Below are positions 1 to 64,000 of a stretch of 64,000 nucleotides of DNA, one piece after another. This DNA is from Sphingobacterium athyrii (GTDB taxonomy: Bacteria > Bacteroidota > Bacteroidia > Sphingobacteriales > Sphingobacteriaceae): NCBI RefSeq assembly GCF_003071065.1, contig NZ_QCXX01000001.1, positions 1,422,971 to 1,486,970 on the forward strand, given 5' to 3'. Position 1 is the stretch's first letter, and each line of letters begins with the position of its first letter. Below the pieces are notes generated by a model. That model had not been told where the DNA came from and did no database searches. It saw nothing but the letters and a program-made list of their open reading frames with translations. A program made the translations under genes and the position numbers.

Positions 1-113
1 GAAACACAAAATGCTGCATAAGCCAAATTCATATCGGCATCTTGTGTGAGCAACATGGCCAATAATCCCAAAAGAGTAATCACAAAGGCTGAAATTGTAG
101 CTTTAAGAACCAT
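1..113 (-). CDS. N-terminus of a small membrane protein, cut by window edge
   Basis: The minus strand opens with ATG at 113 and reads on to the window edge: a Met-Val-Leu-Lys start followed by a hydrophobic stretch typical of a membrane helix or signal anchor. Only about 37 codons are visible, so no family can be assigned. The rest of the gene lies outside the window. It could also be a chance reading frame, but the hydrophobic N-terminus directly after an ATG argues for a real gene. Confidence 0.45.
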   Translation of the reverse strand, partial: MVLKATISAFVITLLGLLAMLLTQDADMNLAYAAFCV

Positions 114-329
114 ATATGGATTTTATTATTTATTGATAAATATATAGCGGCCCCCTGTCTACATGTCGATCCAAATTCCCAATTTGACAAACAAGAACAA
201 CTTTCCCCAAAAGTAATAAGAAATGGAATTATATGTACAAAACAATTCATATTCAAGGGAATTCAATACATATTCGTTCTTTTTTTGCAAATCACTTAAA
301 ATACCGGCGATCAAAACAGTATTCTCCTT

Positions 330-830
330 ATGTCAGATCGGAATGGATACGTCATAAACTGCATACAGTTTATAACAAACCGGATGCAGTTTAAAACAAA
401 CCCAATACAGTTTACGACAAACCCGATGCAGTTTACGACAAACCAGATGCAGTTTATAACAAACCCAATACAGTTTACGACAAACCCGATGCAGTTTACA
501 ACAAACCCGATACAGTTTACAACAAACCCGATACAGTTTACAACAAACCCGACACAGTTTACAACAAACCCGACACAGTTTACAACAAACCCGACACAGT
601 TTACAACAAACCCGACACAGTTTACAACAAACCCGACACAGTTTACGACAAACCCGACACAGTTTACGACAAACCCGACACAGTTTACGACAAACCCGAC
701 ACAGTTTACGACAAACCGGATACAGCTTACGACAAACAGGATACAGTTTACGACAGACCGGATGCAGTTTACAACAAACCCGATGCAGTTTACGACAACC
801 GGTCTGTCGTCACTGGTTGCACTTCTGTAG
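330..830 (+). CDS. Low-complexity heptapeptide-repeat ORF (doubtful gene)
   Basis: An ATG-started frame of 166 codons runs straight through the 21-bp tandem repeat and encodes about 21 copies of a heptad of the form (P/R)-(T/M/I)-Q-F-T-T-N. It has no signal peptide or recognisable domain, and the 8 codons after the repeat look random. Because the repeat unit is a multiple of three, any frame free of stops in one unit stays open, so the open frame alone is weak evidence for translation. A second forward frame (T-V-Y-D/N-K-P-D heptads) is also open over most of the array but lacks a start. No clear ribosome-binding site was seen. Probably non-coding. Confidence 0.2.
   Translation: MSDRNGYVINCIQFITNRMQFKTNPIQFTTNPMQFTTNQMQFITNPIQFTTNPMQFTTNPIQFTTNPIQFTTNPTQFTTNPTQFTTNPTQFTTNPTQFTTNPTQFTTNPTQFTTNPTQFTTNPTQFTTNRIQLTTNRIQFTTDRMQFTTNPMQFTTTGLSSLVALL
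363..803 (+). repeat. 21-bp minisatellite, about 21 tandem copies
   Basis: A head-to-tail array of a 21-bp unit with core ACAGTTTACRACAAACCCGA. The eight units in the middle are nearly identical, differing mainly at one A/G position. Units at both ends carry more substitutions (ATG or ATA instead of ACA, CGG or CAG instead of CCC, TTATAA instead of TTACAA). Identical centre with diverged flanks is the usual signature of copy-number expansion by slippage or unequal exchange. There are no spacers, so this is not a CRISPR. Function is unknown; flanks hold no recognisable mobile element. Confidence 0.97.
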
Positions 831-840
831 CGCGCAGCCC

Positions 841-1127
841 AGTCAAGAGCTCACGTTTACGTCGTTCACAATGACAACATTTAAAATGATGATTTGAATG
901 AGCCAAAGAGGCTTCAGCGCTACCGCCATACCCCTTTGCGACAGAGTCCTTTGAAAAGGAGTGCTTCCGGTCAATACAAAGCTGATCCTATCATTTAAAA
1001 ATCCTTTTGAGCAGAATATCGATAGGATATTTAACAATTACCATCGCCCACCAAGCATTCAATGCGATCGAATGTTATCAGACAGGCGATGGTTACCTGA
1101 AAAAATTTGCTGTCAATATATGCGGTG
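841..1127. other. Intergenic stretch without recognisable gene
   Basis: Between the minisatellite and the VOC gene there are only short frames with atypical composition. No RNA gene, terminator or mobile-element end was recognised here. Confidence 0.5.
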
Positions 1128-1532
1128 TTAAGCACCGGGAAATTTACTCATATCCATATAAAATATCTCCCAGGTATGGCCATCATAATCTTCCACCTTT
1201 CTTAATTGCATAAAGCCATGATCCATCATTGGCATAGGCTCTGTTCCTCCTGCCGCTAGCCCTTTTTCAACAATTTCATTTACCCGCTCCACACTCTCTA
1301 CGGAGAGAGCAAATAGTGCAGCAATATGACTTTTTGTATCTGCTATCGGTTTATTCGTAAAGGATTTAAATTTATCATGGGTCATGATCATAACAAAAAT
1401 ATGCTCACTCCATACCATACATTTAGAGTCATCATCGCAAAATTGTAGATTTACCTCAAAACCTAATTGAGTATAAAAATTCATTGATTTGTTTACATCC
1501 GCCACAGCGAGATTAATAAATACCTGTTTCAT
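1128..1532 (-). CDS. VOC-family (glyoxalase/bleomycin-resistance-like) protein
   Basis: A 134-residue protein with the beta-alpha-beta-beta-beta layout of vicinal-oxygen-chelate proteins: it begins K-Q-V-F-I-N-L-A-V-A-D-V and has the N-F-Y-T-Q-L-G-F segment typical of the first module (residues 17-25), and ends with D-Y-D-G-H-T-W-E-I-F-Y-M-D (about 115-127), where H and E sit at the usual metal-ligand end. The subfamily resembles the extradiol-dioxygenase-like 'lactoylglutathione lyase-related' proteins common in Bacteroidota; substrate cannot be told. It stands alone, with a gene-poor upstream region. Confidence 0.85.
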   Translation of the reverse strand: MKQVFINLAVADVNKSMNFYTQLGFEVNLQFCDDDSKCMVWSEHIFVMIMTHDKFKSFTNKPIADTKSHIAALFALSVESVERVNEIVEKGLAAGGTEPMPMMDHGFMQLRKVEDYDGHTWEIFYMDMSKFPGA

Positions 1533-1711
1533 CTTTTAAATTTTTAATTGCTATCGATAACACAAAATTGCGCATTATGGTTTACAAAAATCTTAGCATA
1601 AGACAATAAAATTCGAGTCTAATTAAAATACCATATCAGCTGGCAGAATGAAGCTACAAAAGCTATATTTGTCTAAATACTAAGTATAATGTTATCCTTT
1701 AATTCTTAAAC

Positions 1712-2095
1712 ATGATCATCATAAGAACTTTCGGTGTTATTTTGCTCTTGTTAGGTTTATTTCTAGCATACGGGCTATCCAAAGACAGCAGGCTGATGCT
1801 CTTTGGTAGCAAAATTAAAGCCGATGTCATTGGGATAGACAGTGTAAAAAACAAGCGTTTCGGATACGTACATTATCCGATCCTCCAATTCAATTATAAA
1901 CAAAAACAAGTTCGTCTAGTGAAGGATTTAAGTAGTATTAATCCCAAAAAAGTACCTACTCATATGGAAGTATATTATGAGGAAGATATCGGTATAAGTG
2001 ATGGTTTTACCTATATATATGCCATCTTTTCTATTATGAGTATCATCATGATAATCTTTGGCATCATAGCTATTCGTACCAAATACCCACATTAA
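1712..2095 (+). CDS. DUF3592-like two-helix membrane protein
   Basis: A 127-residue protein with one membrane helix at each end (about 4-22 and 101-121) and a soluble beta-rich middle of about 75 residues. The core pattern (K-A-D-V-I-G-I-D followed by H-Y-P-I-L-Q-F-N-Y and later V-Y-Y) is that of DUF3592 proteins, in which a small beta domain is held between two helices. Biochemical role is unknown for the family. It converges on the minus-strand gene that ends 11 bases downstream. Assignment rests on pattern, not on a search. Confidence 0.75.
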   Translation: MIIIRTFGVILLLLGLFLAYGLSKDSRLMLFGSKIKADVIGIDSVKNKRFGYVHYPILQFNYKQKQVRLVKDLSSINPKKVPTHMEVYYEEDIGISDGFTYIYAIFSIMSIIMIIFGIIAIRTKYPH

Positions 2096-2106
2096 CCTAT
2101 ATCAAC

Positions 2107-2628
2107 TTATTTGGAAAGCTCGGTAAGTTCTGCTTGGGAGAATATATGCTCCCCTTTGAGATAACTATTCGCATCCTTCAGGTAGATATAAATTATTTTT
2201 CTTGCTTCTGGATTAGGCAGCTTATATAGGTTATGTACCAAAAACTGCTTATCCCGCAACCGGTCCTTACTGTAGTTCAAAAAAGATGGCGCATGTGTCT
2301 GTACACTCCAACGGATAAAACGTAAATCGATATTATCAGGATATTTGATGATAACCGATTCCAATAATTTCTTACCTTTTTTAAACTGCCCCAACTTTGA
2401 AAAGGGATTTCCCATATGCTTTGCCCAAAGAATCTGATAAGCGGCAAGGTACCCTTTTTCTGTTGCGGTATTTGCCATAGCTTCCAATGTTTTCAAATTG
2501 GCCTCACAGAGTTTTTTATCTTTAACCGCTGCGGCATAATCAGCCCGCATTTTGTCTACATTTATTTGTCCGAAACAACAAATTGTACTTAATATAAAAG
2601 AAACACAAACAAAAAAACGTATTACCAT
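2107..2628 (-). CDS. Secreted protein of unknown function
   Basis: A 173-residue product with an N-terminal signal peptide (hydrophobic V-S-F-I-L-S-T-I-C-C-F-G, probable cleavage before Q-I-N near residue 21). The mature part is helical, with A/L/K-rich segments such as the K-L-G-Q-F-K-K-G-K-K-L-L-E stretch followed by a Y-P-D-N turn, which resembles a single TPR-like hairpin, but no repeat array is evident. It is likely exported to the periplasm. It lies in the minus-strand block 2107-5164. No enzyme motif was seen. Confidence 0.75.
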   Translation of the reverse strand: MVIRFFVCVSFILSTICCFGQINVDKMRADYAAAVKDKKLCEANLKTLEAMANTATEKGYLAAYQILWAKHMGNPFSKLGQFKKGKKLLESVIIKYPDNIDLRFIRWSVQTHAPSFLNYSKDRLRDKQFLVHNLYKLPNPEARKIIYIYLKDANSYLKGEHIFSQAELTELSK

Positions 2629-2889
2629 TCCAGATTCGATTAAATAAAATCAGCGTATCATCCAAGTGAATTCAAAAATAAATTGTCTCATCAGATTATT
2701 TACGAAGATTGCCGTTCCAATATAAAATTTATCCTGGGGTCTTCAACCCTATTCTAGTTCATAACAATAATTAAAGCATCAGAGTTTTCTTATTTTTCTT
2801 TTTCATCAAAAACTGCTTTCTCTCGTTTGCCTGTCAAAGGCCATCGCAAACCAGCTGTCCCCTTCTTCATCTTAAGCTTCAACACGCCT

Positions 2890-3645
2890 CTATTCTTCAA
2901 ACATTCTCGCATCATAGCTTTTGATCACAAAACCACCATGCAAGTATCTCGCTTTTCTCGTTATTTTCTTCCCATCCGATTGACGAGAAAAAGAGTAAGA
3001 GATTTCCTTATTTTTTGCGTCGAATTTTATGGGTATCGGCGCATAGGACTTTAAGTGATCCTTATGCAATTGATCACTTTCTGGAGAAGGTATGTTCTGC
3101 AACAGGCTTTCATCAACATTTGTCCAGCTACACACCGATAAAAAATGATTATTAGAATCAATCAATCCCGAATTATCTTCATACAAGTGAGCCTTATAAC
3201 AGGAAAAAGATAGCTCATCCATTCTTTTGATGAGTAAATACCTATGCTGATCAAGCGAATAGAGCGCATAGAAGTAATCAAAGGTTCTTTCTTGCTTATG
3301 GATCACCTGCTTGTTTTTCAGCACATAATTCCAATGTTCAAAATTATTTCTGAGGGTAAACAGCTCATACTCCCCAGATTTTTTGAAACTAAACGCTGAA
3401 TTTAAACTATCCAACACCCTTCCAAAGGTTTTAAAACGTACGATATCCTCTTGCTCAAGTGCTTGAATTAATCGTCCCTCAAATGCTTTGGAAAGGGTAG
3501 CTTTGGTGTCCGAGTCTTGATTGGAAATCGCTGAGTTAAAATCAAGCAATGCCTGTACAAGCTTTAACTCTTGGTCGCTCTGTCCATAGGACACCTGTTT
3601 AGCTTGAAGCAATAACATCAACAGCACTAATTTAAGCAGTCTCAT
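2890..3645 (-). CDS. Secreted protein of unknown function
   Basis: A 251-residue protein with a clear signal peptide (M-R-L-L-K then a leucine-rich core, probable cleavage after S-Y-G near residue 21). The mature protein is polar, with no catalytic signature and no transmembrane helix. It ends in a beta-rich stretch with R-K-A-R-Y-L-H-G-G-F. It lies 12 bases downstream of the DUF6882-like gene on the same strand, so the two are likely co-transcribed. No family was recognised. Confidence 0.75.
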   Translation of the reverse strand: MRLLKLVLLMLLLQAKQVSYGQSDQELKLVQALLDFNSAISNQDSDTKATLSKAFEGRLIQALEQEDIVRFKTFGRVLDSLNSAFSFKKSGEYELFTLRNNFEHWNYVLKNKQVIHKQERTFDYFYALYSLDQHRYLLIKRMDELSFSCYKAHLYEDNSGLIDSNNHFLSVCSWTNVDESLLQNIPSPESDQLHKDHLKSYAPIPIKFDAKNKEISYSFSRQSDGKKITRKARYLHGGFVIKSYDARMFEE

Positions 3646-3657
3646 TTGTCCGAGTTT

Positions 3658-4446
3658 CTACCCTTTGAGATTAGAAAGACGCGATAGCTCATCAAAGTCC
3701 GCGGTGATGGTGTCCCTTCCTTTTGTCGCTATAAGCCTTGCTCCCTGTTCCGATATTTTATACCCTTTTTCATCCAGATACCGCTGCAAAGCTATCTTAT
3801 GATCCATTTCAAATTGGGAAATTAACTGCGGAAAGACAGACAATATCCGCAGATGATCATCTTGACGCTGACGGTCTATAACATCACTTTTGATTGTCAC
3901 CAGCATTGCCCCCTGTCCATAATCAGCAATATAATAAGCACTTGCATCAAACATTCCCGAAGCGATCAAACCAATGCGATGCAACTCGTCTTTGGAAAAA
4001 TCAAAGCTACTACTGCTGAACAGATCAATCCCTTGATCTTCACCATATTTTTTCAGTTGAAGAGCCTGCTGCATAATATGTTCAGAAAGACCAGATTTCG
4101 TATTTGCCCATGCCCAAAGCCAAGTTTCGGACGAATGCGAAAAAGTCCCTAAGACCTGAATCGGAAAATCAAGGTTTGGTCCAAAACTAATCTCTTCTTT
4201 GGTCATATCAATATTCCAATTATTATTACCGATGACCGTTGCAAAATCATACTGTTTATCAAAGGCAATTCCACCAAACCGTTCAATCAATTCCTGTTCT
4301 GTGCAACAGGCCAAGCTATCTTCTGGCTCCTTTGTAGACGTAACCTGTTCCACTTTAGCGCCTTGCTCTACCTTAGCTCCTTGTTCTGCTTCGGTACCCT
4401 GTCCTATTTTAGTACCCTTTCCAAAAAGTTTGTTTAAAAATCCCAT
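3658..4446 (-). CDS. DUF6882-like cytoplasmic protein with short N-terminal repeats
   Basis: A 262-residue protein. After an M-G-F-L-N-K-L-F-G-K start comes a low-complexity stretch with near-tandem E-Q-G-A-K-V units (about residues 18-35), then a globular domain containing F-S-H-S-S-E-T-W-L-W-A-W-A-N and a later F-D-A-S-A-Y-Y-I segment. The W-x-W-A-W-A-N pattern followed by an A-x-x-L-x-x-Y-G-E helix is what I recall from DUF6882. Function of that family is unknown. The gene sits 10 bases downstream of the leucine-rich-repeat gene and 12 bases upstream of a secreted protein, suggesting an operon. Confidence 0.75.
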   Translation of the reverse strand: MGFLNKLFGKGTKIGQGTEAEQGAKVEQGAKVEQVTSTKEPEDSLACCTEQELIERFGGIAFDKQYDFATVIGNNNWNIDMTKEEISFGPNLDFPIQVLGTFSHSSETWLWAWANTKSGLSEHIMQQALQLKKYGEDQGIDLFSSSSFDFSKDELHRIGLIASGMFDASAYYIADYGQGAMLVTIKSDVIDRQRQDDHLRILSVFPQLISQFEMDHKIALQRYLDEKGYKISEQGARLIATKGRDTITADFDELSRLSNLKG

Positions 4447-4456
4447 AATTATTTCT

Positions 4457-5164
4457 CTATTTTTTCAATTCAGCCAGCAATTCTGCCCTTCTAAAACTCT
4501 CCCCATTAATTGTCAGTACGATTTCATCGATCTGTTTTAAATCAGCTACTATTTTAAGCAATTCATTTTTTCTATCTATTTTGATTTTCTTATTGATAAA
4601 AAATTCATGAATATAAAGTGTGTTCAGTTTCGGAATGGTCTTTAACTCAGCCAGATCTTTCAATTGAAACATATTCGTTAACCGCAATTCAACTAATTGA
4701 TCCAATTTAGCAAAATCAATTAATTTTTTTGAATTGAGTTCAAACAAAGCAATGCGTTCGAGTCCGGAAAAATCACGCAGGAAAGATAAATGATCCATCT
4801 TTGATACCGAGGAAATTTCGAGATTCCGTAACAAGGGCAGATGGGGAATGGTTAAATGATCAATTTTAGAAGTAAAACCTTCCAGACGCAGTGATTCTAG
4901 CTCCAGTTCCTGCAAAAAATCCAATGTATTTACAGCTCCCCTATTACTAATATACAATTGCTTAAGTGCCTTACAATTGGCTAGTAGCGATAAATCCTTA
5001 ACACTTCCCGCAATTAATAAATTGCGCAAATTCCTGATTTTCTCGATAAATTTTAGCGAAATGCTCGTATAAAAAAACAGTTCCAATTTCTCAATCTGTT
5101 CGATAGGTTGATCTTTGAGAATATCTAAGTCTTTTGCGCTATTGATCTCAATCGCTAATTCCAT
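4457..5164 (-). CDS. Leucine-rich-repeat protein
   Basis: Starting at ATG 5164 the product is 235 residues (M-E-L-A-I-E-I-N). A longer frame from 5239 exists but its extra N-terminus looks unlike the rest and would run through a likely regulatory site. The sequence is built of irregular leucine-rich repeats of roughly 22-25 residues (for example L-R-N-L-L-I-A, L-K-Q-L-Y-I-S, L-E-S-L-R-L-E, L-R-N-L-E-I-S, L-V-E-L-R-L-T, L-N-T-L-Y-I-H). No signal peptide is seen, so it is probably cytoplasmic. Such proteins act as binding scaffolds; partner unknown. It is the first gene of the minus-strand block down to 2107. Confidence 0.8.
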   Translation of the reverse strand: MELAIEINSAKDLDILKDQPIEQIEKLELFFYTSISLKFIEKIRNLRNLLIAGSVKDLSLLANCKALKQLYISNRGAVNTLDFLQELELESLRLEGFTSKIDHLTIPHLPLLRNLEISSVSKMDHLSFLRDFSGLERIALFELNSKKLIDFAKLDQLVELRLTNMFQLKDLAELKTIPKLNTLYIHEFFINKKIKIDRKNELLKIVADLKQIDEIVLTINGESFRRAELLAELKK

Positions 5165-5224
5165 AGTACTTATTTTTATGCTTAACTCAAATATACTGAA
5201 TGCAATAACCAACCTAATTACGCA

Positions 5225-5255
5225 TTTACAATCCGTCAAAATCGTTTATGATTCG
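5225..5255. promoter_or_regulatory. Direct pair of TTTAYRATYCG sites upstream of LytTR operon
   Basis: TTTACAATCCG (5225-5235) and TTTATGATTCG (5245-5255) lie 20 bp apart, start to start, in the 213-bp gap between the divergent LRR gene and the LytTR regulator gene. The same 11-mer (TTTACGATTCG, plus its inverted copy) occurs at 8163-8189 just upstream of the next secreted-protein gene. LytTR domains commonly bind pairs of direct repeats about two helical turns apart, so this is a candidate autoregulatory site. The link to this regulator is inference. Confidence 0.45.
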
Positions 5256-5377
5256 TGAAATAACTAAATATAAAATGGACGATCGGTATCGGAAATTGAA
5301 AGGAATAGCGCAAATTCTAAATGAATTAGATTTTTTTACCCACAATTATTATTTTTACCGAACAGAAAAGTAAAAAA

Positions 5378-6121
5378 ATGATAACAGTCGCGATAATAGA
5401 AGATGAACCCGCTGTCCGTAAGGAAATCAGTTACCTCATACAGGAGGAAACCGACACAGAACTAATTGGTTGGAGTGACAGTGTCAAAACCGCTGTAAAG
5501 CTAATTGAAGAAAAGCAACCCGATGTGATTATGATGGATATTCAGCTTAAGGATGGTACAGCTTTCGATCTTCTAAAAAAACTCCATGTTATCCCACAGA
5601 ACGTCATATTCATCACAGCATATAACCATTTTGCCATCAAAGCGATCAAGTATGGTGCGTTAGACTACTTGTTAAAACCAGTTGACCAAACTGAATTAAG
5701 AGAAGCTTTAGAACGCTACCGCCGTCGCAGCGATAACAATCCGCAATGGATGCAACAATTAAATATGGCACAAAGTGCAATGCACCATGGCGATTTACCT
5801 GAAAGTATAGCTTTGACATCCATTCATAATGTGCGTATTGTTGCTGTTCATGACATCGTCTATTGTAAAGGTGATGGCCCATATACTTTTTTCTTTCTGA
5901 GTGACGGTTCCAAAGAACTTATATCCAAACCGCTGAAATATTATGAAGAACTATTACCCGCCCCATATTTCCTACGTACCCATCAATCCTATCTGGTAAA
6001 CCGCAAGTATATAACTGGCGTTAACCGTTCCGAGTATATCGTATTAAAAAACAAAGAAGAAATACCTATTTCATCACGGCGGAGAAATGTAATTTTAACC
6101 CAGCTTTTCCCAGAGAAATGA
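5378..6121 (+). CDS. LytTR-family response regulator
   Basis: A 247-residue two-domain regulator. The N-terminal receiver domain (about 1-120) has the acidic pair D9/E10, the phosphoacceptor D54 in V-I-M-M-D-I-Q, T80 in F-I-T-A-Y-N and K100 in L-L-K-P. The C-terminal LytTR DNA-binding domain (about 140-247) shows the V-Y-C-K-G-D-G-P-Y-T segment, F-L-R-T-H-Q-S-Y-L-V-N and the terminal P-I-S-S-R-R-R motif. Its stop overlaps the sensor-kinase ATG by 4 bases (ATGA), so the two are translationally coupled and are surely partners. Likely cytoplasmic, controlling its own operon and neighbours through the 11-mer sites at 5225 and 8163. Confidence 0.95.
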   Translation: MITVAIIEDEPAVRKEISYLIQEETDTELIGWSDSVKTAVKLIEEKQPDVIMMDIQLKDGTAFDLLKKLHVIPQNVIFITAYNHFAIKAIKYGALDYLLKPVDQTELREALERYRRRSDNNPQWMQQLNMAQSAMHHGDLPESIALTSIHNVRIVAVHDIVYCKGDGPYTFFFLSDGSKELISKPLKYYEELLPAPYFLRTHQSYLVNRKYITGVNRSEYIVLKNKEEIPISSRRRNVILTQLFPEK

Positions 6122-8037
6122 GTTATCCGTTACGAAGTATTTTCTTTTTGCTGCTTATTTTACATATTGTAGCTTGCGACAAAAGACCGACGCTTTCTTC
6201 CCAAAAACATGACGCTGTTTTAGCGCAGCTCAAGGAACTCGAAGACAAAAAGTTGACGCCTACAAACGGTGACTCACTCAAGAGCGCCTGGCGGCAGCTT
6301 GGCGAAAATCCTGATGTAAAGAATGATACCGTATTCTACGCAAAAGTTAAATATAATACCGCTCGGCTATATGCTATGCTTCAACAAGATTCCGCCGGCT
6401 TTTTTGTGGAGCAGGCACTTGAATTGATCGAACCTACCGCTGGTAATCTAAAATATAAAGCACTTATTTATAATGGTATTGGCAATATCCGCAGTGCCGA
6501 AGCAAAAGAACGAGAAGCAGGCTATTACTACAACAAAGCTGCTGCAATCGTTCTCTCAGACAGCACGGCAGGGCTTTCTGCGGAAGCGAAATCGGCCATA
6601 TTGCTTGCCGCGGCACAAAATAATCTGAGCTCATTTCAATATAACCTCGCTGAAAAAATGAATCGGGCAGCATTCACGCTTTCAGATTCCCTTCCAGAGG
6701 AACACATCAATCGTCAACGTGTATTTGTACAGATGATTCAGACCCTAAATGCATTACAGAAGCCTGCCAAAGAAATCGCTCCTTATCTCCAGAAACTGGA
6801 GGATCTGCATCGTGTATTTCCAGATAAGTATAATATCAGCTTTTTATACGATTCGAAAATACAGTACTTTGAAACAACGCAACAGCAAGATTCCTTGCTA
6901 CATTACCAACTGCTGAAAATAAAAATTGATGAGCAACTGAGCAATATCAAAGAGTCATCTGTGTTGATGAATAATCTGTTTGTAAACTACTGCAATGTTG
7001 CAGCAATTTATGTGCTATTTAAGAAGCCCGTGCAAGCAGCTCAATATATTGTAAAAGCCAAACAGCTTAGAACACAATTCCCCAAATTGATCTTTCCGCA
7101 TAATGAAATACTCTTTCAAAAAAGCTTAGCCGAACTGTACCGGTTACAGGGAAAAAAGGAAGAAGCAATAGCCGTCCTAAATAATATTGTTCAATTACAG
7201 AAAAATGTCTATCATTCGGAAAACACACAAGCTATTGCCGAAATGAATGCATTGTATCAACTACAGGCCAAAGATCAATCCATTCGCACATTGAATGAAA
7301 GCATTAAGATCAATAAACTACAGTTACAACAAAATCGCCTGTGGCTGGTAATATCTTCTTTGGGCCTTATCCTATTGATTATTATATTATTCTTTTTATA
7401 CTATAGTTTCCGTCAGCGACGCCTAAGCCAGGAGAAAGAAAAAGTCCTGCTGCAACAGCAATTACTGCGCACACAGATGGAACCACATTTTATTTTCAAC
7501 ACCTTAGCAGCACTACAGAGTTTTGTGCGATTAGATAAGAAAGAAAGTGCCATCAAGTATCTCAATCGCTTTAGTCGTTTGTTGCGGAGCAATCTGGAGT
7601 TAAGTCGAGAGAATCTGGTACCTTTAAATGAAGAGATCGAAGCACTGGAAAATTATCTGACCTTGCAACAAATGCGCTTTGAAGATGCATTTACGTACCA
7701 CATTACGCAGCCGGACGAACAGGATCTCAGTGCCATTATGGTACCTCCGATGTTGATACAGCCTTATGTCGAGAATGCAATCTTACATGGTATTGACCTC
7801 GAAACCTGTAAAGGTAATATCGACATTCATTTCCAATTAGATGGGGATATTTTAGCTGTGGACATCCTTGATAGTGGTAAGTCTGAGCCAAATATCCAAG
7901 AAACTCCACATCGCTCACTTTCGGGAACAATTAGTCACGAACGCATGCAACTCCTAGGCAGAAAAGCAAGCATAAAAATCACGAAAAATCCGGAAGGAGG
8001 GACACTGGTCAAGTTACAAATACCCGTTACATCCTGA
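6118..8037 (+). CDS. TPR-containing sensor histidine kinase (His_kinase/LytS type)
   Basis: A 639-residue kinase. It starts with a lipoprotein-like signal (hydrophobic core then H-I-V-A-C, Cys at about 21), followed by a periplasmic helical region of about 380 residues with TPR-like repeats, one membrane helix (about 408-430), a short coiled coil and the catalytic part: M-E-P-H457-F-I-F-N-T-L (phosphoacceptor) and a C-terminal ATPase region with P-P-M-L-I-Q-P-Y-V-E-N-A-I-L-H-G (N box). This is the usual Bacteroidota architecture of LytTR partners. It overlaps the regulator gene by 4 bases. The signal sensed is unknown. Confidence 0.95.
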   Translation: MSYPLRSIFFLLLILHIVACDKRPTLSSQKHDAVLAQLKELEDKKLTPTNGDSLKSAWRQLGENPDVKNDTVFYAKVKYNTARLYAMLQQDSAGFFVEQALELIEPTAGNLKYKALIYNGIGNIRSAEAKEREAGYYYNKAAAIVLSDSTAGLSAEAKSAILLAAAQNNLSSFQYNLAEKMNRAAFTLSDSLPEEHINRQRVFVQMIQTLNALQKPAKEIAPYLQKLEDLHRVFPDKYNISFLYDSKIQYFETTQQQDSLLHYQLLKIKIDEQLSNIKESSVLMNNLFVNYCNVAAIYVLFKKPVQAAQYIVKAKQLRTQFPKLIFPHNEILFQKSLAELYRLQGKKEEAIAVLNNIVQLQKNVYHSENTQAIAEMNALYQLQAKDQSIRTLNESIKINKLQLQQNRLWLVISSLGLILLIIILFFLYYSFRQRRLSQEKEKVLLQQQLLRTQMEPHFIFNTLAALQSFVRLDKKESAIKYLNRFSRLLRSNLELSRENLVPLNEEIEALENYLTLQQMRFEDAFTYHITQPDEQDLSAIMVPPMLIQPYVENAILHGIDLETCKGNIDIHFQLDGDILAVDILDSGKSEPNIQETPHRSLSGTISHERMQLLGRKASIKITKNPEGGTLVKLQIPVTS

Positions 8038-8162
8038 CTTTTTTTGATCGAACTATGCCTGCTCATTGCCTTGCTATTTTGGGCAATGAAGAATGATACA
8101 ATGAGTTTATTTCAACAAACGAGCACATAGATCATACATCAAATCTACCGGATTGATATTTG

Positions 8163-8189
8163 CGAATCGTAAAAACTATTTACGATTCG
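8163..8189. promoter_or_regulatory. Perfect 11-bp inverted repeat CGAATCGTAAA/TTTACGATTCG
   Basis: Arms CGAATCGTAAA (8163-8173) and TTTACGATTCG (8179-8189) are exact reverse complements around a 5-bp spacer, 65 bp before the ATG of the next secreted-protein gene. There is no T-run, so it is not a terminator; it more likely is a protein-binding site. It matches the pair of 11-mers at 5225-5255 upstream of the LytTR operon. A weaker 7-bp hairpin CATTGCC/GGCAATG sits nearby at 8064-8088. Confidence 0.5.
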
Positions 8190-8253
8190 TAAATATCACT
8201 GTTTTAGCAAGCATTCCTTTCTTAGCTTTGATAAATTCAGTAATGGTCTATAC

Positions 8254-9297
8254 ATGAAAAATATATTCTCCAATATCGCATCCATTAGACGAATCATAAG
8301 TTTCACTATCCTTATTGTTATAACTAGAAATATTATGGCACAAGAAGTCAATCATTATATCGCAACCGGTAAAGACAGATCCAAAACGATCAGTGGACAA
8401 TATGGTGATCTCAGTGGCATCTGTCTCTTTGAAGATGGCAAATTCATGTTATACGGCTATGCTACCATGGTTTTTGGATCCTATGTCTTTGAAAAGGATT
8501 ATCTCCTTTTCTATCCAGACCAGTTACCGCGATTTCAACTATATGCAAACCATAACCCCACTTTAGGAGATACCGTATCTGTCAATTTTAGAGGCTTCGA
8601 AGAGGGAAAGACTTTTGTACAATTTGGAGATGACAATATGCATCCAGTTTTCAACAATGGGGCCAATTGCTTCGATTTTCCGTATCTCTATGAGCAATCA
8701 CACCCGATGTCGCAGTTGAAATTCGCTGTACAAAAAGAAGATTTTGATGCAGGGCCTGCATACCAAACATTCCACTATCAAAATGACCAACACCTCAATG
8801 ACTTCATCGCAATTTATAATAAACCACAGCGAGCGCGGACGAATTTCGCTGCCTACCTGTATCTAACTGAGGATAAAAAGCTTGCCATAAGTCTTTCTAA
8901 TTATGGCGGTAGGAAGGGCTTTTTAAGAGATAACCAAGTAGACTCAACACAGGAGCGCTGGCTTGAAATATTAGCAATGAAAAATGAATATGATCGCGTA
9001 GGAAGCATTGTGCCAACTGCAATATTTTCTAATACAACCTACAAAATATTTTATCCTGACTTACAAGAATACAATTTCGATAAAACAACTAATCAATACA
9101 TCAGCAAGTCCGCAAAGGAAAACGACCAAGAGCGTGATCAGGATGACCGCTACCTGCGTCAATATACCAAAGAACCATTAATACCCAAGCAAGGTCAGTT
9201 TGACACCAAAGCTGTCGCTACCGCAAGTCTATTTTTTGCCAGCTGTGACAAACCTGACAAATCATATCATAACACCAAAAAGGAAAAGACTAAATGA
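8254..9297 (+). CDS. Secreted protein of unknown function
   Basis: A 347-residue product with a signal peptide of somewhat unusual length (charged start, hydrophobic S-F-T-I-L-I-V-I-T, likely cleavage after I-M-A near residue 29). The mature part is beta-rich with many aromatic residues and no recognised catalytic motif. The stop codon overlaps the ATG of the next (frameshifted) secreted ORF as ATGA, so the two genes are coupled. Its position downstream of the LytTR pair and behind the shared 11-mer site suggests it is part of that regulon; this is inference. Confidence 0.75.
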   Translation: MKNIFSNIASIRRIISFTILIVITRNIMAQEVNHYIATGKDRSKTISGQYGDLSGICLFEDGKFMLYGYATMVFGSYVFEKDYLLFYPDQLPRFQLYANHNPTLGDTVSVNFRGFEEGKTFVQFGDDNMHPVFNNGANCFDFPYLYEQSHPMSQLKFAVQKEDFDAGPAYQTFHYQNDQHLNDFIAIYNKPQRARTNFAAYLYLTEDKKLAISLSNYGGRKGFLRDNQVDSTQERWLEILAMKNEYDRVGSIVPTAIFSNTTYKIFYPDLQEYNFDKTTNQYISKSAKENDQERDQDDRYLRQYTKEPLIPKQGQFDTKAVATASLFFASCDKPDKSYHNTKKEKTK

Positions 9298-9567
9298 TCA
9301 AACAAAGCTTATACCTCATCTTATTGCTGCTACTTTCTACAGTATTACACGCAAAAAATGAAGGACATTCTCATTATCGAAGAGCCTGATTATCGTAATT
9401 ATTATGAATTCGACAGAGCTATTTCTGCTCTTACCGATAACTTTAACAGCGATACCAGTTCCGCGGATTATATCTTGTGGAATGCACTGACATCCGAAAA
9501 GTTTGAAAAATATGAAAAAAGAGATATTATGGTACATTTACTAAAAGTCGCAAGTGAATGGAAATAA
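9294..9567 (+). pseudogene. Small secreted protein gene with an apparent frameshift in an A6 run
   Basis: ATG at 9294 (overlapping the previous stop) encodes a perfect signal peptide, M-I-K-Q-S then a leucine-rich core ending L-H-A, but the frame stops at 9387-9389. The +1-shifted frame, whose ATG lies at 9358 inside the A6 run at 9353-9358, continues for 69 codons with normal-looking sequence (K-D-I-L-I-I-E-E-P-D-Y) to 9567. Losing one A would fuse signal peptide and body into a 90-residue secreted protein. Either a real frameshift, programmed slippage, or a sequencing error; alternatively only the 9358 ORF is expressed as a cytoplasmic 69-mer. Confidence 0.6.
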
Positions 9568-9618
9568 GCAATGGTATCAAGTTTGCTTGGTGTAATGAAT
9601 AAAAAACAGGGGGCAGCC

Positions 9619-10257
9619 ATGCGTATTCTGAGACAAGCTATCCTATTACTTATGTCATGTTTCACCCATATCGCTGTCTATGGACAGCATCGTACAGTCC
9701 AACAGATCGTAGATCAAGTGATTCATTCCTATAACAATAAAGACAGCATCGCTTTTAATGCACTTCTTAACAAAGAGCTTGGTCTCTATTTCATCACCAC
9801 TCTGGGAGTCAATAATCATTGGACACATACATCAAAAATTTCTTTTAATCACCATACAGATTGTTCGATCAACACCCCTTACCAAGACTTTATGGCGCAG
9901 GATCAGATCTCAATCCCAAAATCAAAAAATATAACGTATAGCGATCGACCTTTTTTCGAGTGCGAAACAATCTATAAAAAAGGCATATTTGTCGCAAATA
10001 AGGGTAAATATCACCCCTTATCCGAATCTATTATTTTTTATAAAACCCACTATTCAGGCATTATCGGTGAAGAAATTACATTGGATAAAGCGCAAGAACT
10101 AGACCTACTCTATAGCGGAGTTAAGCGTATGGAAAATCAGAGCCGACGGATTATTATCAACAGCGACACAGGTACTTTTATTTTTTATGTTACCAAAATC
10201 AAAGGACAATGGTGGTTAACAATTATAGACTTTGCCAGCGCCGACTGCAGCGTCTAA
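9619..10257 (+). CDS. Secreted protein of unknown function
   Basis: Starting at ATG 9619 (preceded by GGGGG at a reasonable spacing) the 212-residue product has a standard signal peptide: M-R-I-L-R-Q then a hydrophobic core ending V-Y-G-Q. Upstream in-frame starts at 9571 and 9595 would add residues before the signal and are less likely. The mature region starts with T-V-Q-Q-I-V-D-Q-V-I-H-S-Y-N-N-K-D, reminiscent of NTF2-like small secreted domains, and ends with K-G-Q-W-W-L-T-I-I-D-F. It is third in the secreted-protein run after the LytTR pair. Family not established. Confidence 0.7.
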   Translation: MRILRQAILLLMSCFTHIAVYGQHRTVQQIVDQVIHSYNNKDSIAFNALLNKELGLYFITTLGVNNHWTHTSKISFNHHTDCSINTPYQDFMAQDQISIPKSKNITYSDRPFFECETIYKKGIFVANKGKYHPLSESIIFYKTHYSGIIGEEITLDKAQELDLLYSGVKRMENQSRRIIINSDTGTFIFYVTKIKGQWWLTIIDFASADCSV

Positions 10258-10413
10258 TTGTCCGTATCTGAACAAGAAATGTTCGAATATGAACAGTAAT
10301 GCTACACAAAAATAAATTATAAAAAGCTGAAAACAAGAAGATTAAAACAATGGCAAATCAATTGCAATTCTATTTTAACATAAAATAGTTAGCTATTGAT
10401 AATTGATACCGCT

Positions 10414-12861
10414 ATGTTAAAAATCTACATAAAAACTGCTTGGAGAAGTTTAAAAAGCCAGCGCTTCTTCTCATTAATAAAAATAGGCGGATTTGCCTTT
10501 AGCATAGCGATCTGTATGCTTATTGTTTTATACGTAAAGCATGAGTTGAGCTATGATAAATTTTACAAAGATTCCAGCCTACTTTTCAGGGTAGTAGGCG
10601 TGATCAATAAAGACAATACTGTTCTAAAAGGATTATCGCTCCCAGCTCCGGCAGGCACTACTTTAAAAGAAGAATTCCCAGAAATTATTGCCTCCGGAAG
10701 ATTATTAACAAACCCTCTTTTTGGCGCTGGAAGCAATCAAATCGCTACAACTGGGAATGCCGAACTATTTTCCGAAGAAGGTTTCTGTTTTGCGGATCAG
10801 GCGATCATGGATTTCTTCCCGACCAAAACAATCTTCGGTTCATTAAGTCATGCGCTCGACAATCCAAAGACTATTGTAATCACCAAGCGGAAAGCAGCAA
10901 AACTGTTTAAAGGAAATCCGATCGGAAAACGCATCTATCTAAATAATGAGAAATCAAATGAGTATTCCATTACAGCAGTCATTGACGATATTCCCACAAA
11001 TTCCAATCTCTATGGATTTGATTTCTTTATGACATTAAGTGGTCATGAACCTTATGAAGGAGAAAAATTAAATTGGCTGGCCTCCAACTATACAACCTAT
11101 TTTAAAGTCAGAGAAGGGACCGATATCCAACAATTGGAAAAGAAAATTACAAAATCTTACATCCAGGATCATTATAAACCGGCCATGATTAAAGCAGGTA
11201 TGACGGTCAATGAAGAGGTTTGGAATACGGCAAGAATGACCTTACAACCCCTGGAAAAGATTCATCTATATTCCAATGATGTACAACTTCATAAGATTGA
11301 AAGCCAAAATCGAGGTGATATTCGATTGGTCTATATTTTTGGTGGAATAGCAACATTCATATTGATTATCGCAATGATCAACTTTATTAATCTGTCTACG
11401 GCCAATGCCGCTACACGTGCAAAAGAAGTTGGTGTCCGGAAAACAATCGGTTCCGGTCGAAAGGCGCTCATCATACAGTTTATGACGGAGTCTTTTTTAT
11501 ACAGTGGAATCTCGATCGCATTTGCCTTATTTTTCGCAGTGTTGCTACTTCCCTTTTTCAATCAGATTGCCGGCAAATCCTTGGTTTTTCCCTGGACAAC
11601 CTGGTACTTCATCCCAACCCTTGTCATCTTCGGTTTGTTAATAGCTGTTGTCTCTGGAATTTATCCTGCGATGTATCTTTCTAGATTTAAACCGATTGCT
11701 GTATTAAAAGGAAACGTAAATTTAAAATCTGGCCGCAACTGGTTTCGAAATGGACTTGTGATCTTCCAGTTCGCAACATCTATCATCCTGATCATTGGCA
11801 CCTTGGTCATCAACCAACAAATAAAATATATTTTAAATAGAGACCTAGGATTCAATAAAGAGCAAGTGCTCATATTAAGAGGAACGGGCACCTTGGATGG
11901 AAAGCAAAGGTTACTAAAAAATGAATTAAAGGAACTGTCCAGTGTCGCATCTGTCTCTATAGGTGATTATCTACCCGTTACGATGGACGGTGTAAAACGT
12001 AACGGAAATTCATTTTGGAACGATGGTAGACAAAATCAAGATGTCGGTGTAAGCGGTCAGAACTGGATTGTTGATGATGATTATATCTCGACCTTTGGAA
12101 TCAAAATCCTTGAGGGGCGTAATTTCAACATGAACATGCCAACAGATTCCGCAGCGATAATAGTCAATCAGAAGATGGTTCAAGAGTTGAACATCAAAAA
12201 TCCGATTGGTGCAAAAATTCGAAATTATGCATCTTATACAATCATTGCCGTGGTCGAAGATTTTATCTTTGGAAACATGCGTAATGAGGATGTGAAACCG
12301 CTGGCATTGGTCATTGGTGGTAGCCCGAATATGATGTCCATCAAACTCAAATCAGACAAAATGGAGCAGAGTATTCAGGAAATTACCAGCGTCTGGAACA
12401 AATTCTCTCCAAATCAAAAGATCCAATATACCTTCTTGGATGATGGCTTCGCCATGTTATATGCAGATGTACAACGGACTCAGGTTATTGTTTCAACCTT
12501 TGCAGGTTTGGCTATATTTATTGCCTGCCTGGGTTTATTTGGACTTGCCGCATTTGTGACCCAGCAACGGACAAAAGAGATCGGCATCCGGAAGGTTCTT
12601 GGAGCCAGTTTGCCAGGAATTATAAAATTGTTATCTGCCGATTTTATAAAACTTATTTTCGTAGCCATTCTAATCGCCTGTCCTATCGGCTGGTGGGCAA
12701 TGAACACTTGGTTACAGGACTTCAATTACAGAATCAGCATCCAGGTTTGGACATTTATATTTGCAGGAATCACCAGCATGTTGATTGCATTTGGAACCAT
12801 CTTTTACCATGCGCTAAAAATAGGACGAATAAATCTGGTCAATAGTTTGAAAGACGAATAA
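10414..12861 (+). CDS. MacB/FtsX-type ABC transporter permease
   Basis: The 815-residue product starting at ATG 10414 has the standard start of Bacteroidota FtsX-family permeases (K-I-Y-I-K-T-A-W-R-S-L, then F-S-L-I-K-I-G-G). The frame extends to a TTG at 10396, which is not needed. Order: helix (about 20-42), periplasmic MacB core domain, three helices with the R-A-K-E-V-G-V-R-K-T-I-G-S motif, then a second MacB core domain and three helices with R-T-K-E-I-G-I-R-K-V-L-G-A. Eight helices in total, the duplicated type. No ATPase gene is adjacent, so it must use one encoded elsewhere. Such permeases often export lipoproteins, peptides or drugs, or act mechanically; substrate unknown. Confidence 0.93.
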   Translation: MLKIYIKTAWRSLKSQRFFSLIKIGGFAFSIAICMLIVLYVKHELSYDKFYKDSSLLFRVVGVINKDNTVLKGLSLPAPAGTTLKEEFPEIIASGRLLTNPLFGAGSNQIATTGNAELFSEEGFCFADQAIMDFFPTKTIFGSLSHALDNPKTIVITKRKAAKLFKGNPIGKRIYLNNEKSNEYSITAVIDDIPTNSNLYGFDFFMTLSGHEPYEGEKLNWLASNYTTYFKVREGTDIQQLEKKITKSYIQDHYKPAMIKAGMTVNEEVWNTARMTLQPLEKIHLYSNDVQLHKIESQNRGDIRLVYIFGGIATFILIIAMINFINLSTANAATRAKEVGVRKTIGSGRKALIIQFMTESFLYSGISIAFALFFAVLLLPFFNQIAGKSLVFPWTTWYFIPTLVIFGLLIAVVSGIYPAMYLSRFKPIAVLKGNVNLKSGRNWFRNGLVIFQFATSIILIIGTLVINQQIKYILNRDLGFNKEQVLILRGTGTLDGKQRLLKNELKELSSVASVSIGDYLPVTMDGVKRNGNSFWNDGRQNQDVGVSGQNWIVDDDYISTFGIKILEGRNFNMNMPTDSAAIIVNQKMVQELNIKNPIGAKIRNYASYTIIAVVEDFIFGNMRNEDVKPLALVIGGSPNMMSIKLKSDKMEQSIQEITSVWNKFSPNQKIQYTFLDDGFAMLYADVQRTQVIVSTFAGLAIFIACLGLFGLAAFVTQQRTKEIGIRKVLGASLPGIIKLLSADFIKLIFVAILIACPIGWWAMNTWLQDFNYRISIQVWTFIFAGITSMLIAFGTIFYHALKIGRINLVNSLKDE

Positions 12862-12898
12862 TTTCCCATTTCTACATTTTACCGACACAGGGAATATA

Positions 12899-12935
12899 CA
12901 AACAGATTGCTCCAGAGACTTGAGCAATCTGTTTG
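12899..12935. terminator. Bidirectional terminator between permease and SWIM gene
   Basis: Exact 14-bp arms CAAACAGATTGCTC (12899-12912) and GAGCAATCTGTTTG (12922-12935) around a 9-base loop, between convergent genes. The U-rich ends are short, but position and symmetry fit a shared terminator. Confidence 0.7.
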
Positions 12936-12985
12936 CATGCGTCTGAACGCTGTGCGATTTTATTCGACTGCAGACTTAAAACATA

Positions 12986-14323
12986 TCAATCTTTTAATTG
13001 CATTTTCACCGCCAGGACATGCTTGCATACGCCACGTTTTCCCTGATGGTTTGTATACCAATTGCAGGTACATCGCGCTTGTTCGCCTTCAATCAAAACG
13101 GTATGCTGCACACCCGACCCCTCTACTCGAGCCTCCAATATCCGTCCCTCCCGCCGTATAATCTGTATACTATCGGTTTGCAATAATTTTTTTGCATTCT
13201 TTAGACGCGGATTAAGCGACAATATGCGTTCTGTTTTAAATGGCAGGCGTCGATAATAGTGTTTTGCCTCATGCATATCATACCCCAATAACCCAATGGA
13301 AGATAATGAGGCCGTTAGGCTATCCATGGTATCAAAGGCGATATCATGTTCTATAGACAGCAGAGTTGGATTAAATAGTTCATTGGATTTCAGTAAGCTG
13401 TTAAGTCCATAAATCCATTCCTGCGGAACTTCCTGAACCATATTTTCCAGTACATTACCTTCTCCCGAAAACCCGCGATAATTGTCCGGAGAGAGCGCCA
13501 GGGTCATGCGCATTTTCCCAAAATCGGCCACCAGACAGACACATTCACCTCCTGCCGCCTGATATACACGTATGAGGTCAACATAAGGTAACAATGACTC
13601 CAATAAACGAAGGCGTTGAATACCACCAATTTGTACTGCATCGGCACTTTTCAACGGTGAAAACATGAATTTGTTGCCCCTTTTGCTTAAATAGTAATTC
13701 CCTTTGACTGCCCCGCGTGGAATAGTTTGAAATAACTGGACGACCTGCAATTTCTGTAAGACAAAAACTTCTTCCATCGCTGCAAGATACCACTGTACAC
13801 TGGTCAATCCTTTGATCCATCGCACAGGTAGGGTAACCTTTCTTTCTACGACAGTTCCTCCATCGCTATGCAGTGAAACTTCCTTTTCTCCAACGCCCAT
13901 CACCATCGATTCCGTTTTTTTGATACTATTCAATGCATTTAACATCGGTTCGTTAAAATCCACATTTGTCGTACCCGCAGCCAAAAACTCCCCGTCTATC
14001 GCCTCTTCCAAAAGATCCAGTCGCGCATAAACACCATTACAAGAGGAAAAACCTTCAAAACGAAGCTGTTCCGTTCCGGCAGAAACAATTGGATCCCTTA
14101 AACTTGGCGGTACGGGGCCAAAACTCGACCGAACCACCTTAGATAGTGTCAGTAAACACTTTGAACTCAATAAAGGATCAACCAATTTGCCCCAGAAAAA
14201 ACAGGGAACCTCATTGACATCTTGCAGCTCCGCCTGATGAGCAAGTACGAGCTGTTGTATCCCATTTCGTTCGGCAAGCACCGAAGGCCGTGCAAAGTTC
14301 ACCTCTAAATCTTTTAATGCCAT
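12986..14323 (-). CDS. SWIM zinc-finger protein
   Basis: A 445-residue protein whose C-terminus carries the SWIM signature C-T-C-N-W-Y ... G-V-C-K-H-V-L-A (about residues 416-437: CxC-x(n)-CxH), a zinc-binding module for DNA or protein contact. The N-terminal 400 residues are not recognisable in detail but match the layout of SWIM proteins that are encoded beside large WGR/DUF6493-type partners. It is 1 base downstream of the WGR gene (stop 14325, ATG 14323), so the two are clearly one operon and probably one complex. Cellular role unknown; a link to DNA or a MoxR-type system is speculation. Confidence 0.88.
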   Translation of the reverse strand: MALKDLEVNFARPSVLAERNGIQQLVLAHQAELQDVNEVPCFFWGKLVDPLLSSKCLLTLSKVVRSSFGPVPPSLRDPIVSAGTEQLRFEGFSSCNGVYARLDLLEEAIDGEFLAAGTTNVDFNEPMLNALNSIKKTESMVMGVGEKEVSLHSDGGTVVERKVTLPVRWIKGLTSVQWYLAAMEEVFVLQKLQVVQLFQTIPRGAVKGNYYLSKRGNKFMFSPLKSADAVQIGGIQRLRLLESLLPYVDLIRVYQAAGGECVCLVADFGKMRMTLALSPDNYRGFSGEGNVLENMVQEVPQEWIYGLNSLLKSNELFNPTLLSIEHDIAFDTMDSLTASLSSIGLLGYDMHEAKHYYRRLPFKTERILSLNPRLKNAKKLLQTDSIQIIRREGRILEARVEGSGVQHTVLIEGEQARCTCNWYTNHQGKRGVCKHVLAVKMQLKD

Positions 14324-14324
14324 T

Positions 14325-17300
14325 TTACAGTTTTTTAAATTTTAATACAATGGGTTTTAACGCTGCCACTTTTTCCCATTCCGCGATTTTTTCCATGAGT
14401 TGTTTATCATCTTTTTTGCCCAGACGAAGCGCAAGGTCGTAAGTTTGCTCGATCAATTTTTTAAAATTGGCCGGCATTTTTGTTTCCCAGCTGACACGTA
14501 ACAACAGATTTTTTAAAAGTTGATATAATGCATCGTTGTGCACAGGGCTGATGTCACGGACTACCTCAAACAAATCCAGAAAACGATTTATAGGTGCATA
14601 TGCCCTGCCTATTAAATCGCCCAGATATTCACCCAGTGTCTGAACATCCAGCTTTCCTTTCTCCACCCATTGCAAGACCAATTCCGCTGCCAAAGTACGT
14701 GTATTCTTTTCTTTCGTCAATAAGCTACAGGCGATAAATAACTGTGTGCTTGGATCAGTGGCGCCATGATAATCCAACAGGGCCGTCAGCAGCGCCGGTA
14801 TGGTCTTCGAAGTTTCCAACGAATAGGAATTGAAACGGTAATTTAACACGAGACTTAGCGGTTCTGCCACCTGGGGAGTCAAGCTAAAAAAATAACGGAT
14901 GTCAGCGTCGCTCACATAATAAAAATATTCATTTTTCCGGGTAGCGTAAACGTCCATCGCATACAATAATGGTGTCGGTGTATCCTGATAAGCAGGCATT
15001 GGAAAAGTCAATTCCTGACCGACCAAATATTGCTCATTCTGTTTTGTCCTATAATCGTAGTTGGTATTGTAATTTGGCTTGATCTGATAACCGGGCCGAT
15101 AGGGTTCGACCACAAAAGGAAAACCGGCCAAGGCTCCAGTCTCAAATGCTGAAAACTTCCCTTCCGGCCACCGTGTCCGCGCAGTCGTCGCCCATACGGC
15201 CTGCCATTCCTTTTCATCACCTTCTTTTTTGAATAAACGTTGAAGCCAGTTTTTTCCCTCCTCAACCTTGATCTGCTCTGTATAGCCCAACGCAAAACCC
15301 AACAACTCGCGCAATATATCGGTTTGGATATGTTGTAACTGTGCTTTGTTATCCGCCCCAGGTATGCGCGGCATCCTACTGATTGCAATAGCCATATCCA
15401 CAGGATCTATAGCAATGCCCTGTTGCTCATGTGCAATGATCCGATCAATTAAGACCTCGGGCGACACCCAATAAGGCGCATGACTCGGTGTACTGAGCAG
15501 TGAAACAGCAATATGTTGTTGCAAGCGACCTTGAAATAAAGCCAGTAAATGATCTAAAATAGAAATCGATCTAAATTCACTGTTATAACGGCTCTTATAT
15601 CGATATATGGTCTTGGGTTGGTAAATAATATTTAGCAGCACGTTCCCAAATAGACTAGCATACGAAGCCTCGTTGTAACCGCTCTTTAACTGTTTCAGAT
15701 AAGGATCCAGTTGTTTTATATAATCGGCCGGGAATTCATCCTGCTTGGTTAACCAGGCATGGATAAGCAATTCCATATCCAATGGATCACCGCCCTTGAT
15801 TATCTTTCCCCAATGAAATAAGATATCACTCCAATTGGCCAGATAAGTGATTGGTTGATCTAGTAGTATATCATTCCCTTTTGGAGCTTCATATTCATAC
15901 GCTTCATCCATTCCCCTCAATGGAGACAATACTTCTGCTTCACTCAACGGAGCCTCTTCCATCCAAGGATTTAGCAGGGTACTGACATCCCCCATGGGTT
16001 GCGTAGCATACATCGTCAACCTCATTTTAATCTCCTCATCCTCCACAGCAGCATATTTGGCAATCAATTTTGCCGCCCGCTCCTGTAGCGAAAGATCAGA
16101 TAACATAAAGACAGGAGTAATCGCCGAACATACAGGCGACGCAAGTTCCCTTTCCTGTTTCAACCATTTGTCAAATTGGATCAGAAGCGTCTTGATTCCC
16201 CCTTTCAAATCGCTGCGCATAAAAACAGGTTCCAACCAAGATAAAAGCTCGGTGCTATCCAATTCCGACCTTCCGATCAAGGGCTTCAGTCGATCAATGG
16301 CAAAATTGACGACCGCAGCCTGTTCATGATGCAACAAGGGGAAAAGATGGTTTTGATGGTGCAAAATCACCTCATCATCGATATTCAACTTCGTCAGAAG
16401 CTTTCGGAAAAAGCTTTTGAGATTAATATTCCAATCTTTTGTCTGTGTTTCAAAGAGTTGTTGTATAAAAAGATCAGTATCCAATTTCCCTTGTTCCAAT
16501 AATCTCGGGAAAACATAGTCCCATACCAGCTCCGATTCCTGCGTCTGATAATCATAATGCAAATGGTTGTTTTGCAGATTCGTTTCATAGGCTAGTAACA
16601 AGGGAACATCCCGTGTATAAGCCTTCTCATCTTCAATCAATCTATCCAAATAGACTTTTTTCTCCGGTTCATTATAACCTAGATTTGGGACGTTGCCCAA
16701 TGAACGCGCATAGACTTCAGGTTTAAACTCAAAGTAGCCCCACTCTTCCAATAAACGGATGTTGTCATAGGTAATTGCCATCCATTCATTTTTAACCAGT
16801 TGTTCGGCAGCATAATCTGCCAGCCAGTTCGGTTTCGCCCAGTCCAACACCTTTTTTACAGCTGGATCTTTTGGTGAATTCAGGAGATCAATCAACTCCG
16901 TCCAAGTCGTTGTATCGCTCAATGAAAAAGTAGCCAATGCACTTAAGGCGATCAGCCGTTGTTGCGCCCTATCGCCACGCTGTCCCCAGTTATGATTAGA
17001 CCGGTGTTTAAATTCCGGCTCTTTGGAAAGATCCGTCCATGTTAGCCAATATTTCTTTGCTTTTCGTATTTCTTTTTTGATAAACTCGACATTCCCTTTT
17101 AAATGTCGCTCAAGAAATGGAAGCAGACCATCAATATTTGTCTGACGAATAAGTTCCAGGTATTCATCGGCAATAACTTGCTTGGATTGGCCGCCTGCTT
17201 TTTTCTCCGAGGGAGCGACAATGGCCAGACCATCATCCGAATAACCTTTTTTTATTTTCTCGGCAATCAATTTCTCCGCATCTTTCAAACAACTTTCTGC

Positions 17301-17435
17301 TGAATCAAAGTTTTTTGTTTTCGATTGTCCGTCGGTACCATTTCTTCCGTAAGTTACCGTATGACTATTTCCATTAGTTTCTATTTGCCAGAATTTATCC
17401 GATGATCCGTCAATTAATTTTAAATGTCTAAACAT
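14325..17435 (-). CDS. WGR-domain large helical-repeat protein (DUF6493/MolR-like)
   Basis: A 1036-residue protein. Residues about 1-75 form a WGR domain (F-R-H-L-K-L-I-D-G-S-S-D-K-F-W-Q-I, then V-T-Y-G-R-N-G-T-D-G-Q), a module known from PARPs and MolR that touches nucleic acid or neighbouring domains. The remainder is long, helical and repeat-like, with W-rich loops, resembling the large partners of SWIM proteins (DUF6493 or the DUF4132/MolR group); exact family uncertain. No transmembrane segment or signal peptide, so cytoplasmic. It heads the two-gene operon with the SWIM gene. Confidence 0.85.
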   Translation of the reverse strand: MFRHLKLIDGSSDKFWQIETNGNSHTVTYGRNGTDGQSKTKNFDSAESCLKDAEKLIAEKIKKGYSDDGLAIVAPSEKKAGGQSKQVIADEYLELIRQTNIDGLLPFLERHLKGNVEFIKKEIRKAKKYWLTWTDLSKEPEFKHRSNHNWGQRGDRAQQRLIALSALATFSLSDTTTWTELIDLLNSPKDPAVKKVLDWAKPNWLADYAAEQLVKNEWMAITYDNIRLLEEWGYFEFKPEVYARSLGNVPNLGYNEPEKKVYLDRLIEDEKAYTRDVPLLLAYETNLQNNHLHYDYQTQESELVWDYVFPRLLEQGKLDTDLFIQQLFETQTKDWNINLKSFFRKLLTKLNIDDEVILHHQNHLFPLLHHEQAAVVNFAIDRLKPLIGRSELDSTELLSWLEPVFMRSDLKGGIKTLLIQFDKWLKQERELASPVCSAITPVFMLSDLSLQERAAKLIAKYAAVEDEEIKMRLTMYATQPMGDVSTLLNPWMEEAPLSEAEVLSPLRGMDEAYEYEAPKGNDILLDQPITYLANWSDILFHWGKIIKGGDPLDMELLIHAWLTKQDEFPADYIKQLDPYLKQLKSGYNEASYASLFGNVLLNIIYQPKTIYRYKSRYNSEFRSISILDHLLALFQGRLQQHIAVSLLSTPSHAPYWVSPEVLIDRIIAHEQQGIAIDPVDMAIAISRMPRIPGADNKAQLQHIQTDILRELLGFALGYTEQIKVEEGKNWLQRLFKKEGDEKEWQAVWATTARTRWPEGKFSAFETGALAGFPFVVEPYRPGYQIKPNYNTNYDYRTKQNEQYLVGQELTFPMPAYQDTPTPLLYAMDVYATRKNEYFYYVSDADIRYFFSLTPQVAEPLSLVLNYRFNSYSLETSKTIPALLTALLDYHGATDPSTQLFIACSLLTKEKNTRTLAAELVLQWVEKGKLDVQTLGEYLGDLIGRAYAPINRFLDLFEVVRDISPVHNDALYQLLKNLLLRVSWETKMPANFKKLIEQTYDLALRLGKKDDKQLMEKIAEWEKVAALKPIVLKFKKL

Positions 17436-17704
17436 AATGATTCCGATTTATTAAAACTGACAATCCTGTCACGGCACAACTCGCTATCAACTAACAAATT
17501 GGCTTTACGCAACAGGAGACTTAGCCAAAGATACATTTTCAATGTATCCACAAGATAACGGAAATCAGTGATTTTTAAAAATTTATAGTCTAGCGCAAAA
17601 AGAGAAAGAAGCCGTCCAACAAGTGAAAATGAGCGTTCAAACATTGACTCGTTGGCGGGAATCTGAGGGAGCGCACAAACACGGGAACAGAAGGCAGCGA
17701 AAAG
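17436..17704. other. Intergenic stretch without recognisable gene
   Basis: Upstream region of the WGR gene. Short frames here have no family resemblance. It should hold the WGR-SWIM promoter, but no clear -33/-7 pair was picked out. Confidence 0.4.
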
Positions 17705-17738
17705 GAAAAGAGCCCGGTGGAATGCCGAGCTCTTTTAT
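17705..17738 (-). terminator. Rho-independent terminator of the glutaminase-like gene
   Basis: Read on the minus strand: AAAAGAGCTCGG, 7-base loop, CCGGGCTCTTTT followed by CCTTTT, 36 bases after the stop of the gene that ends at 17774. Confidence 0.85.
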
Positions 17739-17773
17739 AAAAAACTTAATTTGAATTAGGGTATGTTCGCCGC

Positions 17774-20239
17774 TTATTTTCGCTGAATTTTATCCGATAA
17801 GAGCTTCATATAAAAACCGCCTACGACACTACGTGCTTTAAAATTCTCACGTATCCCTGTATTCGCATCGTAAAAATCATTTAGTGGAACACGTGATTCT
17901 GTTTGAATCGCATGGTTGTAAACCGGGTGTACCAAAGCTTCAAATTCTTCCCGTGTCGGTGCGAATGTTGCAGTCCACAAAATCCAGTCATTTTTTGTAT
18001 ACGCTTTTCGGCTATCCAACGGAATTCCGAATCTGCTTTGTTTGGTGAGGTAATACTTGATTTCCGTATTATAGACTTTTTGAGGGAACAAATTTAGTCC
18101 CAACACTTTATCCCAGATCAGATTATATTTTTGGCTCCAGGTATTTTTATTGTCAAATGTCAGCGCATAATGGTCTCCAGCATCGGCCATTTCCATCCAT
18201 TTTGGCACCATTTCCTCGGCGATGGCACGATATTTCTTTGCTGTCTCAGTTTCACCGATCGCTTCGGCCATCTGTGCATAACAGGCAATCCCCACGATGG
18301 CCTTCACCGACAAATTTGCATTGCGAGCAAGGTGACCGGCAAAATCATCCGTACACAATTGTGTTTTAGGGTCAAAACCATCTTTTACGAGATAGTCTAC
18401 CCAAGTGGTAAGCGTCTTCCAATGTTTCTTTGCATAGCTTGCATCCCCCTGTACTTTCGAAATCGCTGCCGTTAAAATAATCATATTTCCAGACTCTTCA
18501 ACAGGCATCGGTTCGCCATAAGTCTGCCCGTTGGCCAATGGATATGTCCCCAAATCATGTGCCGCCCAGGGGTGAGGATATTTGCCGCTTTCACTAAAGT
18601 AAAAGATACCAGTCAACATGCCCTTCAACAATTCCGGATTATAGATCAAGTATAAAGGTGCAGATGGATAAGTGACATCGACGGTATTAATAAAGCCACC
18701 GCTGTTGTTTTCCTTTGATAACCACAATAATTCGCCCTGTGGACTTTTTACCAGCGTGTGGGCAGCAATACTTTGCCGATAAGCCAATGTTGTTAAATGG
18801 GCATATTCCTTTCCACCCGACTTCAATGCATCGGCATAGACTTCCTTGTCGAAAGCAACACACCTGTCCATCACGGAGCGATATTCATTGGCCGCTAAGG
18901 TGAGCTGATTTTCGATGGTTTCCTTACCCGAATTATTCCACCAGGGCCGCAGATCTTTTTTGAAATATTGGATAGCATAAATTTCATCATACCCAAGTTC
19001 AACAAAACGTTCAACTTCTTTGTTGCCCACTTTCCCAAAAGGAATGATCGTATTCAATGATAATGCCGTTCCCTTTGTACTTGTTGACTTCGTATTCCCT
19101 TTTCTAAAGTCGTCCACTGCCGTTGCCATTGGACTTACAAACTGTTGGGCTTGATCCGCTTTTGGGGAAGCGACATAAAAATACCCCCAGTCGATACGCA
19201 TATCATCGGCTCCTTTTTGCAACATAGGTTGTTCGACTGTTCCTGCTTTCAAAATAGCTAATTTATCAGTCTCATATTTTTCAGCAACGACCTCTTGTGA
19301 TGGTTTATAGACCGCAATGTTGGATGCTGCACTTAAAAAGACTTTTACAGCATGTTGCTTTCCATCATTTGCCTTAACCTGATACGTAATGTAGGATACG
19401 GGTCTAGCCAATAGATTGAGATCATCCATTAATAGCGGCGATGTAAAGGTCAGTTTCAGGTCAACGTTGCCCGCCTGGAAGTTATATATGGTGCGCGTGG
19501 CTGTTACGTCCACATCCCTCTGTACGGCAGTCTGTATTTTAGGCCCGCTCTCTTTAAGCTTATCGACCAAGCCAAAGTCAAGATAACGGCCGCCAGCAGT
19601 ATTTCGTAAGTGGACAGCAATCTGATTCTGTCCGGCTTTGAGATCAGATTTATTTATGGGCAGGTATTGAAAACTATTTGTCCAACCTGCTTTTTCATAA
19701 ACTTTTTTTCCATTTAAAAATACCACCACGTTATCGTCATGGTTCAATTTCAGGAAGAGTTGGTTGATGCGTTGCGGGTCGGTCACATTGAAGGCACGGC
19801 GCACCCAGATATCATCTGATTTCCACAAGGTCTTGACATGTCTTTGATCATCTCCTATAGGAGCAGCACCTGATCTCCAGTCACTGGCCTGATAAGAAGA
19901 AGACTGCCAGTCTCCCGCCGGTTTAGTCTCAGTATATTGTACAGTAAAGGGCTGATCCTCCGCCGTAGGAAGAATCGTTTTATAACTGGGTTCCTCCTTC
20001 CCAAGAAAACGATAGATATTACCATCAACATTGATCAGTCCGAGCAGTGAATGATCCGCTTCCGTCCAGTGTTTGGTGGTCGAAGCATTCAGCTGATCCG
20101 TCATTGACCAGATACTAAAGTTTGGATTATGGGTAATCAATGGATAGGCTGGAGCTTTTCTTTGTTGTGCCTGCGCATCAAAAAAACTTGATATACAAGC
20201 CAGCAAGCAACAAAAACTCACTTTTCCGAGTTTGTTCAT
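17774..20239 (-). CDS. Secreted glutaminase-A-like protein (DUF5127/DUF4965/DUF1793)
   Basis: The product starting at ATG 20239 is 821 residues with a signal peptide ending A-Q-A-Q; a start at 20272 would add 11 residues. After P-L-I-T-H-N-P-N-F-S-I-W-S (the family's standard opening) there is a jelly-roll insertion (about 110-230, W-V-R-R-A-F-N ... D-D-N-V-V-V-F-L-N-G-K), then the glutaminase-A regions: DUF5127, the DUF4965 part with H-P-W-A-A-H-D-L-G-T-Y-P, and the C-terminal (alpha/alpha)6 part with D-D-F-A-G-H-L-A-R-N-A-N-L-S. Fungal relatives hydrolyse glutamine; in Bacteroidota a glycan role has also been suggested, so the substrate is open. Exported. It is followed by its own terminator. 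Confidence 0.9.
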   Translation of the reverse strand: MNKLGKVSFCCLLACISSFFDAQAQQRKAPAYPLITHNPNFSIWSMTDQLNASTTKHWTEADHSLLGLINVDGNIYRFLGKEEPSYKTILPTAEDQPFTVQYTETKPAGDWQSSSYQASDWRSGAAPIGDDQRHVKTLWKSDDIWVRRAFNVTDPQRINQLFLKLNHDDNVVVFLNGKKVYEKAGWTNSFQYLPINKSDLKAGQNQIAVHLRNTAGGRYLDFGLVDKLKESGPKIQTAVQRDVDVTATRTIYNFQAGNVDLKLTFTSPLLMDDLNLLARPVSYITYQVKANDGKQHAVKVFLSAASNIAVYKPSQEVVAEKYETDKLAILKAGTVEQPMLQKGADDMRIDWGYFYVASPKADQAQQFVSPMATAVDDFRKGNTKSTSTKGTALSLNTIIPFGKVGNKEVERFVELGYDEIYAIQYFKKDLRPWWNNSGKETIENQLTLAANEYRSVMDRCVAFDKEVYADALKSGGKEYAHLTTLAYRQSIAAHTLVKSPQGELLWLSKENNSGGFINTVDVTYPSAPLYLIYNPELLKGMLTGIFYFSESGKYPHPWAAHDLGTYPLANGQTYGEPMPVEESGNMIILTAAISKVQGDASYAKKHWKTLTTWVDYLVKDGFDPKTQLCTDDFAGHLARNANLSVKAIVGIACYAQMAEAIGETETAKKYRAIAEEMVPKWMEMADAGDHYALTFDNKNTWSQKYNLIWDKVLGLNLFPQKVYNTEIKYYLTKQSRFGIPLDSRKAYTKNDWILWTATFAPTREEFEALVHPVYNHAIQTESRVPLNDFYDANTGIRENFKARSVVGGFYMKLLSDKIQRK

Positions 20240-20508
20240 CTTAAAAATAGGTTTTTTAAAGGGTTTAATCATATATTTTGATAAAATTAGCGACGTAGCT
20301 GTTTTCAGGCATAAAAAAGAGTCATTACACATGCTTCAAAAAAAATTACGCTTAACAACAAATAACGTTGGAATAACTGACATTCAGCAGCCGCTTCGTA
20401 TCAATTTATATGCAATTTATATCAAATTGCAGCCGGTCCCCCCTTGTATTCCCCTATCTTCCCGGCGCCAATTCAGCCATCTTCAAAACGCATACATGAA
20501 GAGCTACC

Positions 20509-21951
20509 CTAGATTTCTTTATCAGTTTTATTGGCATGTTGCATCATCTTTGCTAAATTCCCTAATTGAACGAGGGCAAATCTCAGTTCATTTGTCCAAG
20601 GTAGTCCCAAACAAAAGCGCACGCAATTTTGAAATTGATTTTGAAGGGTGAACATTCTTCCCGGAGCAATACTTATTTTCTTTTTTAATCCGTAGTTGTA
20701 AAGCTTTGTTGTGTCAATGCTTTTTGGCAACTCTACCCACAATGCCAATCCTCCTTGGGGTCTGCTGATCCGCGTCCCTTCCGGAAAAGATTCCGCGATC
20801 ACATTGGCAAATCGTTGATAGTTTTCCAGCAATGTTTTCCGAAGATGATAAAGATGATGATCATATCTCCCGGTCATTAAAAAATTACCCACCGCCTCGT
20901 GAATCAATGTTGTCGACGACAAGGCATGGATTAATTTCAGACGGAGCACCTGATCCTTGTATTTACCTGCCGCAACCCAGCCCACCCGGTAGCCGGGGGC
21001 CAATGTTTTTGATACCGAGCCACACCATAGCACGTTACCATCTTCGTCAAATGTTTTGCAACATTTGGGACGTTCGCGGCCAAAATAGATATCGCCATAG
21101 GTATCATCTTCGATCAGCGGAATAGCATACTTGGCGAGTAACCTGACCACTTCCTTTTTATTTTTATCAGGCATACAATAGCCCAATGGGGTATTGAAAT
21201 TTGGTACAAGCAGACAAACATTTATTTTGGGCAATAGACGTTCAAGAGCATGGATATCAATTCCTGACATTGGATCGCAGGTCAATTCAATGACTTTTAA
21301 TCCCAAACTTAGGACCAACTGCAAAATACCGGGATAACAGGGACTCTCCAGCGCAATGGTATCTCCCGGCCTGGTCAACGCCATCAGACAGAGCGACAAA
21401 GCGTGCATACAGCCATTCGTTGTGATAACATCATCCGCTGTCAATCCCCCGCCCCAACCCAGGGAGCGCGCTGCTACCATCCTCCGCAATTTCAAATTCC
21501 CCTGTAAAGATTCATATTCAGCGCCACCAGCATCTAATACCCGGCTTGCAAGTACAATTTCCTTTTTTAATTTCGCTAAAGGCAGTAAGTCCCCTGAGGG
21601 AACACCGATGGAAAACAAGGTGAGGTCTTTACGGCCCATATTCGCGTAGACATTACTGATCAGCTCATTGGGCTCAACACTATCCGCCATAAGCTGTATT
21701 TGACCTGTCTCGGGTAGCTGTAATTTGTGCTGATTCAATGCGTTAACAAAATACCCCGACTGCGGTATCGAATAAATTAGTGATTGCGCTTCCAACGCGA
21801 GAAATACCCGCTTAGCTGTGTTCATACTAATGCCATGTTCCTTACTCAACATACGCACGGATGGTAGCCGTTCGTTGGGTTTGAGAACACCATTTTTTAT
21901 TTTACTTGCTATATTTTGCGCCAAAACACTGTACAGAAAGTCTTTTCCCAT
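20509..21951 (-). CDS. MocR/PdxR-type GntR regulator with aminotransferase domain
   Basis: A 480-residue fusion. Residues 1-70 are a GntR winged helix (I-K-N-G-V-L-K-P-N-E-R-L-P-S-V-R-M-L-S, then N-T-A-K-R-V-F). Residues about 105-470 are a fold-type I aminotransferase with N-F-N-T-P-L-G, D-D-T-Y-G-D and the PLP lysine K315 in S-V-S-K-T-L-A-P-G-Y-R-V-G-W. Such regulators sense PLP or an amino compound and usually control the divergent neighbour, here an EamA transporter starting 99 bases away. The effector cannot be told from sequence. Confidence 0.95.
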   Translation of the reverse strand: MGKDFLYSVLAQNIASKIKNGVLKPNERLPSVRMLSKEHGISMNTAKRVFLALEAQSLIYSIPQSGYFVNALNQHKLQLPETGQIQLMADSVEPNELISNVYANMGRKDLTLFSIGVPSGDLLPLAKLKKEIVLASRVLDAGGAEYESLQGNLKLRRMVAARSLGWGGGLTADDVITTNGCMHALSLCLMALTRPGDTIALESPCYPGILQLVLSLGLKVIELTCDPMSGIDIHALERLLPKINVCLLVPNFNTPLGYCMPDKNKKEVVRLLAKYAIPLIEDDTYGDIYFGRERPKCCKTFDEDGNVLWCGSVSKTLAPGYRVGWVAAGKYKDQVLRLKLIHALSSTTLIHEAVGNFLMTGRYDHHLYHLRKTLLENYQRFANVIAESFPEGTRISRPQGGLALWVELPKSIDTTKLYNYGLKKKISIAPGRMFTLQNQFQNCVRFCLGLPWTNELRFALVQLGNLAKMMQHANKTDKEI

Positions 21952-22050
21952 TGTGTAAATATAACTGTATCCATCAATTAAACAAAAACTGTAACTGTAC
22001 TCAACTTAAACTATTCACGAGATTTGTATCAAAATTTAGATCACAGGACA
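21952..22050. promoter_or_regulatory. Divergent promoter region with AACTGTA repeats
   Basis: The 99-bp gap between the MocR-type regulator and the EamA transporter carries AACTGTA three times, at 21963-21969, 21987-21993 and 21993-21999 (the last two overlapping by one base). MocR proteins generally bind direct repeats in such gaps, so these are candidate operators; no binding data. Confidence 0.4.
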
Positions 22051-22932
22051 ATGGGCATTCATACAGGAGAGACAAAATCATCAAACGGTTGGCTAAACGG
22101 TTTACTTGGTGTAATTATATTTAGTGGCTCACTGCCAGCGACACGGATAGCAGTCTTAGATTTGGATCCGTTCTTTGTAACGGTAGCCCGCGCTACCATC
22201 GCAGGCATGCTTGCGCTGATCGTATTATTGATCAATAAGGAAAAATTTCCTCAAAAAACACAGTTTTTGTCCCTTGGTATTGTGGCCTTGGGCGTAGTCA
22301 TTGGCTTCCCCCTATTGAGCGCCCTGGCCCTACGTTATGTGACCTCCGCACATTCCATTGTCTTTGTAGGTATACTTCCTGTGTCGACCGCAGTTTTTAG
22401 TATCATTCGTGGTAGCGAACGTCCCCGCCCGGTATTCTGGATCTTTTCGATACTCGGCAGTCTCTTGGTAGTTGGATATGCGCTCAAGCAAGGCATATCT
22501 TCCTCCCCTGTCGGAGATATACTGATGTTATTTTCTGTTATTCTTTGTGGACTTGGGTATGCCGAAGGGGGCAAGCTTTCAAAGACATTGGGCGGTTGGC
22601 AGGTAATTTCCTGGGCATTGGTGTTTTCATTGCCAGTGGTTCTGCCCCTGACTTTTATTTTCCTTCCAACAACCGTGGCAAACGTAGGTATTGGAGCTTG
22701 GACAAGTCTTGCTTATGTCTCCCTCTTTAGCATGTTTATCGGTTTTATCTTTTGGTATAAAGGATTAGCTCAGGGTGGAATTGCTGCTATTGGTCAGCTC
22801 CAGCTCCTTCAACCCTTCTTTGGTCTCATCTTAGCCGCCAGTCTGCTTCACGAAGAAGTGAATATCGGGATGCTATTCGTTACCATTGGTGTCATACTCT
22901 GTGTGGGTGGCGCTAAAAAATTTGCCAGCTAA
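22051..22932 (+). CDS. EamA/DMT-family inner-membrane transporter
   Basis: The 293-residue product from ATG 22051 (an upstream in-frame start at 22024 is less likely) has ten predicted membrane helices in two EamA halves: the first contains P-A-T-R-I-A-V-L-D-L-D-P-F-F-V and A-R-A-T-I-A-G, the second ends L-L-Q-P-F-F-G-L-I-L-A-A-S-L-L-H-E. DMT transporters of this kind export amino acids or related metabolites. Its divergent MocR-type neighbour suggests expression in response to an amino compound or PLP. Confidence 0.92.
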   Translation: MGIHTGETKSSNGWLNGLLGVIIFSGSLPATRIAVLDLDPFFVTVARATIAGMLALIVLLINKEKFPQKTQFLSLGIVALGVVIGFPLLSALALRYVTSAHSIVFVGILPVSTAVFSIIRGSERPRPVFWIFSILGSLLVVGYALKQGISSSPVGDILMLFSVILCGLGYAEGGKLSKTLGGWQVISWALVFSLPVVLPLTFIFLPTTVANVGIGAWTSLAYVSLFSMFIGFIFWYKGLAQGGIAAIGQLQLLQPFFGLILAASLLHEEVNIGMLFVTIGVILCVGGAKKFAS

Positions 22933-22963
22933 CAAGATAAAATAAAATAGGCCTTGTTAGCTG
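22926..22963. terminator. Inverted repeat at the 3' end of the EamA gene
   Basis: Exact 11-bp arms CAGCTAACAAG (22926-22936) and CTTGTTAGCTG (22953-22963) around a 16-base A-rich loop; the first arm overlaps the stop codon. No T-run follows, so it may be a weak terminator or RNA stabiliser. Confidence 0.55.
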
Positions 22964-23136
22964 ACCATTATAAAACCAACACATACATCAGTTCGGCAGC
23001 GACAGTACAATCCGGCCATTCAACCTGACGGGAATGTGTATAGTGTTGTCACTGGACCAGCCACTTTATTGGATTTGGACCATTTACTCCAATCACTTTA
23101 GCCCTATTTTTGTTGTAATCACAAAAACACCCTTGT

Positions 23137-23748
23137 ATGTACGTACCCAGACATTTTCAATTTGAAGACTATAGGGAACAGCTTGCATTTATGAAAGAAT
23201 ATAGTTTTGCAACGATTGTATCCATTAAAAACAATATTCCGATAGCGACGCAACTTCCTTTTCAGATCAACGAACATGCTGATAAGCTCTTTTTAAGCTC
23301 GCATTTTGCTGTTGCAAATGAGCAAGCCAATTATATTGTAGAAAACACTTCGTTGGTTATTTTTTCGGAACCACATGCCTATATATCCCCGATGCATTAC
23401 GACAAGGAGGAAAGCGTCCCAACTTGGGACTATATCGCTGTACATGCCTACGGAACAGCACGGATTATAAACAATGAGGACGAAAAGATAGCAGTGCTTG
23501 AACAAATGATCAAGACCTACGACAGTGCTTATTTAAACCAATGGCAAGGACTGTCCGATCGTTTTAAAAAAGGCATGATGCGAGGTATTGTTGCCTTTGA
23601 GCTGGAGGTAACGGATCTACAGGGGCAAAAAAAGATTAGTCAGAACAAAGCGCCCGCCGAAAGGGAACGTATAGCTACACATTTAGAGAAAGGAGGCAAT
23701 TCTGTCGAAAAGAGCATCGCTAAATCTATCAGAAACTTACAGTCTTAA
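23137..23748 (+). CDS. paiB: PaiB-family FMN-binding protein
   Basis: A 203-residue protein with the PaiB opening M-Y-V-P-R-H-F and the following F-A-T-I-V-S segment of the FMN-binding split barrel, plus S-S-H-F-A-V-A-N, H-A-Y-I-S-P-M-H-Y and V-P-T-W-D-Y-I-A-V-H-A-Y-G. These are the conserved PaiB blocks. In Bacillus PaiB is described as a negative regulator of sporulation and protease genes; in other bacteria it is more likely a flavin or heme-linked oxidoreductase. It lies 18 bases before paiA, the same pair as in Bacillus. Confidence 0.92.
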   Translation: MYVPRHFQFEDYREQLAFMKEYSFATIVSIKNNIPIATQLPFQINEHADKLFLSSHFAVANEQANYIVENTSLVIFSEPHAYISPMHYDKEESVPTWDYIAVHAYGTARIINNEDEKIAVLEQMIKTYDSAYLNQWQGLSDRFKKGMMRGIVAFELEVTDLQGQKKISQNKAPAERERIATHLEKGGNSVEKSIAKSIRNLQS

Positions 23749-23766
23749 TTTATTACACAGATTCAA

Positions 23767-24306
23767 ATGGACAAAAATTCAATAAACATAAAAATTCTCA
23801 AAGTGAAAATGACTGATATTGATCTATTGCAAAGTATAAGTCAGCAGACCTTTATCGAGGCATTTTCTGAAGCCAATACAGCAGATAATATGACGAAATA
23901 CATGGCGGAAAAATTCTCGAATGAAACACTATTGGCTGAATTGAGCAATCAAGGGTCGGAGTTTTATTTTGCGCAACTCGATAATAGGGTCATTGGCTAT
24001 CTCAAAATAAACAGTGAACAGGCGCAAACAGAATTACAACATGAGCATGCACTGGAAATAGAACGTATCTATGTATTACAAGAATTTCATGGAAAAAAAG
24101 TAGGACAGCTTCTTTATGAAAAAGCATTGGATATTGCCCGGTTAAAAAATGTTCGGTTCATCTGGTTGGGGGTATGGGAGGAAAATCTTCGTGCAATCAG
24201 TTTTTATCAAAAAAATGGCTTCGTCGCCTTCGATAAACATATTTTCAGATTGGGTGATGATGAACAAACCGATATTATGATGAAAAAAAATTGGACCAAC
24301 AATTAA
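23767..24306 (+). CDS. paiA: PaiA-like N-acetyltransferase (GNAT)
   Basis: A 179-residue GNAT protein close to Bacillus PaiA, a spermine/spermidine N1-acetyltransferase: shared blocks are Q-Q-T-F-I-E-A-F, A-L-E-I-E-R-I-Y-V, W-L-G-V-W-E-E-N-L-R-A-I-S-F-Y and G-D-D-E-Q-T-D-I-M-M. The acetyl-CoA loop is in F-H-G-K-K-V-G-Q-L-L, a little off the usual Q/R-x-x-G-x-A pattern. Likely role: detoxifying excess polyamine. It follows paiB by 18 bases and precedes yggS by 9, so all three are one transcription unit. Confidence 0.92.
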   Translation: MDKNSINIKILKVKMTDIDLLQSISQQTFIEAFSEANTADNMTKYMAEKFSNETLLAELSNQGSEFYFAQLDNRVIGYLKINSEQAQTELQHEHALEIERIYVLQEFHGKKVGQLLYEKALDIARLKNVRFIWLGVWEENLRAISFYQKNGFVAFDKHIFRLGDDEQTDIMMKKNWTNN

Positions 24307-24315
24307 TTCAAAAAA

Positions 24316-25053
24316 ATGAATTCAACCATTATCGACAATATAAATACTGTACGGCATCGGATCAAAGAAGCTTGCCAAAAAAACGGCAGAGATCCACAAG
24401 AAGTAAAATTATTGCTCGCAACAAAAACTGTAGCAGCAGAGCGCATAAAAATCGCTTTACAAACCGGACAGACCTTAATTGCCGAAAACAAGGTGCAGGA
24501 ACTAAAGGAGAAATACGAAGATCTGAAAGAGATTCCACACAACAATCATTTTATTGGACACTTGCAGACCAATAAAATCAAAGAAATCCTTAAGTATAAT
24601 GTTTCCTGCGTGCATTCCATAGATCGCTTCGATTTAGCTCAAAAGCTCCATCAGCGGCTCACAGCCGAAAATAAAACAATAGATATACTCATTCAGGTAA
24701 ATACATCTTACGAGGAGAGTAAATATGGTGCTGCTCCAGATCAGGTCATTGACCTTGTCAGGCAGATTTCGGTTTTCAATACCTTACATATAAAAGGCCT
24801 GATGACGATCGGTCTGCTGAGTGCCGAGGCTGACCGAGTGCGTAAGTGTTTCCAGTTGCTCAAACAGATTCAACAAGAAATTATCAGGCTCGACATCCCG
24901 AACGTGACAATGCAAGAATTATCCATGGGAATGAGCGGAGATCTGGACATCGCGATTGCAGAGGGCGCAACTATTGTGCGGGTAGGCACAGCAATATTCG
25001 GACAGCGAAATACGCCCGATAATTACTATTGGAACGAGAATTTGATGGAATAG
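24316..25053 (+). CDS. yggS: YggS-family PLP homeostasis protein
   Basis: A 245-residue protein of the YggS/PROSC/PLPBP family: a single alanine-racemase-type barrel with PLP lysine K37 in L-L-A-T-K-T-V, then H-F-I-G-H-L-Q-T-N-K, I-Q-V-N-T-S-Y-E-E-S-K-Y-G, G-L-M-T-I-G and the C-terminal S-M-G-M-S-G-D-L-D-I-A-I-A-E-G-A-T-I-V-R-V-G-T-A-I-F-G block. It binds and buffers PLP rather than catalysing a reaction. Here it is in the paiBA operon, not in its more usual division-gene or proC context, and about 2 kb from the PLP-dependent MocR-type regulator. Confidence 0.95.
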   Translation: MNSTIIDNINTVRHRIKEACQKNGRDPQEVKLLLATKTVAAERIKIALQTGQTLIAENKVQELKEKYEDLKEIPHNNHFIGHLQTNKIKEILKYNVSCVHSIDRFDLAQKLHQRLTAENKTIDILIQVNTSYEESKYGAAPDQVIDLVRQISVFNTLHIKGLMTIGLLSAEADRVRKCFQLLKQIQQEIIRLDIPNVTMQELSMGMSGDLDIAIAEGATIVRVGTAIFGQRNTPDNYYWNENLME

Positions 25054-25078
25054 AAAATCTGATCTATAAATATAGCTT

Positions 25079-25804
25079 ATGAATGTGCATTTTATCCAAC
25101 ATGAAGATTTTGAAGCTCCAGGAGCCTATTTACAATGGGCGGTATCACGACAACATAAAACGAGTTTCTCTAGAGTATATCAAAATGAAACGCTACCGCA
25201 AGATAGCGTGACGATAGACCTATTGGTCATTATGGGTGGGCCCCAAAGTCCAGATTCGTCTCCACAAGAATATCCCTATTATGATGCACCTGCTGAAATT
25301 GCATTGATTAAGCAATGCATCTATGCTGGTAAAGCCGTCATCGGCGTTTGTCTGGGAGCACAATTGATCGGTGAGGCGCTAGGAACAACCTACGAACCGA
25401 GTCCGGAAAAAGAAATAGGCGTCTTTGCGATCCAACTGACTGAAGACGGTTTACAGGACAAGAAAATACAGCATTTTGGCAAATCCCTTGCTGTCGGTCA
25501 TTGGCATAATGACATGCCGGGGCTCAGTGCAGGCAGTCAGGTACTCGCGACCAGTGCAGGTTGCCCGCGACAGATTGTAAAATACAACGATTTGGTCTAC
25601 GGTTTCCAATGCCATATGGAACTCAATGCAGAAGTTGTTGAACTGCTGATCAAAGCAGAAAAAGATCTTTTGCACAAAAGCCAGGCGCACAGGTTTGTCC
25701 AGACCCCGGATCAAATCCGCAGTTACGACTATACCGAAATGAACTATAAGCTATTTCAATTTCTTGATCATCTAGAAGCTACTTACCGGTATAAGAAAAA
25801 ATAG
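25079..25804 (+). CDS. Class I glutamine amidotransferase (GMP-synthase-like)
   Basis: A 241-residue protein with the class I amidotransferase triad: nucleophile C91 in G-V-C-L-G-A-Q and H in G-F-Q-C-H-M-E-L-N-A with E two residues later. V-I-M-G-G-P-Q-S-P lies at the usual oxyanion-strand position. It has no synthase partner domain, as in the stand-alone GMP-synthase-like family that includes gamma-glutamyl-polyamine hydrolases. Together with paiA upstream (26 bases after yggS) a polyamine link is possible but unproven. Confidence 0.88.
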   Translation: MNVHFIQHEDFEAPGAYLQWAVSRQHKTSFSRVYQNETLPQDSVTIDLLVIMGGPQSPDSSPQEYPYYDAPAEIALIKQCIYAGKAVIGVCLGAQLIGEALGTTYEPSPEKEIGVFAIQLTEDGLQDKKIQHFGKSLAVGHWHNDMPGLSAGSQVLATSAGCPRQIVKYNDLVYGFQCHMELNAEVVELLIKAEKDLLHKSQAHRFVQTPDQIRSYDYTEMNYKLFQFLDHLEATYRYKKK

Positions 25805-25976
25805 CTTTTGAAAGAGACCGCATAAGTAAGGAACCCAAACACGCAATAGACATCAACTGTAATCTGTATTCACCTCGTAGGATTTAATTGGCAAAAATAA
25901 TGCATCAAACATCAGATTTATACGATATTTTAGCGCTGAGGTAAAGAAAAAAATGTAGATTTAGTTATCAAACAAC

Positions 25977-26300
25977 ATGCAGATGGATTTTAAACTTAGG
26001 TATCTTTTGAGCGGAAGCATCTTATTAATCGTAGGTCTTGTGCTATTTTCCTGTTCTGTTAAAAAGAATGACGAGAATTTGATCTGGTATGAAAATCAGG
26101 TCATTGAACAGGTCGTCCCTGATCAGGATTCAGTTTACAGGATACAGATCGGTATGATGGCCGCTTCTTTTTGGTTAGACACCAAAAATGGTGAACGAAA
26201 AGATGAGTTAAGCCTTTTACAAAAGAGTTTAAAGCAACGAAATAAGCTGACCATTGGCGTAGAACAAGGGACCAATAGAATCATTCGTGTTGATAAATAG
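25977..26300 (+). CDS. Small lipoprotein of unknown function
   Basis: A 107-residue protein with a lipoprotein signal: hydrophobic core then L-F-S-C (Cys about residue 26). A start at 25983 is equally possible. The mature part of about 80 residues is polar with no known motif. It lies alone between the amidotransferase and the ygiN/mdaB pair. Confidence 0.65.
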   Translation: MQMDFKLRYLLSGSILLIVGLVLFSCSVKKNDENLIWYENQVIEQVVPDQDSVYRIQIGMMAASFWLDTKNGERKDELSLLQKSLKQRNKLTIGVEQGTNRIIRVDK

Positions 26301-26398
26301 CAGCTTGTCGCTGACAACGCAAACACGAATGATCCGAATATTTTTAATAACAGTCCATTTTATCCTTCCCCCAGTCCCCTGACTTTACCAAAATAGTG

Positions 26399-26689
26399 TC
26401 AGGCTATCCTCTCCATTAAATAAATCTGCGGCGTCTCTTGCAACTTCTCCTCCGCCATACGTCCGAATGCCAGGATATAAGGTTGCTGATTGTGGTGTTC
26501 CAGTCCCGCGCGGCTTTCCCAAATTTCATAAAAGATAAACTGATTCTCATCGTCTGTCGTCTGATGTAGGTCATATTGCATACAAGCGGCTTCTTTGCGG
26601 CTTTCTTGGACCATATGTTGCAATGTAGCCCTGACTTCATCTCGATACAACAGATTTGCTTTTAAAATAGCGGTTATATAAATCCTCAT
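26399..26689 (-). CDS. YgiN-like quinol monooxygenase (ABM fold)
   Basis: A 96-residue antibiotic-biosynthesis-monooxygenase-fold protein: M-R-I-Y-I-T-A-I-L-K-A, then C-M-Q-Y-D-L-H-Q-T and F-I-F-Y-E-I-W-E-S, the typical ferredoxin-like pattern. In E. coli, YgiN (quinol monooxygenase) is encoded next to MdaB and acts on the quinols MdaB makes. Here the ATG overlaps the mdaB stop by 4 bases, so the two are translationally coupled and the same pathway is very likely. Confidence 0.88.
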   Translation of the reverse strand: MRIYITAILKANLLYRDEVRATLQHMVQESRKEAACMQYDLHQTTDDENQFIFYEIWESRAGLEHHNQQPYILAFGRMAEEKLQETPQIYLMERIA

Positions 26690-27297
26690 GATAATTGATT
26701 CTCAAAATAAAATACTTCTTCCAGATATTCTTTATACTCTTTTTCGTAATTGTCTACACGTTCCTGCGTTGCCCCCTTCTCCATATCATGAAAATGGAAA
26801 CTTCCGATACTTTCCAGTCCCGCAAATTGATTCATCTTATGAAAACCGAACAGAACCCCCTCGTCAACAGAATGTTGATCAAAAAACTCACCCTCCATGG
26901 TAAATGCAGTATCTGGCGCATTCCAGCTCGAGGTCACAAAATACTTTTTCCCATGCATTAGACCACCGGTGCCATAATTGATTGCGGGATTCTTGCGTGA
27001 ACGACCATCACTCCGATAAATTCCATTATTGTGTCCGGCGGTAAACACTTCATCAATATAAAGCTTCAGACGATTAGGTACCTGAAACCACCATACAGGG
27101 AAATGATACACGATAATATCTGCCCATTTAAAATTTTCTGCTTCTACCATTGGATCAAATGCATCGTTTACATTTGTCACACGCGTTTCAAATCCGTTTT
27201 TAACTAAAGTTTGTACCGTCCAATTCGTAATTGTGGTATTAAAAGAACCACCAGAGTGTGCGAATTCCTGCCCGCCATTGATAATAAATATATTCAT
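26686..27297 (-). CDS. mdaB: MdaB-like NAD(P)H:quinone oxidoreductase
   Basis: A 203-residue flavodoxin-fold protein (ATG 27297; the frame extends to 27324 but the M-N-I-F-I-I-N-G-G start is the family's). Blocks: I-I-N-G-G-Q-E-F-A-H-S-G-G, D-I-I-V-Y-H-F-P-V-W-W-F-Q-V-P, G-L-M-H-G-K-K-Y-F-V-T-S-S-W-N-A-P. These match MdaB, an FAD enzyme that reduces quinones by two electrons. It is the first gene of the mdaB-ygiN unit and is divergent from a LysR gene, which probably induces it on quinone or redox stress. Confidence 0.93.
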   Translation of the reverse strand: MNIFIINGGQEFAHSGGSFNTTITNWTVQTLVKNGFETRVTNVNDAFDPMVEAENFKWADIIVYHFPVWWFQVPNRLKLYIDEVFTAGHNNGIYRSDGRSRKNPAINYGTGGLMHGKKYFVTSSWNAPDTAFTMEGEFFDQHSVDEGVLFGFHKMNQFAGLESIGSFHFHDMEKGATQERVDNYEKEYKEYLEEVFYFENQLS

Positions 27298-27394
27298 TTC
27301 TATAATTTTTATTATTGATAACACAAATTTCTATCATTATTATAGATAATACAAATAATTTAAATTGTACATTTGTATCATTAAAATAATAGAT
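27298..27394. promoter_or_regulatory. mdaB/LysR divergent control region
   Basis: The 97-bp gap is very AT-rich and contains the inverted repeat TCTAT-N7-ATAGA, in the style of LysR T-N11-A sites. TACATTTG at 27368-27375 fits the Bacteroidota -7 box TAnnTTTG for the LysR gene, but a good -33 element was not seen. Confidence 0.5.
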
Positions 27395-28291
27395 ATGAAA
27401 TGGAACTTAGAATGGCTGCGCACTTTTAAAGCGATCTATGAGACCGGTACCCTGTCTGCTGCGGCACAGGAATTGTTTATCTCACAGCCCGGTGTGAGTC
27501 TACATCTCAACTCTTTGGAAGCGTTTACCGGGCACAAACTTTTCGATAGGTCCGCACGTAGGATGGTTCCGACGGAGAAAGGTAAAATTCTATACAACTA
27601 TATTATAGATCCACTGAAGAAACTTGAAACAGGCGAGCAGCATTTTCACAAACGTACCCTGGATGAGCGTATTACCATCAGTGTCGGCATGTGTTTTGAA
27701 ACCTTTCAATACACCTTAGAGGAGCATATTGCACAACTCCCCTTTAACCTGATCATTAAATTTGGTGAATATCCGCAGATGCAACAGGATCTGGACAATG
27801 GGCTACTTGACTTAATTATTACACCACAAAAGGGTAATCAACAGAATTTGATTTATCAGGCTTTTTCGAAAGAACGTATTGTATTGATTGCGGGTGGCCA
27901 GACCGACACCGCGGACTTAGAAGCCTTATTGCATGACAACAAGATTAAGGAAGCCTCAATGCTATTAAAAAAACAGCTATGGTACAGCACCGCAGCGGAT
28001 ATGGATCATCTCAGGAATTTCTGGTCAACGCATTTTGGCGAACATCCGGATTTCAGTCCCAATTACATTGTACCTAATATCAGTTCTATTATACGATGCC
28101 TCAGCAATAACAAGGGCTTTTCCATTGTTCCTGATTTTTTATGTGCAGAAGCCATTGCTTCCGGCAAAATAAAACTGGTCTGGGAAGGACAATCTCCTGT
28201 GGAGAATACCCTCTATTTTGGAACACGCAAGAAAACAATGTATCAGGAGGAAATCAGTCAGTTGGAGACATTGCTACAGGAAAAGTGGTAA
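27395..28291 (+). CDS. LysR-family regulator
   Basis: A 298-residue regulator from ATG 27395 (M-K-W-N-L-E-W-L-R-T-F). The N-terminal helix-turn-helix is clear: G-T-L-S-A-A-A-Q-E-L-F-I-S-Q-P-G-V-S-L-H-L-N-S-L-E, followed by G-H-K-L-F-D-R-S-A-R-R-M. The remaining ~210 residues form the effector domain. Divergent from mdaB-ygiN with 97 bases between, so it most likely controls them. Confidence 0.94.
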   Translation: MKWNLEWLRTFKAIYETGTLSAAAQELFISQPGVSLHLNSLEAFTGHKLFDRSARRMVPTEKGKILYNYIIDPLKKLETGEQHFHKRTLDERITISVGMCFETFQYTLEEHIAQLPFNLIIKFGEYPQMQQDLDNGLLDLIITPQKGNQQNLIYQAFSKERIVLIAGGQTDTADLEALLHDNKIKEASMLLKKQLWYSTAADMDHLRNFWSTHFGEHPDFSPNYIVPNISSIIRCLSNNKGFSIVPDFLCAEAIASGKIKLVWEGQSPVENTLYFGTRKKTMYQEEISQLETLLQEKW

Positions 28292-28297
28292 CTGCCT

Positions 28298-28867
28298 TTA
28301 TTGATTCAGCATCTTACTTAAGAATTCGGGGGTCACGCCAATATAGGCTGCAACCTGCTTTTGAGGCAAACAGGCGATCAAGCTAGGATAGCGGGTGCAA
28401 AATCGTTCATAACGTTCCCTAGCGGTCAAACGTAAGTTTTCCATCGCACGGCTTTGGTAATAGACCAAGGCGTTTTCTGCAAGTATTCTGAAGTAAATAT
28501 TCAACTGCGGGATTTCTTTGTACAGCCTATTCAGATCCACCTTGGCAATCATAGCGATTTCAGAATCAAATATTGCATCCACAACAAGATGCCCCGGCTT
28601 GCCCGTAATAAGGCTATACATATCCCCAATCCACCAGCCTTCAGGAGCAAATTGCTGAATATAAGGACTACCATTTTCATCCACACAATAACTGCGCAGA
28701 CAGCCCGAAACGACAAATAAAGCATAACGGCTCACATCCCCTTCCAACAATAAAACCTGTTTCTTCTTGACCTTTTTCAATTTGACAAAAGAAAAGAAAA
28801 GTTCCTTCTCTTGGGCATTAAGATCAATTTGATTCAGGATGCTCTCCGCTAATAGCTTTTGATCCAT
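28298..28867 (-). CDS. Crp/Fnr-family regulator
   Basis: A 189-residue protein from ATG 28867 (the frame extends to 28894). The N-terminal cyclic-nucleotide-binding-type beta barrel spans about 20-120 (L-L-L-E-G-D-V-S-R-Y-A-L-F-V-V-S-G-C-L-R-S-Y), and the C-terminus has the HTH L-P-Q-K-Q-V-A-A-Y-I-G-V-T-P-E-F-L-S-K-M. There is no Cys cluster as in Fnr, and the barrel lacks the full cAMP motif; this subfamily in Bacteroidota usually stands next to small redox or MFS genes. Its 3' end lies 6 bases from the convergent LysR gene. Confidence 0.93.
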   Translation of the reverse strand: MDQKLLAESILNQIDLNAQEKELFFSFVKLKKVKKKQVLLLEGDVSRYALFVVSGCLRSYCVDENGSPYIQQFAPEGWWIGDMYSLITGKPGHLVVDAIFDSEIAMIAKVDLNRLYKEIPQLNIYFRILAENALVYYQSRAMENLRLTARERYERFCTRYPSLIACLPQKQVAAYIGVTPEFLSKMLNQ

Positions 28868-29084
28868 AGGATAATGCTGATTGATATACAGCAAATATAG
28901 TCTATCCCTAAATCCGAACCAAGGTTTCCGACAATTGTTTTATTCCCTTTAGAAAGCTAGGAGGTCTGCCAGGATAGAGGATGGCCAACAACAGCGCAAC
29001 CCCATGGACGAGCGGATTTTATTGGAAATATGTTTCGGGTATTTTATAACTTCATAACGGATTAGCTATTAAAAATATTTCTCG

Positions 29085-29555
29085 ATGAAAGAACATCAAT
29101 ATAAAGCGACTGTCGAATGGACAGGCAATTTAGGCAGTGGTACAGATCATTATAAGAACTACGAAAGAAGCCACCAGATCAGCATAAAGGACAAAGTGAT
29201 TATCCAGGGTTCTTCTGATCCGGCATTTCGCGGGGATCCCAACAAGCACAATCCCGAAGACCTCTTACTTGCGTCCCTATCCTCCTGCCACATGCTATGG
29301 TATCTTCATTTCTGTTCGGTCAACAATATTATCGTGGAATCGTATATTGACCATGCCACAGGGACAATGATGGAGGAGGAAAGTGGCAAGGGCTTTTTTA
29401 AAGAGGTTATACTTAGTCCTTCTATTCGTGTTCAGCGACCGGAAATGATCGACAAAGCAATCGCACTCCACAAAAAGGCCAGTGAGTATTGCTTTATTGC
29501 AAATTCAATGAATTTCCCGGTATTCCATCAGCCCCATGTGCGATCGGAAGAGTAA
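29085..29555 (+). CDS. OsmC-family peroxidase-like protein
   Basis: A 156-residue OsmC-fold protein. The two conserved cysteines are present: S-S-C-H-M-L-W-Y (about residue 69) and S-E-Y-C-F-I-A-N (about 135), with the family's N-P-E-D-L-L-L-A-S-L block before the first and the E in A-T-G-T-M-M-E-E. It probably reduces organic hydroperoxides as a homodimer in the cytoplasm. It converges on the LytTR regulator gene, 2 bases away. Confidence 0.92.
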   Translation: MKEHQYKATVEWTGNLGSGTDHYKNYERSHQISIKDKVIIQGSSDPAFRGDPNKHNPEDLLLASLSSCHMLWYLHFCSVNNIIVESYIDHATGTMMEEESGKGFFKEVILSPSIRVQRPEMIDKAIALHKKASEYCFIANSMNFPVFHQPHVRSEE

Positions 29556-29557
29556 TC

Positions 29558-30253
29558 TTATCTGTTGCCGAGACGTTCTTGTAATTCCCTTCTGAAAGTG
29601 ATCCCAACAGGCAGACTCATATCATTGATCTGCACCATGCCATGTTCATATTTGCTAACCTTGTTGATGGAGGCAATATACGATTTATGGATGCGGACAA
29701 ATTTGGAAGCAGGTACTTGTTTTAAAATCTGCTGGGTAGTACTGGCCGTAAGATAGGTCTGCGCGGGCGTCACGATTTTTACATAATTACCAAAACTTTG
29801 GATAAAGTCAATTTGGGCAAGCTTCACCTCAATCAACCGTCCATCCATGCGGATACTGATTGTCTTTGGTTCCTCCTCTTGTGGGATCAGACTACCGGTG
29901 TAGGAAAGAAAGCGTTGAACAGCTTTAAAAAAACGGGGGAAAGATATCGGCTTCAATAAATAATCAATAACGCCGTAGTCATAGCTTTCCAATGCATATT
30001 CCGAGTAAGCTGTTGTTAGTATCGTTTTAGGTGGATTGTCCAACATTTTCAGAAACTCCATTCCAGTGATTTCGGGCATATCAATATCCAGAAAAATCAG
30101 GTCGACCCTATTATTTCGCAGATATTCCAGTGCTTCAAATGCATTGTAACATTGGGCTGCCAATTCCAGATCAGCGCTTCTTTCGATATAATTGACCAAT
30201 ACATAATGTGCAGCTGGTTCGTCGTCAACCACAATACAGCGATTTTTCTCCAT
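29558..30253 (-). CDS. LytTR-family response regulator
   Basis: A 231-residue regulator: receiver domain with D10/D11, phosphoacceptor D56 in L-I-F-L-D-I-D-M-P, T in T-T-A-Y-S and K in L-L-K-P-I-S; then a LytTR domain with I-Q-S-F-G-N-Y-V-K-I, K-F-V-R-I-H-K-S-Y-I-A-S-I-N-K-V and P-V-G-I-T-F-R-R-E-L. It follows the kinase gene by 2 bases. Being divergent from the RND efflux operon, it is the obvious candidate for its control. Confidence 0.95.
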   Translation of the reverse strand: MEKNRCIVVDDEPAAHYVLVNYIERSADLELAAQCYNAFEALEYLRNNRVDLIFLDIDMPEITGMEFLKMLDNPPKTILTTAYSEYALESYDYGVIDYLLKPISFPRFFKAVQRFLSYTGSLIPQEEEPKTISIRMDGRLIEVKLAQIDFIQSFGNYVKIVTPAQTYLTASTTQQILKQVPASKFVRIHKSYIASINKVSKYEHGMVQINDMSLPVGITFRRELQERLGNR

Positions 30254-30255
30254 AG

Positions 30256-31266
30256 CTAAAGATTTATGACTAAAGATACCTCAAACTCCTCTTTACTGGC
30301 GTTTGTATTTAACTGATAGCGGTTAGGATATAACAATTTCAATCGTGCTACCGTATTTTCCAAACCTATTTTTGCCGAAAAAACGTTCCTTTTTTTCACG
30401 GGAACGGAATTTCGCACATGCAAATATAAGTTCCCTTTTTCAATCCTGATCGAAATTGCTACGTAACAATCTTCTATACTACAGGTGCCATGTTTAAAGG
30501 CATTCTCTACAAATGTGATCAGTAGCATTGGCGCAATCTGATAATTGACTCCCTCCTCTCGCTGGTAATCAAAGTCAATCTTCGTACGATACCCAAGGCG
30601 TTCCCGTTCCAATTCGATATAGCTCGAAATAAAGTCAATCTCATCATCCATAGACACAAATTCCTTATCGCTACTTTCCATTTGATAACGCAGCAATTGC
30701 GATACCTTGATAATCAGTTCAGAAGTACGTTCCGGAAATTTGAGGCTGATGCCATAGATAGTATTTAAGGTATTGAACAAAAAATGAGGGTTCAGCTGTT
30801 TTTTCAAATTAGACAATTGCGTTTGGTTAGAAAGCAGCTCCCGTCGTGTTTTCAATCGCTGAAAGCGATAAAATTCAATAAATTGGATACTGCCCAAAAT
30901 ACAGATTAACGAGCCCAATAATACGCCGACCTGATAATGGAATGTTTTCTGAGCGAGATTTTTGTACAGAAAACAATTTTTGTAGATTACATTTTCCGTT
31001 ATTTCTTTTAAAATGAGAGCAAAAACCAGCAGCATTGCGATGGAGAACAGCGCATACAGTACAGCTTTATTCTTTTTCAGCAGCAGCGGCAGCAGAAAGA
31101 AACGGTTCACCTGCGCATGGATATATAAGATCAAAAAATAGATCACCCCCATTAAAAAACCTTTCCAGCTTAAAATCAGGATCCAGTCATTCAACGTAAA
31201 GAGGATAAACGAAAAGATCAATAATGCAATTTCCTGTATGATCTTATTCTCCAGCACCTTTCTCAT
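30256..31266 (-). CDS. LytS-type sensor histidine kinase (membrane)
   Basis: A 336-residue kinase with four membrane helices (about 13-30, 34-50, 68-88, 112-132), no large sensor domain, then Q-L-N-P-H161-F-L-F-N-T-L-N and the ATPase N box M-L-L-I-T-F-V-E-N-A-F-K-H-G. It is the first gene of the two-gene unit with the LytTR regulator. With so little extracytoplasmic sequence it probably senses a membrane-borne or membrane-perturbing signal. Confidence 0.95.
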   Translation of the reverse strand: MRKVLENKIIQEIALLIFSFILFTLNDWILILSWKGFLMGVIYFLILYIHAQVNRFFLLPLLLKKNKAVLYALFSIAMLLVFALILKEITENVIYKNCFLYKNLAQKTFHYQVGVLLGSLICILGSIQFIEFYRFQRLKTRRELLSNQTQLSNLKKQLNPHFLFNTLNTIYGISLKFPERTSELIIKVSQLLRYQMESSDKEFVSMDDEIDFISSYIELERERLGYRTKIDFDYQREEGVNYQIAPMLLITFVENAFKHGTCSIEDCYVAISIRIEKGNLYLHVRNSVPVKKRNVFSAKIGLENTVARLKLLYPNRYQLNTNASKEEFEVSLVINL

Positions 31267-31436
31267 AATCCCTTATTTTGTTAAAAATCTGTTACAAAGT
31301 AAAAGTATTAAGTTTATAACCACCGAAAAATAAATGACGAATTAAATTGGTCACTTTTAAACGCCATAGATCATTTTAAACGGACTTTACAGCAAGCATG
31401 GTCTTATCTTCGTTTCCATAAAATGATATATAACCT

Positions 31437-32825
31437 ATGCTGAAATTGAATTTAGTGTTGTCATTGGCTGTATCACTTGCGACCTCAACCTCATTTGCAC
31501 AAAAGCTTACCATCCGTGATGCTGTGGACCAAGGTCTGGCAAATTATGGAATTATTAAGGCAAAGGCGTATTATGTCCAGTCAGCACTACAGACCAACGA
31601 ACAGGTAAAACGCGACTTCTGGCCTAATTTGACCGTTGCAGCGCAACAAGATTATGGAACCATAAATGGACAGAATGGTCCACTGTATGGATTTGGCGGA
31701 CTCGGTGTTGCTTCTTCGGGAGCGGCACTTCCGGAGCAAAATTGGAATTCCGCATTCGGAGCGCTTTATCTTGCCAACATCAATTGGGATATCTACACCT
31801 TTGGCCGCAGGAAAGAGCGAATCGAATTGAGTAAAGCGGACAGCAGACGATTGGAAATTGATCTCCAACAAGAACAATTTCAACATAAGATCAAGATTGC
31901 CGCAGCCTACCTGAATCTTCTGGCGAGCCAACGTCTCCAGAAAAATCAACAGAAGAACCTGGATCGCGCTCTGGTATTCTTTAACATCGCGGCCACCAAA
32001 GCCAAGAACGGGATTTTGCCCGGTGTCGATTCAACCTTGGCCTCGGCAGAAGTATCCCGCGCGAAGATCAGTTTGAATCAGGCCGGAGAAAATGTGAAGG
32101 AACAAAACAACAAATTGACGGTATTGATGGGAATCAATTCGACAGACCTTCAGATTGACACTGCGCTGGTAACAAAAACACCCACCCAGCTGCTGAGCAC
32201 TGACCCGGCTTTGGTAGACAATAATCCGGTACTTCAATATTACAAAAGTCGGATTGAAGTGGGCGAACAACAGCTGAAGCTTTCAAACAAGGAATTTTTA
32301 CCAACCCTCTCCGCTTTCGGAGTTTTCCAGGCAAGAGGTTCTGGCTTCAAAAGCGATTACACAACAGACCTCCATGCCTTTACAAGAAACTACTGGGATG
32401 GTATCCGTCCCAACCGACAAAACTATCTTTTGGGCTTGGGGATCAATTGGAATATCACCACGATCGCCCGAATCAACAAAAAAATCAGTGCACAGCGATA
32501 CACCAACGACGCCTTACGGGAGGAATATCAAACTACTGCGGCGCAATTTGCCGCGCAGCTCGATGCCGCTGATGTTAAAATCAAGTTAGCCCAGCAGAGC
32601 GATATTGAAGCACCAAGACAGGTGTCAGCTGCCCTACAGGCCTACAATCAAAAGATGGCGATGTACAAAAACGGTCTAGCGACACTTGTGGATGTCACCC
32701 AGACCTTATATACCCTGAATAGAGCCGAAACAGATCGCGAAATCGTCCATATCAACCTCTGGCAGTCACTTTTACTGAAAGCCGCAGCGGCTGGAGATTT
32801 CGATATTTTCAACAAAGAACTATAA
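31437..32825 (+). CDS. TolC-family outer-membrane efflux protein
   Basis: A 462-residue outer-membrane factor with a signal peptide (ending S-F-A-Q near residue 22). Two repeats of the OEP domain follow, with the long helices typical of the tunnel (A-Y-L-N-L-L-A-S-Q-R-L, later A-Y-N-Q-K-M-A-M-Y-K-N-G-L-A-T-L-V-D-V-T-Q-T-L-Y). First gene of the operon OMF-RND-MFP; 10 bases separate it from the RND gene. The promoter region (31267-31436) is shared with the divergent LytTR two-component pair. Confidence 0.94.
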   Translation: MLKLNLVLSLAVSLATSTSFAQKLTIRDAVDQGLANYGIIKAKAYYVQSALQTNEQVKRDFWPNLTVAAQQDYGTINGQNGPLYGFGGLGVASSGAALPEQNWNSAFGALYLANINWDIYTFGRRKERIELSKADSRRLEIDLQQEQFQHKIKIAAAYLNLLASQRLQKNQQKNLDRALVFFNIAATKAKNGILPGVDSTLASAEVSRAKISLNQAGENVKEQNNKLTVLMGINSTDLQIDTALVTKTPTQLLSTDPALVDNNPVLQYYKSRIEVGEQQLKLSNKEFLPTLSAFGVFQARGSGFKSDYTTDLHAFTRNYWDGIRPNRQNYLLGLGINWNITTIARINKKISAQRYTNDALREEYQTTAAQFAAQLDAADVKIKLAQQSDIEAPRQVSAALQAYNQKMAMYKNGLATLVDVTQTLYTLNRAETDREIVHINLWQSLLLKAAAAGDFDIFNKEL

Positions 32826-32835
32826 ATAACACCGC

Positions 32836-35800
32836 ATGAATTTAATCCGTTTTGCCTTACGTAAGCCGATATCCATTCTTGTACTGGTCATGGGACTTAT
32901 TGTATTTGGAATAGGCGCAGTACGCACCATCAAGGTAGACATTTTACCCAAAATGAACCTTCCTGTTATTTATATTGCGCACCCCTTTGGGGGTTATTCT
33001 CCAGATCAGATGGAGTCTTATTTTGCCAAAAACTACGTCAATATCCTACTTTTTGCCAATGGCGTCAAATCCATTGAGACCAAAAACATCCAGGGGCTGA
33101 CCTTAATGAAGATCTCCTACTACGAAGACACCAATATGGCACAAGCAGCGGCGGAATTGAGCGCACTCGCCAATAGGATCCAGGCCTCCTTTCCTCCGGG
33201 ATCACAACCGCCCTTTATTATCCGGTTTGACGCGTCTTCACTCCCTGTAGGGCAGCTTGTACTCAGCAGTGATAAACGTTCCAACAACGAACTACAGGAT
33301 CTGGCCAATGTGTATGTTCGGGCTTCATTTACCTCCATACCGGGATTACTTTCCCCGCCACCATTTGGGGGCAGTCCCCGTACCATCGAGGTCAATGTAG
33401 ATCCCGATCTGATGCGCAGTCACAACATGACCCCCGATCAGGTCGTCGAAGCATTAAAACTCAACAACCAGACCGCACCTGCCGGAAATGTCCGTATAAA
33501 AGATAAAAACTATATTACGCCCACCAACAACACCATTCGGGATGTAAAAGATTTTGAGAAAATCCCGCTTTTTAAAGGCGGAGTACAAAATCTCTATCTG
33601 GGCGATATTGCCACGGTGAAAGACGGCGCCGATGTTACCGCAGGTTATGCGCTCGTCAATGGCAAACGATCGGTCTACGTCAGTATTGCCAAAGCCGGTG
33701 ATGCTTCCACTTGGGAAGTCGTACAAAATCTGAAAGCCGCACTTCCAAAAATACAGAATACCTTGCCCGAGGATGTAAAACTATCCTATGAGTTTGACCA
33801 ATCCGTTTATGTCATCAACTCCGTCAAAAGTTTGATTACCGAAGGCGCTATCGGAGCAATACTCACTGGTCTGATGGTCTTATTATTTTTGGGCGACCGT
33901 AGAGCAGCTTTAATCGTTATTTTAACAATCCCAATCTCTGTTATTTCGGGCGTGCTCTTCCTGAAACTATTTGGACAGACGATCAATCTAATGTCACTGA
34001 GTGGATTGGCACTGGCAATCGGTATCCTCGTTGACGAGAGTACAGTCACGATAGAGAATATACACCAACACCTGGATATGGGCAAACCAAAAGCATTGGC
34101 CATCTGGGATGCCTGTAAGGAAATTGCCTTGCCAAAGCTGCTGATTTTACTCTGTATCCTCGCTGTATTCGCTCCGGCTTTTACAATGACAGGTATTCCC
34201 GGATCCTTATTTTTACCACTGGCTTTGTCCATCGGATTTTCGATGATTATCTCCTTTCTGCTGTCACAGACTTTCGTACCGATCATGGCCAACTGGCTCA
34301 TGAAAGATCACCACAAAACCGGTGCACATAAAATAAATCCAAAAGGACTGAATCCGGATGAAGTTCAATTTGCCGAAACAGGTCTATCCGTTGAATCCGA
34401 ACAAGATACCCTGAATCAAAAGAAACTTCTTGTTGAACGGGAAGATTTTAACAACGATGGCAAGATCAGCCTGTTTGAACGATTCAGAAATCGGTTTATG
34501 AAAATGATCGACCGACTGTTCAAGCAGAAGAAAATTATCACCGTCGTCTACCTGGTGGGTGCCATAAGTCTGGTCCTCGTTTTGCTCAATACGATTGGAC
34601 AGGACGTATTTCCAAAGGTCAATTCGAGCCAATTTCAGATGCGTCTGCGTGCCGTCGAAGGCACCCGCATTGAACGTACCGAAGAAAAGGCCAAACGCGC
34701 ATTAGCTGAGCTTGAACAACTGGTCGGTAAAGAACACATTAGCATATCCTCTGTTTATATTGGTCAACACCCCGGGCAATTCTCCGTATCACCGATCTAC
34801 CTGTTTATGGCAGGTCCCCATGAAGCCGTTTTTCAAATCGCCCTCAAAGATTATCACCACGATATGGACAGTTTCCGCGACGAATACAGAAAGCGACTCA
34901 AGGCCGCTCTTCCTGATGTGCAGGTTTCTTTTGAACCGATCGAACTCACCGACAAAGTCCTGAGTCAAGGTTCGCCGACACCGATCGAGGTGCGAATTGC
35001 CGGCAAGAACAAAAAAAATAATGAAAAATATGCAGGCAAATTAATCGAAGAACTGAAAGCTATTCCCTATTTCAGGGATGTGCAGCTGGCGCAATCCATC
35101 AAATACCCGTCCTATGACATCAATATTGACCGGGTACGTGCCGCTCAGCTAGGTATTGACCTTGCAGAAGTGACCCGATCATTGATCGCGGCAACATCGT
35201 CCTCCCGTTATACCGAGAAAAATACCTGGATTGATGAAAAAGCGGGGCTATCCTACAATGTGCAAGTACAGGTTCCCATTGATAAAATGAAAGACGAGAA
35301 AGAGATTGGAGAAATTCCATTGTTAAAAAATTCGTCAAGGCCAATACTGAGCGATATTGCAACCATTACGCCATCTTATACTTATGGCGAGAACGACAAC
35401 CTAGGTGCCATGCCCTACATTTCTGTCACCGCCAATATCGACCATACGGATCTGAAAACAGCCTCCAATGATGTACAACGTAGTATTAAAGCTTTGGGCG
35501 AACTTCCACGCGGTCTTTCAGTGGAGCAAATCGGGTTGGGAAAAGTATTAAATGAAACTATGGATAGCCTACAGGCAGGTCTGGCGGTAGCAATTATTGT
35601 GATATTTCTGATGCTTTCGGCCAACTTTCAGTCATTTAAAGTTTCTATGGTCGTCCTCACCACTGTCCCAGCCGTTGTCCTTGGATCCCTGCTGATGCTT
35701 TTATTGACCGGTTCAACGCTCAACCTACAGTCTTATATGGGTATTATTATGTCTGTTGGTGTATCCATTGCCAATGCGGTGCTGCTGATCACCAATGCCG

Positions 35801-36126
35801 AACATATCCGCAAGCACAATCAAAACGCATTGGCTGCCGCACGTGAAGCCGCCTCTCTCCGTTTACGCCCTATTATTATGACCAGTTTGGCCATGATTGT
35901 CGGGATGTTGCCCATGGCAATAGGCCATGGTGAAGGCGGTGAACAGGTATCTCCTTTGGGACGTGCCGTTATCGGAGGCTTATTATTCTCTACGTTTGCC
36001 GTACTGGTGATTTTACCTTTAATATTTGCCTGGGCACAAGAGAAAAGCAGCACCCAATCAATCTCCTTAGATCCAGAAGACGAAGAAAGTAAACATTATA
36101 TCGCAGCATTAAAACCTTTATCATGA
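32836..36126 (+). CDS. RND efflux pump inner-membrane subunit with EF-hand-like loop
   Basis: A 1096-residue HAE/AcrB-type pump: an N-terminal helix, two large periplasmic domains and twelve membrane helices. In TM4 the pair D400-E401 (G-I-L-V-D-E-S-T-V-T-I-E-N) stands where AcrB has Asp-Asp. The protein is longer than AcrB mainly through an insertion of about 70 residues between TM6 and TM7 (about 485-555), which contains D537-F-N-N-D-G-K-I-S-L-F-E548, a perfect 12-residue EF-hand loop (D1, N3, D5, G6, I8, S9, E12). It overlaps the adaptor gene by 4 bases. Exports probably lipophilic compounds; substrate unknown. Confidence 0.95.
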   Translation: MNLIRFALRKPISILVLVMGLIVFGIGAVRTIKVDILPKMNLPVIYIAHPFGGYSPDQMESYFAKNYVNILLFANGVKSIETKNIQGLTLMKISYYEDTNMAQAAAELSALANRIQASFPPGSQPPFIIRFDASSLPVGQLVLSSDKRSNNELQDLANVYVRASFTSIPGLLSPPPFGGSPRTIEVNVDPDLMRSHNMTPDQVVEALKLNNQTAPAGNVRIKDKNYITPTNNTIRDVKDFEKIPLFKGGVQNLYLGDIATVKDGADVTAGYALVNGKRSVYVSIAKAGDASTWEVVQNLKAALPKIQNTLPEDVKLSYEFDQSVYVINSVKSLITEGAIGAILTGLMVLLFLGDRRAALIVILTIPISVISGVLFLKLFGQTINLMSLSGLALAIGILVDESTVTIENIHQHLDMGKPKALAIWDACKEIALPKLLILLCILAVFAPAFTMTGIPGSLFLPLALSIGFSMIISFLLSQTFVPIMANWLMKDHHKTGAHKINPKGLNPDEVQFAETGLSVESEQDTLNQKKLLVEREDFNNDGKISLFERFRNRFMKMIDRLFKQKKIITVVYLVGAISLVLVLLNTIGQDVFPKVNSSQFQMRLRAVEGTRIERTEEKAKRALAELEQLVGKEHISISSVYIGQHPGQFSVSPIYLFMAGPHEAVFQIALKDYHHDMDSFRDEYRKRLKAALPDVQVSFEPIELTDKVLSQGSPTPIEVRIAGKNKKNNEKYAGKLIEELKAIPYFRDVQLAQSIKYPSYDINIDRVRAAQLGIDLAEVTRSLIAATSSSRYTEKNTWIDEKAGLSYNVQVQVPIDKMKDEKEIGEIPLLKNSSRPILSDIATITPSYTYGENDNLGAMPYISVTANIDHTDLKTASNDVQRSIKALGELPRGLSVEQIGLGKVLNETMDSLQAGLAVAIIVIFLMLSANFQSFKVSMVVLTTVPAVVLGSLLMLLLTGSTLNLQSYMGIIMSVGVSIANAVLLITNAEHIRKHNQNALAAAREAASLRLRPIIMTSLAMIVGMLPMAIGHGEGGEQVSPLGRAVIGGLLFSTFAVLVILPLIFAWAQEKSSTQSISLDPEDEESKHYIAALKPLS

Positions 36127-37220
36127 AACACAATCTCCTAAAAATATTATCCGCAGTAGGCCTACTCGCCTACTTAACCGGATGTCAGTCCGCAGCTGAG
36201 GAAAACAGTAAAAAAGTGGCAGCGGTAACGGCAAGTCCAGTAATGGAAACATTTGCGCCGTCTAAACAGAAACTAACAAACAAAATGCAGATACCCGGCG
36301 AGATCAGTGGATTTCAACAGGTAGAAATTTATGCCAAAGTGAGCAGCTATGTACGGGCATTAAAAGTTGACATTGGCAGTCGGGTTCAGGCCGGGCAGCT
36401 GTTAGCTGTACTTGAGGCACCAGAATTGAGTTCACAGTTGTCGGCCGCAAAATCAAGATTAAAATCGCAGGAAGCGATTTACATGGCGACTAAAAGTACC
36501 TACGATAGACTATTCGAAACCAGTAAAGTCGAAGGTACTGTAGCCCGACTGGATCTCGAGGTCGCCGAAGCGAAAAAGAATGCCGATTTTGCCCAGTTTC
36601 AGGCGGCAAAATCAGCCTATGCGGAGGTACAGAACCTACTGAACTACCTCGAAATACGCGCACCATTTGATGGCGTTATCGCTACACGTAATGTCAATCA
36701 GGGTGCCTATGTCGGACCAGCGGGCAGAGGTTCGGAGATGCCTATCATGACCATCCAGCAACAGAGCAAGCTCCGCTTGGCTGTTGCCGTACCCGAACAA
36801 TATGCAGGCTTCCTGGCAGCAGATCAACCGCTACAATTTACCGTAAAATCCTTGCCGGGCCAACAGTTTTCAGGTAAGATCGCACGTAAATCAGGGGCAC
36901 TAGATAGCAGATTTCGATCTGAAAGAGTTGAAATCGACATTACCAATACAAACAATAAGCTCCTTCCGGGCATGGTTGCCGAAGTTGAATTACCTTTGAC
37001 CTCTCAGGATAGCACTTTTGTCGTTCCCAAAACCGCGGTCTTTACCTCCGGTGAAGGCAGTTTTGTCATCGCCGTTGTAGACAACAAAACAAGCCGTGTT
37101 CCAGTGCAAAAAGGACGTAGCATTGACGGTCAGGTCGAAGTCTTTGGTGACCTTAGTCCGACCATGCGACTCATCAGTAAAGCCGATGAAGAAATCGCAG
37201 ATGGTACCACGGTTAAATAA
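36123..37220 (+). CDS. RND periplasmic adaptor lipoprotein (MFP)
   Basis: A 365-residue adaptor with a lipoprotein signal (L-A-Y-L-T-G-C, Cys about 21). Order: beta-barrel/lipoyl start (I-S-G-F-Q-Q-V-E-I-Y-A-K-V-S), lipoyl half with V-D-I-G-S-R-V-Q-A-G-Q-L-L-A-V-L-E-A-P, helical hairpin (about 95-155), lipoyl second half R-A-P-F-D-G-V-I-A-T-R-N-V, then the beta-barrel and membrane-proximal domain. It bridges the pump to the TolC-like channel. Its ATG overlaps the RND stop by 4 bases. A strong terminator follows. Confidence 0.94.
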   Translation: MKHNLLKILSAVGLLAYLTGCQSAAEENSKKVAAVTASPVMETFAPSKQKLTNKMQIPGEISGFQQVEIYAKVSSYVRALKVDIGSRVQAGQLLAVLEAPELSSQLSAAKSRLKSQEAIYMATKSTYDRLFETSKVEGTVARLDLEVAEAKKNADFAQFQAAKSAYAEVQNLLNYLEIRAPFDGVIATRNVNQGAYVGPAGRGSEMPIMTIQQQSKLRLAVAVPEQYAGFLAADQPLQFTVKSLPGQQFSGKIARKSGALDSRFRSERVEIDITNTNNKLLPGMVAEVELPLTSQDSTFVVPKTAVFTSGEGSFVIAVVDNKTSRVPVQKGRSIDGQVEVFGDLSPTMRLISKADEEIADGTTVK

Positions 37221-37300
37221 AAAGCAAGGCAAGTTAATCTATATCTAAAAGCATTTCTGAGCATTGAGTATTTGAAAAAGAGACTGCAGGAAAAGCAAAT

Positions 37301-37350
37301 AAAAAAGCAAACGGGGCGTCCAAAAATATCGGACACCCCATTTGCTTTTT
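37301..37350. terminator. Strong bidirectional terminator
   Basis: AAAGCAAACGGGG-C-GTCC, loop of about 9 bases, GGAC-A-CCCCATTTGCTTTTT; the stem has one C:A mismatch and one A:A mismatch. T-run on both sides. It separates the RND operon from the convergent Ntn-hydrolase gene. Confidence 0.9.
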
Positions 37351-37367
37351 ATATTTCCAGTCGGATA

Positions 37368-38405
37368 CTATATACCCATAAATTTAAAGGCGTTGGCAGA
37401 TTTAAATAGCCCATTTGAGATCCCATTAATTGCTACTCCTTGTTTTAAATCCAACTTCATTGTAGGAGCCCCCTTCTTCAAATTAAATTTAGTAAGATCC
37501 ACCCATAAAGTTCCCGGAGTCAATACATTCTCAAAATAATAAACTTTATTCTTTTGATCCGCGACTGACCGCCATCGAGTAGAGGAAATATTAGGTTCAG
37601 TTTCCGAGCTGATACCAAATGGGACAGAGCAATTACGAATGACACTAAATACACTCGCGACGGCGGTTCGTGTATCCGCTGTTTGTGGGATGGCATTGAT
37701 ATAATACGAAGCACGCACAAAACGATCTGCAGCCCGATTGGTACCCGGAAGCATAATTGTCCCCGGAATTCCCTGCCAGTATCTGTTTAAGGCCAGCTGC
37801 TCCTCAAATACCGGTGAATTTGTCATCACGGTATATGCCGCATTGTGGTGAATAACCAATTTTCCATTAATGTATTCAAAGATAGCATTGTCACCTGTTG
37901 CATCCGAGAGGGACAGGTGTACCGTTGTAAACTTTTCGGTTCCCGGAATATAATCACTCACAATGACAAAAGGTTCGTCCTGTAATACCTTCACCGCCTC
38001 AGCCACCGTCGCAAAATTGTCAAGTACATATTGTGCCCAGGCCGAGATCGCTAGCCCCTTTTTTGTTCCGGCGGGATCAAATTTAGGATAAGTAGACTCG
38101 ACCAGCCAGAGTACATTGGCGACCAGTCCCTTTTCATTCAGCCCATCTACGGTCGCAATATCCCATGCACTAGAAATCACACTTCCATATTGTGATGTCC
38201 AGGTTAGCGATTGCGGCCCTACTTCGCCACTTCTTTGCATACCCTGCGGAAATACCCAAATATTAGCGGCTATATCATCCTTCCAGTCCATGCTACGTGC
38301 TGTAATAACGGTTTGATCCGGCCCCTTATAGACCACCCTGGTGCAGGCATCAGTCTCTCCTTGGAGGAGAACGATAATTAAGATAATTGAAAAAAGATAC
38401 TTCAT
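37368..38405 (-). CDS. Secreted choloylglycine-hydrolase-like Ntn amidohydrolase
   Basis: A 345-residue protein from ATG 38405 with a signal peptide; cleavage before C21 (T-D-A|C-T-R-V-V-Y) would free the nucleophile Cys at the mature N-terminus. The other linear-amide-hydrolase residues are present: R and D in I-T-A-R-S-M-D-W, N in V-M-T-N-S-P-V-F, and R in S-T-R-W-R-S-V-A-D. Family members cleave bile-salt amides, penicillin V or N-acyl homoserine lactones; an environmental Bacteroidota enzyme is more likely to act on acyl amides such as AHLs or penicillins. An in-frame extension to 38483 is rejected because it would bury the signal. Confidence 0.92.
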   Translation of the reverse strand: MKYLFSIILIIVLLQGETDACTRVVYKGPDQTVITARSMDWKDDIAANIWVFPQGMQRSGEVGPQSLTWTSQYGSVISSAWDIATVDGLNEKGLVANVLWLVESTYPKFDPAGTKKGLAISAWAQYVLDNFATVAEAVKVLQDEPFVIVSDYIPGTEKFTTVHLSLSDATGDNAIFEYINGKLVIHHNAAYTVMTNSPVFEEQLALNRYWQGIPGTIMLPGTNRAADRFVRASYYINAIPQTADTRTAVASVFSVIRNCSVPFGISSETEPNISSTRWRSVADQKNKVYYFENVLTPGTLWVDLTKFNLKKGAPTMKLDLKQGVAINGISNGLFKSANAFKFMGI

Positions 38406-38580
38406 AAAATAGTTGTTTTGGATATTAACAAGTCCGTAGGGATTTTGTTTAAAAATAAAATTATGAATTAAAAAACACATCATTTACATACGCTTTAATA
38501 ACTTACGTTCTGAACGCCCGGATGATTTTTAGCGATAACCACGAGCTTTTATAGGTTATACCTTATTTTTTTATTTTCAG
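38406..38580. other. Intergenic region before the double palindrome
   Basis: With the palindromes and the rest of the gap to 38810 this makes 405 bases between divergent genes. Apart from the double palindrome at 38581-38618 only AT-rich sequence without a recognisable gene was seen. Confidence 0.5.
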
Positions 38581-38618
38581 TTTATCACAGTGCTGTGATA
38601 AATTTGTTCGCGAACAAA
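38581..38618. promoter_or_regulatory. Two abutting perfect palindromes (likely operator)
   Basis: Palindrome 1 (38581-38602): arms TTTATCACAG and CTGTGATAAA around TG. Palindrome 2 (38603-38618): TTTGTTCG and CGAACAAA with no spacer. They abut exactly. Neither is followed by a T-run, so they are likely binding sites in the divergent promoter between the Ntn hydrolase and the methyltransferase; the regulator is unknown. The first is not a standard CRP site, since half-sites face the other way (TCACA-N4-TGTGA). Confidence 0.65.
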
Positions 38619-38810
38619 CAAATTGTGACGTATATACTTGCGATCATTAAATTAGGAGTTCAACTTGGGCTCATTGTATTTGTGATCCAAAGTGCATTGA
38701 TTTGTAACGAATTTGTATGATCCCTGCCAGTGGCAGCTTGGAAAGATCAAAAAAACAGCTTTGTTTCATTGCTAAAGTAAATTATATTTACAGTATACTA
38801 AACCAATCAA

Positions 38811-39596
38811 ATGAAAGAGAAACTTATTGACAGAAAAGACCAGCAGGCAAATAAAATATTTGAAAGACGAACCCTCGCGAATGATTACCGGACTATCCTT
38901 CCTTTGCTAAAACCGGGGTTGACTATTCTGGATGTGGGCTGTGGCACAGGGACACTGACGAATGAAGCCGCATCACTTATTAAAGAGGGAATAGCCATTG
39001 GTTTAGACAACACCCAATCTTTTATTGATATCGGGAATCAACACTATGCTAATACCGCCAATCTTAGCTTGGTCTGTGATAATATTTTCAGTTATGAGCC
39101 ACCACATCAGTTTGACCTGATTATGACTGCAAGAACCGTGCAATGGCTAAGCGATATTCCTGAAGCACTTAAAAGGTTCAGATCCTGGTTAAAACCAGGG
39201 GGACAACTTTCGATTTTGGATTATAACCATACTGCGATCGAATGGAATCCAGCACCACCGACCAGTATGCTGGAATTTTATCAAACTTTTCTGAAATGGC
39301 GTGCCGACGCAGGTATGAACAATCGTGTGGCAGATGAAATCTCAGCCATGCTCGAGCAACAGGGATTTACAGCGATTGAGACTATCAATGCTGATCAGAC
39401 CTATACAAGGGGTGACGATCACTTCCAGACCAATCTTGGAATCTGGATCAAAGTTGCTCAGTCACGACAAATGGTCATAGAAGGATATCTTACAGATGAA
39501 CTGCGTCTAAAAGCAATCGAAGAATACAACAGCTGGATCGAAACAGAAGCCTTGTCTATGACGCTCAAGATGAATGATGTGAGAGGTAAAATTTAA
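38811..39596 (+). CDS. SAM-dependent methyltransferase
   Basis: A 261-residue class I methyltransferase: motif I L-D-V-G-C-G-T-G-T-L (about 43-52), an acidic residue after strand 2 (G-L-D-N), motif II-like Q-F-D-L-I-M-T-A and motif III L-K-P-G-G-Q-L-S-I-L-D. The C-terminal part (about 150-260) is helical, as in trans-aconitate/ubiquinone-like small-molecule methyltransferases. Substrate unknown. It is followed after 10 bases by an alpha/beta hydrolase, so they may be co-transcribed. Confidence 0.9.
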   Translation: MKEKLIDRKDQQANKIFERRTLANDYRTILPLLKPGLTILDVGCGTGTLTNEAASLIKEGIAIGLDNTQSFIDIGNQHYANTANLSLVCDNIFSYEPPHQFDLIMTARTVQWLSDIPEALKRFRSWLKPGGQLSILDYNHTAIEWNPAPPTSMLEFYQTFLKWRADAGMNNRVADEISAMLEQQGFTAIETINADQTYTRGDDHFQTNLGIWIKVAQSRQMVIEGYLTDELRLKAIEEYNSWIETEALSMTLKMNDVRGKI

Positions 39597-39606
39597 TGAA
39601 TTCGAT

Positions 39607-40422
39607 ATGATCCATATACAGCCTATTTTCTTTTCTATTTTCCTGTTACTCGCCACGTTCGACCTGTTTGCGCAATCGAAAGATACGACGATCAGTGTTG
39701 GCCAGCATAGCTTACATTTTAATATCACAGCTGGAAAAGGAACTCCCATCATTTTTGAATCAGGAGCTGGAAATGATGCCTCTGTATGGCAGCAGCTATT
39801 GGCCCCACTATCAGCCAGATTAGGTGCACCATTAATCACCTACGATCGGGCGGGTTTCGGAAAAAGTGGTATAGATACCGTTAATGTCAATCTATCAACT
39901 GAAGTCGCTGATTTAAAAAGGGCGCTGAATAAATTGGGTTATCACGACCAATATTTCTTTGTCGCACATTCCTTTGGCGGTAATTATACCTTGAAATTTG
40001 CCGATGAAAACAAGGGGAAGGTACTTGGTGCGGTGATGATAGATATTGTCTCGCCTTATTTTATGACAATGGAGCGTGGAAAATCATTAAAGATTGAATA
40101 TGCCGACCGACTTCAGGAGATCAAAAAAGAGAGTTTAGGATTCTATCATTTGACGATGAATTATGAGAATTCAACAGCCATTTTGCACGAAATAGCGCCA
40201 CATGCAACCATTCCAATGACCATTATTGGCTCAGGAATTAGCCCTTTTGAAGAACCCGATAGAAGTAAATTTGTTGCCGCATTAAAAAAGTTTGCCGACG
40301 AAAAGGACAACAGAAAGTATATCTTGGAGCCGAACGCACAACATCACATCTTTTACGATAATCCGACTTTAGTAATCGAAGAAATCCAGTCATTATACAA
40401 AAAAACAACCTCAGAAGAATAA
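39607..40422 (+). CDS. Secreted alpha/beta hydrolase
   Basis: A 271-residue hydrolase with a signal peptide (F-S-I-F-L-L-L-A-T-F-D-L-F-A-Q). Alpha/beta core: I-I-F-E-S-G-A-G-N-D-A-S-V-W (oxyanion), Y-D-R-A-G-F-G-K-S-G, nucleophile Ser in V-A-H-S-F-G-G-N-Y and the His in P-N-A-Q-H-H-I-F-Y-D-N. Small cap domain. The substrate cannot be assigned. Confidence 0.9.
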   Translation: MIHIQPIFFSIFLLLATFDLFAQSKDTTISVGQHSLHFNITAGKGTPIIFESGAGNDASVWQQLLAPLSARLGAPLITYDRAGFGKSGIDTVNVNLSTEVADLKRALNKLGYHDQYFFVAHSFGGNYTLKFADENKGKVLGAVMIDIVSPYFMTMERGKSLKIEYADRLQEIKKESLGFYHLTMNYENSTAILHEIAPHATIPMTIIGSGISPFEEPDRSKFVAALKKFADEKDNRKYILEPNAQHHIFYDNPTLVIEEIQSLYKKTTSEE

Positions 40423-40493
40423 TTTGATCTGTTTGGAAATAAATTTATGTGTAGCTTAGTAGTATTGTCAACGTCCATTCAACACCATATTTT

Positions 40494-41417
40494 ATGAACA
40501 ATCAAGCGCAGAATGTTATCGATTCACCCAGCAACAATACCGTTTTCATGGTATGGAATTTTCAGGAAAATAAAGAGCTGAAACCGGTATTTGAACGGAT
40601 CTGTGCCCTGGTTGTCAATCTAAATAATTCGGCTCAGGTGCGTTCGACTGGTTTAAAAGCGAGTATCGTCATGGGAATCAGTTACCACGCTTGGAAAAAA
40701 TTAGCGTTACAGGAGCCATTACCGAAAGAATTGGTTCCTTTTGAGCCCATTGTGGGACAAAAACATGTCGCTGTGGCTACCTCGGGTGACCTCCATTTTC
40801 ATATTCGGGCTGAAGAGCAAAGCTATTGTATTGACATGGCAGCCGAAATTTCCGATGTACTGGCAGCAGTTGCTGACTGCAAAGAAGAAATCCACGGCTT
40901 TCGCTATTGGGACGGAAGAAGTATCTTAGGTTTTGTCGACGGCACCGAAAATCCGACAGGAGAAGACCGTGCTTTCTTTGGTATTATTGGCAATGAGGAT
41001 GAAGCCTATAAAGGTGGCAGCTACCTTTTTGTTCAAAAGTACATCCATGACATCAAAAGCTGGCGGGCTTTACCAGTATCCGAACAGGAAAAGGTTATTG
41101 GACGAAGTAAAACCAATGATATTGAAATGACGGATGACGTCAAACCGGCCAATTCGCATTCAGCCTTAGCCAATGTAGGCGATGATCTCAAAATCGTCAG
41201 GGACAATATGCCTTTTGGCAATATCGCCAATAATCAAATGGGTACCTACTTTATTGCTTATGCCAGTAAATTCAGTACCGTGACACAGATGTTAAAGCGC
41301 ATGTTTATTGGTGAACCTGAAGGTAATTATGACCGTATCCTGGACTTTAGTACAGCCCAGAGCGGAACACTGTACTTCTGCCCATCCATCGATATGATGA
41401 AAGATTTTACCGGATAA
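40494..41417 (+). CDS. DyP-type heme peroxidase
   Basis: A 307-residue dye-decolorizing peroxidase. The catalytic Asp D149 is in the G-F-V-D-G-T-E-N-P-T-G signature; the proximal heme ligand is H222 in P-A-N-S-H-S-A-L, and R236 in I-V-R-D-N-M-P-F-G is the distal arginine. No Tat signal or encapsulin gene is seen, so it is probably a cytoplasmic B-type enzyme. It would use H2O2 on phenolic or porphyrin-like substrates. Confidence 0.95.
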   Translation: MNNQAQNVIDSPSNNTVFMVWNFQENKELKPVFERICALVVNLNNSAQVRSTGLKASIVMGISYHAWKKLALQEPLPKELVPFEPIVGQKHVAVATSGDLHFHIRAEEQSYCIDMAAEISDVLAAVADCKEEIHGFRYWDGRSILGFVDGTENPTGEDRAFFGIIGNEDEAYKGGSYLFVQKYIHDIKSWRALPVSEQEKVIGRSKTNDIEMTDDVKPANSHSALANVGDDLKIVRDNMPFGNIANNQMGTYFIAYASKFSTVTQMLKRMFIGEPEGNYDRILDFSTAQSGTLYFCPSIDMMKDFTG

Positions 41418-41490
41418 GCATAGTCCAACGATCTATTTCAATCCGTCTATCGGACTAAAACATAAACAATCAATATTTCAAACAAAAAAC

Positions 41491-41853
41491 ATGAAAATCG
41501 ACATTTTTCAAATAAAAGATCAACATATTGCTGAAGTAAAAGACTCGGGCATACTTATCAACAATCTAGATGACGGCTTACAGATTATGGTCGACTGTGC
41601 TGCACAAGAAGCATACAAAGCGATCTTATACCAAGAAAATATTTCAGCTGATTTTTTTGAACTTAAAACCAAGCTGGCGGGAGATATTCTTCAAAAATAT
41701 ACGCAGTACGATTTTGATGTTGCTATTGTTGGCGACTTTTCCATTTATAATAGCAAAAGTCTGAATGATTTTATCTACGAAAGTAATAAAGGTCGTAAGA
41801 TCAACTTTGTTGCTACGCGGGACGAAGCCATTACCAGATTATCAAAAGATTAA
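41491..41853 (+). CDS. DUF4180 protein
   Basis: A 120-residue protein with the DUF4180 pattern: I-L-I-N-N-L-D-D-G-L-Q-I-M-V-D, then F-F-E-L-K-T-K-L-A-G-D-I-L-Q-K and V-A-I-V-G-D-F-S. The family has no known biochemical activity and is often encoded alone near stress regulators. It lies 73 bases after the DyP gene. Confidence 0.85.
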   Translation: MKIDIFQIKDQHIAEVKDSGILINNLDDGLQIMVDCAAQEAYKAILYQENISADFFELKTKLAGDILQKYTQYDFDVAIVGDFSIYNSKSLNDFIYESNKGRKINFVATRDEAITRLSKD

Positions 41854-41902
41854 CGACGAATCCTGAGCCATTCAAAACCGTTCCGTTAACAGTTACTTCA
41901 TA

Positions 41903-41937
41903 AAAAATTAGCGGCTATTTACTTGCCGCTTATTTTT
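41903..41937. terminator. Bidirectional terminator
   Basis: AAAATTAGCGGC, loop TATTTACTT, GCCGCTTATTTTT: one mismatch in a 12-bp stem with A/T runs on both sides. It lies between the DUF4180 gene and the convergent VOC gene, touching the latter's stop. Confidence 0.85.
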
Positions 41938-42385
41938 ACCGCTGCTTTAACCAGTCTTCATAGGACATTACACCCAGTTCCGGCCGCCCCTCACCTTCCA
42001 ATAGGGCAATAAATTCCAATTGATTTCCATCTAGATCGTTAAAATAAATTGCCAGTGCCGGCATCCAGGCAAATACCATCGGTTTTTCAACCCCATCTTT
42101 CAAAAAATTATAAGGCTGTAAATGCCGTTCCTTGAGATAGTCTACAGCATACTTTAAGATATCCTCTTTACTGGCTCTAAAAGCAAAATGCCGCGGCTGA
42201 AAATTTGCTTCCTCCTCCCAAAGTCCCAGCATATATTCCTTATCCGTCCCGACCCAAAGAAAGACAATAGGCCGATTGGGATCACGATGAGCAATCCGCA
42301 GCCCTAAGACCTTTGTATAAAAATTGACAGATTCTTCCAGATTGCGTACCTGAATATGTGTTTCATATAATCCTGCTATCTTCAT
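41936..42385 (-). CDS. VOC-family (glyoxalase-like) protein
   Basis: A 149-residue VOC protein: M-K-I-A-G-L-Y-E-T-H-I-Q-V-R-N-L-E-E-S-V-N-F-Y-T-K-V-L-G-L-R, with His at the first metal position, and I-Y-F-N-D-L-D-G-N-Q-L-E-F-I with the final Glu. R-H-F-A-F in the middle supplies the third ligand region. This is the fosfomycin-resistance/glyoxalase type. Substrate unknown. Confidence 0.88.
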   Translation of the reverse strand: MKIAGLYETHIQVRNLEESVNFYTKVLGLRIAHRDPNRPIVFLWVGTDKEYMLGLWEEEANFQPRHFAFRASKEDILKYAVDYLKERHLQPYNFLKDGVEKPMVFAWMPALAIYFNDLDGNQLEFIALLEGEGRPELGVMSYEDWLKQR

Positions 42386-42438
42386 TGTTTCACGAGTTAA
42401 ATATGTTCCTGTTTGTATTGATCATTCCAACCTGTTGC

Positions 42439-42454
42439 CGGAAATAAATTTCCG
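42439..42454. promoter_or_regulatory. Palindrome CGGAAAT-AA-ATTTCCG
   Basis: A perfect 7-bp-arm palindrome in the 214-bp gap between divergent VOC and GNAT genes. Possible operator for either gene; nothing supports a specific protein. Confidence 0.35.
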
Positions 42455-42599
42455 TATTCATTGCACAATGACAATGTAACTTAAATTCCGATATTTTAAT
42501 CGGGGCAATCACAAATTAGACAGAAAAATGATGATATAAACCGAAACAGTTTGATTTAATAAAAAAACAACCTTATCTTGTGTAGGAGACATATTAGCC

Positions 42600-43091
42600 A
42601 TGTACAGCACACTAGAATTCAAAAAATATACAGCTGAAGATTTCATGTTATTTAAAGAACTTGTCAAAGAGGATGAGATCATGAAATATATTTCAGGTAA
42701 AGGACTAACACCCGAGGAAGCCGAAAAAAAATTCGCTTTCATTCTCGACATCAATAGGGATCCATTATTGGGTTATTTTAAGGTTATCGATTCCGAGAGC
42801 CAATTATTTTTAGGTGACTGCAAATTAGTCAACTATAAAAAAGACCCGACGGTTTTTGAAATTGGCTATTTGCTTCAAAAGGAATTTTGGCGCAAAGGCC
42901 TCGGTACGAAAATCTGCGAATCTATGCTGGCAATGGCCAAACATATCGATGCAAATAAAGATGTTGTGGGTATAATAGATCCGGACAATGTTGCCTCCAG
43001 GAAATTACTGACAAAATTTGGATTTCAAAGCTACTTCAGTGGTATAGAAGATGAAATAGCTACGGAAAAACTTATGTTGAAACGGTCATAG
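42600..43091 (+). CDS. GNAT acetyltransferase (RimJ/RimL type)
   Basis: A 163-residue GNAT protein: a RimL-like start (L-E-F-K-K-Y-T-A-E-D), I-G-Y-L-L-Q-K-E-F-W-R-K-G-L-G-T-K-I (the acetyl-CoA loop) and D-P-D-N-V-A-S-R-K-L-L-T-K-F-G-F. Probably N-terminal or small-molecule acetylation; substrate unknown. Confidence 0.9.
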   Translation: MYSTLEFKKYTAEDFMLFKELVKEDEIMKYISGKGLTPEEAEKKFAFILDINRDPLLGYFKVIDSESQLFLGDCKLVNYKKDPTVFEIGYLLQKEFWRKGLGTKICESMLAMAKHIDANKDVVGIIDPDNVASRKLLTKFGFQSYFSGIEDEIATEKLMLKRS

Positions 43092-43147
43092 CCGCTATTT
43101 CAACTCCCTGAAAGCAATAGGTCCCAAACACATTACAATACACGTAT

Positions 43148-44044
43148 ATGAAGTTTCGCATCAAGATCAATCCAAATACACACGATAGCCTGCAAGATAC
43201 CTTATCTTTCTTTGGTGTAGATTGTAATCGTCCCTATTATATCTCCTCTGGCAATCCGCTTTTTGAATACCCCAGCAATTCATTTCGTATCGATTTTTAT
43301 GCCATTTGCGTTTGCACTGCCGGGACAATTCAAGTAGAAATCGACAACCAGAAACATACATTAACCCAGCATAGCTTACTTGTTTCAGCCCCTTCCACCA
43401 TCATTAAATTCACTGCGGTTAGCAAGGATTTCAGAATGAAACTACTCTTCTTTGACAAGTTATTTCTACTGAAAAATATTGCCAATCCGTTTTTCATCGA
43501 AAAACTGGGGCTGTTCAATAAATCTACCTTTGCCATTATCCCCAGTACAGCAAAGCTAGTCGAAAAACTATTAAAGCTTCTCGAATACCTGAGCGAGGTA
43601 ACCCTCCGGACAACACGTTTTACTCCTGACATTATTCGCACCATAATATTTAACCTATTGCTCGAAATAGCTGATGCTTTGGCTGTGGAGGATCTAGATG
43701 CTGTTGAGACAATTCAGGAAGCAAACAGTCTTTTTTTTAAGTTCACAGAACTGGTACAGCAGCATTGCAGTCAATGCAAAGATGTAAAATATTACGCTGA
43801 CAGGTTATTTATTTCAAACAAATACCTGATTAGTATAGTTAAGAAAGCATCTGGAAAGACCCCGCATGAAATCATAGACGAAAATTTACTCAAAGAGGCC
43901 TATGCGCTACTTGGAAATCCTGAAAAAACCATTTCCGATATCGCCTATGCGATAGGTTTCAATTCGATCTCTGCTTTTGGCCGGTTTTTCAAGAAATACG
44001 CTATGTTATCGCCTTCTGAATATCGAAAAAGACAAAATATGTAA
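43148..44044 (+). CDS. AraC-family regulator
   Basis: A 298-residue regulator. The N-terminal part (about 1-170) is a cupin-like effector domain (Q-V-E-I-D-N-Q-K-H-T-L-T-Q-H-S-L-L-V-S-A-P); the C-terminal HTH pair is residues about 200-296, with Y-Y-A-D-R-L-F-I-S-N-K-Y-L-I-S-I-V-K-K-A-S-G-K-T-P and I-S-D-I-A-Y-A-I-G-F-N-S-I-S-A-F-G-R-F-F-K. It precedes the oleate hydratase gene by 96 bases on the same strand and could be its activator; that is a guess from position. Confidence 0.94.
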   Translation: MKFRIKINPNTHDSLQDTLSFFGVDCNRPYYISSGNPLFEYPSNSFRIDFYAICVCTAGTIQVEIDNQKHTLTQHSLLVSAPSTIIKFTAVSKDFRMKLLFFDKLFLLKNIANPFFIEKLGLFNKSTFAIIPSTAKLVEKLLKLLEYLSEVTLRTTRFTPDIIRTIIFNLLLEIADALAVEDLDAVETIQEANSLFFKFTELVQQHCSQCKDVKYYADRLFISNKYLISIVKKASGKTPHEIIDENLLKEAYALLGNPEKTISDIAYAIGFNSISAFGRFFKKYAMLSPSEYRKRQNM

Positions 44045-44140
44045 AAAAAGGAAATTCGGTAGAACAATGGCGAATTTGAGGGCATAAATGATCTAAGGAG
44101 TATGACTAACTTTACTCAAGAATTAAAAACAATAAGAATC

Positions 44141-46081
44141 ATGAAAGAAATCACCTCAAAATTCGACAAAGTATTAAATGCATCTGCTGAATATGGAAAT
44201 GTAAATCATGAACCGGACTCAAGCACAGAACAACAACGCAATACGCCCAAAAAGGCCATGCCTTTTTCAGATCAAATAGGAAACTATCAACGTAACAAGG
44301 GAATCCCGACCAAATCTTATAAGGACAGTAAAATCTACATTGTCGGTAGCGGGATTGCCGGCATGTCAGCTGCATACTATTTCATCCGTGACGGACATGT
44401 GCCAGCTGAAAATATCACCTTTTTGGAGCAATTACATGTTGAAGGCGGATCCCTGGATGGCGCTGGCAATGCCAAAGATGGCTATGTTATTCGCGGCGGA
44501 CGTGAAATGGACATGACCTATGAAAATCTATGGGATATGTTTCAGGATATTCCAGCCTTGGAAATGCCTGCTCCTTATAGTGTACTCGATGAATATAGAT
44601 TGATCAACGACAACGATTCCAACTATTCAAAGGCACGGCTTATCCACAATCTTGGTGAAATAAAAGATTTTAGCAAATTTGGACTAGCAAAAAAAGATCA
44701 ACTGGCGATCATCAAGCTCCTACTGAAGAAGAAAGAAGAATTGGATGACCTGACGATTGAAGATTATTTCAGCGAATCTTTCTTAAGCAGTAATTTCTGG
44801 ACTTTTTGGCGCACCATGTTTGCTTTTGAAAACTGGCATAGCTTACTGGAATTGAAACTATACATGCATCGTTTCCTTCATGCGATCGATGGGTTAAATG
44901 ACCTTTCGTCGCTTGTATTTCCAAAATACAATCAATATGATACTTTCGTCACCCCGTTGCGTCGGGTATTACAAGATAAAGGCGCTAAAATTCAGTTCAA
45001 TGTGCTGGTCAAAGATCTCGACATACAGAGCAATACTGAAGGAAAAACCGTCGAAGGCATCATTACCGAACAAGATGGCAAGGAAATACGCATCCCCCTC
45101 GGTCCAAATAACTTTGTGATTGTCACAACCGGCTCAATGACCGAAGACACCTTCTATGGTGATAATGTCAAAGCACCGATCATCGGTATCGACAACAGCA
45201 CAAGCGGACAAAGTGCCGGCTGGAAACTTTGGAAAAATCTGGCCGCCAAGTCTGCTATTTTCGGTAAGCCAGAAAAATTCTGTAGCAATATTGAAAAATC
45301 AGCCTGGGAATCTGCTACACTGACTTGTAAACCTTCGGCATTAATCGAAAAATTGAAAGGCTATTCGGTCAATGACCCATACTCCGGAAAAACAGTCACT
45401 GGTGGTATTATCACAATTACAGATTCCAATTGGCTGATGAGCTTCACCTGCAACAGACAACCGCACTTCCCGGGCCAGCCCGACGATGTTCTTGTCCTTT
45501 GGGTCTATGCCCTATTTATGGACAAGCAAGGAAATTATGTTAAAAAGACCATGCCCGAATGTACCGGAAATGAAATTTTGGCTGAACTATGTCATCACCT
45601 TGGAATAATAGACCAATTGGATGATGTCATTAAAAATACGATTGTCCGTACGACATTTATGCCTTATATCACCTCCATGTTTATGCCCCGTGCTAAAGGT
45701 GACCGCCCAAGAGTAGTGCCCGAAGGCTTTAAAAATCTAGGCCTCGTTGGACAGTTCGTCGAAACAAACAACGACGTCGTCTTTACCATGGAAAGCTCCG
45801 TAAGAACCGCGCGCATTGCCGTGTACGAACTCTTGAATCTCAACAAACAAGTACCCGATATCAATCCTTTACAATATGATATCCGTCACTTGCTAAAAGC
45901 AGCACGGACACTGAACGACGACAGACCATTCATAGGAGAAGGGTTATTACGAAAAATCCTGAAAGGATCTTATTTTGAACATATTCTCCCCGGCGGGGAC
46001 GAAGAAAATGAAGATCACGAATCTTTTATCGCTGAACAGGTTGGCAAATTTAGAGACTGGTTAAAAGGAATTAAGGGATAG
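44141..46081 (+). CDS. ohyA: Oleate hydratase
   Basis: From ATG 44141 the product is 646 residues, the length I recall for the Elizabethkingia enzyme; an in-frame ATG at 44102 would add 13. With this start E122 in [10 protein letters not shown] and Y241 in L-K-L-Y-M-H-R-F fall exactly at the catalytic positions described for that enzyme. The FAD motif is [13 protein letters not shown] (69-81). It adds water to the cis-9 double bond of oleate to give 10-hydroxystearate, an unsaturated-fatty-acid detoxification. It is preceded by an AraC regulator and followed after 10 bases by a decayed 3-hydroxyacyl-CoA dehydrogenase. Confidence 0.97.
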
Positions 46082-46091
46082 TTGAATCGGC

Positions 46092-46295
46092 ATGGTAGCC
46101 CTATCATTACATAAGGAACAACCGGGTTCCATCCTCAACTCTTTGTTGGTCCCTTTACTTTCAGCCGCAACAGACCTCTTGGTCCATGAAGTGGTGGACA
46201 TGGAGACAATAGTTGCTTACCTCAAGGGGCATTTTATTGATACTGGCACTTTAACAGCCTTAATAGCAGATCGCCAACGCCTTCAAAAAGGATAG
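46092..46295 (+). pseudogene. Remnant of a 3-hydroxyacyl-CoA dehydrogenase gene
   Basis: A 67-residue frame whose first half (L-H-K-E-Q-P-G-S-I-L-N-S-L-L-V-P-L-L-S-A-A-T-D-L-L) is the segment around the P-G-x-x-x-N-S-L-L-V-P motif that ends the Rossmann domain and begins the C-terminal domain of short-chain 3-hydroxyacyl-CoA dehydrogenases. It then jumps from M-E-T-I to V-A-Y-L-K-G-H-F-I-D-T-G, a stretch normally several dozen residues further on near the C-terminus. The N-terminal NAD domain, the stretch between and the final G-F-Y motif are missing. It reads as an internally deleted remnant. Confidence 0.75.
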
Positions 46296-46311
46296 GCGAT
46301 CTTGCTTTTTT
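46265..46311 (+). terminator. Rho-independent terminator after the remnant
   Basis: AGCA-GATCGCC and GGCGATC-TTGCT with one bulged base, loop of about 19 bases (with an inner CCTT/AAGG stem), then TTTTT. It overlaps the 3' end of the remnant and likely ends the ohyA transcript. Confidence 0.8.
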
Positions 46312-46322
46312 AACAAGACAGG

Positions 46323-47444
46323 TTAATTCGCATATACCGCATTGAGCCAGCCAAAAACCGATTCGTTTTGTCCGCTTTCATCCATTGGTTTACGTAGTTT
46401 CATCTCCTCCAGCAGGGCGTCAAATGTTTCTGCAATCCGAAGATCATCACGATTGCTAAATAGGGTGACAACAAGCTCTTTCTGCTTGTCTAAATAAACG
46501 ATATTATGGAAGCCCGTTGATTCACCGGAATGAAAGAATACTGTATTTTGACCGAAAGGATAGATAAACCAGCCCAAATTGTAGGAAACACCATCTTTTA
46601 CTGCCAAGTGCTCGTTTTCCAACAAATCCCGTATACCGGCCTGCTGAAAACGCTTATGAAGCAAAAAATTGGCCCATTGATGATATTCGATTGCCGATAA
46701 GTAGGCACCTCCATCGCCTTGTGTGGCACTGGTCACACTCTGATCCGCAAACACAAAGGTATCCTCTTTAGGATGATAACCCAAAGCCCGATTGGGGATG
46801 TCCGCATCAGCCGTATAGATGGTTCCTTCCACAATACCATTCGGCTGAAATAAATTCTTTTTCACGAAAGTTGCAAATGATTCCTTCGCCACCTGTTCCA
46901 CAATCAATGCCAGTAGGCAATAACCTGTATTGCTGTATCGGAATTGGCTCCCTATTGGGAAATAGAGCGTATCCGTCTGCCGTATATAATCCAGTACATC
47001 CTGGTCTGACACCTGTGCTGTTCGGCCTGTGGGTATCAATGCTTCATAATCCATGATCCCCGACCGGTGCTGAAGTAATTGAACAACGGTTATACCCCGC
47101 AGAGCCATCGGTAAATTATTAAAAAAAGATCCTAATTGATCCGTTGGATGTAATTTCCCCTGGTCAAATAAGCGACAAATAGCCTGCGCTGTCACCTGCT
47201 TACTCACGGAGGCCATCCGAAAATGGGTCTTCGCCGTGATCTTTTGTTTCGTTTTCAAATCTGCCATTCCTACTGCATATTGGTAACGGATCTGTCCGTG
47301 CTGACTGATCGCAACAACGATTCCCGGTTCATTTCCATTGGAATAATGGTTGGACAGGGTTTTATCCAATAAGGACTTGTTGATTTTTTGTCCCATCGCA
47401 CAGCTTGTTACACACATAAAAAATAAGACGATTTTTAGGTACAT
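46323..47444 (-). CDS. Secreted serine hydrolase (class C beta-lactamase-like)
   Basis: The product from ATG 47444 is 373 residues with a signal peptide (L-K-I-V-L-F-F-M-C-V-T-S-C-A-M-G-Q); an alternative start at 47462 adds 6. Active-site motifs: S-V-S-K (SxxK) in H-F-R-M-A-S-V-S-K-Q-V, Y-S-N in F-R-Y-S-N-T-G-Y, and H-S-G in F-F-H-S-G-E-S replacing KTG, as in AmpC-like esterases and DD-peptidases. Probably a periplasmic peptidase or esterase, not necessarily a beta-lactamase. Confidence 0.9.
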   Translation of the reverse strand: MYLKIVLFFMCVTSCAMGQKINKSLLDKTLSNHYSNGNEPGIVVAISQHGQIRYQYAVGMADLKTKQKITAKTHFRMASVSKQVTAQAICRLFDQGKLHPTDQLGSFFNNLPMALRGITVVQLLQHRSGIMDYEALIPTGRTAQVSDQDVLDYIRQTDTLYFPIGSQFRYSNTGYCLLALIVEQVAKESFATFVKKNLFQPNGIVEGTIYTADADIPNRALGYHPKEDTFVFADQSVTSATQGDGGAYLSAIEYHQWANFLLHKRFQQAGIRDLLENEHLAVKDGVSYNLGWFIYPFGQNTVFFHSGESTGFHNIVYLDKQKELVVTLFSNRDDLRIAETFDALLEEMKLRKPMDESGQNESVFGWLNAVYAN

Positions 47445-47659
47445 GATGCTAAAGTGCTGCATTTCTATTTGTTTTGTATGTCAAAACATCGTTTTAACGG
47501 ATTTCAATTTACCCAATTTTTAGACAATACTCAAATCTCCGTTCTTAAGTTCCAATTTTCTGTTTTTTCTTTTAAATTTGCCGTCCACCTTTATCACAAA
47601 AGGTTTTTGTTAGGACAGCAGTCTATCCTGCTGTTCCATTTGCTTAAATCACAACAACT

Positions 47660-48409
47660 ATGTTATTTATTTACAGTATCTACGACTTTGTACTAGCCGA
47701 AAAGACGGTAACAACGACCTTAAAGAATGAAAGTTCAGCCAGAACTTTTACTTTACAGATTATTACGCCCGCACGCAAATTTCTTGGTCTCCCCTTTGGC
47801 GGTGGTCTTGTCAAGATTTCGCGGCTATATGATGGACGTGGCCAACTTATCCATGCACGCAATTACTCCGACGAGCTTAAAGCAGAGATCAAAACCTTAA
47901 AAAAAGCATATTCAATCCCTTACTTTCAGCTATGGAAAGGTTTTGTATTTGTATTTGCGGCTATCTTGATCTGGGCTGGAATTTATGGGATAAAGAACAA
48001 AATTGCTGGCCAACAACGTGAAAATGAAACGGAAAAATTATTCAGCAATCTACAGCATCTGGAAGCAGGTCAACTTTATGGTGTAACATTTTTTACCAAC
48101 AGCAACGGTGGGAATATTAACGGATTACCTTCAGGATGGATAAAAATTAATAAGATTGTCGCTGACACGATATTCATTCAACGTTCCAAACAACTTGAAA
48201 CAAGTAAAGCGCTTTTTGAGATGGACAATATCAGTTCCATCAAACCGAAATCCGAAACAGATTGGGAAGAAAAAATAGAGCGGATGAACTATAAACTATT
48301 TCTGGAACAACTCAAAGAACCAAATAAAAAAGGAGTGGACCTGCTTTATATCGGTCCTGATCACGATAACTATTCCGGCGTGATCTTCACCATCAAAGGC
48401 AGCGAATAA
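47660..48409 (+). CDS. Single-helix membrane protein of unknown function
   Basis: A 249-residue protein with one clear membrane helix (about 92-111, G-F-V-F-V-F-A-A-I-L-I-W-A-G-I) between two soluble parts. The part before the helix reads like a small beta domain with an R-x-Y-D-G-R-G motif; the part after has V-T-F-F-T-N-S-N-G-G and later D-L-L-Y-I-G-P-D-H-D-N-Y. No family was recognised and no partner is nearby. Confidence 0.7.
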   Translation: MLFIYSIYDFVLAEKTVTTTLKNESSARTFTLQIITPARKFLGLPFGGGLVKISRLYDGRGQLIHARNYSDELKAEIKTLKKAYSIPYFQLWKGFVFVFAAILIWAGIYGIKNKIAGQQRENETEKLFSNLQHLEAGQLYGVTFFTNSNGGNINGLPSGWIKINKIVADTIFIQRSKQLETSKALFEMDNISSIKPKSETDWEEKIERMNYKLFLEQLKEPNKKGVDLLYIGPDHDNYSGVIFTIKGSE

Positions 48410-48418
48410 CGCAGCCAT

Positions 48419-48634
48419 TCATCCAGTCTTCTGAACAACATCTATTCTCAGAAGATTGGATAATCTTTTTCCATAATTACAGTAATTTCTTGAGTTCTCG
48501 ATTGAGACTTCTGACCGAATTCCAAGATAGGCGGCCATATCTTCCTTCTTTATCACGATATCCTGCCAGTACTCGAGTTCGGCGGTTTTGGCGTTCATAT
48601 CCCCTACCATATCACATGGACGCATGAACAGCAT
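48419..48634 (-). pseudogene. Possible decayed Crp/Fnr-type HTH fragment
   Basis: On the minus strand E-D-M-A-A-Y-L-G-I-R-S-E reads like the recognition region of Crp/Fnr regulators. The frame then loses the pattern, but a shifted frame directly continues it as S-L-N-R-E-L-K-K-L-L-stop, the expected second helix. A one-base insertion or two-base deletion would explain this. The beta-barrel sensor domain expected upstream is absent. Likely a truncated, frameshifted remnant; identification is tentative. Confidence 0.4.
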
Positions 48635-48717
48635 GAGTTTAATTTAGAACATGAGCGGTTTATTGCCCTCCAATGTATGGATGAGATTCTGACATATCTA
48701 AGCTAAAAACCGGTTAA

Positions 48718-48762
48718 CAGCCTAAGTGAAGCACAGTCTTTACGAGACGTTCACTTAGGCTG
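48718..48762. terminator. Inverted repeat / terminator of the DinB-like gene
   Basis: Exact 12-bp arms CAGCCTAAGTGA (48718-48729) and TCACTTAGGCTG (48751-48762) around a 21-base loop, 9 bases past the stop of the minus-strand DinB-like gene. It lacks a long T-run. Confidence 0.7.
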
Positions 48763-48770
48763 TTTCATTC

Positions 48771-49295
48771 CTAATAGGCCATGCTTTCATCCACATCGTA
48801 TTTCATACTTGGATAATTGAGTATACGCCGCATCAGTGCCATTTGGCCACAAAGATAATCCTGCCTTCCAATGCACATTCCCACAAAGTTGAGCTTATTC
48901 TCCTCGATAAAAGGAATGTTCATGTCGATTTTAAAAATCTCCGCCAATTCCGCATCGTCTACTTCCAGCAGACGCTGATAAACTTTGGGAGAAATGGCAT
49001 AAAAACTATCTTTCAATTCTTGTAAACTTGGGTAGTTAAACTTTTCGTCCAAGGTTTTCCCCATAAAAAATAAGTCGTGGTAGGGATCTTCCTCCTGAAG
49101 CCCCAAGACATATGCAATCCCATAACGTACATTGACAAAATTACCGGCCATCCACACCATGTGGTTGGTCTGCCCGTTGATACGTTGATGTGCATGCTCC
49201 TCCGTGATACCATCCAGCACATTGATAAAATTCTGACTGTGCATCCGATACGCAGGGATAATGACTTCTAATTTTGCTGATTTTGGTTTATCCAT
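48771..49295 (-). CDS. DinB-like four-helix protein lacking usual His ligands
   Basis: A 174-residue protein with the DinB/DfsB four-helix layout: N-H-M-V-W-M-A-G-N holds the His of the second helix, and the last helix has G-R-Q-D-Y-L-C-G-Q-M-A-L-M-R-R, matching the family's H-x-x-x-Y-H-x-G-Q-I-x-x-x-R except that both histidines are replaced (R and L). It may thus not bind the usual metal, or bind it differently. DinB-like proteins are often thiol transferases or of unknown function. Confidence 0.8.
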   Translation of the reverse strand: MDKPKSAKLEVIIPAYRMHSQNFINVLDGITEEHAHQRINGQTNHMVWMAGNFVNVRYGIAYVLGLQEEDPYHDLFFMGKTLDEKFNYPSLQELKDSFYAISPKVYQRLLEVDDAELAEIFKIDMNIPFIEENKLNFVGMCIGRQDYLCGQMALMRRILNYPSMKYDVDESMAY

Positions 49296-49454
49296 CGCTC
49301 ATTGATCTATAGGTGCTGGGCACCTGGGTTATTTCATCAAAGTTAACTGATTGAAAGCAAGATACACTTGTCGTATGGCAAGAATATAAACATCAGCAAA
49401 AACAACAGGCCTTAAATCACAAAACCAGGGTAAATTTGATAACTTTGTCCTGCA

Positions 49455-49670
49455 TGGTTTAACGGCACGATGCTGCAGGAAGCCAGGGCTATCCTGGAAG
49501 GAAAGATCTACAGTTACAATCGGGGCGAAATCGCTCTGCTGGAAGTGATCAACGCACAACGCTCCTACAATGAAACCCGGCTGGCCTATGATGAAGCACG
49601 CTACAATTATGCAGTTGCATTGGTTGAATTGCGGCGTGCAGCAGCCATTTGGGATATTGATCAGCTGTGA
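49455..49670 (+). pseudogene. C-terminal remnant of a CusC/TolC-type outer-membrane factor
   Basis: The frame holds about 72 codons, including ATG at 49470. W-F-N-G-T-M-L-Q-E-A-R-A-I-L-E-G-K-I-Y-S is followed by Y-N-R-G-E-I-A-L-L-E-V-I-N-A-Q-R-S-Y-N and ends A-V-A-L-V-E-L-R-R-A-A-A-I-W-D-I. This is the C-terminal helix block of metal-efflux outer-membrane factors of the CusC type. The first ~350 residues and the rest of a CusABC locus are absent. It ends 11 bases from the convergent MFS gene, at the end of the next efflux operon. Too short to form a channel; a gene remnant. Confidence 0.85.
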
Positions 49671-49681
49671 TGCCCAAGCCG

Positions 49682-51259
49682 TCAGACAGGTGAAATCTGA
49701 TTCCTTTTTAGCTTCTTATACATGCTTTTCAAGGAAGGAGAAATCAGTATCAGCAGTAAGATGCTGATACTGATCATGGACATCAGTTCATAGAAGTCCA
49801 TGCCATAGCGGACAAAAGACTGCATATTGACCCGTTCACTGATGAGTTTTAATGCCGCAGTATGTTCCTGAAATAGCAGCCCCTGATGCATTACCCGGTG
49901 TGATTCCTGCTGAACATAATCTTCAAATATCGGATTGCCCGACTGGAGCTGATCCCGAAAGACCTCACGGTGCTGCGCATGTTCAAATAATCTGAAGAAA
50001 TTCTGAAGTCCAATACTGCTGGTATATCCGAGATAACGGACCGCCAGACAGGCCGCCGCCGCCGAGGCGCCCAATTGGGGGCGTACGCTGGTGATCACGA
50101 ATAAAATTGTCGGTACCATGATCAGGCCTACACCCAGCCCATGCAATACCAAAGGCAACCAGAAATGGTCTTCATTGCCCTCGCTTTCAAATGAGAAAAA
50201 CATATATTGATGAAAGGCCAATAGGCAACAGTAGCCAACAATCCAGATCCATTTCACTGTACGCCGTTGTAATAACCAATAGAGAGAGAGCATCACACCG
50301 GATACAATCCCAAGGATATTGAACCATTGAATATAGGACAGGTGAATGGGATCCAAGCGGATAACCTGAAGAAAATATTGATTGGAAATCGCCAGGGAAA
50401 ACCGTTCAATATACATCATGTACAGGACAAGGATTCCAAGCAAGAATTTTTTATTCCCAAAAATGGATAGCTCGATATAAACACGTTTGATTGCTATCTG
50501 CCTCATGATAAACAGGCCCAGGCATAAAATTCCAGCGATCAATACGTTCAACATGGAAGTATCCGAAAACCAATAGCGCTCCTGACCATACACCATCAGA
50601 TAACCGAAACTCACAACGGTCAAACTGTAGAGGATGAAGCTGGCCCAATCCAGGGAAAACAAAGGGTAAGGCCGGTTATGTCGAATAGGCTTCATGGTGA
50701 GCATAATCAGCAGAAGTCCAGGAACAAAAGAGAAGGCGGCGTAGAGATAAAGTTCATCAAAGTTGAATGAGTCAATAAATTCTGCTGTCACAAAGGTATT
50801 GAAAGGCGAACTGCAAAGCAGCATACCAAAAAAAATTGCATAGCTTCCCTCCTTCGCACGTTCGGTTTTCAGTCTGGAAAATATCATGGAGATGGAAAGG
50901 TTGACAGCCGATGCGAACAACATGCCCTGAAAAAAGCGTAAACCGAATATCCAATCAATCTCCCTGATACGGTACATCAGGTAGCAATTGAGCAATTGCA
51001 GGAGGTTGAAAATGATATAGTACTGTTTGACCGGAAAGTATTGAAAGAAGCGGCGCTCCAACACATAGAATCCTACAAATCCCGCGTAGAATAAAATAAT
51101 GAGAAATTGGACATCACTGGGCTGCGCGCCGTAGAAACCAGCAGTGACATTGACATTGGCCCCCGGTAGAAAAAACAAGACCATACTCGGCATCAATCCA
51201 CTGAATAAAATCAGCTTAATTAGCCATTCGGGCACCCAGTCTTTAAAAATTCCTTTCAC
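49682..51259 (-). CDS. EmrB-type MFS drug transporter
   Basis: A 525-residue inner-membrane MFS protein with about 14 helices (DHA2 layout), last in the minus-strand operon OMF-HlyD-MFS. Helix motifs are weak; the N-terminal A-G-F-Y-G-A-Q-P-S-D-V-Q-F segment and the long loop before the last helix are as in Bacteroidota EmrB-like pumps. It begins 2 bases after the HlyD gene. Presumably exports hydrophobic toxic compounds across both membranes with its partners. Confidence 0.9.
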   Translation of the reverse strand: MKGIFKDWVPEWLIKLILFSGLMPSMVLFFLPGANVNVTAGFYGAQPSDVQFLIILFYAGFVGFYVLERRFFQYFPVKQYYIIFNLLQLLNCYLMYRIREIDWIFGLRFFQGMLFASAVNLSISMIFSRLKTERAKEGSYAIFFGMLLCSSPFNTFVTAEFIDSFNFDELYLYAAFSFVPGLLLIMLTMKPIRHNRPYPLFSLDWASFILYSLTVVSFGYLMVYGQERYWFSDTSMLNVLIAGILCLGLFIMRQIAIKRVYIELSIFGNKKFLLGILVLYMMYIERFSLAISNQYFLQVIRLDPIHLSYIQWFNILGIVSGVMLSLYWLLQRRTVKWIWIVGYCCLLAFHQYMFFSFESEGNEDHFWLPLVLHGLGVGLIMVPTILFVITSVRPQLGASAAAACLAVRYLGYTSSIGLQNFFRLFEHAQHREVFRDQLQSGNPIFEDYVQQESHRVMHQGLLFQEHTAALKLISERVNMQSFVRYGMDFYELMSMISISILLLILISPSLKSMYKKLKRNQISPV

Positions 51260-51261
51260 TG

Positions 51262-52320
51262 CTATTGGTTTTTTGAGACTGAAACATTGACGTTCATCCC
51301 TGAGAGTAATTTTGCCCCCCCCTTGCCTTTATCCAGTTCAATACGGACGGGTACACGCTGTACAATCTTTACAAAGTTGCCGGTTGCATTATCTGGTGGG
51401 AGCAGTGAAAAAGAAGATCCTGTCGCCGGGGAAATAGAAATTATCTTTCCATAAAATATTTCATCCGGATAAGCGTCCGCAACAACTTGTACACGGCCGC
51501 CAAGATGGAGATAGCGCAATTGTGTTTCCTTAAAGTTGGCCGTTACCCATATCGGTGTCTCCCTATTGACGATAAACCCAAGCACCTCCCCCGGATTTAC
51601 CATCTGTCCCTTTTCAATGGTACGCTTACCTACCCGACCATCATAAGGTGCCCGGATTACCGTGTAGCCCACATCAAGGTGCTTTCGGTTTGCTGCGGCC
51701 GACAAGCGTACTTTCTCCGCATTGATCACCCCCTTTTTCACATCAACATCATTCACACGGTCCCGAGAGGCCTCCAACTTATGCTGTAATGCGGCAAGCT
51801 CACTGTTATACACCTCCAGCGTTGCTTTTATATCTTCCAGCTGCTGTGCCGTAGCAGATTTTTCGTCAAATAGAAATTTGTAGCGGTCATATTCCAATTG
51901 CTGTTTCGTCACCCGTGCTTCGGCAGCAACAATGGATTTTTCCAATGCTTCATGTTCGGCTTGCAATATTTCCTTTTGGCTGCCCAGCACGTTGATTTCT
52001 GCATTTTCTCTATTTATCGAAGCAGAAGCCTGATCCGCTTCATATTTGTATTCCCGATTATCAATCAGTAACAACGTGTCGCCACGCTTGACCGATTGAT
52101 GATCTTTATAGTGAACCGAAATAATGTAACCGCCCACACGGGAGATGATGGGATTAATATATTGCGTCACTTGGGCATCGTTGGTGTAGGTATAGCGTAT
52201 GCGCAACCAGAGTATCCTTCCTCCCCATAGTAAAAGTGCCAACAAAGCAATTCCAGCAAACCAATTGGTGATGCGGGTCAATTGTACATCGGTCATTGAC
52301 CGGCCTGATTTAGGTTTCAT
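51262..52320 (-). CDS. EmrA/HlyD-type periplasmic adaptor
   Basis: A 352-residue adaptor with one N-terminal membrane helix (about 17-36), the Y-T-Y-T-N-D-A-Q-V motif of EmrA-like proteins, a lipoyl half with H-Q-S-V-K-R-G-D-T-L-L-L-I-D, a long coiled coil (about 85-190) and the second lipoyl half with V-I-R-A-P-Y-D-G-R-V-G-K-R. It links the MFS pump to the TolC-like channel. Its ATG overlaps the last base of the OMF stop. Confidence 0.93.
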   Translation of the reverse strand: MKPKSGRSMTDVQLTRITNWFAGIALLALLLWGGRILWLRIRYTYTNDAQVTQYINPIISRVGGYIISVHYKDHQSVKRGDTLLLIDNREYKYEADQASASINRENAEINVLGSQKEILQAEHEALEKSIVAAEARVTKQQLEYDRYKFLFDEKSATAQQLEDIKATLEVYNSELAALQHKLEASRDRVNDVDVKKGVINAEKVRLSAAANRKHLDVGYTVIRAPYDGRVGKRTIEKGQMVNPGEVLGFIVNRETPIWVTANFKETQLRYLHLGGRVQVVADAYPDEIFYGKIISISPATGSSFSLLPPDNATGNFVKIVQRVPVRIELDKGKGGAKLLSGMNVNVSVSKNQ

Positions 52321-53732
52321 TAGATAGTACCCTTCAAAAATTCAATAAAATAGTAGTGTTTCTGTAGCGCGATCCGAGCGGATTCCAGATCAAAGTTTGT
52401 CTTGAGGCATTGCATATCGGCATCCAATAGATCCGTAATCAGTGCCGAAGACTTGAAATATCTATTTTTTATAATACGGGCATTTTCCTTAGCCAGCGCC
52501 ACATTTTTTTGACAGACCGCCTGTTGCTCCAATGCAAGATTATAATCCAAATAAGCCTTCAACAGTTCATTTTCCACCGCTTCCTCTTCATGATGGTGTT
52601 TGACCTCTTCCCGCTTCAACGCGACCTGAGCTCCCCGAACAATATTTTTGTTGAGGTACAAAGCGGATATCGGGATGTTCAATTTAAGGCCCACTATATT
52701 TAAGTTGTACCAGTTCGCATTATATGGATATAAAAATACCTGTGGATTGGCAAAAGTAAATGTGTTGGTCAAGCCCAATTCAGGCAGATAATTTGATTTG
52801 GCCTCTTTGATATCCAGTTTTTTTAATGCAACTTCCTTTTCAGATTTTAACAGCACAAAAGCCTGCTGTCTCGCAATGGCCACAAGTTCCGCATAGTTCA
52901 GCGGATGACTTTCCATCGGGATACATATCGGAATAATTTCTTGTCGTATATCGGCGATCAACTGTAATTTTTGGTTAATTGCCCTGATATCATTAGCGAT
53001 CTGCACCAGCAGCAGTTCACGCTTGGACAATTCAAGAGAAATCCGTAACACATCACTATGTAATACAACACCTGCGGTGTAACGATGTTCGATCTCTTTC
53101 AGTTGCGTCCGCTGATCTTTGATATCTTCTTCGATCAGAGCCCTGTTGCGATAAGCTAAATTCAAATCCAAAAATAAGTTGGAGATTTCCAGCTTGATCG
53201 CCGCGGTGGCACTCTTCCAGTCAATGTTCGCCAGTTCAAGTTCCAGCTTTTTTGATTCGATCTTCATCAGATCCCGATGGCCATTGTAGAGATTCAGGTA
53301 AAAATCGAGTCCTGTGTCATATAAATAATGGATAACATCGTGCTGTGATGGTTTGGCGAATATCCCCTGATCGTAAACAGGCATGTTGCTTGCATAACTT
53401 GCAGAAGCCCTGATATTGATTTTAGGCAGTAATTCCATCCGTTGCTGCTGTAAAGCTATCCCCTTTTCCTGTAACAGCAAATGAGACTGTTCAATATACT
53501 TACTGTTTTGCAGCGACTTACTGATCAAATCAGCGAGCGAGATGCGTAGCGAGTCCTGCGCCTGTGTTTCTAAAACGGAGCATACAAGTACCGTAATGGT
53601 GCCGAATGCTTTTGCCCAAAAGGGTGGAAAAAAGTTCACTTGTGCGTATGTTATTTTTTGCGTTGCAAACTTAGATACTAATCGGAATATGCATTTCTTC
53701 ACAAACGCCAATATGTTATGAAAAAAAGACAT
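52320..53732 (-). CDS. TolC-family outer-membrane efflux protein
   Basis: A 470-residue outer-membrane factor, first in its operon. The first ~57 residues include a signal-like stretch ending E-T-Q-A-Q-D, unusually far from the ATG at 53732; a start nearer the signal is possible but no better ATG with the full hydrophobic core was found. The OEP helices are present (I-S-N-L-F-L-D-L-N-L-A-Y-R, later L-L-K-A-Y-L-D-Y-N-L-A-L-E-Q). Confidence 0.9.
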   Translation of the reverse strand: MSFFHNILAFVKKCIFRLVSKFATQKITYAQVNFFPPFWAKAFGTITVLVCSVLETQAQDSLRISLADLISKSLQNSKYIEQSHLLLQEKGIALQQQRMELLPKINIRASASYASNMPVYDQGIFAKPSQHDVIHYLYDTGLDFYLNLYNGHRDLMKIESKKLELELANIDWKSATAAIKLEISNLFLDLNLAYRNRALIEEDIKDQRTQLKEIEHRYTAGVVLHSDVLRISLELSKRELLLVQIANDIRAINQKLQLIADIRQEIIPICIPMESHPLNYAELVAIARQQAFVLLKSEKEVALKKLDIKEAKSNYLPELGLTNTFTFANPQVFLYPYNANWYNLNIVGLKLNIPISALYLNKNIVRGAQVALKREEVKHHHEEEAVENELLKAYLDYNLALEQQAVCQKNVALAKENARIIKNRYFKSSALITDLLDADMQCLKTNFDLESARIALQKHYYFIEFLKGTI

Positions 53733-54060
53733 TTTTCAATCAATTTTAAACAAAAGAGTAAAATCAGCCAAAAACAGAAGCAAAGTGGAAATATTAGGAC
53801 CGCACAGGAATTTCCATCCGCAGCAGATTCAGATCCGTGCAAACTGAGGAGTTATAAAAATATGAGTAAGCTATCATGCTGATGGCGCCTTCTATGCATC
53901 TGACGTCCATGAGCAGACCATCTATACCCTGCATATCAGGCGGTGGCCGACTATCTATTGAAAAAATAAAATTAAGATTTCCAAAAATGTTTCTCTGATC
54001 GGACTGACGGTAACAAAGCCTATTAAAAAAAAATAAAACAACTACAAAACAGACAGTTAT
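53733..54060. other. Intergenic region upstream of efflux operon and BlaI gene
   Basis: About 330 bases between divergent units. Short frames are present but none resembles a known protein strongly enough to call. Promoters for the OMF operon must lie here. Confidence 0.4.
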
Positions 54061-54124
54061 AGTTTATCAACTTATTTTTCAGTTTTAAAACTGAAAAATA
54101 AGTTGATAAACTGAAAAATAAGTT
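54061..54124. promoter_or_regulatory. Triple 16-bp repeat operator with a 52-bp palindrome
   Basis: AACTTATTTTTCAGTT at 54069-54084, its reverse complement AACTGAAAAATAAGTT at 54089-54104, and a second identical copy at 54109-54124: three sites exactly 20 bp apart, the first inverted. The first two form part of a perfect 52-bp palindrome (54061-54112). The array ends 13 bases before the BlaI-type ATG, so repressor binding would block transcription. It differs from the TACA/TGTA-type Bla operators of Gram-positive bacteria. Confidence 0.8.
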
Positions 54125-54137
54125 ATAGCTTTAAACT

Positions 54138-54509
54138 ATGGAAGAATTAACAAAAAAAGAAGAAGAGGTTATGCATGCTATATGGAAATTAAAGCAGGCC
54201 TTTGTCAAAGATATCATTGAATATATGGATCCAGCACAAACGACTCCCTATAATACCATATCATCCATTGTACGGATTTTAGAGAAAAAAGGGTATGTGG
54301 GTTTCAATGCCTACGGGAAGACTTATCAATATTATCCGCTCATCTCCAAGATGCAGTACCGAAAGTTTTTCTTTTCTCGCGTGATGAACAAATATTTTGA
54401 TGATTCTGTCGAAAATTTGGTTTCATTCATTGTAAAAGAACAACAGATCAGCGAAACTGACATCGAGAAAATCAAGGAAATTATCAATAAAAGTAAAGAA
54501 GATGAATAA
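54138..54509 (+). CDS. BlaI/MecI-family repressor
   Basis: A 123-residue winged-helix repressor: L-T-K-K-E-E-E-V-M-H-A-I-W-K-L, then T-P-Y-N-T-I-S-S-I-V-R-I-L-E-K-K-G-Y-V and a C-terminal dimer region with the usual S-F-I-V-K-E-Q-Q-I-S-E. It likely binds the 16-bp repeats just upstream and is inactivated by the M56 protease encoded next, whose ATG lies 8 bases before its stop. Confidence 0.95.
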   Translation: MEELTKKEEEVMHAIWKLKQAFVKDIIEYMDPAQTTPYNTISSIVRILEKKGYVGFNAYGKTYQYYPLISKMQYRKFFFSRVMNKYFDDSVENLVSFIVKEQQISETDIEKIKEIINKSKEDE

Positions 54510-55971
54510 CCTATTTTCCTATAGCATAGAGGCCAATGTCAGTTTGCTTATTTTAGTCTCGCTGTTTGTCTTGGCTTTTCGGCAGCTTTCATTTTTTCGT
54601 TTGAACCGATTTTTGCTTATTGCATTGGTTAGCTTCTGTAGCGTAGTTCCCTTTCTTAAATTTAAGACCGATTATGTCGATTTAAACGATCCCAAAACAA
54701 AGTCAAATCAGGAGATAGCGTTACAAGAGCAGTTAAGCAATTCCAATACGCCTCTTTTGATCGAGTCCGAACAACAACCCAACCTATGGGACAAGTTGGA
54801 GTTAAAAAAAATACTCGCTTATGCTTATCTACTGATCGCAGTCTTCTTTCTGATACGATTAGTTTATCGGTGCTTAAAGCTCGCATTCCGCTTAAAGAAA
54901 ATGGATTTTCAGGTGCATCAGGGAATTAAAGTGATTCAACCGTTTAATCAATTCAATAATTGTTCGATCTTTCATTACATCGTGATGGATAAAAACGCAA
55001 TTGAAAGTCATGAAGGCAAGCTCATCTTTGCCCATGAGGCACAGCATATTTTGAAAGGGCATGCCTGCGACAAATTATACATCGAATTGATGTGCTGCTT
55101 TTTCTGGATAAACCCCGCCATTTACTGGGTTCGGAAAGAACTGCACCGCCTACATGAGTTTCAGGTCGACCGTGCAGTGGGCGAATGCTATGGAAAGACC
55201 GATTATGCAAGCTTCCTGCTGAATCTGACACAACAACATCAACAATTAGATTATATGCAAAGTAGAATTTTAAAAAACCAAAATGAATTGGTAGAACGCA
55301 TCGACAGGTTGATGCGAAATCTATCGCCACGCACGAAAGGTTATCAGTATCTGCTGTTTGTTCCCTGTATATTCGTGTTAATTGTCTCTTTTTCTTTTAT
55401 TAATCCCCCAAAAGAAAAAATCACTGCGCTCACTGCTGTTAAAAACGGTGTAAAGACCATTGTGCTGGATCCGGGACATGGCGGCAAAGATAATGGCGCC
55501 ACCAACAGCAAAGGCCTGAAAGAGAAAGATCTTACGTTACAGGCTTGTAAGATGATTCAAAATGAACTTGAAAAAGAAGGTTTTCAAGTTGTATTAACCC
55601 ATTCGAAAGACGAATTTATGATGCTCAAAGACCGCGCGGCATTTACCGGCGATGCCTTGGTTTCCATTCATTTCGATGTCGATCCTTCAAACACAAAACT
55701 GCCAATCGGCTTATTTTATCCAAAAGCCGTTGAGCTCCCGAAGATACAGGATCAAAGTCGGGAATTCGCATTCCGTCTCACACAAAATTTAAAAAATCAA
55801 GGATTGAGTACGCAGAAACCAGTTGAAAGCCATAGTCACGCTATCCTACGGGGAGCAAAAATACCTGCGCTCATTGTCAGCTTGGGGAATATAAATACAT
55901 TTTCCGACACATTGGACCCGCAATTTATCAGCGCTTTCGCCAAAGCAATAAAAACCTCTCTGTCGGAATAG
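54502..55971 (+). CDS. BlaR1-like M56 protease fused to a degenerate Amidase_3 domain
   Basis: A 489-residue membrane protein. Residues about 1-310 are the BlaR1 core: three N-terminal helices, the zinc motif H178-E-A-Q-H182 in F-A-H-E-A-Q-H-I-L-K-G-H and a fourth helix (about 288-307). Residues 316-489 are an Amidase_3 fold (N-acetylmuramoyl-L-alanine amidase), in place of the usual penicillin-binding sensor. Zinc ligands H326 (D-P-G-H-G-G), E341 (K-E-K-D) and H390 (S-I-H-F-D) remain, but the catalytic Glu of the P-A-x-L-V-E-x-G motif is S460 (P-A-L-I-V-S-L-G). So it probably binds, but does not cut, cell-wall fragments. It overlaps the BlaI gene by 8 bases. Confidence 0.92.
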   Translation: MNNLFSYSIEANVSLLILVSLFVLAFRQLSFFRLNRFLLIALVSFCSVVPFLKFKTDYVDLNDPKTKSNQEIALQEQLSNSNTPLLIESEQQPNLWDKLELKKILAYAYLLIAVFFLIRLVYRCLKLAFRLKKMDFQVHQGIKVIQPFNQFNNCSIFHYIVMDKNAIESHEGKLIFAHEAQHILKGHACDKLYIELMCCFFWINPAIYWVRKELHRLHEFQVDRAVGECYGKTDYASFLLNLTQQHQQLDYMQSRILKNQNELVERIDRLMRNLSPRTKGYQYLLFVPCIFVLIVSFSFINPPKEKITALTAVKNGVKTIVLDPGHGGKDNGATNSKGLKEKDLTLQACKMIQNELEKEGFQVVLTHSKDEFMMLKDRAAFTGDALVSIHFDVDPSNTKLPIGLFYPKAVELPKIQDQSREFAFRLTQNLKNQGLSTQKPVESHSHAILRGAKIPALIVSLGNINTFSDTLDPQFISAFAKAIKTSLSE

Positions 55972-56016
55972 TTTTTTGTAAAACTATCCGTTAATTCTTT
56001 TTACAAAGATTCCAAA

Positions 56017-56050
56017 CAATAGAAGATTCCCTATAGGGAGTCTTCTATTG
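56017..56050. terminator. Bidirectional terminator
   Basis: CAATAGAAGATTCCC, TATA, GGGAGTCTTCTATTG with one mismatch, overlapping the stop of the DUF3050 gene and lying 45 bases after the BlaR1-like gene. Confidence 0.8.
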
Positions 56051-56795
56051 CATTCCAGAGCTCAATGCGCTTTTGAAGCGCCTCTTTACTCACTATTTTC
56101 ATTTCTTCCCATTTCTCGTCATCCTCTTTGGCCAAATCGGTAATCATTTGCATGGCTAAAGGACCATGTTCATCACCATCGAGATCAATATGACGCTGGA
56201 AATAGTAAATAAAATTATCCAAGCTCGATTCTGGGAAGTTGGTTTTTAGCTCCTGCAAAATAGAGGTAAACATACCTGGGATAAGATCCTCACGTCCGAA
56301 TGTAAAAGCTGCGGCAATTTTATGTACCTGTCCCTCTTCGATCAGTTCAAAAGTAAAGTTCAGAAAATCTTTAATCCGTTTGTCCAAAGTTGTCAAAGCA
56401 ATGGCATCGAAAATACTTTTGGATTTCTTGGCATGGGCGATAAACTTATTGATCAGGTGTGGATCTGCCCCCATTTCACTCATTGCGTCCAGATACATTT
56501 CAAAATGGCTCAACCGACGACCATCAATGTATTCGTCAGATTCCTCAGCCAATACAATCTCGTTGATCAGATAGCGTGTCGATGGATGCTCGCTCGCAAA
56601 CCAAGGTAAAGTCGTACAGGTCAGTTTAATCTGTAAAGCTTTTAGTAGAGACATAAAATCCCATACAGCGTAAACATGCCCTTCTGTAAAAGAACGTAGA
56701 TGCTTGATCGTTTTGATCTTACGATATAAAGGGTGTTGCAATAATACCTCGCGTTCGGCAGCAATGTATTCGTTAATTTCCGCAATTCTATTCAT
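56031..56795 (-). CDS. DUF3050 (heme-oxygenase-like fold) protein
   Basis: A 254-residue protein with the DUF3050 pattern: H-P-L-Y-R-K-I-K-T-I-K-H-L-R-S-F-T-E-G-H-V-Y-A-V-W-D-F-M-S-L-L-K at the start, F-T-F-G-R-E-D-L-I-P-G-M-F in the middle and Y-Y-F-Q-R-H-I-D-L-D-G-D-E-H-G at the end, where H and E/D could bind iron as in diiron heme-oxygenase-like enzymes. The family's reaction is not established. Convergent with the BlaR1-like gene. Confidence 0.92.
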   Translation of the reverse strand: MNRIAEINEYIAAEREVLLQHPLYRKIKTIKHLRSFTEGHVYAVWDFMSLLKALQIKLTCTTLPWFASEHPSTRYLINEIVLAEESDEYIDGRRLSHFEMYLDAMSEMGADPHLINKFIAHAKKSKSIFDAIALTTLDKRIKDFLNFTFELIEEGQVHKIAAAFTFGREDLIPGMFTSILQELKTNFPESSLDNFIYYFQRHIDLDGDEHGPLAMQMITDLAKEDDEKWEEMKIVSKEALQKRIELWNAIEDSL

Positions 56796-57021
56796 GGCGC
56801 AAAAGTATTGTCTTATCGCTGTTTTTTAAAGTATTTTCAATGAGATTACAGTAACATGATAAATTCCCCTTCCGGCTATCCGCTTCATAACCAAATCACA
56901 GACAACAGCTAACTAAATCACAGGCAACAGTCAGCCTCTACATTTGATCGTCCTAATCTTCTTGTCAATGCTCATTTACCGTTAAAAACAAAAATATTTT
57001 TTATTATAAAAAATAATCTAC
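56796..57021. other. Intergenic region upstream of structured leader
   Basis: AT-rich; no gene recognised. It should contain the promoter of the divergent DUF3050 gene. Confidence 0.4.
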
Positions 57022-57188
57022 TATATTTGTAGAGTATTCAGAATTGCATGATGCAATACCAACCGAGTGTAGGCACCGCGGTGGTAAATTAATACGGGTT
57101 TCGACCAAAATAAACGTTGCACAACGCTTATTTTCCCAACAAGATCTGGATACAGTTTATGGTTTAATCCTTTAAATTTTTAAATTGT
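57022..57188 (+). promoter_or_regulatory. Promoter (-7 box) and structured 5' leader
   Basis: TATATTTG at 57022-57029 fits the Bacteroidota -7 box TAnnTTTG. It is followed by a ~150-base leader full of pairings: ATTGCAT-G-ATGCAAT (57043-57057); TACCAACCG (57057-57065) with CGGTGGTA (57079-57086), one bulge; the self-palindrome CACCGCGGTG (57074-57083), which competes with it; and a late hairpin AAAATAAACGTTG/CAACGCTTATTTT (57107-57134, one mismatch) that looks like a weak terminator. Alternative pairings suggest attenuation or a riboswitch-like element. Confidence 0.55.
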
Positions 57189-57452
57189 ATGGCTACAACA
57201 ACAAATCTTTACCAACACTTACTGGAAAAATTCAACTATTATTCTACGGACGAACTGATACAACTCAACAACGACACCATCTTAGGACAAGGTTGGGGTT
57301 CGGCCAAGGCAACCTTTCGAACTGCTTTGATCAGTACGTTCTCCAAAAGAGGACTGGATCTTTCCAACATCATTTCCAAGGAAGACGGTTTTACCTCAGT
57401 AAAGCAGGTGCCTGTACGTTTGGAACAGAACGTCTTGATCCCTTTACAGTAA
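57189..57452 (+). CDS. Small conserved-looking protein of unknown function
   Basis: An 87-residue soluble protein, M-A-T-T-T-N-L-Y-Q-H-L-L-E-K-F-N-Y-Y, with balanced composition, no signal peptide and no known motif apart from a T-I-L-G-Q-G-W-G-S-A-K-A turn. An overlapping frame starting at 57185 exists but is less protein-like. The long structured leader argues that this is a regulated gene. Confidence 0.7.
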   Translation: MATTTNLYQHLLEKFNYYSTDELIQLNNDTILGQGWGSAKATFRTALISTFSKRGLDLSNIISKEDGFTSVKQVPVRLEQNVLIPLQ

Positions 57453-57470
57453 TCGCATCGGCACAAAAAA

Positions 57471-57502
57471 CAGCGCGCATCGAAAGGACTTCGTGCGCGC
57501 TG
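57471..57502 (-). terminator. Rho-independent terminator of the SusCD operon
   Basis: On the minus strand: CAGCGCGCA, a 14-base loop containing an inner CGAA/TTCG pair, TGCGCGCTG, then TTTTTT. It lies 49 bases after the SusD-like stop. Confidence 0.9.
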
Positions 57503-57550
57503 CTGTTGTTGGTTTAGGAAATTGCCGATCAAAAGAAGGCGATAATCTTA

Positions 57551-59068
57551 TTATTTGTAATTTGGATTCTGAATTAACACACCTGCGCTCTTTTCAATTT
57601 CTGTTTGTGGTAATGGCCAGCGGTAAAATTTGTCTTCAAAATGATAGGGCACTTTACTGTCTTTGACCGCATTGAGTACTTCGCCTGCGATATGCCAACG
57701 GATCAGGTCGTAATGCCGTAGTCCTTCGAAAGCAAGTTCTACCCTTCTTTCGTGGCGGATACGTTCGCGCATTTTTTCCTTGGTATAACCGGCAGGGAAC
57801 CCGGGCATCTGGACGCGGCTCCTCAGGGTTTTCATGGCATCGTAAACCGATTGATCTGGCCCGGCGATTTCATTTTGTGCTTCGGCATACATCAATAACA
57901 CCTCCCCAAACCGCAGTACAACCGCATCCTGCTGGCTCAATGTTGAAAAGCCAAAAGGTAAGTTGGCCGGATCCAGAAATTTCAGCACCCCATAACCTGT
58001 AGGCCGCGGGTTGGACGGTGTATGGATCTTACCACCACCAAAGTCAGGATGATCCACAAAAATTGTTTTGCTCAATCGCGGATCCCTATCTTTAAACGGA
58101 TTGGTCCGGTCCGTCAATGGTGATTCACCAAAAGGCAGACCATCTTTGCATTCATAGGTATCCACGAGGTTTTGTAAAGGTGAAGCAGCGATCCAGTCGC
58201 CTAGGTACATGTCCCAGGGGGCTGTATTATTCGGTGCCAGAAAATTGACCGAAAAGATAATCTCGGTATTGTTCTTCTGTGTTGCATCGCGAAAGACATT
58301 TTCAAAAGCCATACTCAGGGTATACTCTTTCATGACATCGGTGCATAAGTCCTTTACCTCTTTCAAGATTGCTAAATCTGGCACCCCTTTGTCACCGTAA
58401 GCCGCAAACAATAAAACTCGTGCTTTCAAGGTTTTTGCTGAACTTGCGGTCGCATGTCCCCCATTATTGAAATAAGGTTTAGCCGCTAAGTTGGCGATCC
58501 CAAAATCCAGATCAGCCCGAATCTGTTTTAGAATATTCTCCGCACTTTCCTTTGGCTGACGCTGATCCTCCAGACTGAGGGGAGTCAGCACAAGCGGCAC
58601 CTCACCATAAATACTGTACAATTGGAAATAAACAAAAGCACGGATAAAGCGGGCTTCGGCTTCCATATTTTTCTTCTCTGCATCGTTCATATCGGAGCCG
58701 TTATAACCCTGAAGCTTCTCGATCAGGCGATTGGCACGTCCTATTCCCACATAAGCATCGTTATAAATACCGGTTTCGTAGCCCCCTGTGGTCGGATTTA
58801 AATTCCCACCTACGATTTCATTAACGCTACCTGAGTTGAACTGATTGTAGCCATTGTCAGTCAGGCAGTCCCGAAAAGGCATCCCATAGGAGAAGGCTTC
58901 ACTCTGCAACGATGCATAGACACCGGCTAATGCATTATCAAAATCCGATTTTTTGCTAAAATAGTTGTCCGAAGCAATCTGATCCAAAGGATTGAGGTCC
59001 AAGGCACTGTTACAGGAACCAAAAAATAGACCGGATAGCATCAACGCTGTTATAAATTTCTTTTTCAT
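57551..59068 (-). CDS. SusD/RagB-like outer-membrane lipoprotein
   Basis: A 505-residue SusD-family protein with a lipoprotein signal (G-L-F-F-G-S-C, Cys about 19), L-D-L-N-P-L-D-Q-I-A-S-D-N-Y-F, the TPR-like N-terminal half with A-R-F-I-R-A-F-V-Y-F-Q-L and the C-terminal R-H-E-R-R-V-E-L-A-F-E-G-L-R-H-Y-D-L-I-R-W, the family's best-conserved block. It captures glycan at the surface and closes over the SusC channel. The gene is 5 bases after susC. Confidence 0.97.
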   Translation of the reverse strand: MKKKFITALMLSGLFFGSCNSALDLNPLDQIASDNYFSKKSDFDNALAGVYASLQSEAFSYGMPFRDCLTDNGYNQFNSGSVNEIVGGNLNPTTGGYETGIYNDAYVGIGRANRLIEKLQGYNGSDMNDAEKKNMEAEARFIRAFVYFQLYSIYGEVPLVLTPLSLEDQRQPKESAENILKQIRADLDFGIANLAAKPYFNNGGHATASSAKTLKARVLLFAAYGDKGVPDLAILKEVKDLCTDVMKEYTLSMAFENVFRDATQKNNTEIIFSVNFLAPNNTAPWDMYLGDWIAASPLQNLVDTYECKDGLPFGESPLTDRTNPFKDRDPRLSKTIFVDHPDFGGGKIHTPSNPRPTGYGVLKFLDPANLPFGFSTLSQQDAVVLRFGEVLLMYAEAQNEIAGPDQSVYDAMKTLRSRVQMPGFPAGYTKEKMRERIRHERRVELAFEGLRHYDLIRWHIAGEVLNAVKDSKVPYHFEDKFYRWPLPQTEIEKSAGVLIQNPNYK

Positions 59069-59073
59069 AGCAC

Positions 59074-62000
59074 TTAAAAGTTAACTTGTACACCAAATGA
59101 ATAAATCTTGTTTTGCGGATACTGTACCAGATCACCATTTCCATAGCGCTCAGGATCCAATCCCTTAAATTTGGTTGCAGTGACGAGGTTATCACCGGAA
59201 AAATAAACACGTAGGCGGTCTATTTTATATTTTTTCAATAGCCCGTTCGGTAATGTATATCCTAACACAAGATTTTTCAACCTGAAGTATGAAGCATCCT
59301 GTATAAAATAACTGGAAGCACGGCTAAATTTCTCCGGAGCACTCCAACCCCAATAAATACGAGGCATGGTCGTCGAAGGATTTTCAGGTGTCCAACGGTC
59401 TAACCAGTCTTTTGTCGGGGGGCTACCTTGTACAAATGGTGTTACACCCCAGCCCGAAACATAGGATTTGACACCATATACCCCTTGTAATAGGGCCGAA
59501 AAGTCAAAGCCCTTAAAACTTGCACTTAGATTAAAACTATAGTTCAGCTTTGGATCCACTCCGGCGATAAGTGTTCGATCGTTAGCATCAATTTTTCCAT
59601 CTCCATTGACATCTCGATACTTGAGGTCTCCTGGCAGTGTATTATCATTAAACTGTTTTGGTGAGCTGCTCACTTCAGCCTCCGATTGAAAGATACCGAC
59701 GACCTCGTAGGTATAAAAGCTATCCATGGCGTAGCCATTTTTCTTGATCGTATAGCCTCCGATTTCCGGCTCGCCAAATTTTACCAGCTTGTTTTTGAAA
59801 CGGTCGAGGTTTGCACCTAGCTGATAGCTTAAACCTTCCAATGCTCCCGTAGTAATTTGATTCCGATAAGTAATTCCCAATTCAACACCCTTATTTTCAA
59901 CTATACCGTCATTGATATTTGGGGCACCCAACCCGACTATTGCAGTAATTTGCGAAGGTCTTAGAATGTCTGTTGTTCGCTTTTTATACCAGTCGAAAGT
60001 AATATCCAAATTTTTGAACAGACTTAAATCTACCCCTATATCTGTCATGGTCGTTGTTTCCCATTTGATCAATGGGTTGGTCAACCTTTGCTGTGCAACT
60101 CCAGATTGCAGGGTATTGTTATCAAAAGAATAATTACCTGTGAGCCCCAATACTGGTTGGTATGGATAATTCAGAGCGTACCCATTTACATCAACTACAT
60201 TCTGATTTCCAAGTTGCCCCCAGGATCCACGGATCTTCAAATTATTCAACCAACTTGAAGTAAGCTCCTTGATAAAGGATTCTTCCGATACACGCCAGCC
60301 TGCAGAGAAAGAAGGGAATGCTGCCCAACGGTTCTTACCGTAAAACTTCGAACTACCATCGTAGCGCATATTGGCTTCCAAGAGGTATTTCCCTTGATAA
60401 TCATAGTTCAATCGGCCGAAATAAGAGATCAGCGCCCATTGGTTGGCTGTTCCATTTGCCCGTTGAATATCCGATCCCCCGGCATTTAATTCTGTTAGTG
60501 TATCGTCGACAAAATTCTGTCGGAAGCCCTGCAGGTAGGTATACTTGCTTTTTTCAATACTATAACCGGCCTGAGCTTTGAGGTGATGCGCACCAAACTC
60601 ACGATCATAGTTGAGGTAAGTAAATAAATTGGTGTATATCGTTTGCTGATCCTGATCCGTAAGGCCCTTTCCAAGATCCAATGTTGTTCCGAGCGTGCCC
60701 GTATGGTAGTAATATTCATCCAACGTTGATTTATAATCCTTGTACTTGTCCATATTGAAATTATAGGCACCTTTGGTATACCAGGAAAGACCTTTAAACA
60801 GTTGAACCTCCATCCAGGCCTGTAGATTGGCAGCATAGTCATCGGTATTGTACGTGAATTTCCGATCCAATACAGCCATTGGGTTTTTATTGTTGTACTC
60901 CCAGTCGTAAGCTTTGTAAGTATACCGTCCACTGCCATCCGGTAAAAATGGGCCATAGGTTGGTGCCTGTGACATGGCTGACAGGAAGAGGTCTTTGGAT
61001 CCCCCTGGAATAGATTCGGTATGTCCAGTCTTGAGTAAGATATTTGTTCCGAATTTAATACCTTCCGAGATTTTGGTCGTCAGGTTGAGCCGAGCGGAAT
61101 AACGGTCGTAGTTAAAACCTTTGATCATTCCATCCTGATTGACGTAGCCCAAACCAACATTAAAGGTTGTCTTCTCGTTTCCGCCCTGGATACCGAGATT
61201 GTGGGTGTAAGTCGGTTTAGTTTGGAAAATAAGCCCTAGCCAGTCCGTATTTGGATATTTTACAGGATCGTTGCTATTGCGATAGGCAGCAATCACATCG
61301 GCGGGATATAGGCCATCGTTGAGATTGGAATTCTTACGCGCTTCGTTGTATAATTCCATATACTGCGCCGAATTGGTGATCAGATCAAACATTTTCGTAG
61401 GCTTATAGATACCCACATTACCATCATACTGAACGGTTGTCTTTCCCGATTTCCCTTGTTTTGTCGTGATCAGAATAACGCCATTGGCTGCACGCGAACC
61501 GTAAATTGCTGCGGAGGCTGCATCTTTTAGCACACTAACATTTTCGATATCGTTGGGATTGACGTCGGAGAATTTGCCCTGCACACCATCAATGAGCACC
61601 AGGGGATCCGATCCGGCACCGCTAAAGGTGCCCTTGCCCCGAATACGGATGGATACGCCTTCATTGCCCGGTTCTCCCGAGCCCTGATTGATTTGTACGC
61701 CCGGGATTGCCCCCTGCAGCATGGAAGCCGTATTGACAACGGGCCGTTTGATCATATCTTTGCCACTCACTGTAGCCACAGCACCGGTTAGGTTTACTTT
61801 CTTTTGCGTACCGTAACCGACCACAACGACCTCTTCCAAACTCGACGAAGCGTCATTCAACTGCACCTTCACGGTTCCCGCATCGGCAGCAACAGACATT
61901 TCCTTAGCGTCAAATCCCAGCGAAGAGAACGTCAGCACGACAGGTCCATCCGCAAGCCTGAGCTCGAATTGTCCATCTTGGTCCGTTTGTGTTTCCTGCG

Positions 62001-62271
62001 TTGTATTTTTGACCCGCACAGTCACACCGGGTAGCGGGCGCCCCGTATTGTCCATTACTTTTCCTTTTACCATACGCTGTTGACGTAACATACCTAGAGC
62101 TGTGGAAGGGGCTTTTTCTGTTGGGGCAAAACAACGATCTGTTGTCCTTAATGATGCTGCTGAGGCCGTGTAAGGTACAGCTATCGAAAGACAGAGTGCC
62201 ATTATACTGGCCTCAGGACCGAAGGACAGGCCCTTGATCAAAGGCCATTGTCTTGTCTTTTCTGTTTTCAT
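59074..62271 (-). CDS. SusC/RagA-like TonB-dependent transporter
   Basis: A 1065-residue outer-membrane transporter. Signal region, then a carboxypeptidase-D-regulatory-like domain (V-K-G-K-V-M-D-N-T-G-R-P-L-P-G-V-T-V), the TonB-box region E-E-V-V-V-V-G-Y-G-T-Q-K-K, the plug with V-N-P-N-D-I-E-N-V-S-V-L-K-D-A-S-A-A-A-I-Y-G-S-R-A-A-N-G-V-I and a 22-strand barrel to the C-terminal F. Imports an oligosaccharide with its SusD partner. No SusR-type, hybrid two-component or anti-sigma gene lies next to it in this window. Confidence 0.97.
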   Translation of the reverse strand: MKTEKTRQWPLIKGLSFGPEASIMALCLSIAVPYTASAASLRTTDRCFAPTEKAPSTALGMLRQQRMVKGKVMDNTGRPLPGVTVRVKNTTQETQTDQDGQFELRLADGPVVLTFSSLGFDAKEMSVAADAGTVKVQLNDASSSLEEVVVVGYGTQKKVNLTGAVATVSGKDMIKRPVVNTASMLQGAIPGVQINQGSGEPGNEGVSIRIRGKGTFSGAGSDPLVLIDGVQGKFSDVNPNDIENVSVLKDAASAAIYGSRAANGVILITTKQGKSGKTTVQYDGNVGIYKPTKMFDLITNSAQYMELYNEARKNSNLNDGLYPADVIAAYRNSNDPVKYPNTDWLGLIFQTKPTYTHNLGIQGGNEKTTFNVGLGYVNQDGMIKGFNYDRYSARLNLTTKISEGIKFGTNILLKTGHTESIPGGSKDLFLSAMSQAPTYGPFLPDGSGRYTYKAYDWEYNNKNPMAVLDRKFTYNTDDYAANLQAWMEVQLFKGLSWYTKGAYNFNMDKYKDYKSTLDEYYYHTGTLGTTLDLGKGLTDQDQQTIYTNLFTYLNYDREFGAHHLKAQAGYSIEKSKYTYLQGFRQNFVDDTLTELNAGGSDIQRANGTANQWALISYFGRLNYDYQGKYLLEANMRYDGSSKFYGKNRWAAFPSFSAGWRVSEESFIKELTSSWLNNLKIRGSWGQLGNQNVVDVNGYALNYPYQPVLGLTGNYSFDNNTLQSGVAQQRLTNPLIKWETTTMTDIGVDLSLFKNLDITFDWYKKRTTDILRPSQITAIVGLGAPNINDGIVENKGVELGITYRNQITTGALEGLSYQLGANLDRFKNKLVKFGEPEIGGYTIKKNGYAMDSFYTYEVVGIFQSEAEVSSSPKQFNDNTLPGDLKYRDVNGDGKIDANDRTLIAGVDPKLNYSFNLSASFKGFDFSALLQGVYGVKSYVSGWGVTPFVQGSPPTKDWLDRWTPENPSTTMPRIYWGWSAPEKFSRASSYFIQDASYFRLKNLVLGYTLPNGLLKKYKIDRLRVYFSGDNLVTATKFKGLDPERYGNGDLVQYPQNKIYSFGVQVNF

Positions 62272-62332
62272 ATTTACTTTTTTTGTTTATAAGGTGCTTT
62301 TATCTTGAAATTTTTGACACAAAGCATCCCCT

Positions 62333-62354
62333 ATCATGCAAAAAATTGCATGAT
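62333..62354. promoter_or_regulatory. Inverted repeat ATCATGCAA/TTGCATGAT upstream of susC
   Basis: Exact 9-bp arms (62333-62341 and 62346-62354) around AAAA, in the 111-bp gap between the GH95 gene and susC. The half-site TTGCAT also makes the ATTGCAT-G-ATGCAAT palindrome at 57043-57057. It may be an operator or a transcript-processing hairpin within the operon; no T-run follows. Confidence 0.5.
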
Positions 62355-62382
62355 CCAATTCGGTTGAGGACGCTATGTTTTG

Positions 62383-64000
62383 TTATTTTTCTTTTGTACG
62401 ATAGGCGATCCAGTTATGATCTATACATACGTTAAGTTGTTGTGATTTGGGTGAATAAATCTGATAGTTCAGTATCTTACCATCTTTCCATTCCATATCT
62501 AGTGTGTGATTTCCCTTGATGCGCATGCCTGACACCCGACCTTCTTTTTTCCAGGCCTGAGGAACCGCCGGTAGAAGATACACCGTATCCTGATGGGACT
62601 GCACCAGCATCTCGGCGATACCCGCTGCTCCGCCAAAATTACCATCGATCTGAAATGGGGGCCCTGCTGTTAGCAAATTGGCGTAAACACCACCACCGGC
62701 GCCATAATTGATATGTGTATCAACACGTGGGGTCATGAGTTGCCGAAATAATTTATAAGCCCGTTCGCCTTCATGCAATCTCGTCCAAAAGAGTAGTTTA
62801 TGGGCAATGGCCCAACTGGGTCCATCATCCCCCCGCACATCCAGGCTTTTTTTAGCGGCAAGCTGCCAGTCTGGATGTTGATCATAACGGATCAGATAGC
62901 CCGGATACAAGCCATACAGATGCGAGATATGCCGATGCTGCGGATCAACCTCTTCATAATCTTCGATCCATTCCATGATGCGGCCATCTTTGGCTAGCTG
63001 CACCGCTGGTGCTAAACGTTTCAGTTGCGCCGCAACCTTCGTTAAAAAAGGATCCGATTGATTGCCCAATAATCCCGCTGCATGAATGATATTTTCAAAT
63101 AATTCGCGTACGATCTGATTATCTATTGTTGGCCCCATCGTGACGTTTGCCTGCTGCCCATTCGGGAGCTTGAAGGAATTTTCGGGAGATACAGATGGCG
63201 AAGTCAACAACCAGCCCTTGGTTGGGTGTTCGGTCAGGGCACTGGAGTAAAACTGTGCTGCCCCATAGAGAATCGGGTATATCCGCCGTAGATAGCCCAT
63301 ATCTTCAGTATAGAGGTAATGTTCCCAGAGGTTATTGCAGAGCCAGCCCGAGCCCGCATTGGCAATTCCCCAGGAAGCAGACTCCCCCGGTTCGGTATAG
63401 CCCCATACATTGGTGATCACATGGGCTACCCAGCCCGGTGCATTATAGTACGCTTTCGCGGTCTTTGCTCCCGGGGCCATAAGGCCTTCCACAAGACCCA
63501 CCAAGGGTTCATTGAGCTCCCCCAGATTAGCCGCCCCGAGGTGCCAATGGTTCATCTGCACATTGATATCCAGGTGGTAGTCCCCATTCCAGGGCGTCTG
63601 AATCTGATTTGCCCATAAGCCCTGTAAGTTTGGTGGTAGCAAGCCTAAACGCGTACTGCTGATACTCAGGTAGCGACCATACTGATAAAATAGCGCCGCT
63701 AATCCTGGATCCTGATCCGGTTCTTTACCGAAAGCCACCAAACGCTGATCGGTCGGTAAGTCATCTTTCGACTGCCCCAATCGGAGCGACAAACGGTTGA
63801 ACTTTGCCAAATAGTTTTGCAGATGTTCAGCATACTGCTGGCTATAGGATTTTTTCAAAGCCCTTGTTAGCGTTTCAGCTGTCGTACGCTCAAAATCCTT
63901 ACCTTTAAAATCAGTATCTGTTGCCACGTAAATTAGCACTTCGTCAGCCTGTTGAATAACAATAGATTGTCCTTTTACCAGCTGTTTTCCCCCTTTTATC
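62383..64000 (-). CDS. GH95-family glycoside hydrolase (C-terminal part)
   Basis: The minus-strand frame is open to the window edge, so the N-terminus is missing; 539 residues are visible. It is a GH95 (alpha-fucosidase/galactosidase-type) enzyme: G-D-Y-H-L-D-I-N-V-Q-M-N-H-W with the paired Asn, G-P-T-I-D-N-Q-I-V-R-E-L-F with the general-acid Glu, H-R-H-I-S-H-L-Y-G-L-Y-P, and Q-I-D-G-N-F-G with the Asp. Together with SusCD this suggests uptake and breakdown of an alpha-L-fucosylated or L-galactosylated plant glycan such as xyloglucan. Signal peptide not visible. Confidence 0.95.
   Translation of the reverse strand, partial: IKGGKQLVKGQSIVIQQADEVLIYVATDTDFKGKDFERTTAETLTRALKKSYSQQYAEHLQNYLAKFNRLSLRLGQSKDDLPTDQRLVAFGKEPDQDPGLAALFYQYGRYLSISSTRLGLLPPNLQGLWANQIQTPWNGDYHLDINVQMNHWHLGAANLGELNEPLVGLVEGLMAPGAKTAKAYYNAPGWVAHVITNVWGYTEPGESASWGIANAGSGWLCNNLWEHYLYTEDMGYLRRIYPILYGAAQFYSSALTEHPTKGWLLTSPSVSPENSFKLPNGQQANVTMGPTIDNQIVRELFENIIHAAGLLGNQSDPFLTKVAAQLKRLAPAVQLAKDGRIMEWIEDYEEVDPQHRHISHLYGLYPGYLIRYDQHPDWQLAAKKSLDVRGDDGPSWAIAHKLLFWTRLHEGERAYKLFRQLMTPRVDTHINYGAGGGVYANLLTAGPPFQIDGNFGGAAGIAEMLVQSHQDTVYLLPAVPQAWKKEGRVSGMRIKGNHTLDMEWKDGKILNYQIYSPKSQQLNVCIDHNWIAYRTKEK

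Follow-up and report, generated by a model that had tools for sequence, protein, structure and literature searches.

A BlaR1-BlaI-type module of Sphingobacterium with an amidase domain lacking the catalytic glutamate as its predicted sensor

The BlaR1 receptor carries a sensor domain related to class D beta-lactamases and has its autocleavage site at Ser283-Phe284 (PMC9834060). In B. licheniformis, a peptidoglycan dipeptide serves as a co-inducer of BlaI/MecI, linking wall breakdown products to control by BlaI (PMC3305447). For receptors in which an M56 peptidase is fused to an Amidase_3 domain, we found no paper in the open-access literature, which speaks only weakly for novelty; the closest mention concerns M23-M56 architectures (a remark in PMC9662197). 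Here we describe such a fusion and its partner repressor in a 64,000-nucleotide stretch of DNA (the window) from a Sphingobacterium genome of 6.85 Mb, with the features collected in Table 1. Our leading reading, which we hold with about even confidence from sequence comparison, is that the two genes form a self-regulating module of the BlaR1-BlaI type, whose sensor is an amidase that binds its substrate and does not cut it.

Table 1. Features of the type A module and of the type B paralogue; positions are those of the window unless a locus or contig is named
Feature	Position	Strand	Basis or remark
Predicted operator box 1, AACTTATTTTTCAGTT	54069..54084	+	Exact 16-bp box, 20-bp phased
Predicted operator box 2, same 16-mer inverted	54089..54104	-	With box 1 a perfect 36-bp palindrome
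Predicted operator box 3, AACTTATTTTTCAGTT inverted	54109..54124	-	Its end lies 13 bp upstream of the blaI start codon
blaI-type repressor, 123 aa	54138..54509	+	PF03965, 105.6 bits; MecI structures, E 1e-11
M56-Amidase_3 receptor, 489 aa	54502..55971	+	ORF and Pfam
Predicted TM1-TM3, residues 8-26, 34-52, 104-122	54523..54867	+	Hydropathy; BlaR1 profile alignment
M56 protease core, H178-E-x-x-H182 to E219-x-x-x-D223	55033..55170	+	Motifs, PF05569
Predicted last transmembrane helix, residues 283-301, leading into the sensor	55348..55404	+	Hydropathy
Amidase_3 sensor domain, residues 316-489	55447..55968	+	PF01520, AlphaFold2, LytH match
Zinc ligand His326	55477..55479	+	Alignment with fusions and phage amidases
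Zinc ligand Glu341	55522-55524	+	Alignment with fusions and phage amidases
Zinc ligand His390	55669-55671	+	Alignment with fusions and phage amidases
Ser460 (AGC), position of the catalytic Glu	55879..55881	+	Alignments
Type A-only segment (operators, blaI, receptor), insert	53955..56013, approximate	.	Flanks in relatives
Type B paralogue, window's genome	L071 6278-8186 = C15:204286-206185		Boxes, blaI, receptor, barrel

Both halves of the receptor are recognized by Pfam above the respective cut-offs: Peptidase_M56 (PF05569) at residues 166-268 (42.9 bits, cut-off 31) and Amidase_3 (PF01520) at residues 320-485 (102.3 bits, cut-off 27). The key positions of H178-EAQ-H182 and of the third-ligand motif H218-E219-FQV-D223 are invariant in 20 diverse relatives, and the ORF coordinates and M56 core residues that had been read from the letters alone proved correct. 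Hydropathy gives four helices and, at 192-210, a fifth segment that is weaker. The loop at 27-37 is positive and predicted to be cytoplasmic, and that at 54-102, between TM2 and TM3, is acidic. Over the membrane and M56 half, a profile of the fusion family matches residues 4-324 of the cryo-EM structure of BlaR1 (8exp) at E 3.8e-9. Hydropathy and loop charges fit the BlaR1 arrangement, with the protease inside and the C-terminal domain outside. Because the full-length AlphaFold model was poor (pLDDT 58) and was discarded, the topology rests on hydropathy and the BlaR1 alignment, which predict a periplasmic Amidase_3 domain, as the earlier proposal of a non-cytoplasmic sensor had it. According to Pfam, the C-terminal half holds an Amidase_3 domain only and no penicillin-binding sensor, in agreement with the idea that sensing here is unrelated to penicillin acylation, and the receptor scores 12.1 bits against the NCBIfam model blaR1_generic, below its cut-off of 400.

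An AlphaFold2 model of the Amidase_3 domain, built from an alignment of type A orthologues (defined below) and phage amidases, shows a confident amidase fold (pLDDT 93.1), with LytH (7tj4, TM-score 0.79), CwlV, CwlD and AmiC among the best Foldseek matches; profile search and structure prediction thus both support the domain assignment. Its zinc ligands, H326, E341 and H390, are invariant in 20 fusions and in 51 aligned sequences, and in the alignments with LytH and 4rn7 Ser460 takes the place of the Glu of their last core strand. Together with the fusion and phage alignments, this confirms the central observation of the sequence-only reading, that all three ligands are kept and that serine stands for the catalytic glutamate.

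This substitution is restricted to one group of orthologues, which we call type A: we found seven, including that of the window, at 75-91% identity and in one clade, and Ser460 is present in all seven when read directly, encoded by AGC or AGT. Among 75 distinct M56-Amidase_3 domains, sampled from Sphingobacteriaceae and a few other families with some identical domains collapsed, 62 retain the full catalytic set H-E-H-E, three have Asp at the position, two Ile or Val together with His390Gln, one His and seven Ser, one of these seven serine reads (L069, G308) arising artefactually from a frameshift in a type B gene. These fusion counts are lower bounds, as they come from sampled genomes with three candidates scored per genome in the profile search, and from mechanical gene calls. 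Serine occurs at the catalytic position in none of the 68 other distinct domains. In a 73-row tree, the serine group is a single clade (support 100/100) within a Sphingobacterium clade, the other half of which, type B, has Glu or Asp; the change from Glu to Ser therefore arose once and was then fixed. By alignment, the catalytic site is altered independently in other lineages, to Asp, to Ile or Val with His390Gln, and to His. The survey thus upholds a serine change fixed in one Sphingobacterium clade, and does not bear out an architecture that as such is built on a dead amidase.

Two further variants deserve mention in their own right. In L012 and L014 (G212 and G197), the second M56-Amidase_3 receptors, which combine Gln for the third zinc ligand with Ile or Val for the Glu, adjoin another M56-Amidase_3 receptor in which the catalytic set is complete. 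In L111 (G007), the fusion with His at the Glu position has neither a barrel gene nor AACT-N8-AGTT, and a ACTACATTCGTAGTA palindrome is found instead.

How much is lost with the glutamate can be gauged from characterized amidases. In CwlD, replacement of the corresponding residue (E199A) gives no complementation while the protein and its partner complex stay intact (PMC8496864), and for AmiA of B. anthracis, E486 is given in a list of residues essential for activity (PMC5430687). Every phage Amidase_3 domain that covers the site in an alignment with the window's domain and its orthologues has Glu (43 of 43). We infer that the type A domain is without amidase activity, a loss that would hang on one residue. 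That it is instead still an active amidase, using another carboxylate such as Asp392 or working slowly without Glu, so that the receptor would both cut the wall and signal, seems to us distinctly improbable. All zinc ligands are present, the related receptors of type B carry Glu or Asp at this position, and Asp392, which stands beside His390 in place of the usual Asn in both types, could conceivably take part in catalysis; however, type B proteins with Glu have Asp392 as well, so that it is not a compensating change, and the requirement for Glu in CwlD, its listing as essential in AmiA and its retention throughout the phage amidases and in most fusions all argue against activity.

Within the receptor, selective constraint is strongest on the altered domain. 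Across the seven type A genes, the median dN/dS is 0.081 for the amidase domain, 0.154 for the M56 domain, 0.192 for the last helix and linker and 0.245 for the N-terminal helices (pairwise Nei-Gojobori estimates, approximate for such close relatives, with a clear ranking); 77% of the amidase positions are invariant, including the stretches round all zinc ligands and Ser460, and none of the type A genes has a frameshift. As its dN/dS is the lowest of the protein, the domain is not decaying, and the strong purifying selection on it fits a retained binding function. Intact or Asp versions in the sister clade might suggest that the serine marks a decaying domain without function, but with a dN/dS of this order, a serine shared by seven species and no disrupted genes, we rejected this explanation as scarcely credible.

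A retained binding function could also be that of an anchor or partner-binding module, through which the receptor is tied to the sacculus or an activator protein, with the signal sensed elsewhere, for example by the partner or by the periplasmic loop. Protein partners commonly control Amidase_3 proteins (LytH with ActH, CwlD with GerS and AmiB with EnvC; PMC8496864), and both the LytH-ActH and the AmiB-EnvC complexes are in the list of Foldseek matches. We nevertheless consider this reading unlikely, as the constraint covers the zinc and active-site segments and not surfaces alone, and as no conserved partner gene is present at the type A loci.

In the usual Sphingobacteriaceae layout, blaI is followed by the M56-Amidase_3 gene, often by a second M56 gene, and then by an outer-membrane barrel gene of the OMP_b-brl_3 family (PF14905), which is kept in most type B loci and absent from type A loci. 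The type A module belongs in this fusion family by its two-part architecture, its blaI partner and its phased operator. The window's genome also holds a type B paralogue, with three phased boxes (one of them with one mismatch), blaI, a receptor with Asp at the catalytic position and an OMP_b-brl_3 gene; type B is missing from the six other type A species. Immediately 5' of the type B blaI gene there is a conserved gene resembling L-Ala-D/L-Glu epimerase, an enzyme of muropeptide recycling; the copy at L071 8358-9455 is an enolase-superfamily gene that falls below the NCBIfam cut-offs.

The coupled repressor proposed from the sequence was recovered by its BlaI profile at the expected place, directly upstream of the receptor gene, whose start it overlaps by 8 bp, and blaI sits directly 5' of the fusion gene in nearly all readable related loci. 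Across the wider fusion family, an NSF motif aligns with the BlaR1 autocleavage site, and all repressors compared have an SF that an ungapped alignment places one residue away from the MecI/BlaI cleavage site, so that Ser96-Phe97 of the window's BlaI lies close to that site. Type A receptors lack the Ser-Phe pair of the autocleavage site, with Leu257 at the Phe position in all of them, whereas type B and most relatives keep Phe. We take the NSF and SF motifs as hints only of BlaR1/BlaI-like cleavage; by analogy, BlaI would be cleaved by the receptor's M56 protease.

Three exact copies of a 16-bp palindrome (AACT-N8-AGTT), with a phasing of exactly 20 bp, make up the predicted operator. At least one such palindrome lies within 160 bp before blaI in 38 of 42 related loci, compared with 0.26 loci in base shuffles, and a pair phased at exactly 20 bp occurs in 29 of the 42 (base shuffles, 0.000 loci). 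A motif search for the regulon, as envisaged by the sequence-only reading, found this operator at blaI; in those genomes searched that carry type A only, the phased pair with the exact core is confined to the module, so that the two genes appear to regulate only themselves and no target beyond them emerged. A system with itself as its only visible target would be odd for a damage response, and more degenerate type A targets are possible, being compatible with the operator search. A one-mismatch site, ATCTTATTTTTCAGTT, which might have pointed to a wider regulon, lies inside a response-regulator gene or other coding region and was dismissed as a chance match. Only two phased AACT-N8-AGTT pairs with other cores are found in the window's genome, at C15:111803-111838 (near an M56 gene, L005) and C14:1805-1840, and are probably operators of other BlaI/M56 modules. 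Separately, a phased palindrome, AACTAAAGAAATAGTT / AACTATTTCTTTAGTT, is highly conserved in most Sphingobacterium genomes searched (L308, L310, L312; G283, G313, G316).

In the window's genome, the exact box is found at two loci only, the type A blaI promoter and, on contig C15, the region ahead of the type B paralogue. The two repressors there are 72% identical and differ by a single I/V exchange in the putative recognition segment, and type A accordingly appears, from these sites, to regulate both itself and the type B operon. The shared box and the near-identical recognition segments could also mean that type A is a modulator of type B, a pseudo-receptor or a repressor reservoir that tunes the barrel operon; but type A is under strong constraint also in six other species, which have no type B, and we give this explanation very little weight.

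Around the module, relatives provide the reference state. In the window, the module is an insert between the TolC/EmrA/EmrB operon and the DUF3050 gene; in five relatives the two neighbours are separated by a short gap only and the module is absent, and the divergent efflux operon, considered as a target, is therefore backbone and not output. At 53802-53954 there are pieces of a PF00144 serine-hydrolase gene (class C beta-lactamase-like) that is whole beside the locus in relatives such as G313 and G178. A tblastn search for plasmid spread gave no match at E 1e-20.

Under our leading reading, BlaI dimers on the three phased boxes would hold down the blaI-receptor promoter in the resting state. 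Four helices of the receptor would span the membrane, with the M56 zinc protease in the cytoplasm and the Amidase_3 domain in the periplasm; as the zinc and the substrate pocket are kept and the general-base Glu is lost, a stem peptide or muropeptide should be bound at the zinc uncut, which would parallel the capture of a beta-lactam by the beta-lactamase-like domain of BlaR1. On binding, the last helix and the periplasmic loop would move, and the protease, thereby set free, would cleave BlaI, so that the level of receptor rises and, in the window's genome, that of the type B operon with its outer-membrane barrel protein rises too, through the same operator. The ligand, the direction of the signal and the coupling between sensor and protease are inferred here; the need for Glu in catalysis, the cleavage of BlaI by M56 and the substrate class, the amide between MurNAc and L-Ala, follow from known families.

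With an amidase-like domain outside and its key catalytic residue replaced, the sensor probably detects cell-wall fragments and not penicillin. The cell-wall-damage sensor of the sequence-only reading thus stands as regards the BlaR1-type receptor, the Amidase_3 sensor, the loss of Glu with the ligands kept and the BlaI partner, and has to be narrowed in that the dead site is not general to the fusions. Because most relatives keep Glu, a dead site is not required for sensing in the family; because most members look catalytically intact, cutting either belongs to normal sensing or is a distinct task, which type A has dropped. More tentatively, and with somewhat more doubt than conviction, we suggest that M56-Amidase_3 proteins are widespread receptors of Bacteroidota that read peptidoglycan fragments and relay them by BlaI cleavage, most of them cutting the ligand, with type A and a few other lineages having separately become non-cutting.

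If these readings are true, BlaR1-type signalling is not just a device of antibiotic resistance: a relay in Bacteroidota would use a peptidoglycan amidase as its input domain, giving a Gram-negative cell a direct means to watch its own wall. Types B and A would then be natural pairs of catalytic and non-catalytic sensors for asking whether sensing needs cutting, and the predicted operator offers a ready reporter for finding the signal.

Compared with known systems, the type A module shares with BlaR1/MecR1 and BlaI/MecI of Staphylococcus and Bacillus a four-TM M56 receptor with HExxH...ExxxD, a repressor of the same family, an operator upstream of the repressor gene and a sensor related to an enzyme family targeted to the wall. 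It differs in having Amidase_3 as its sensor in place of a penicillin-binding, class D beta-lactamase-like domain, in its AACT-N8-AGTT operator phased at 20 bp, and in having no beta-lactamase or PBP2a target gene. The dipeptide of B. licheniformis binds the repressor in the cytoplasm, whereas our reading of type A would place the ligand at the outside domain of the receptor. Other Sphingobacteriaceae M56-Amidase_3 fusions have the same architecture, repressor and operator; unlike most of them, type A has Ser460 and Leu at the autocleavage-site Phe, and has neither the second M56 gene nor the barrel gene. Mycobacterial CwlM is likewise an Amidase_3 protein with altered catalytic residues and a regulatory role (PMC5430687, PMC6180346). 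In CwlM, however, both His ligands are changed and Glu is replaced by Asp, and the protein acts on MurA/MurJ, whereas in type A none of the zinc ligands has changed and the domain is part of a protease receptor. The active enzymes LytH, CwlD and CwlV share the fold and the zinc site with type A, but have Glu at the catalytic position and no attached protease receptor. The peptidoglycan-recognition proteins of animals are derived from amidases that lost catalysis and became receptors of wall fragments; they differ from type A in their Amidase_2-type fold, in the loss of a zinc ligand and in their unrelated signalling, and the fusion receptors, if our reading holds, would be their bacterial counterpart.
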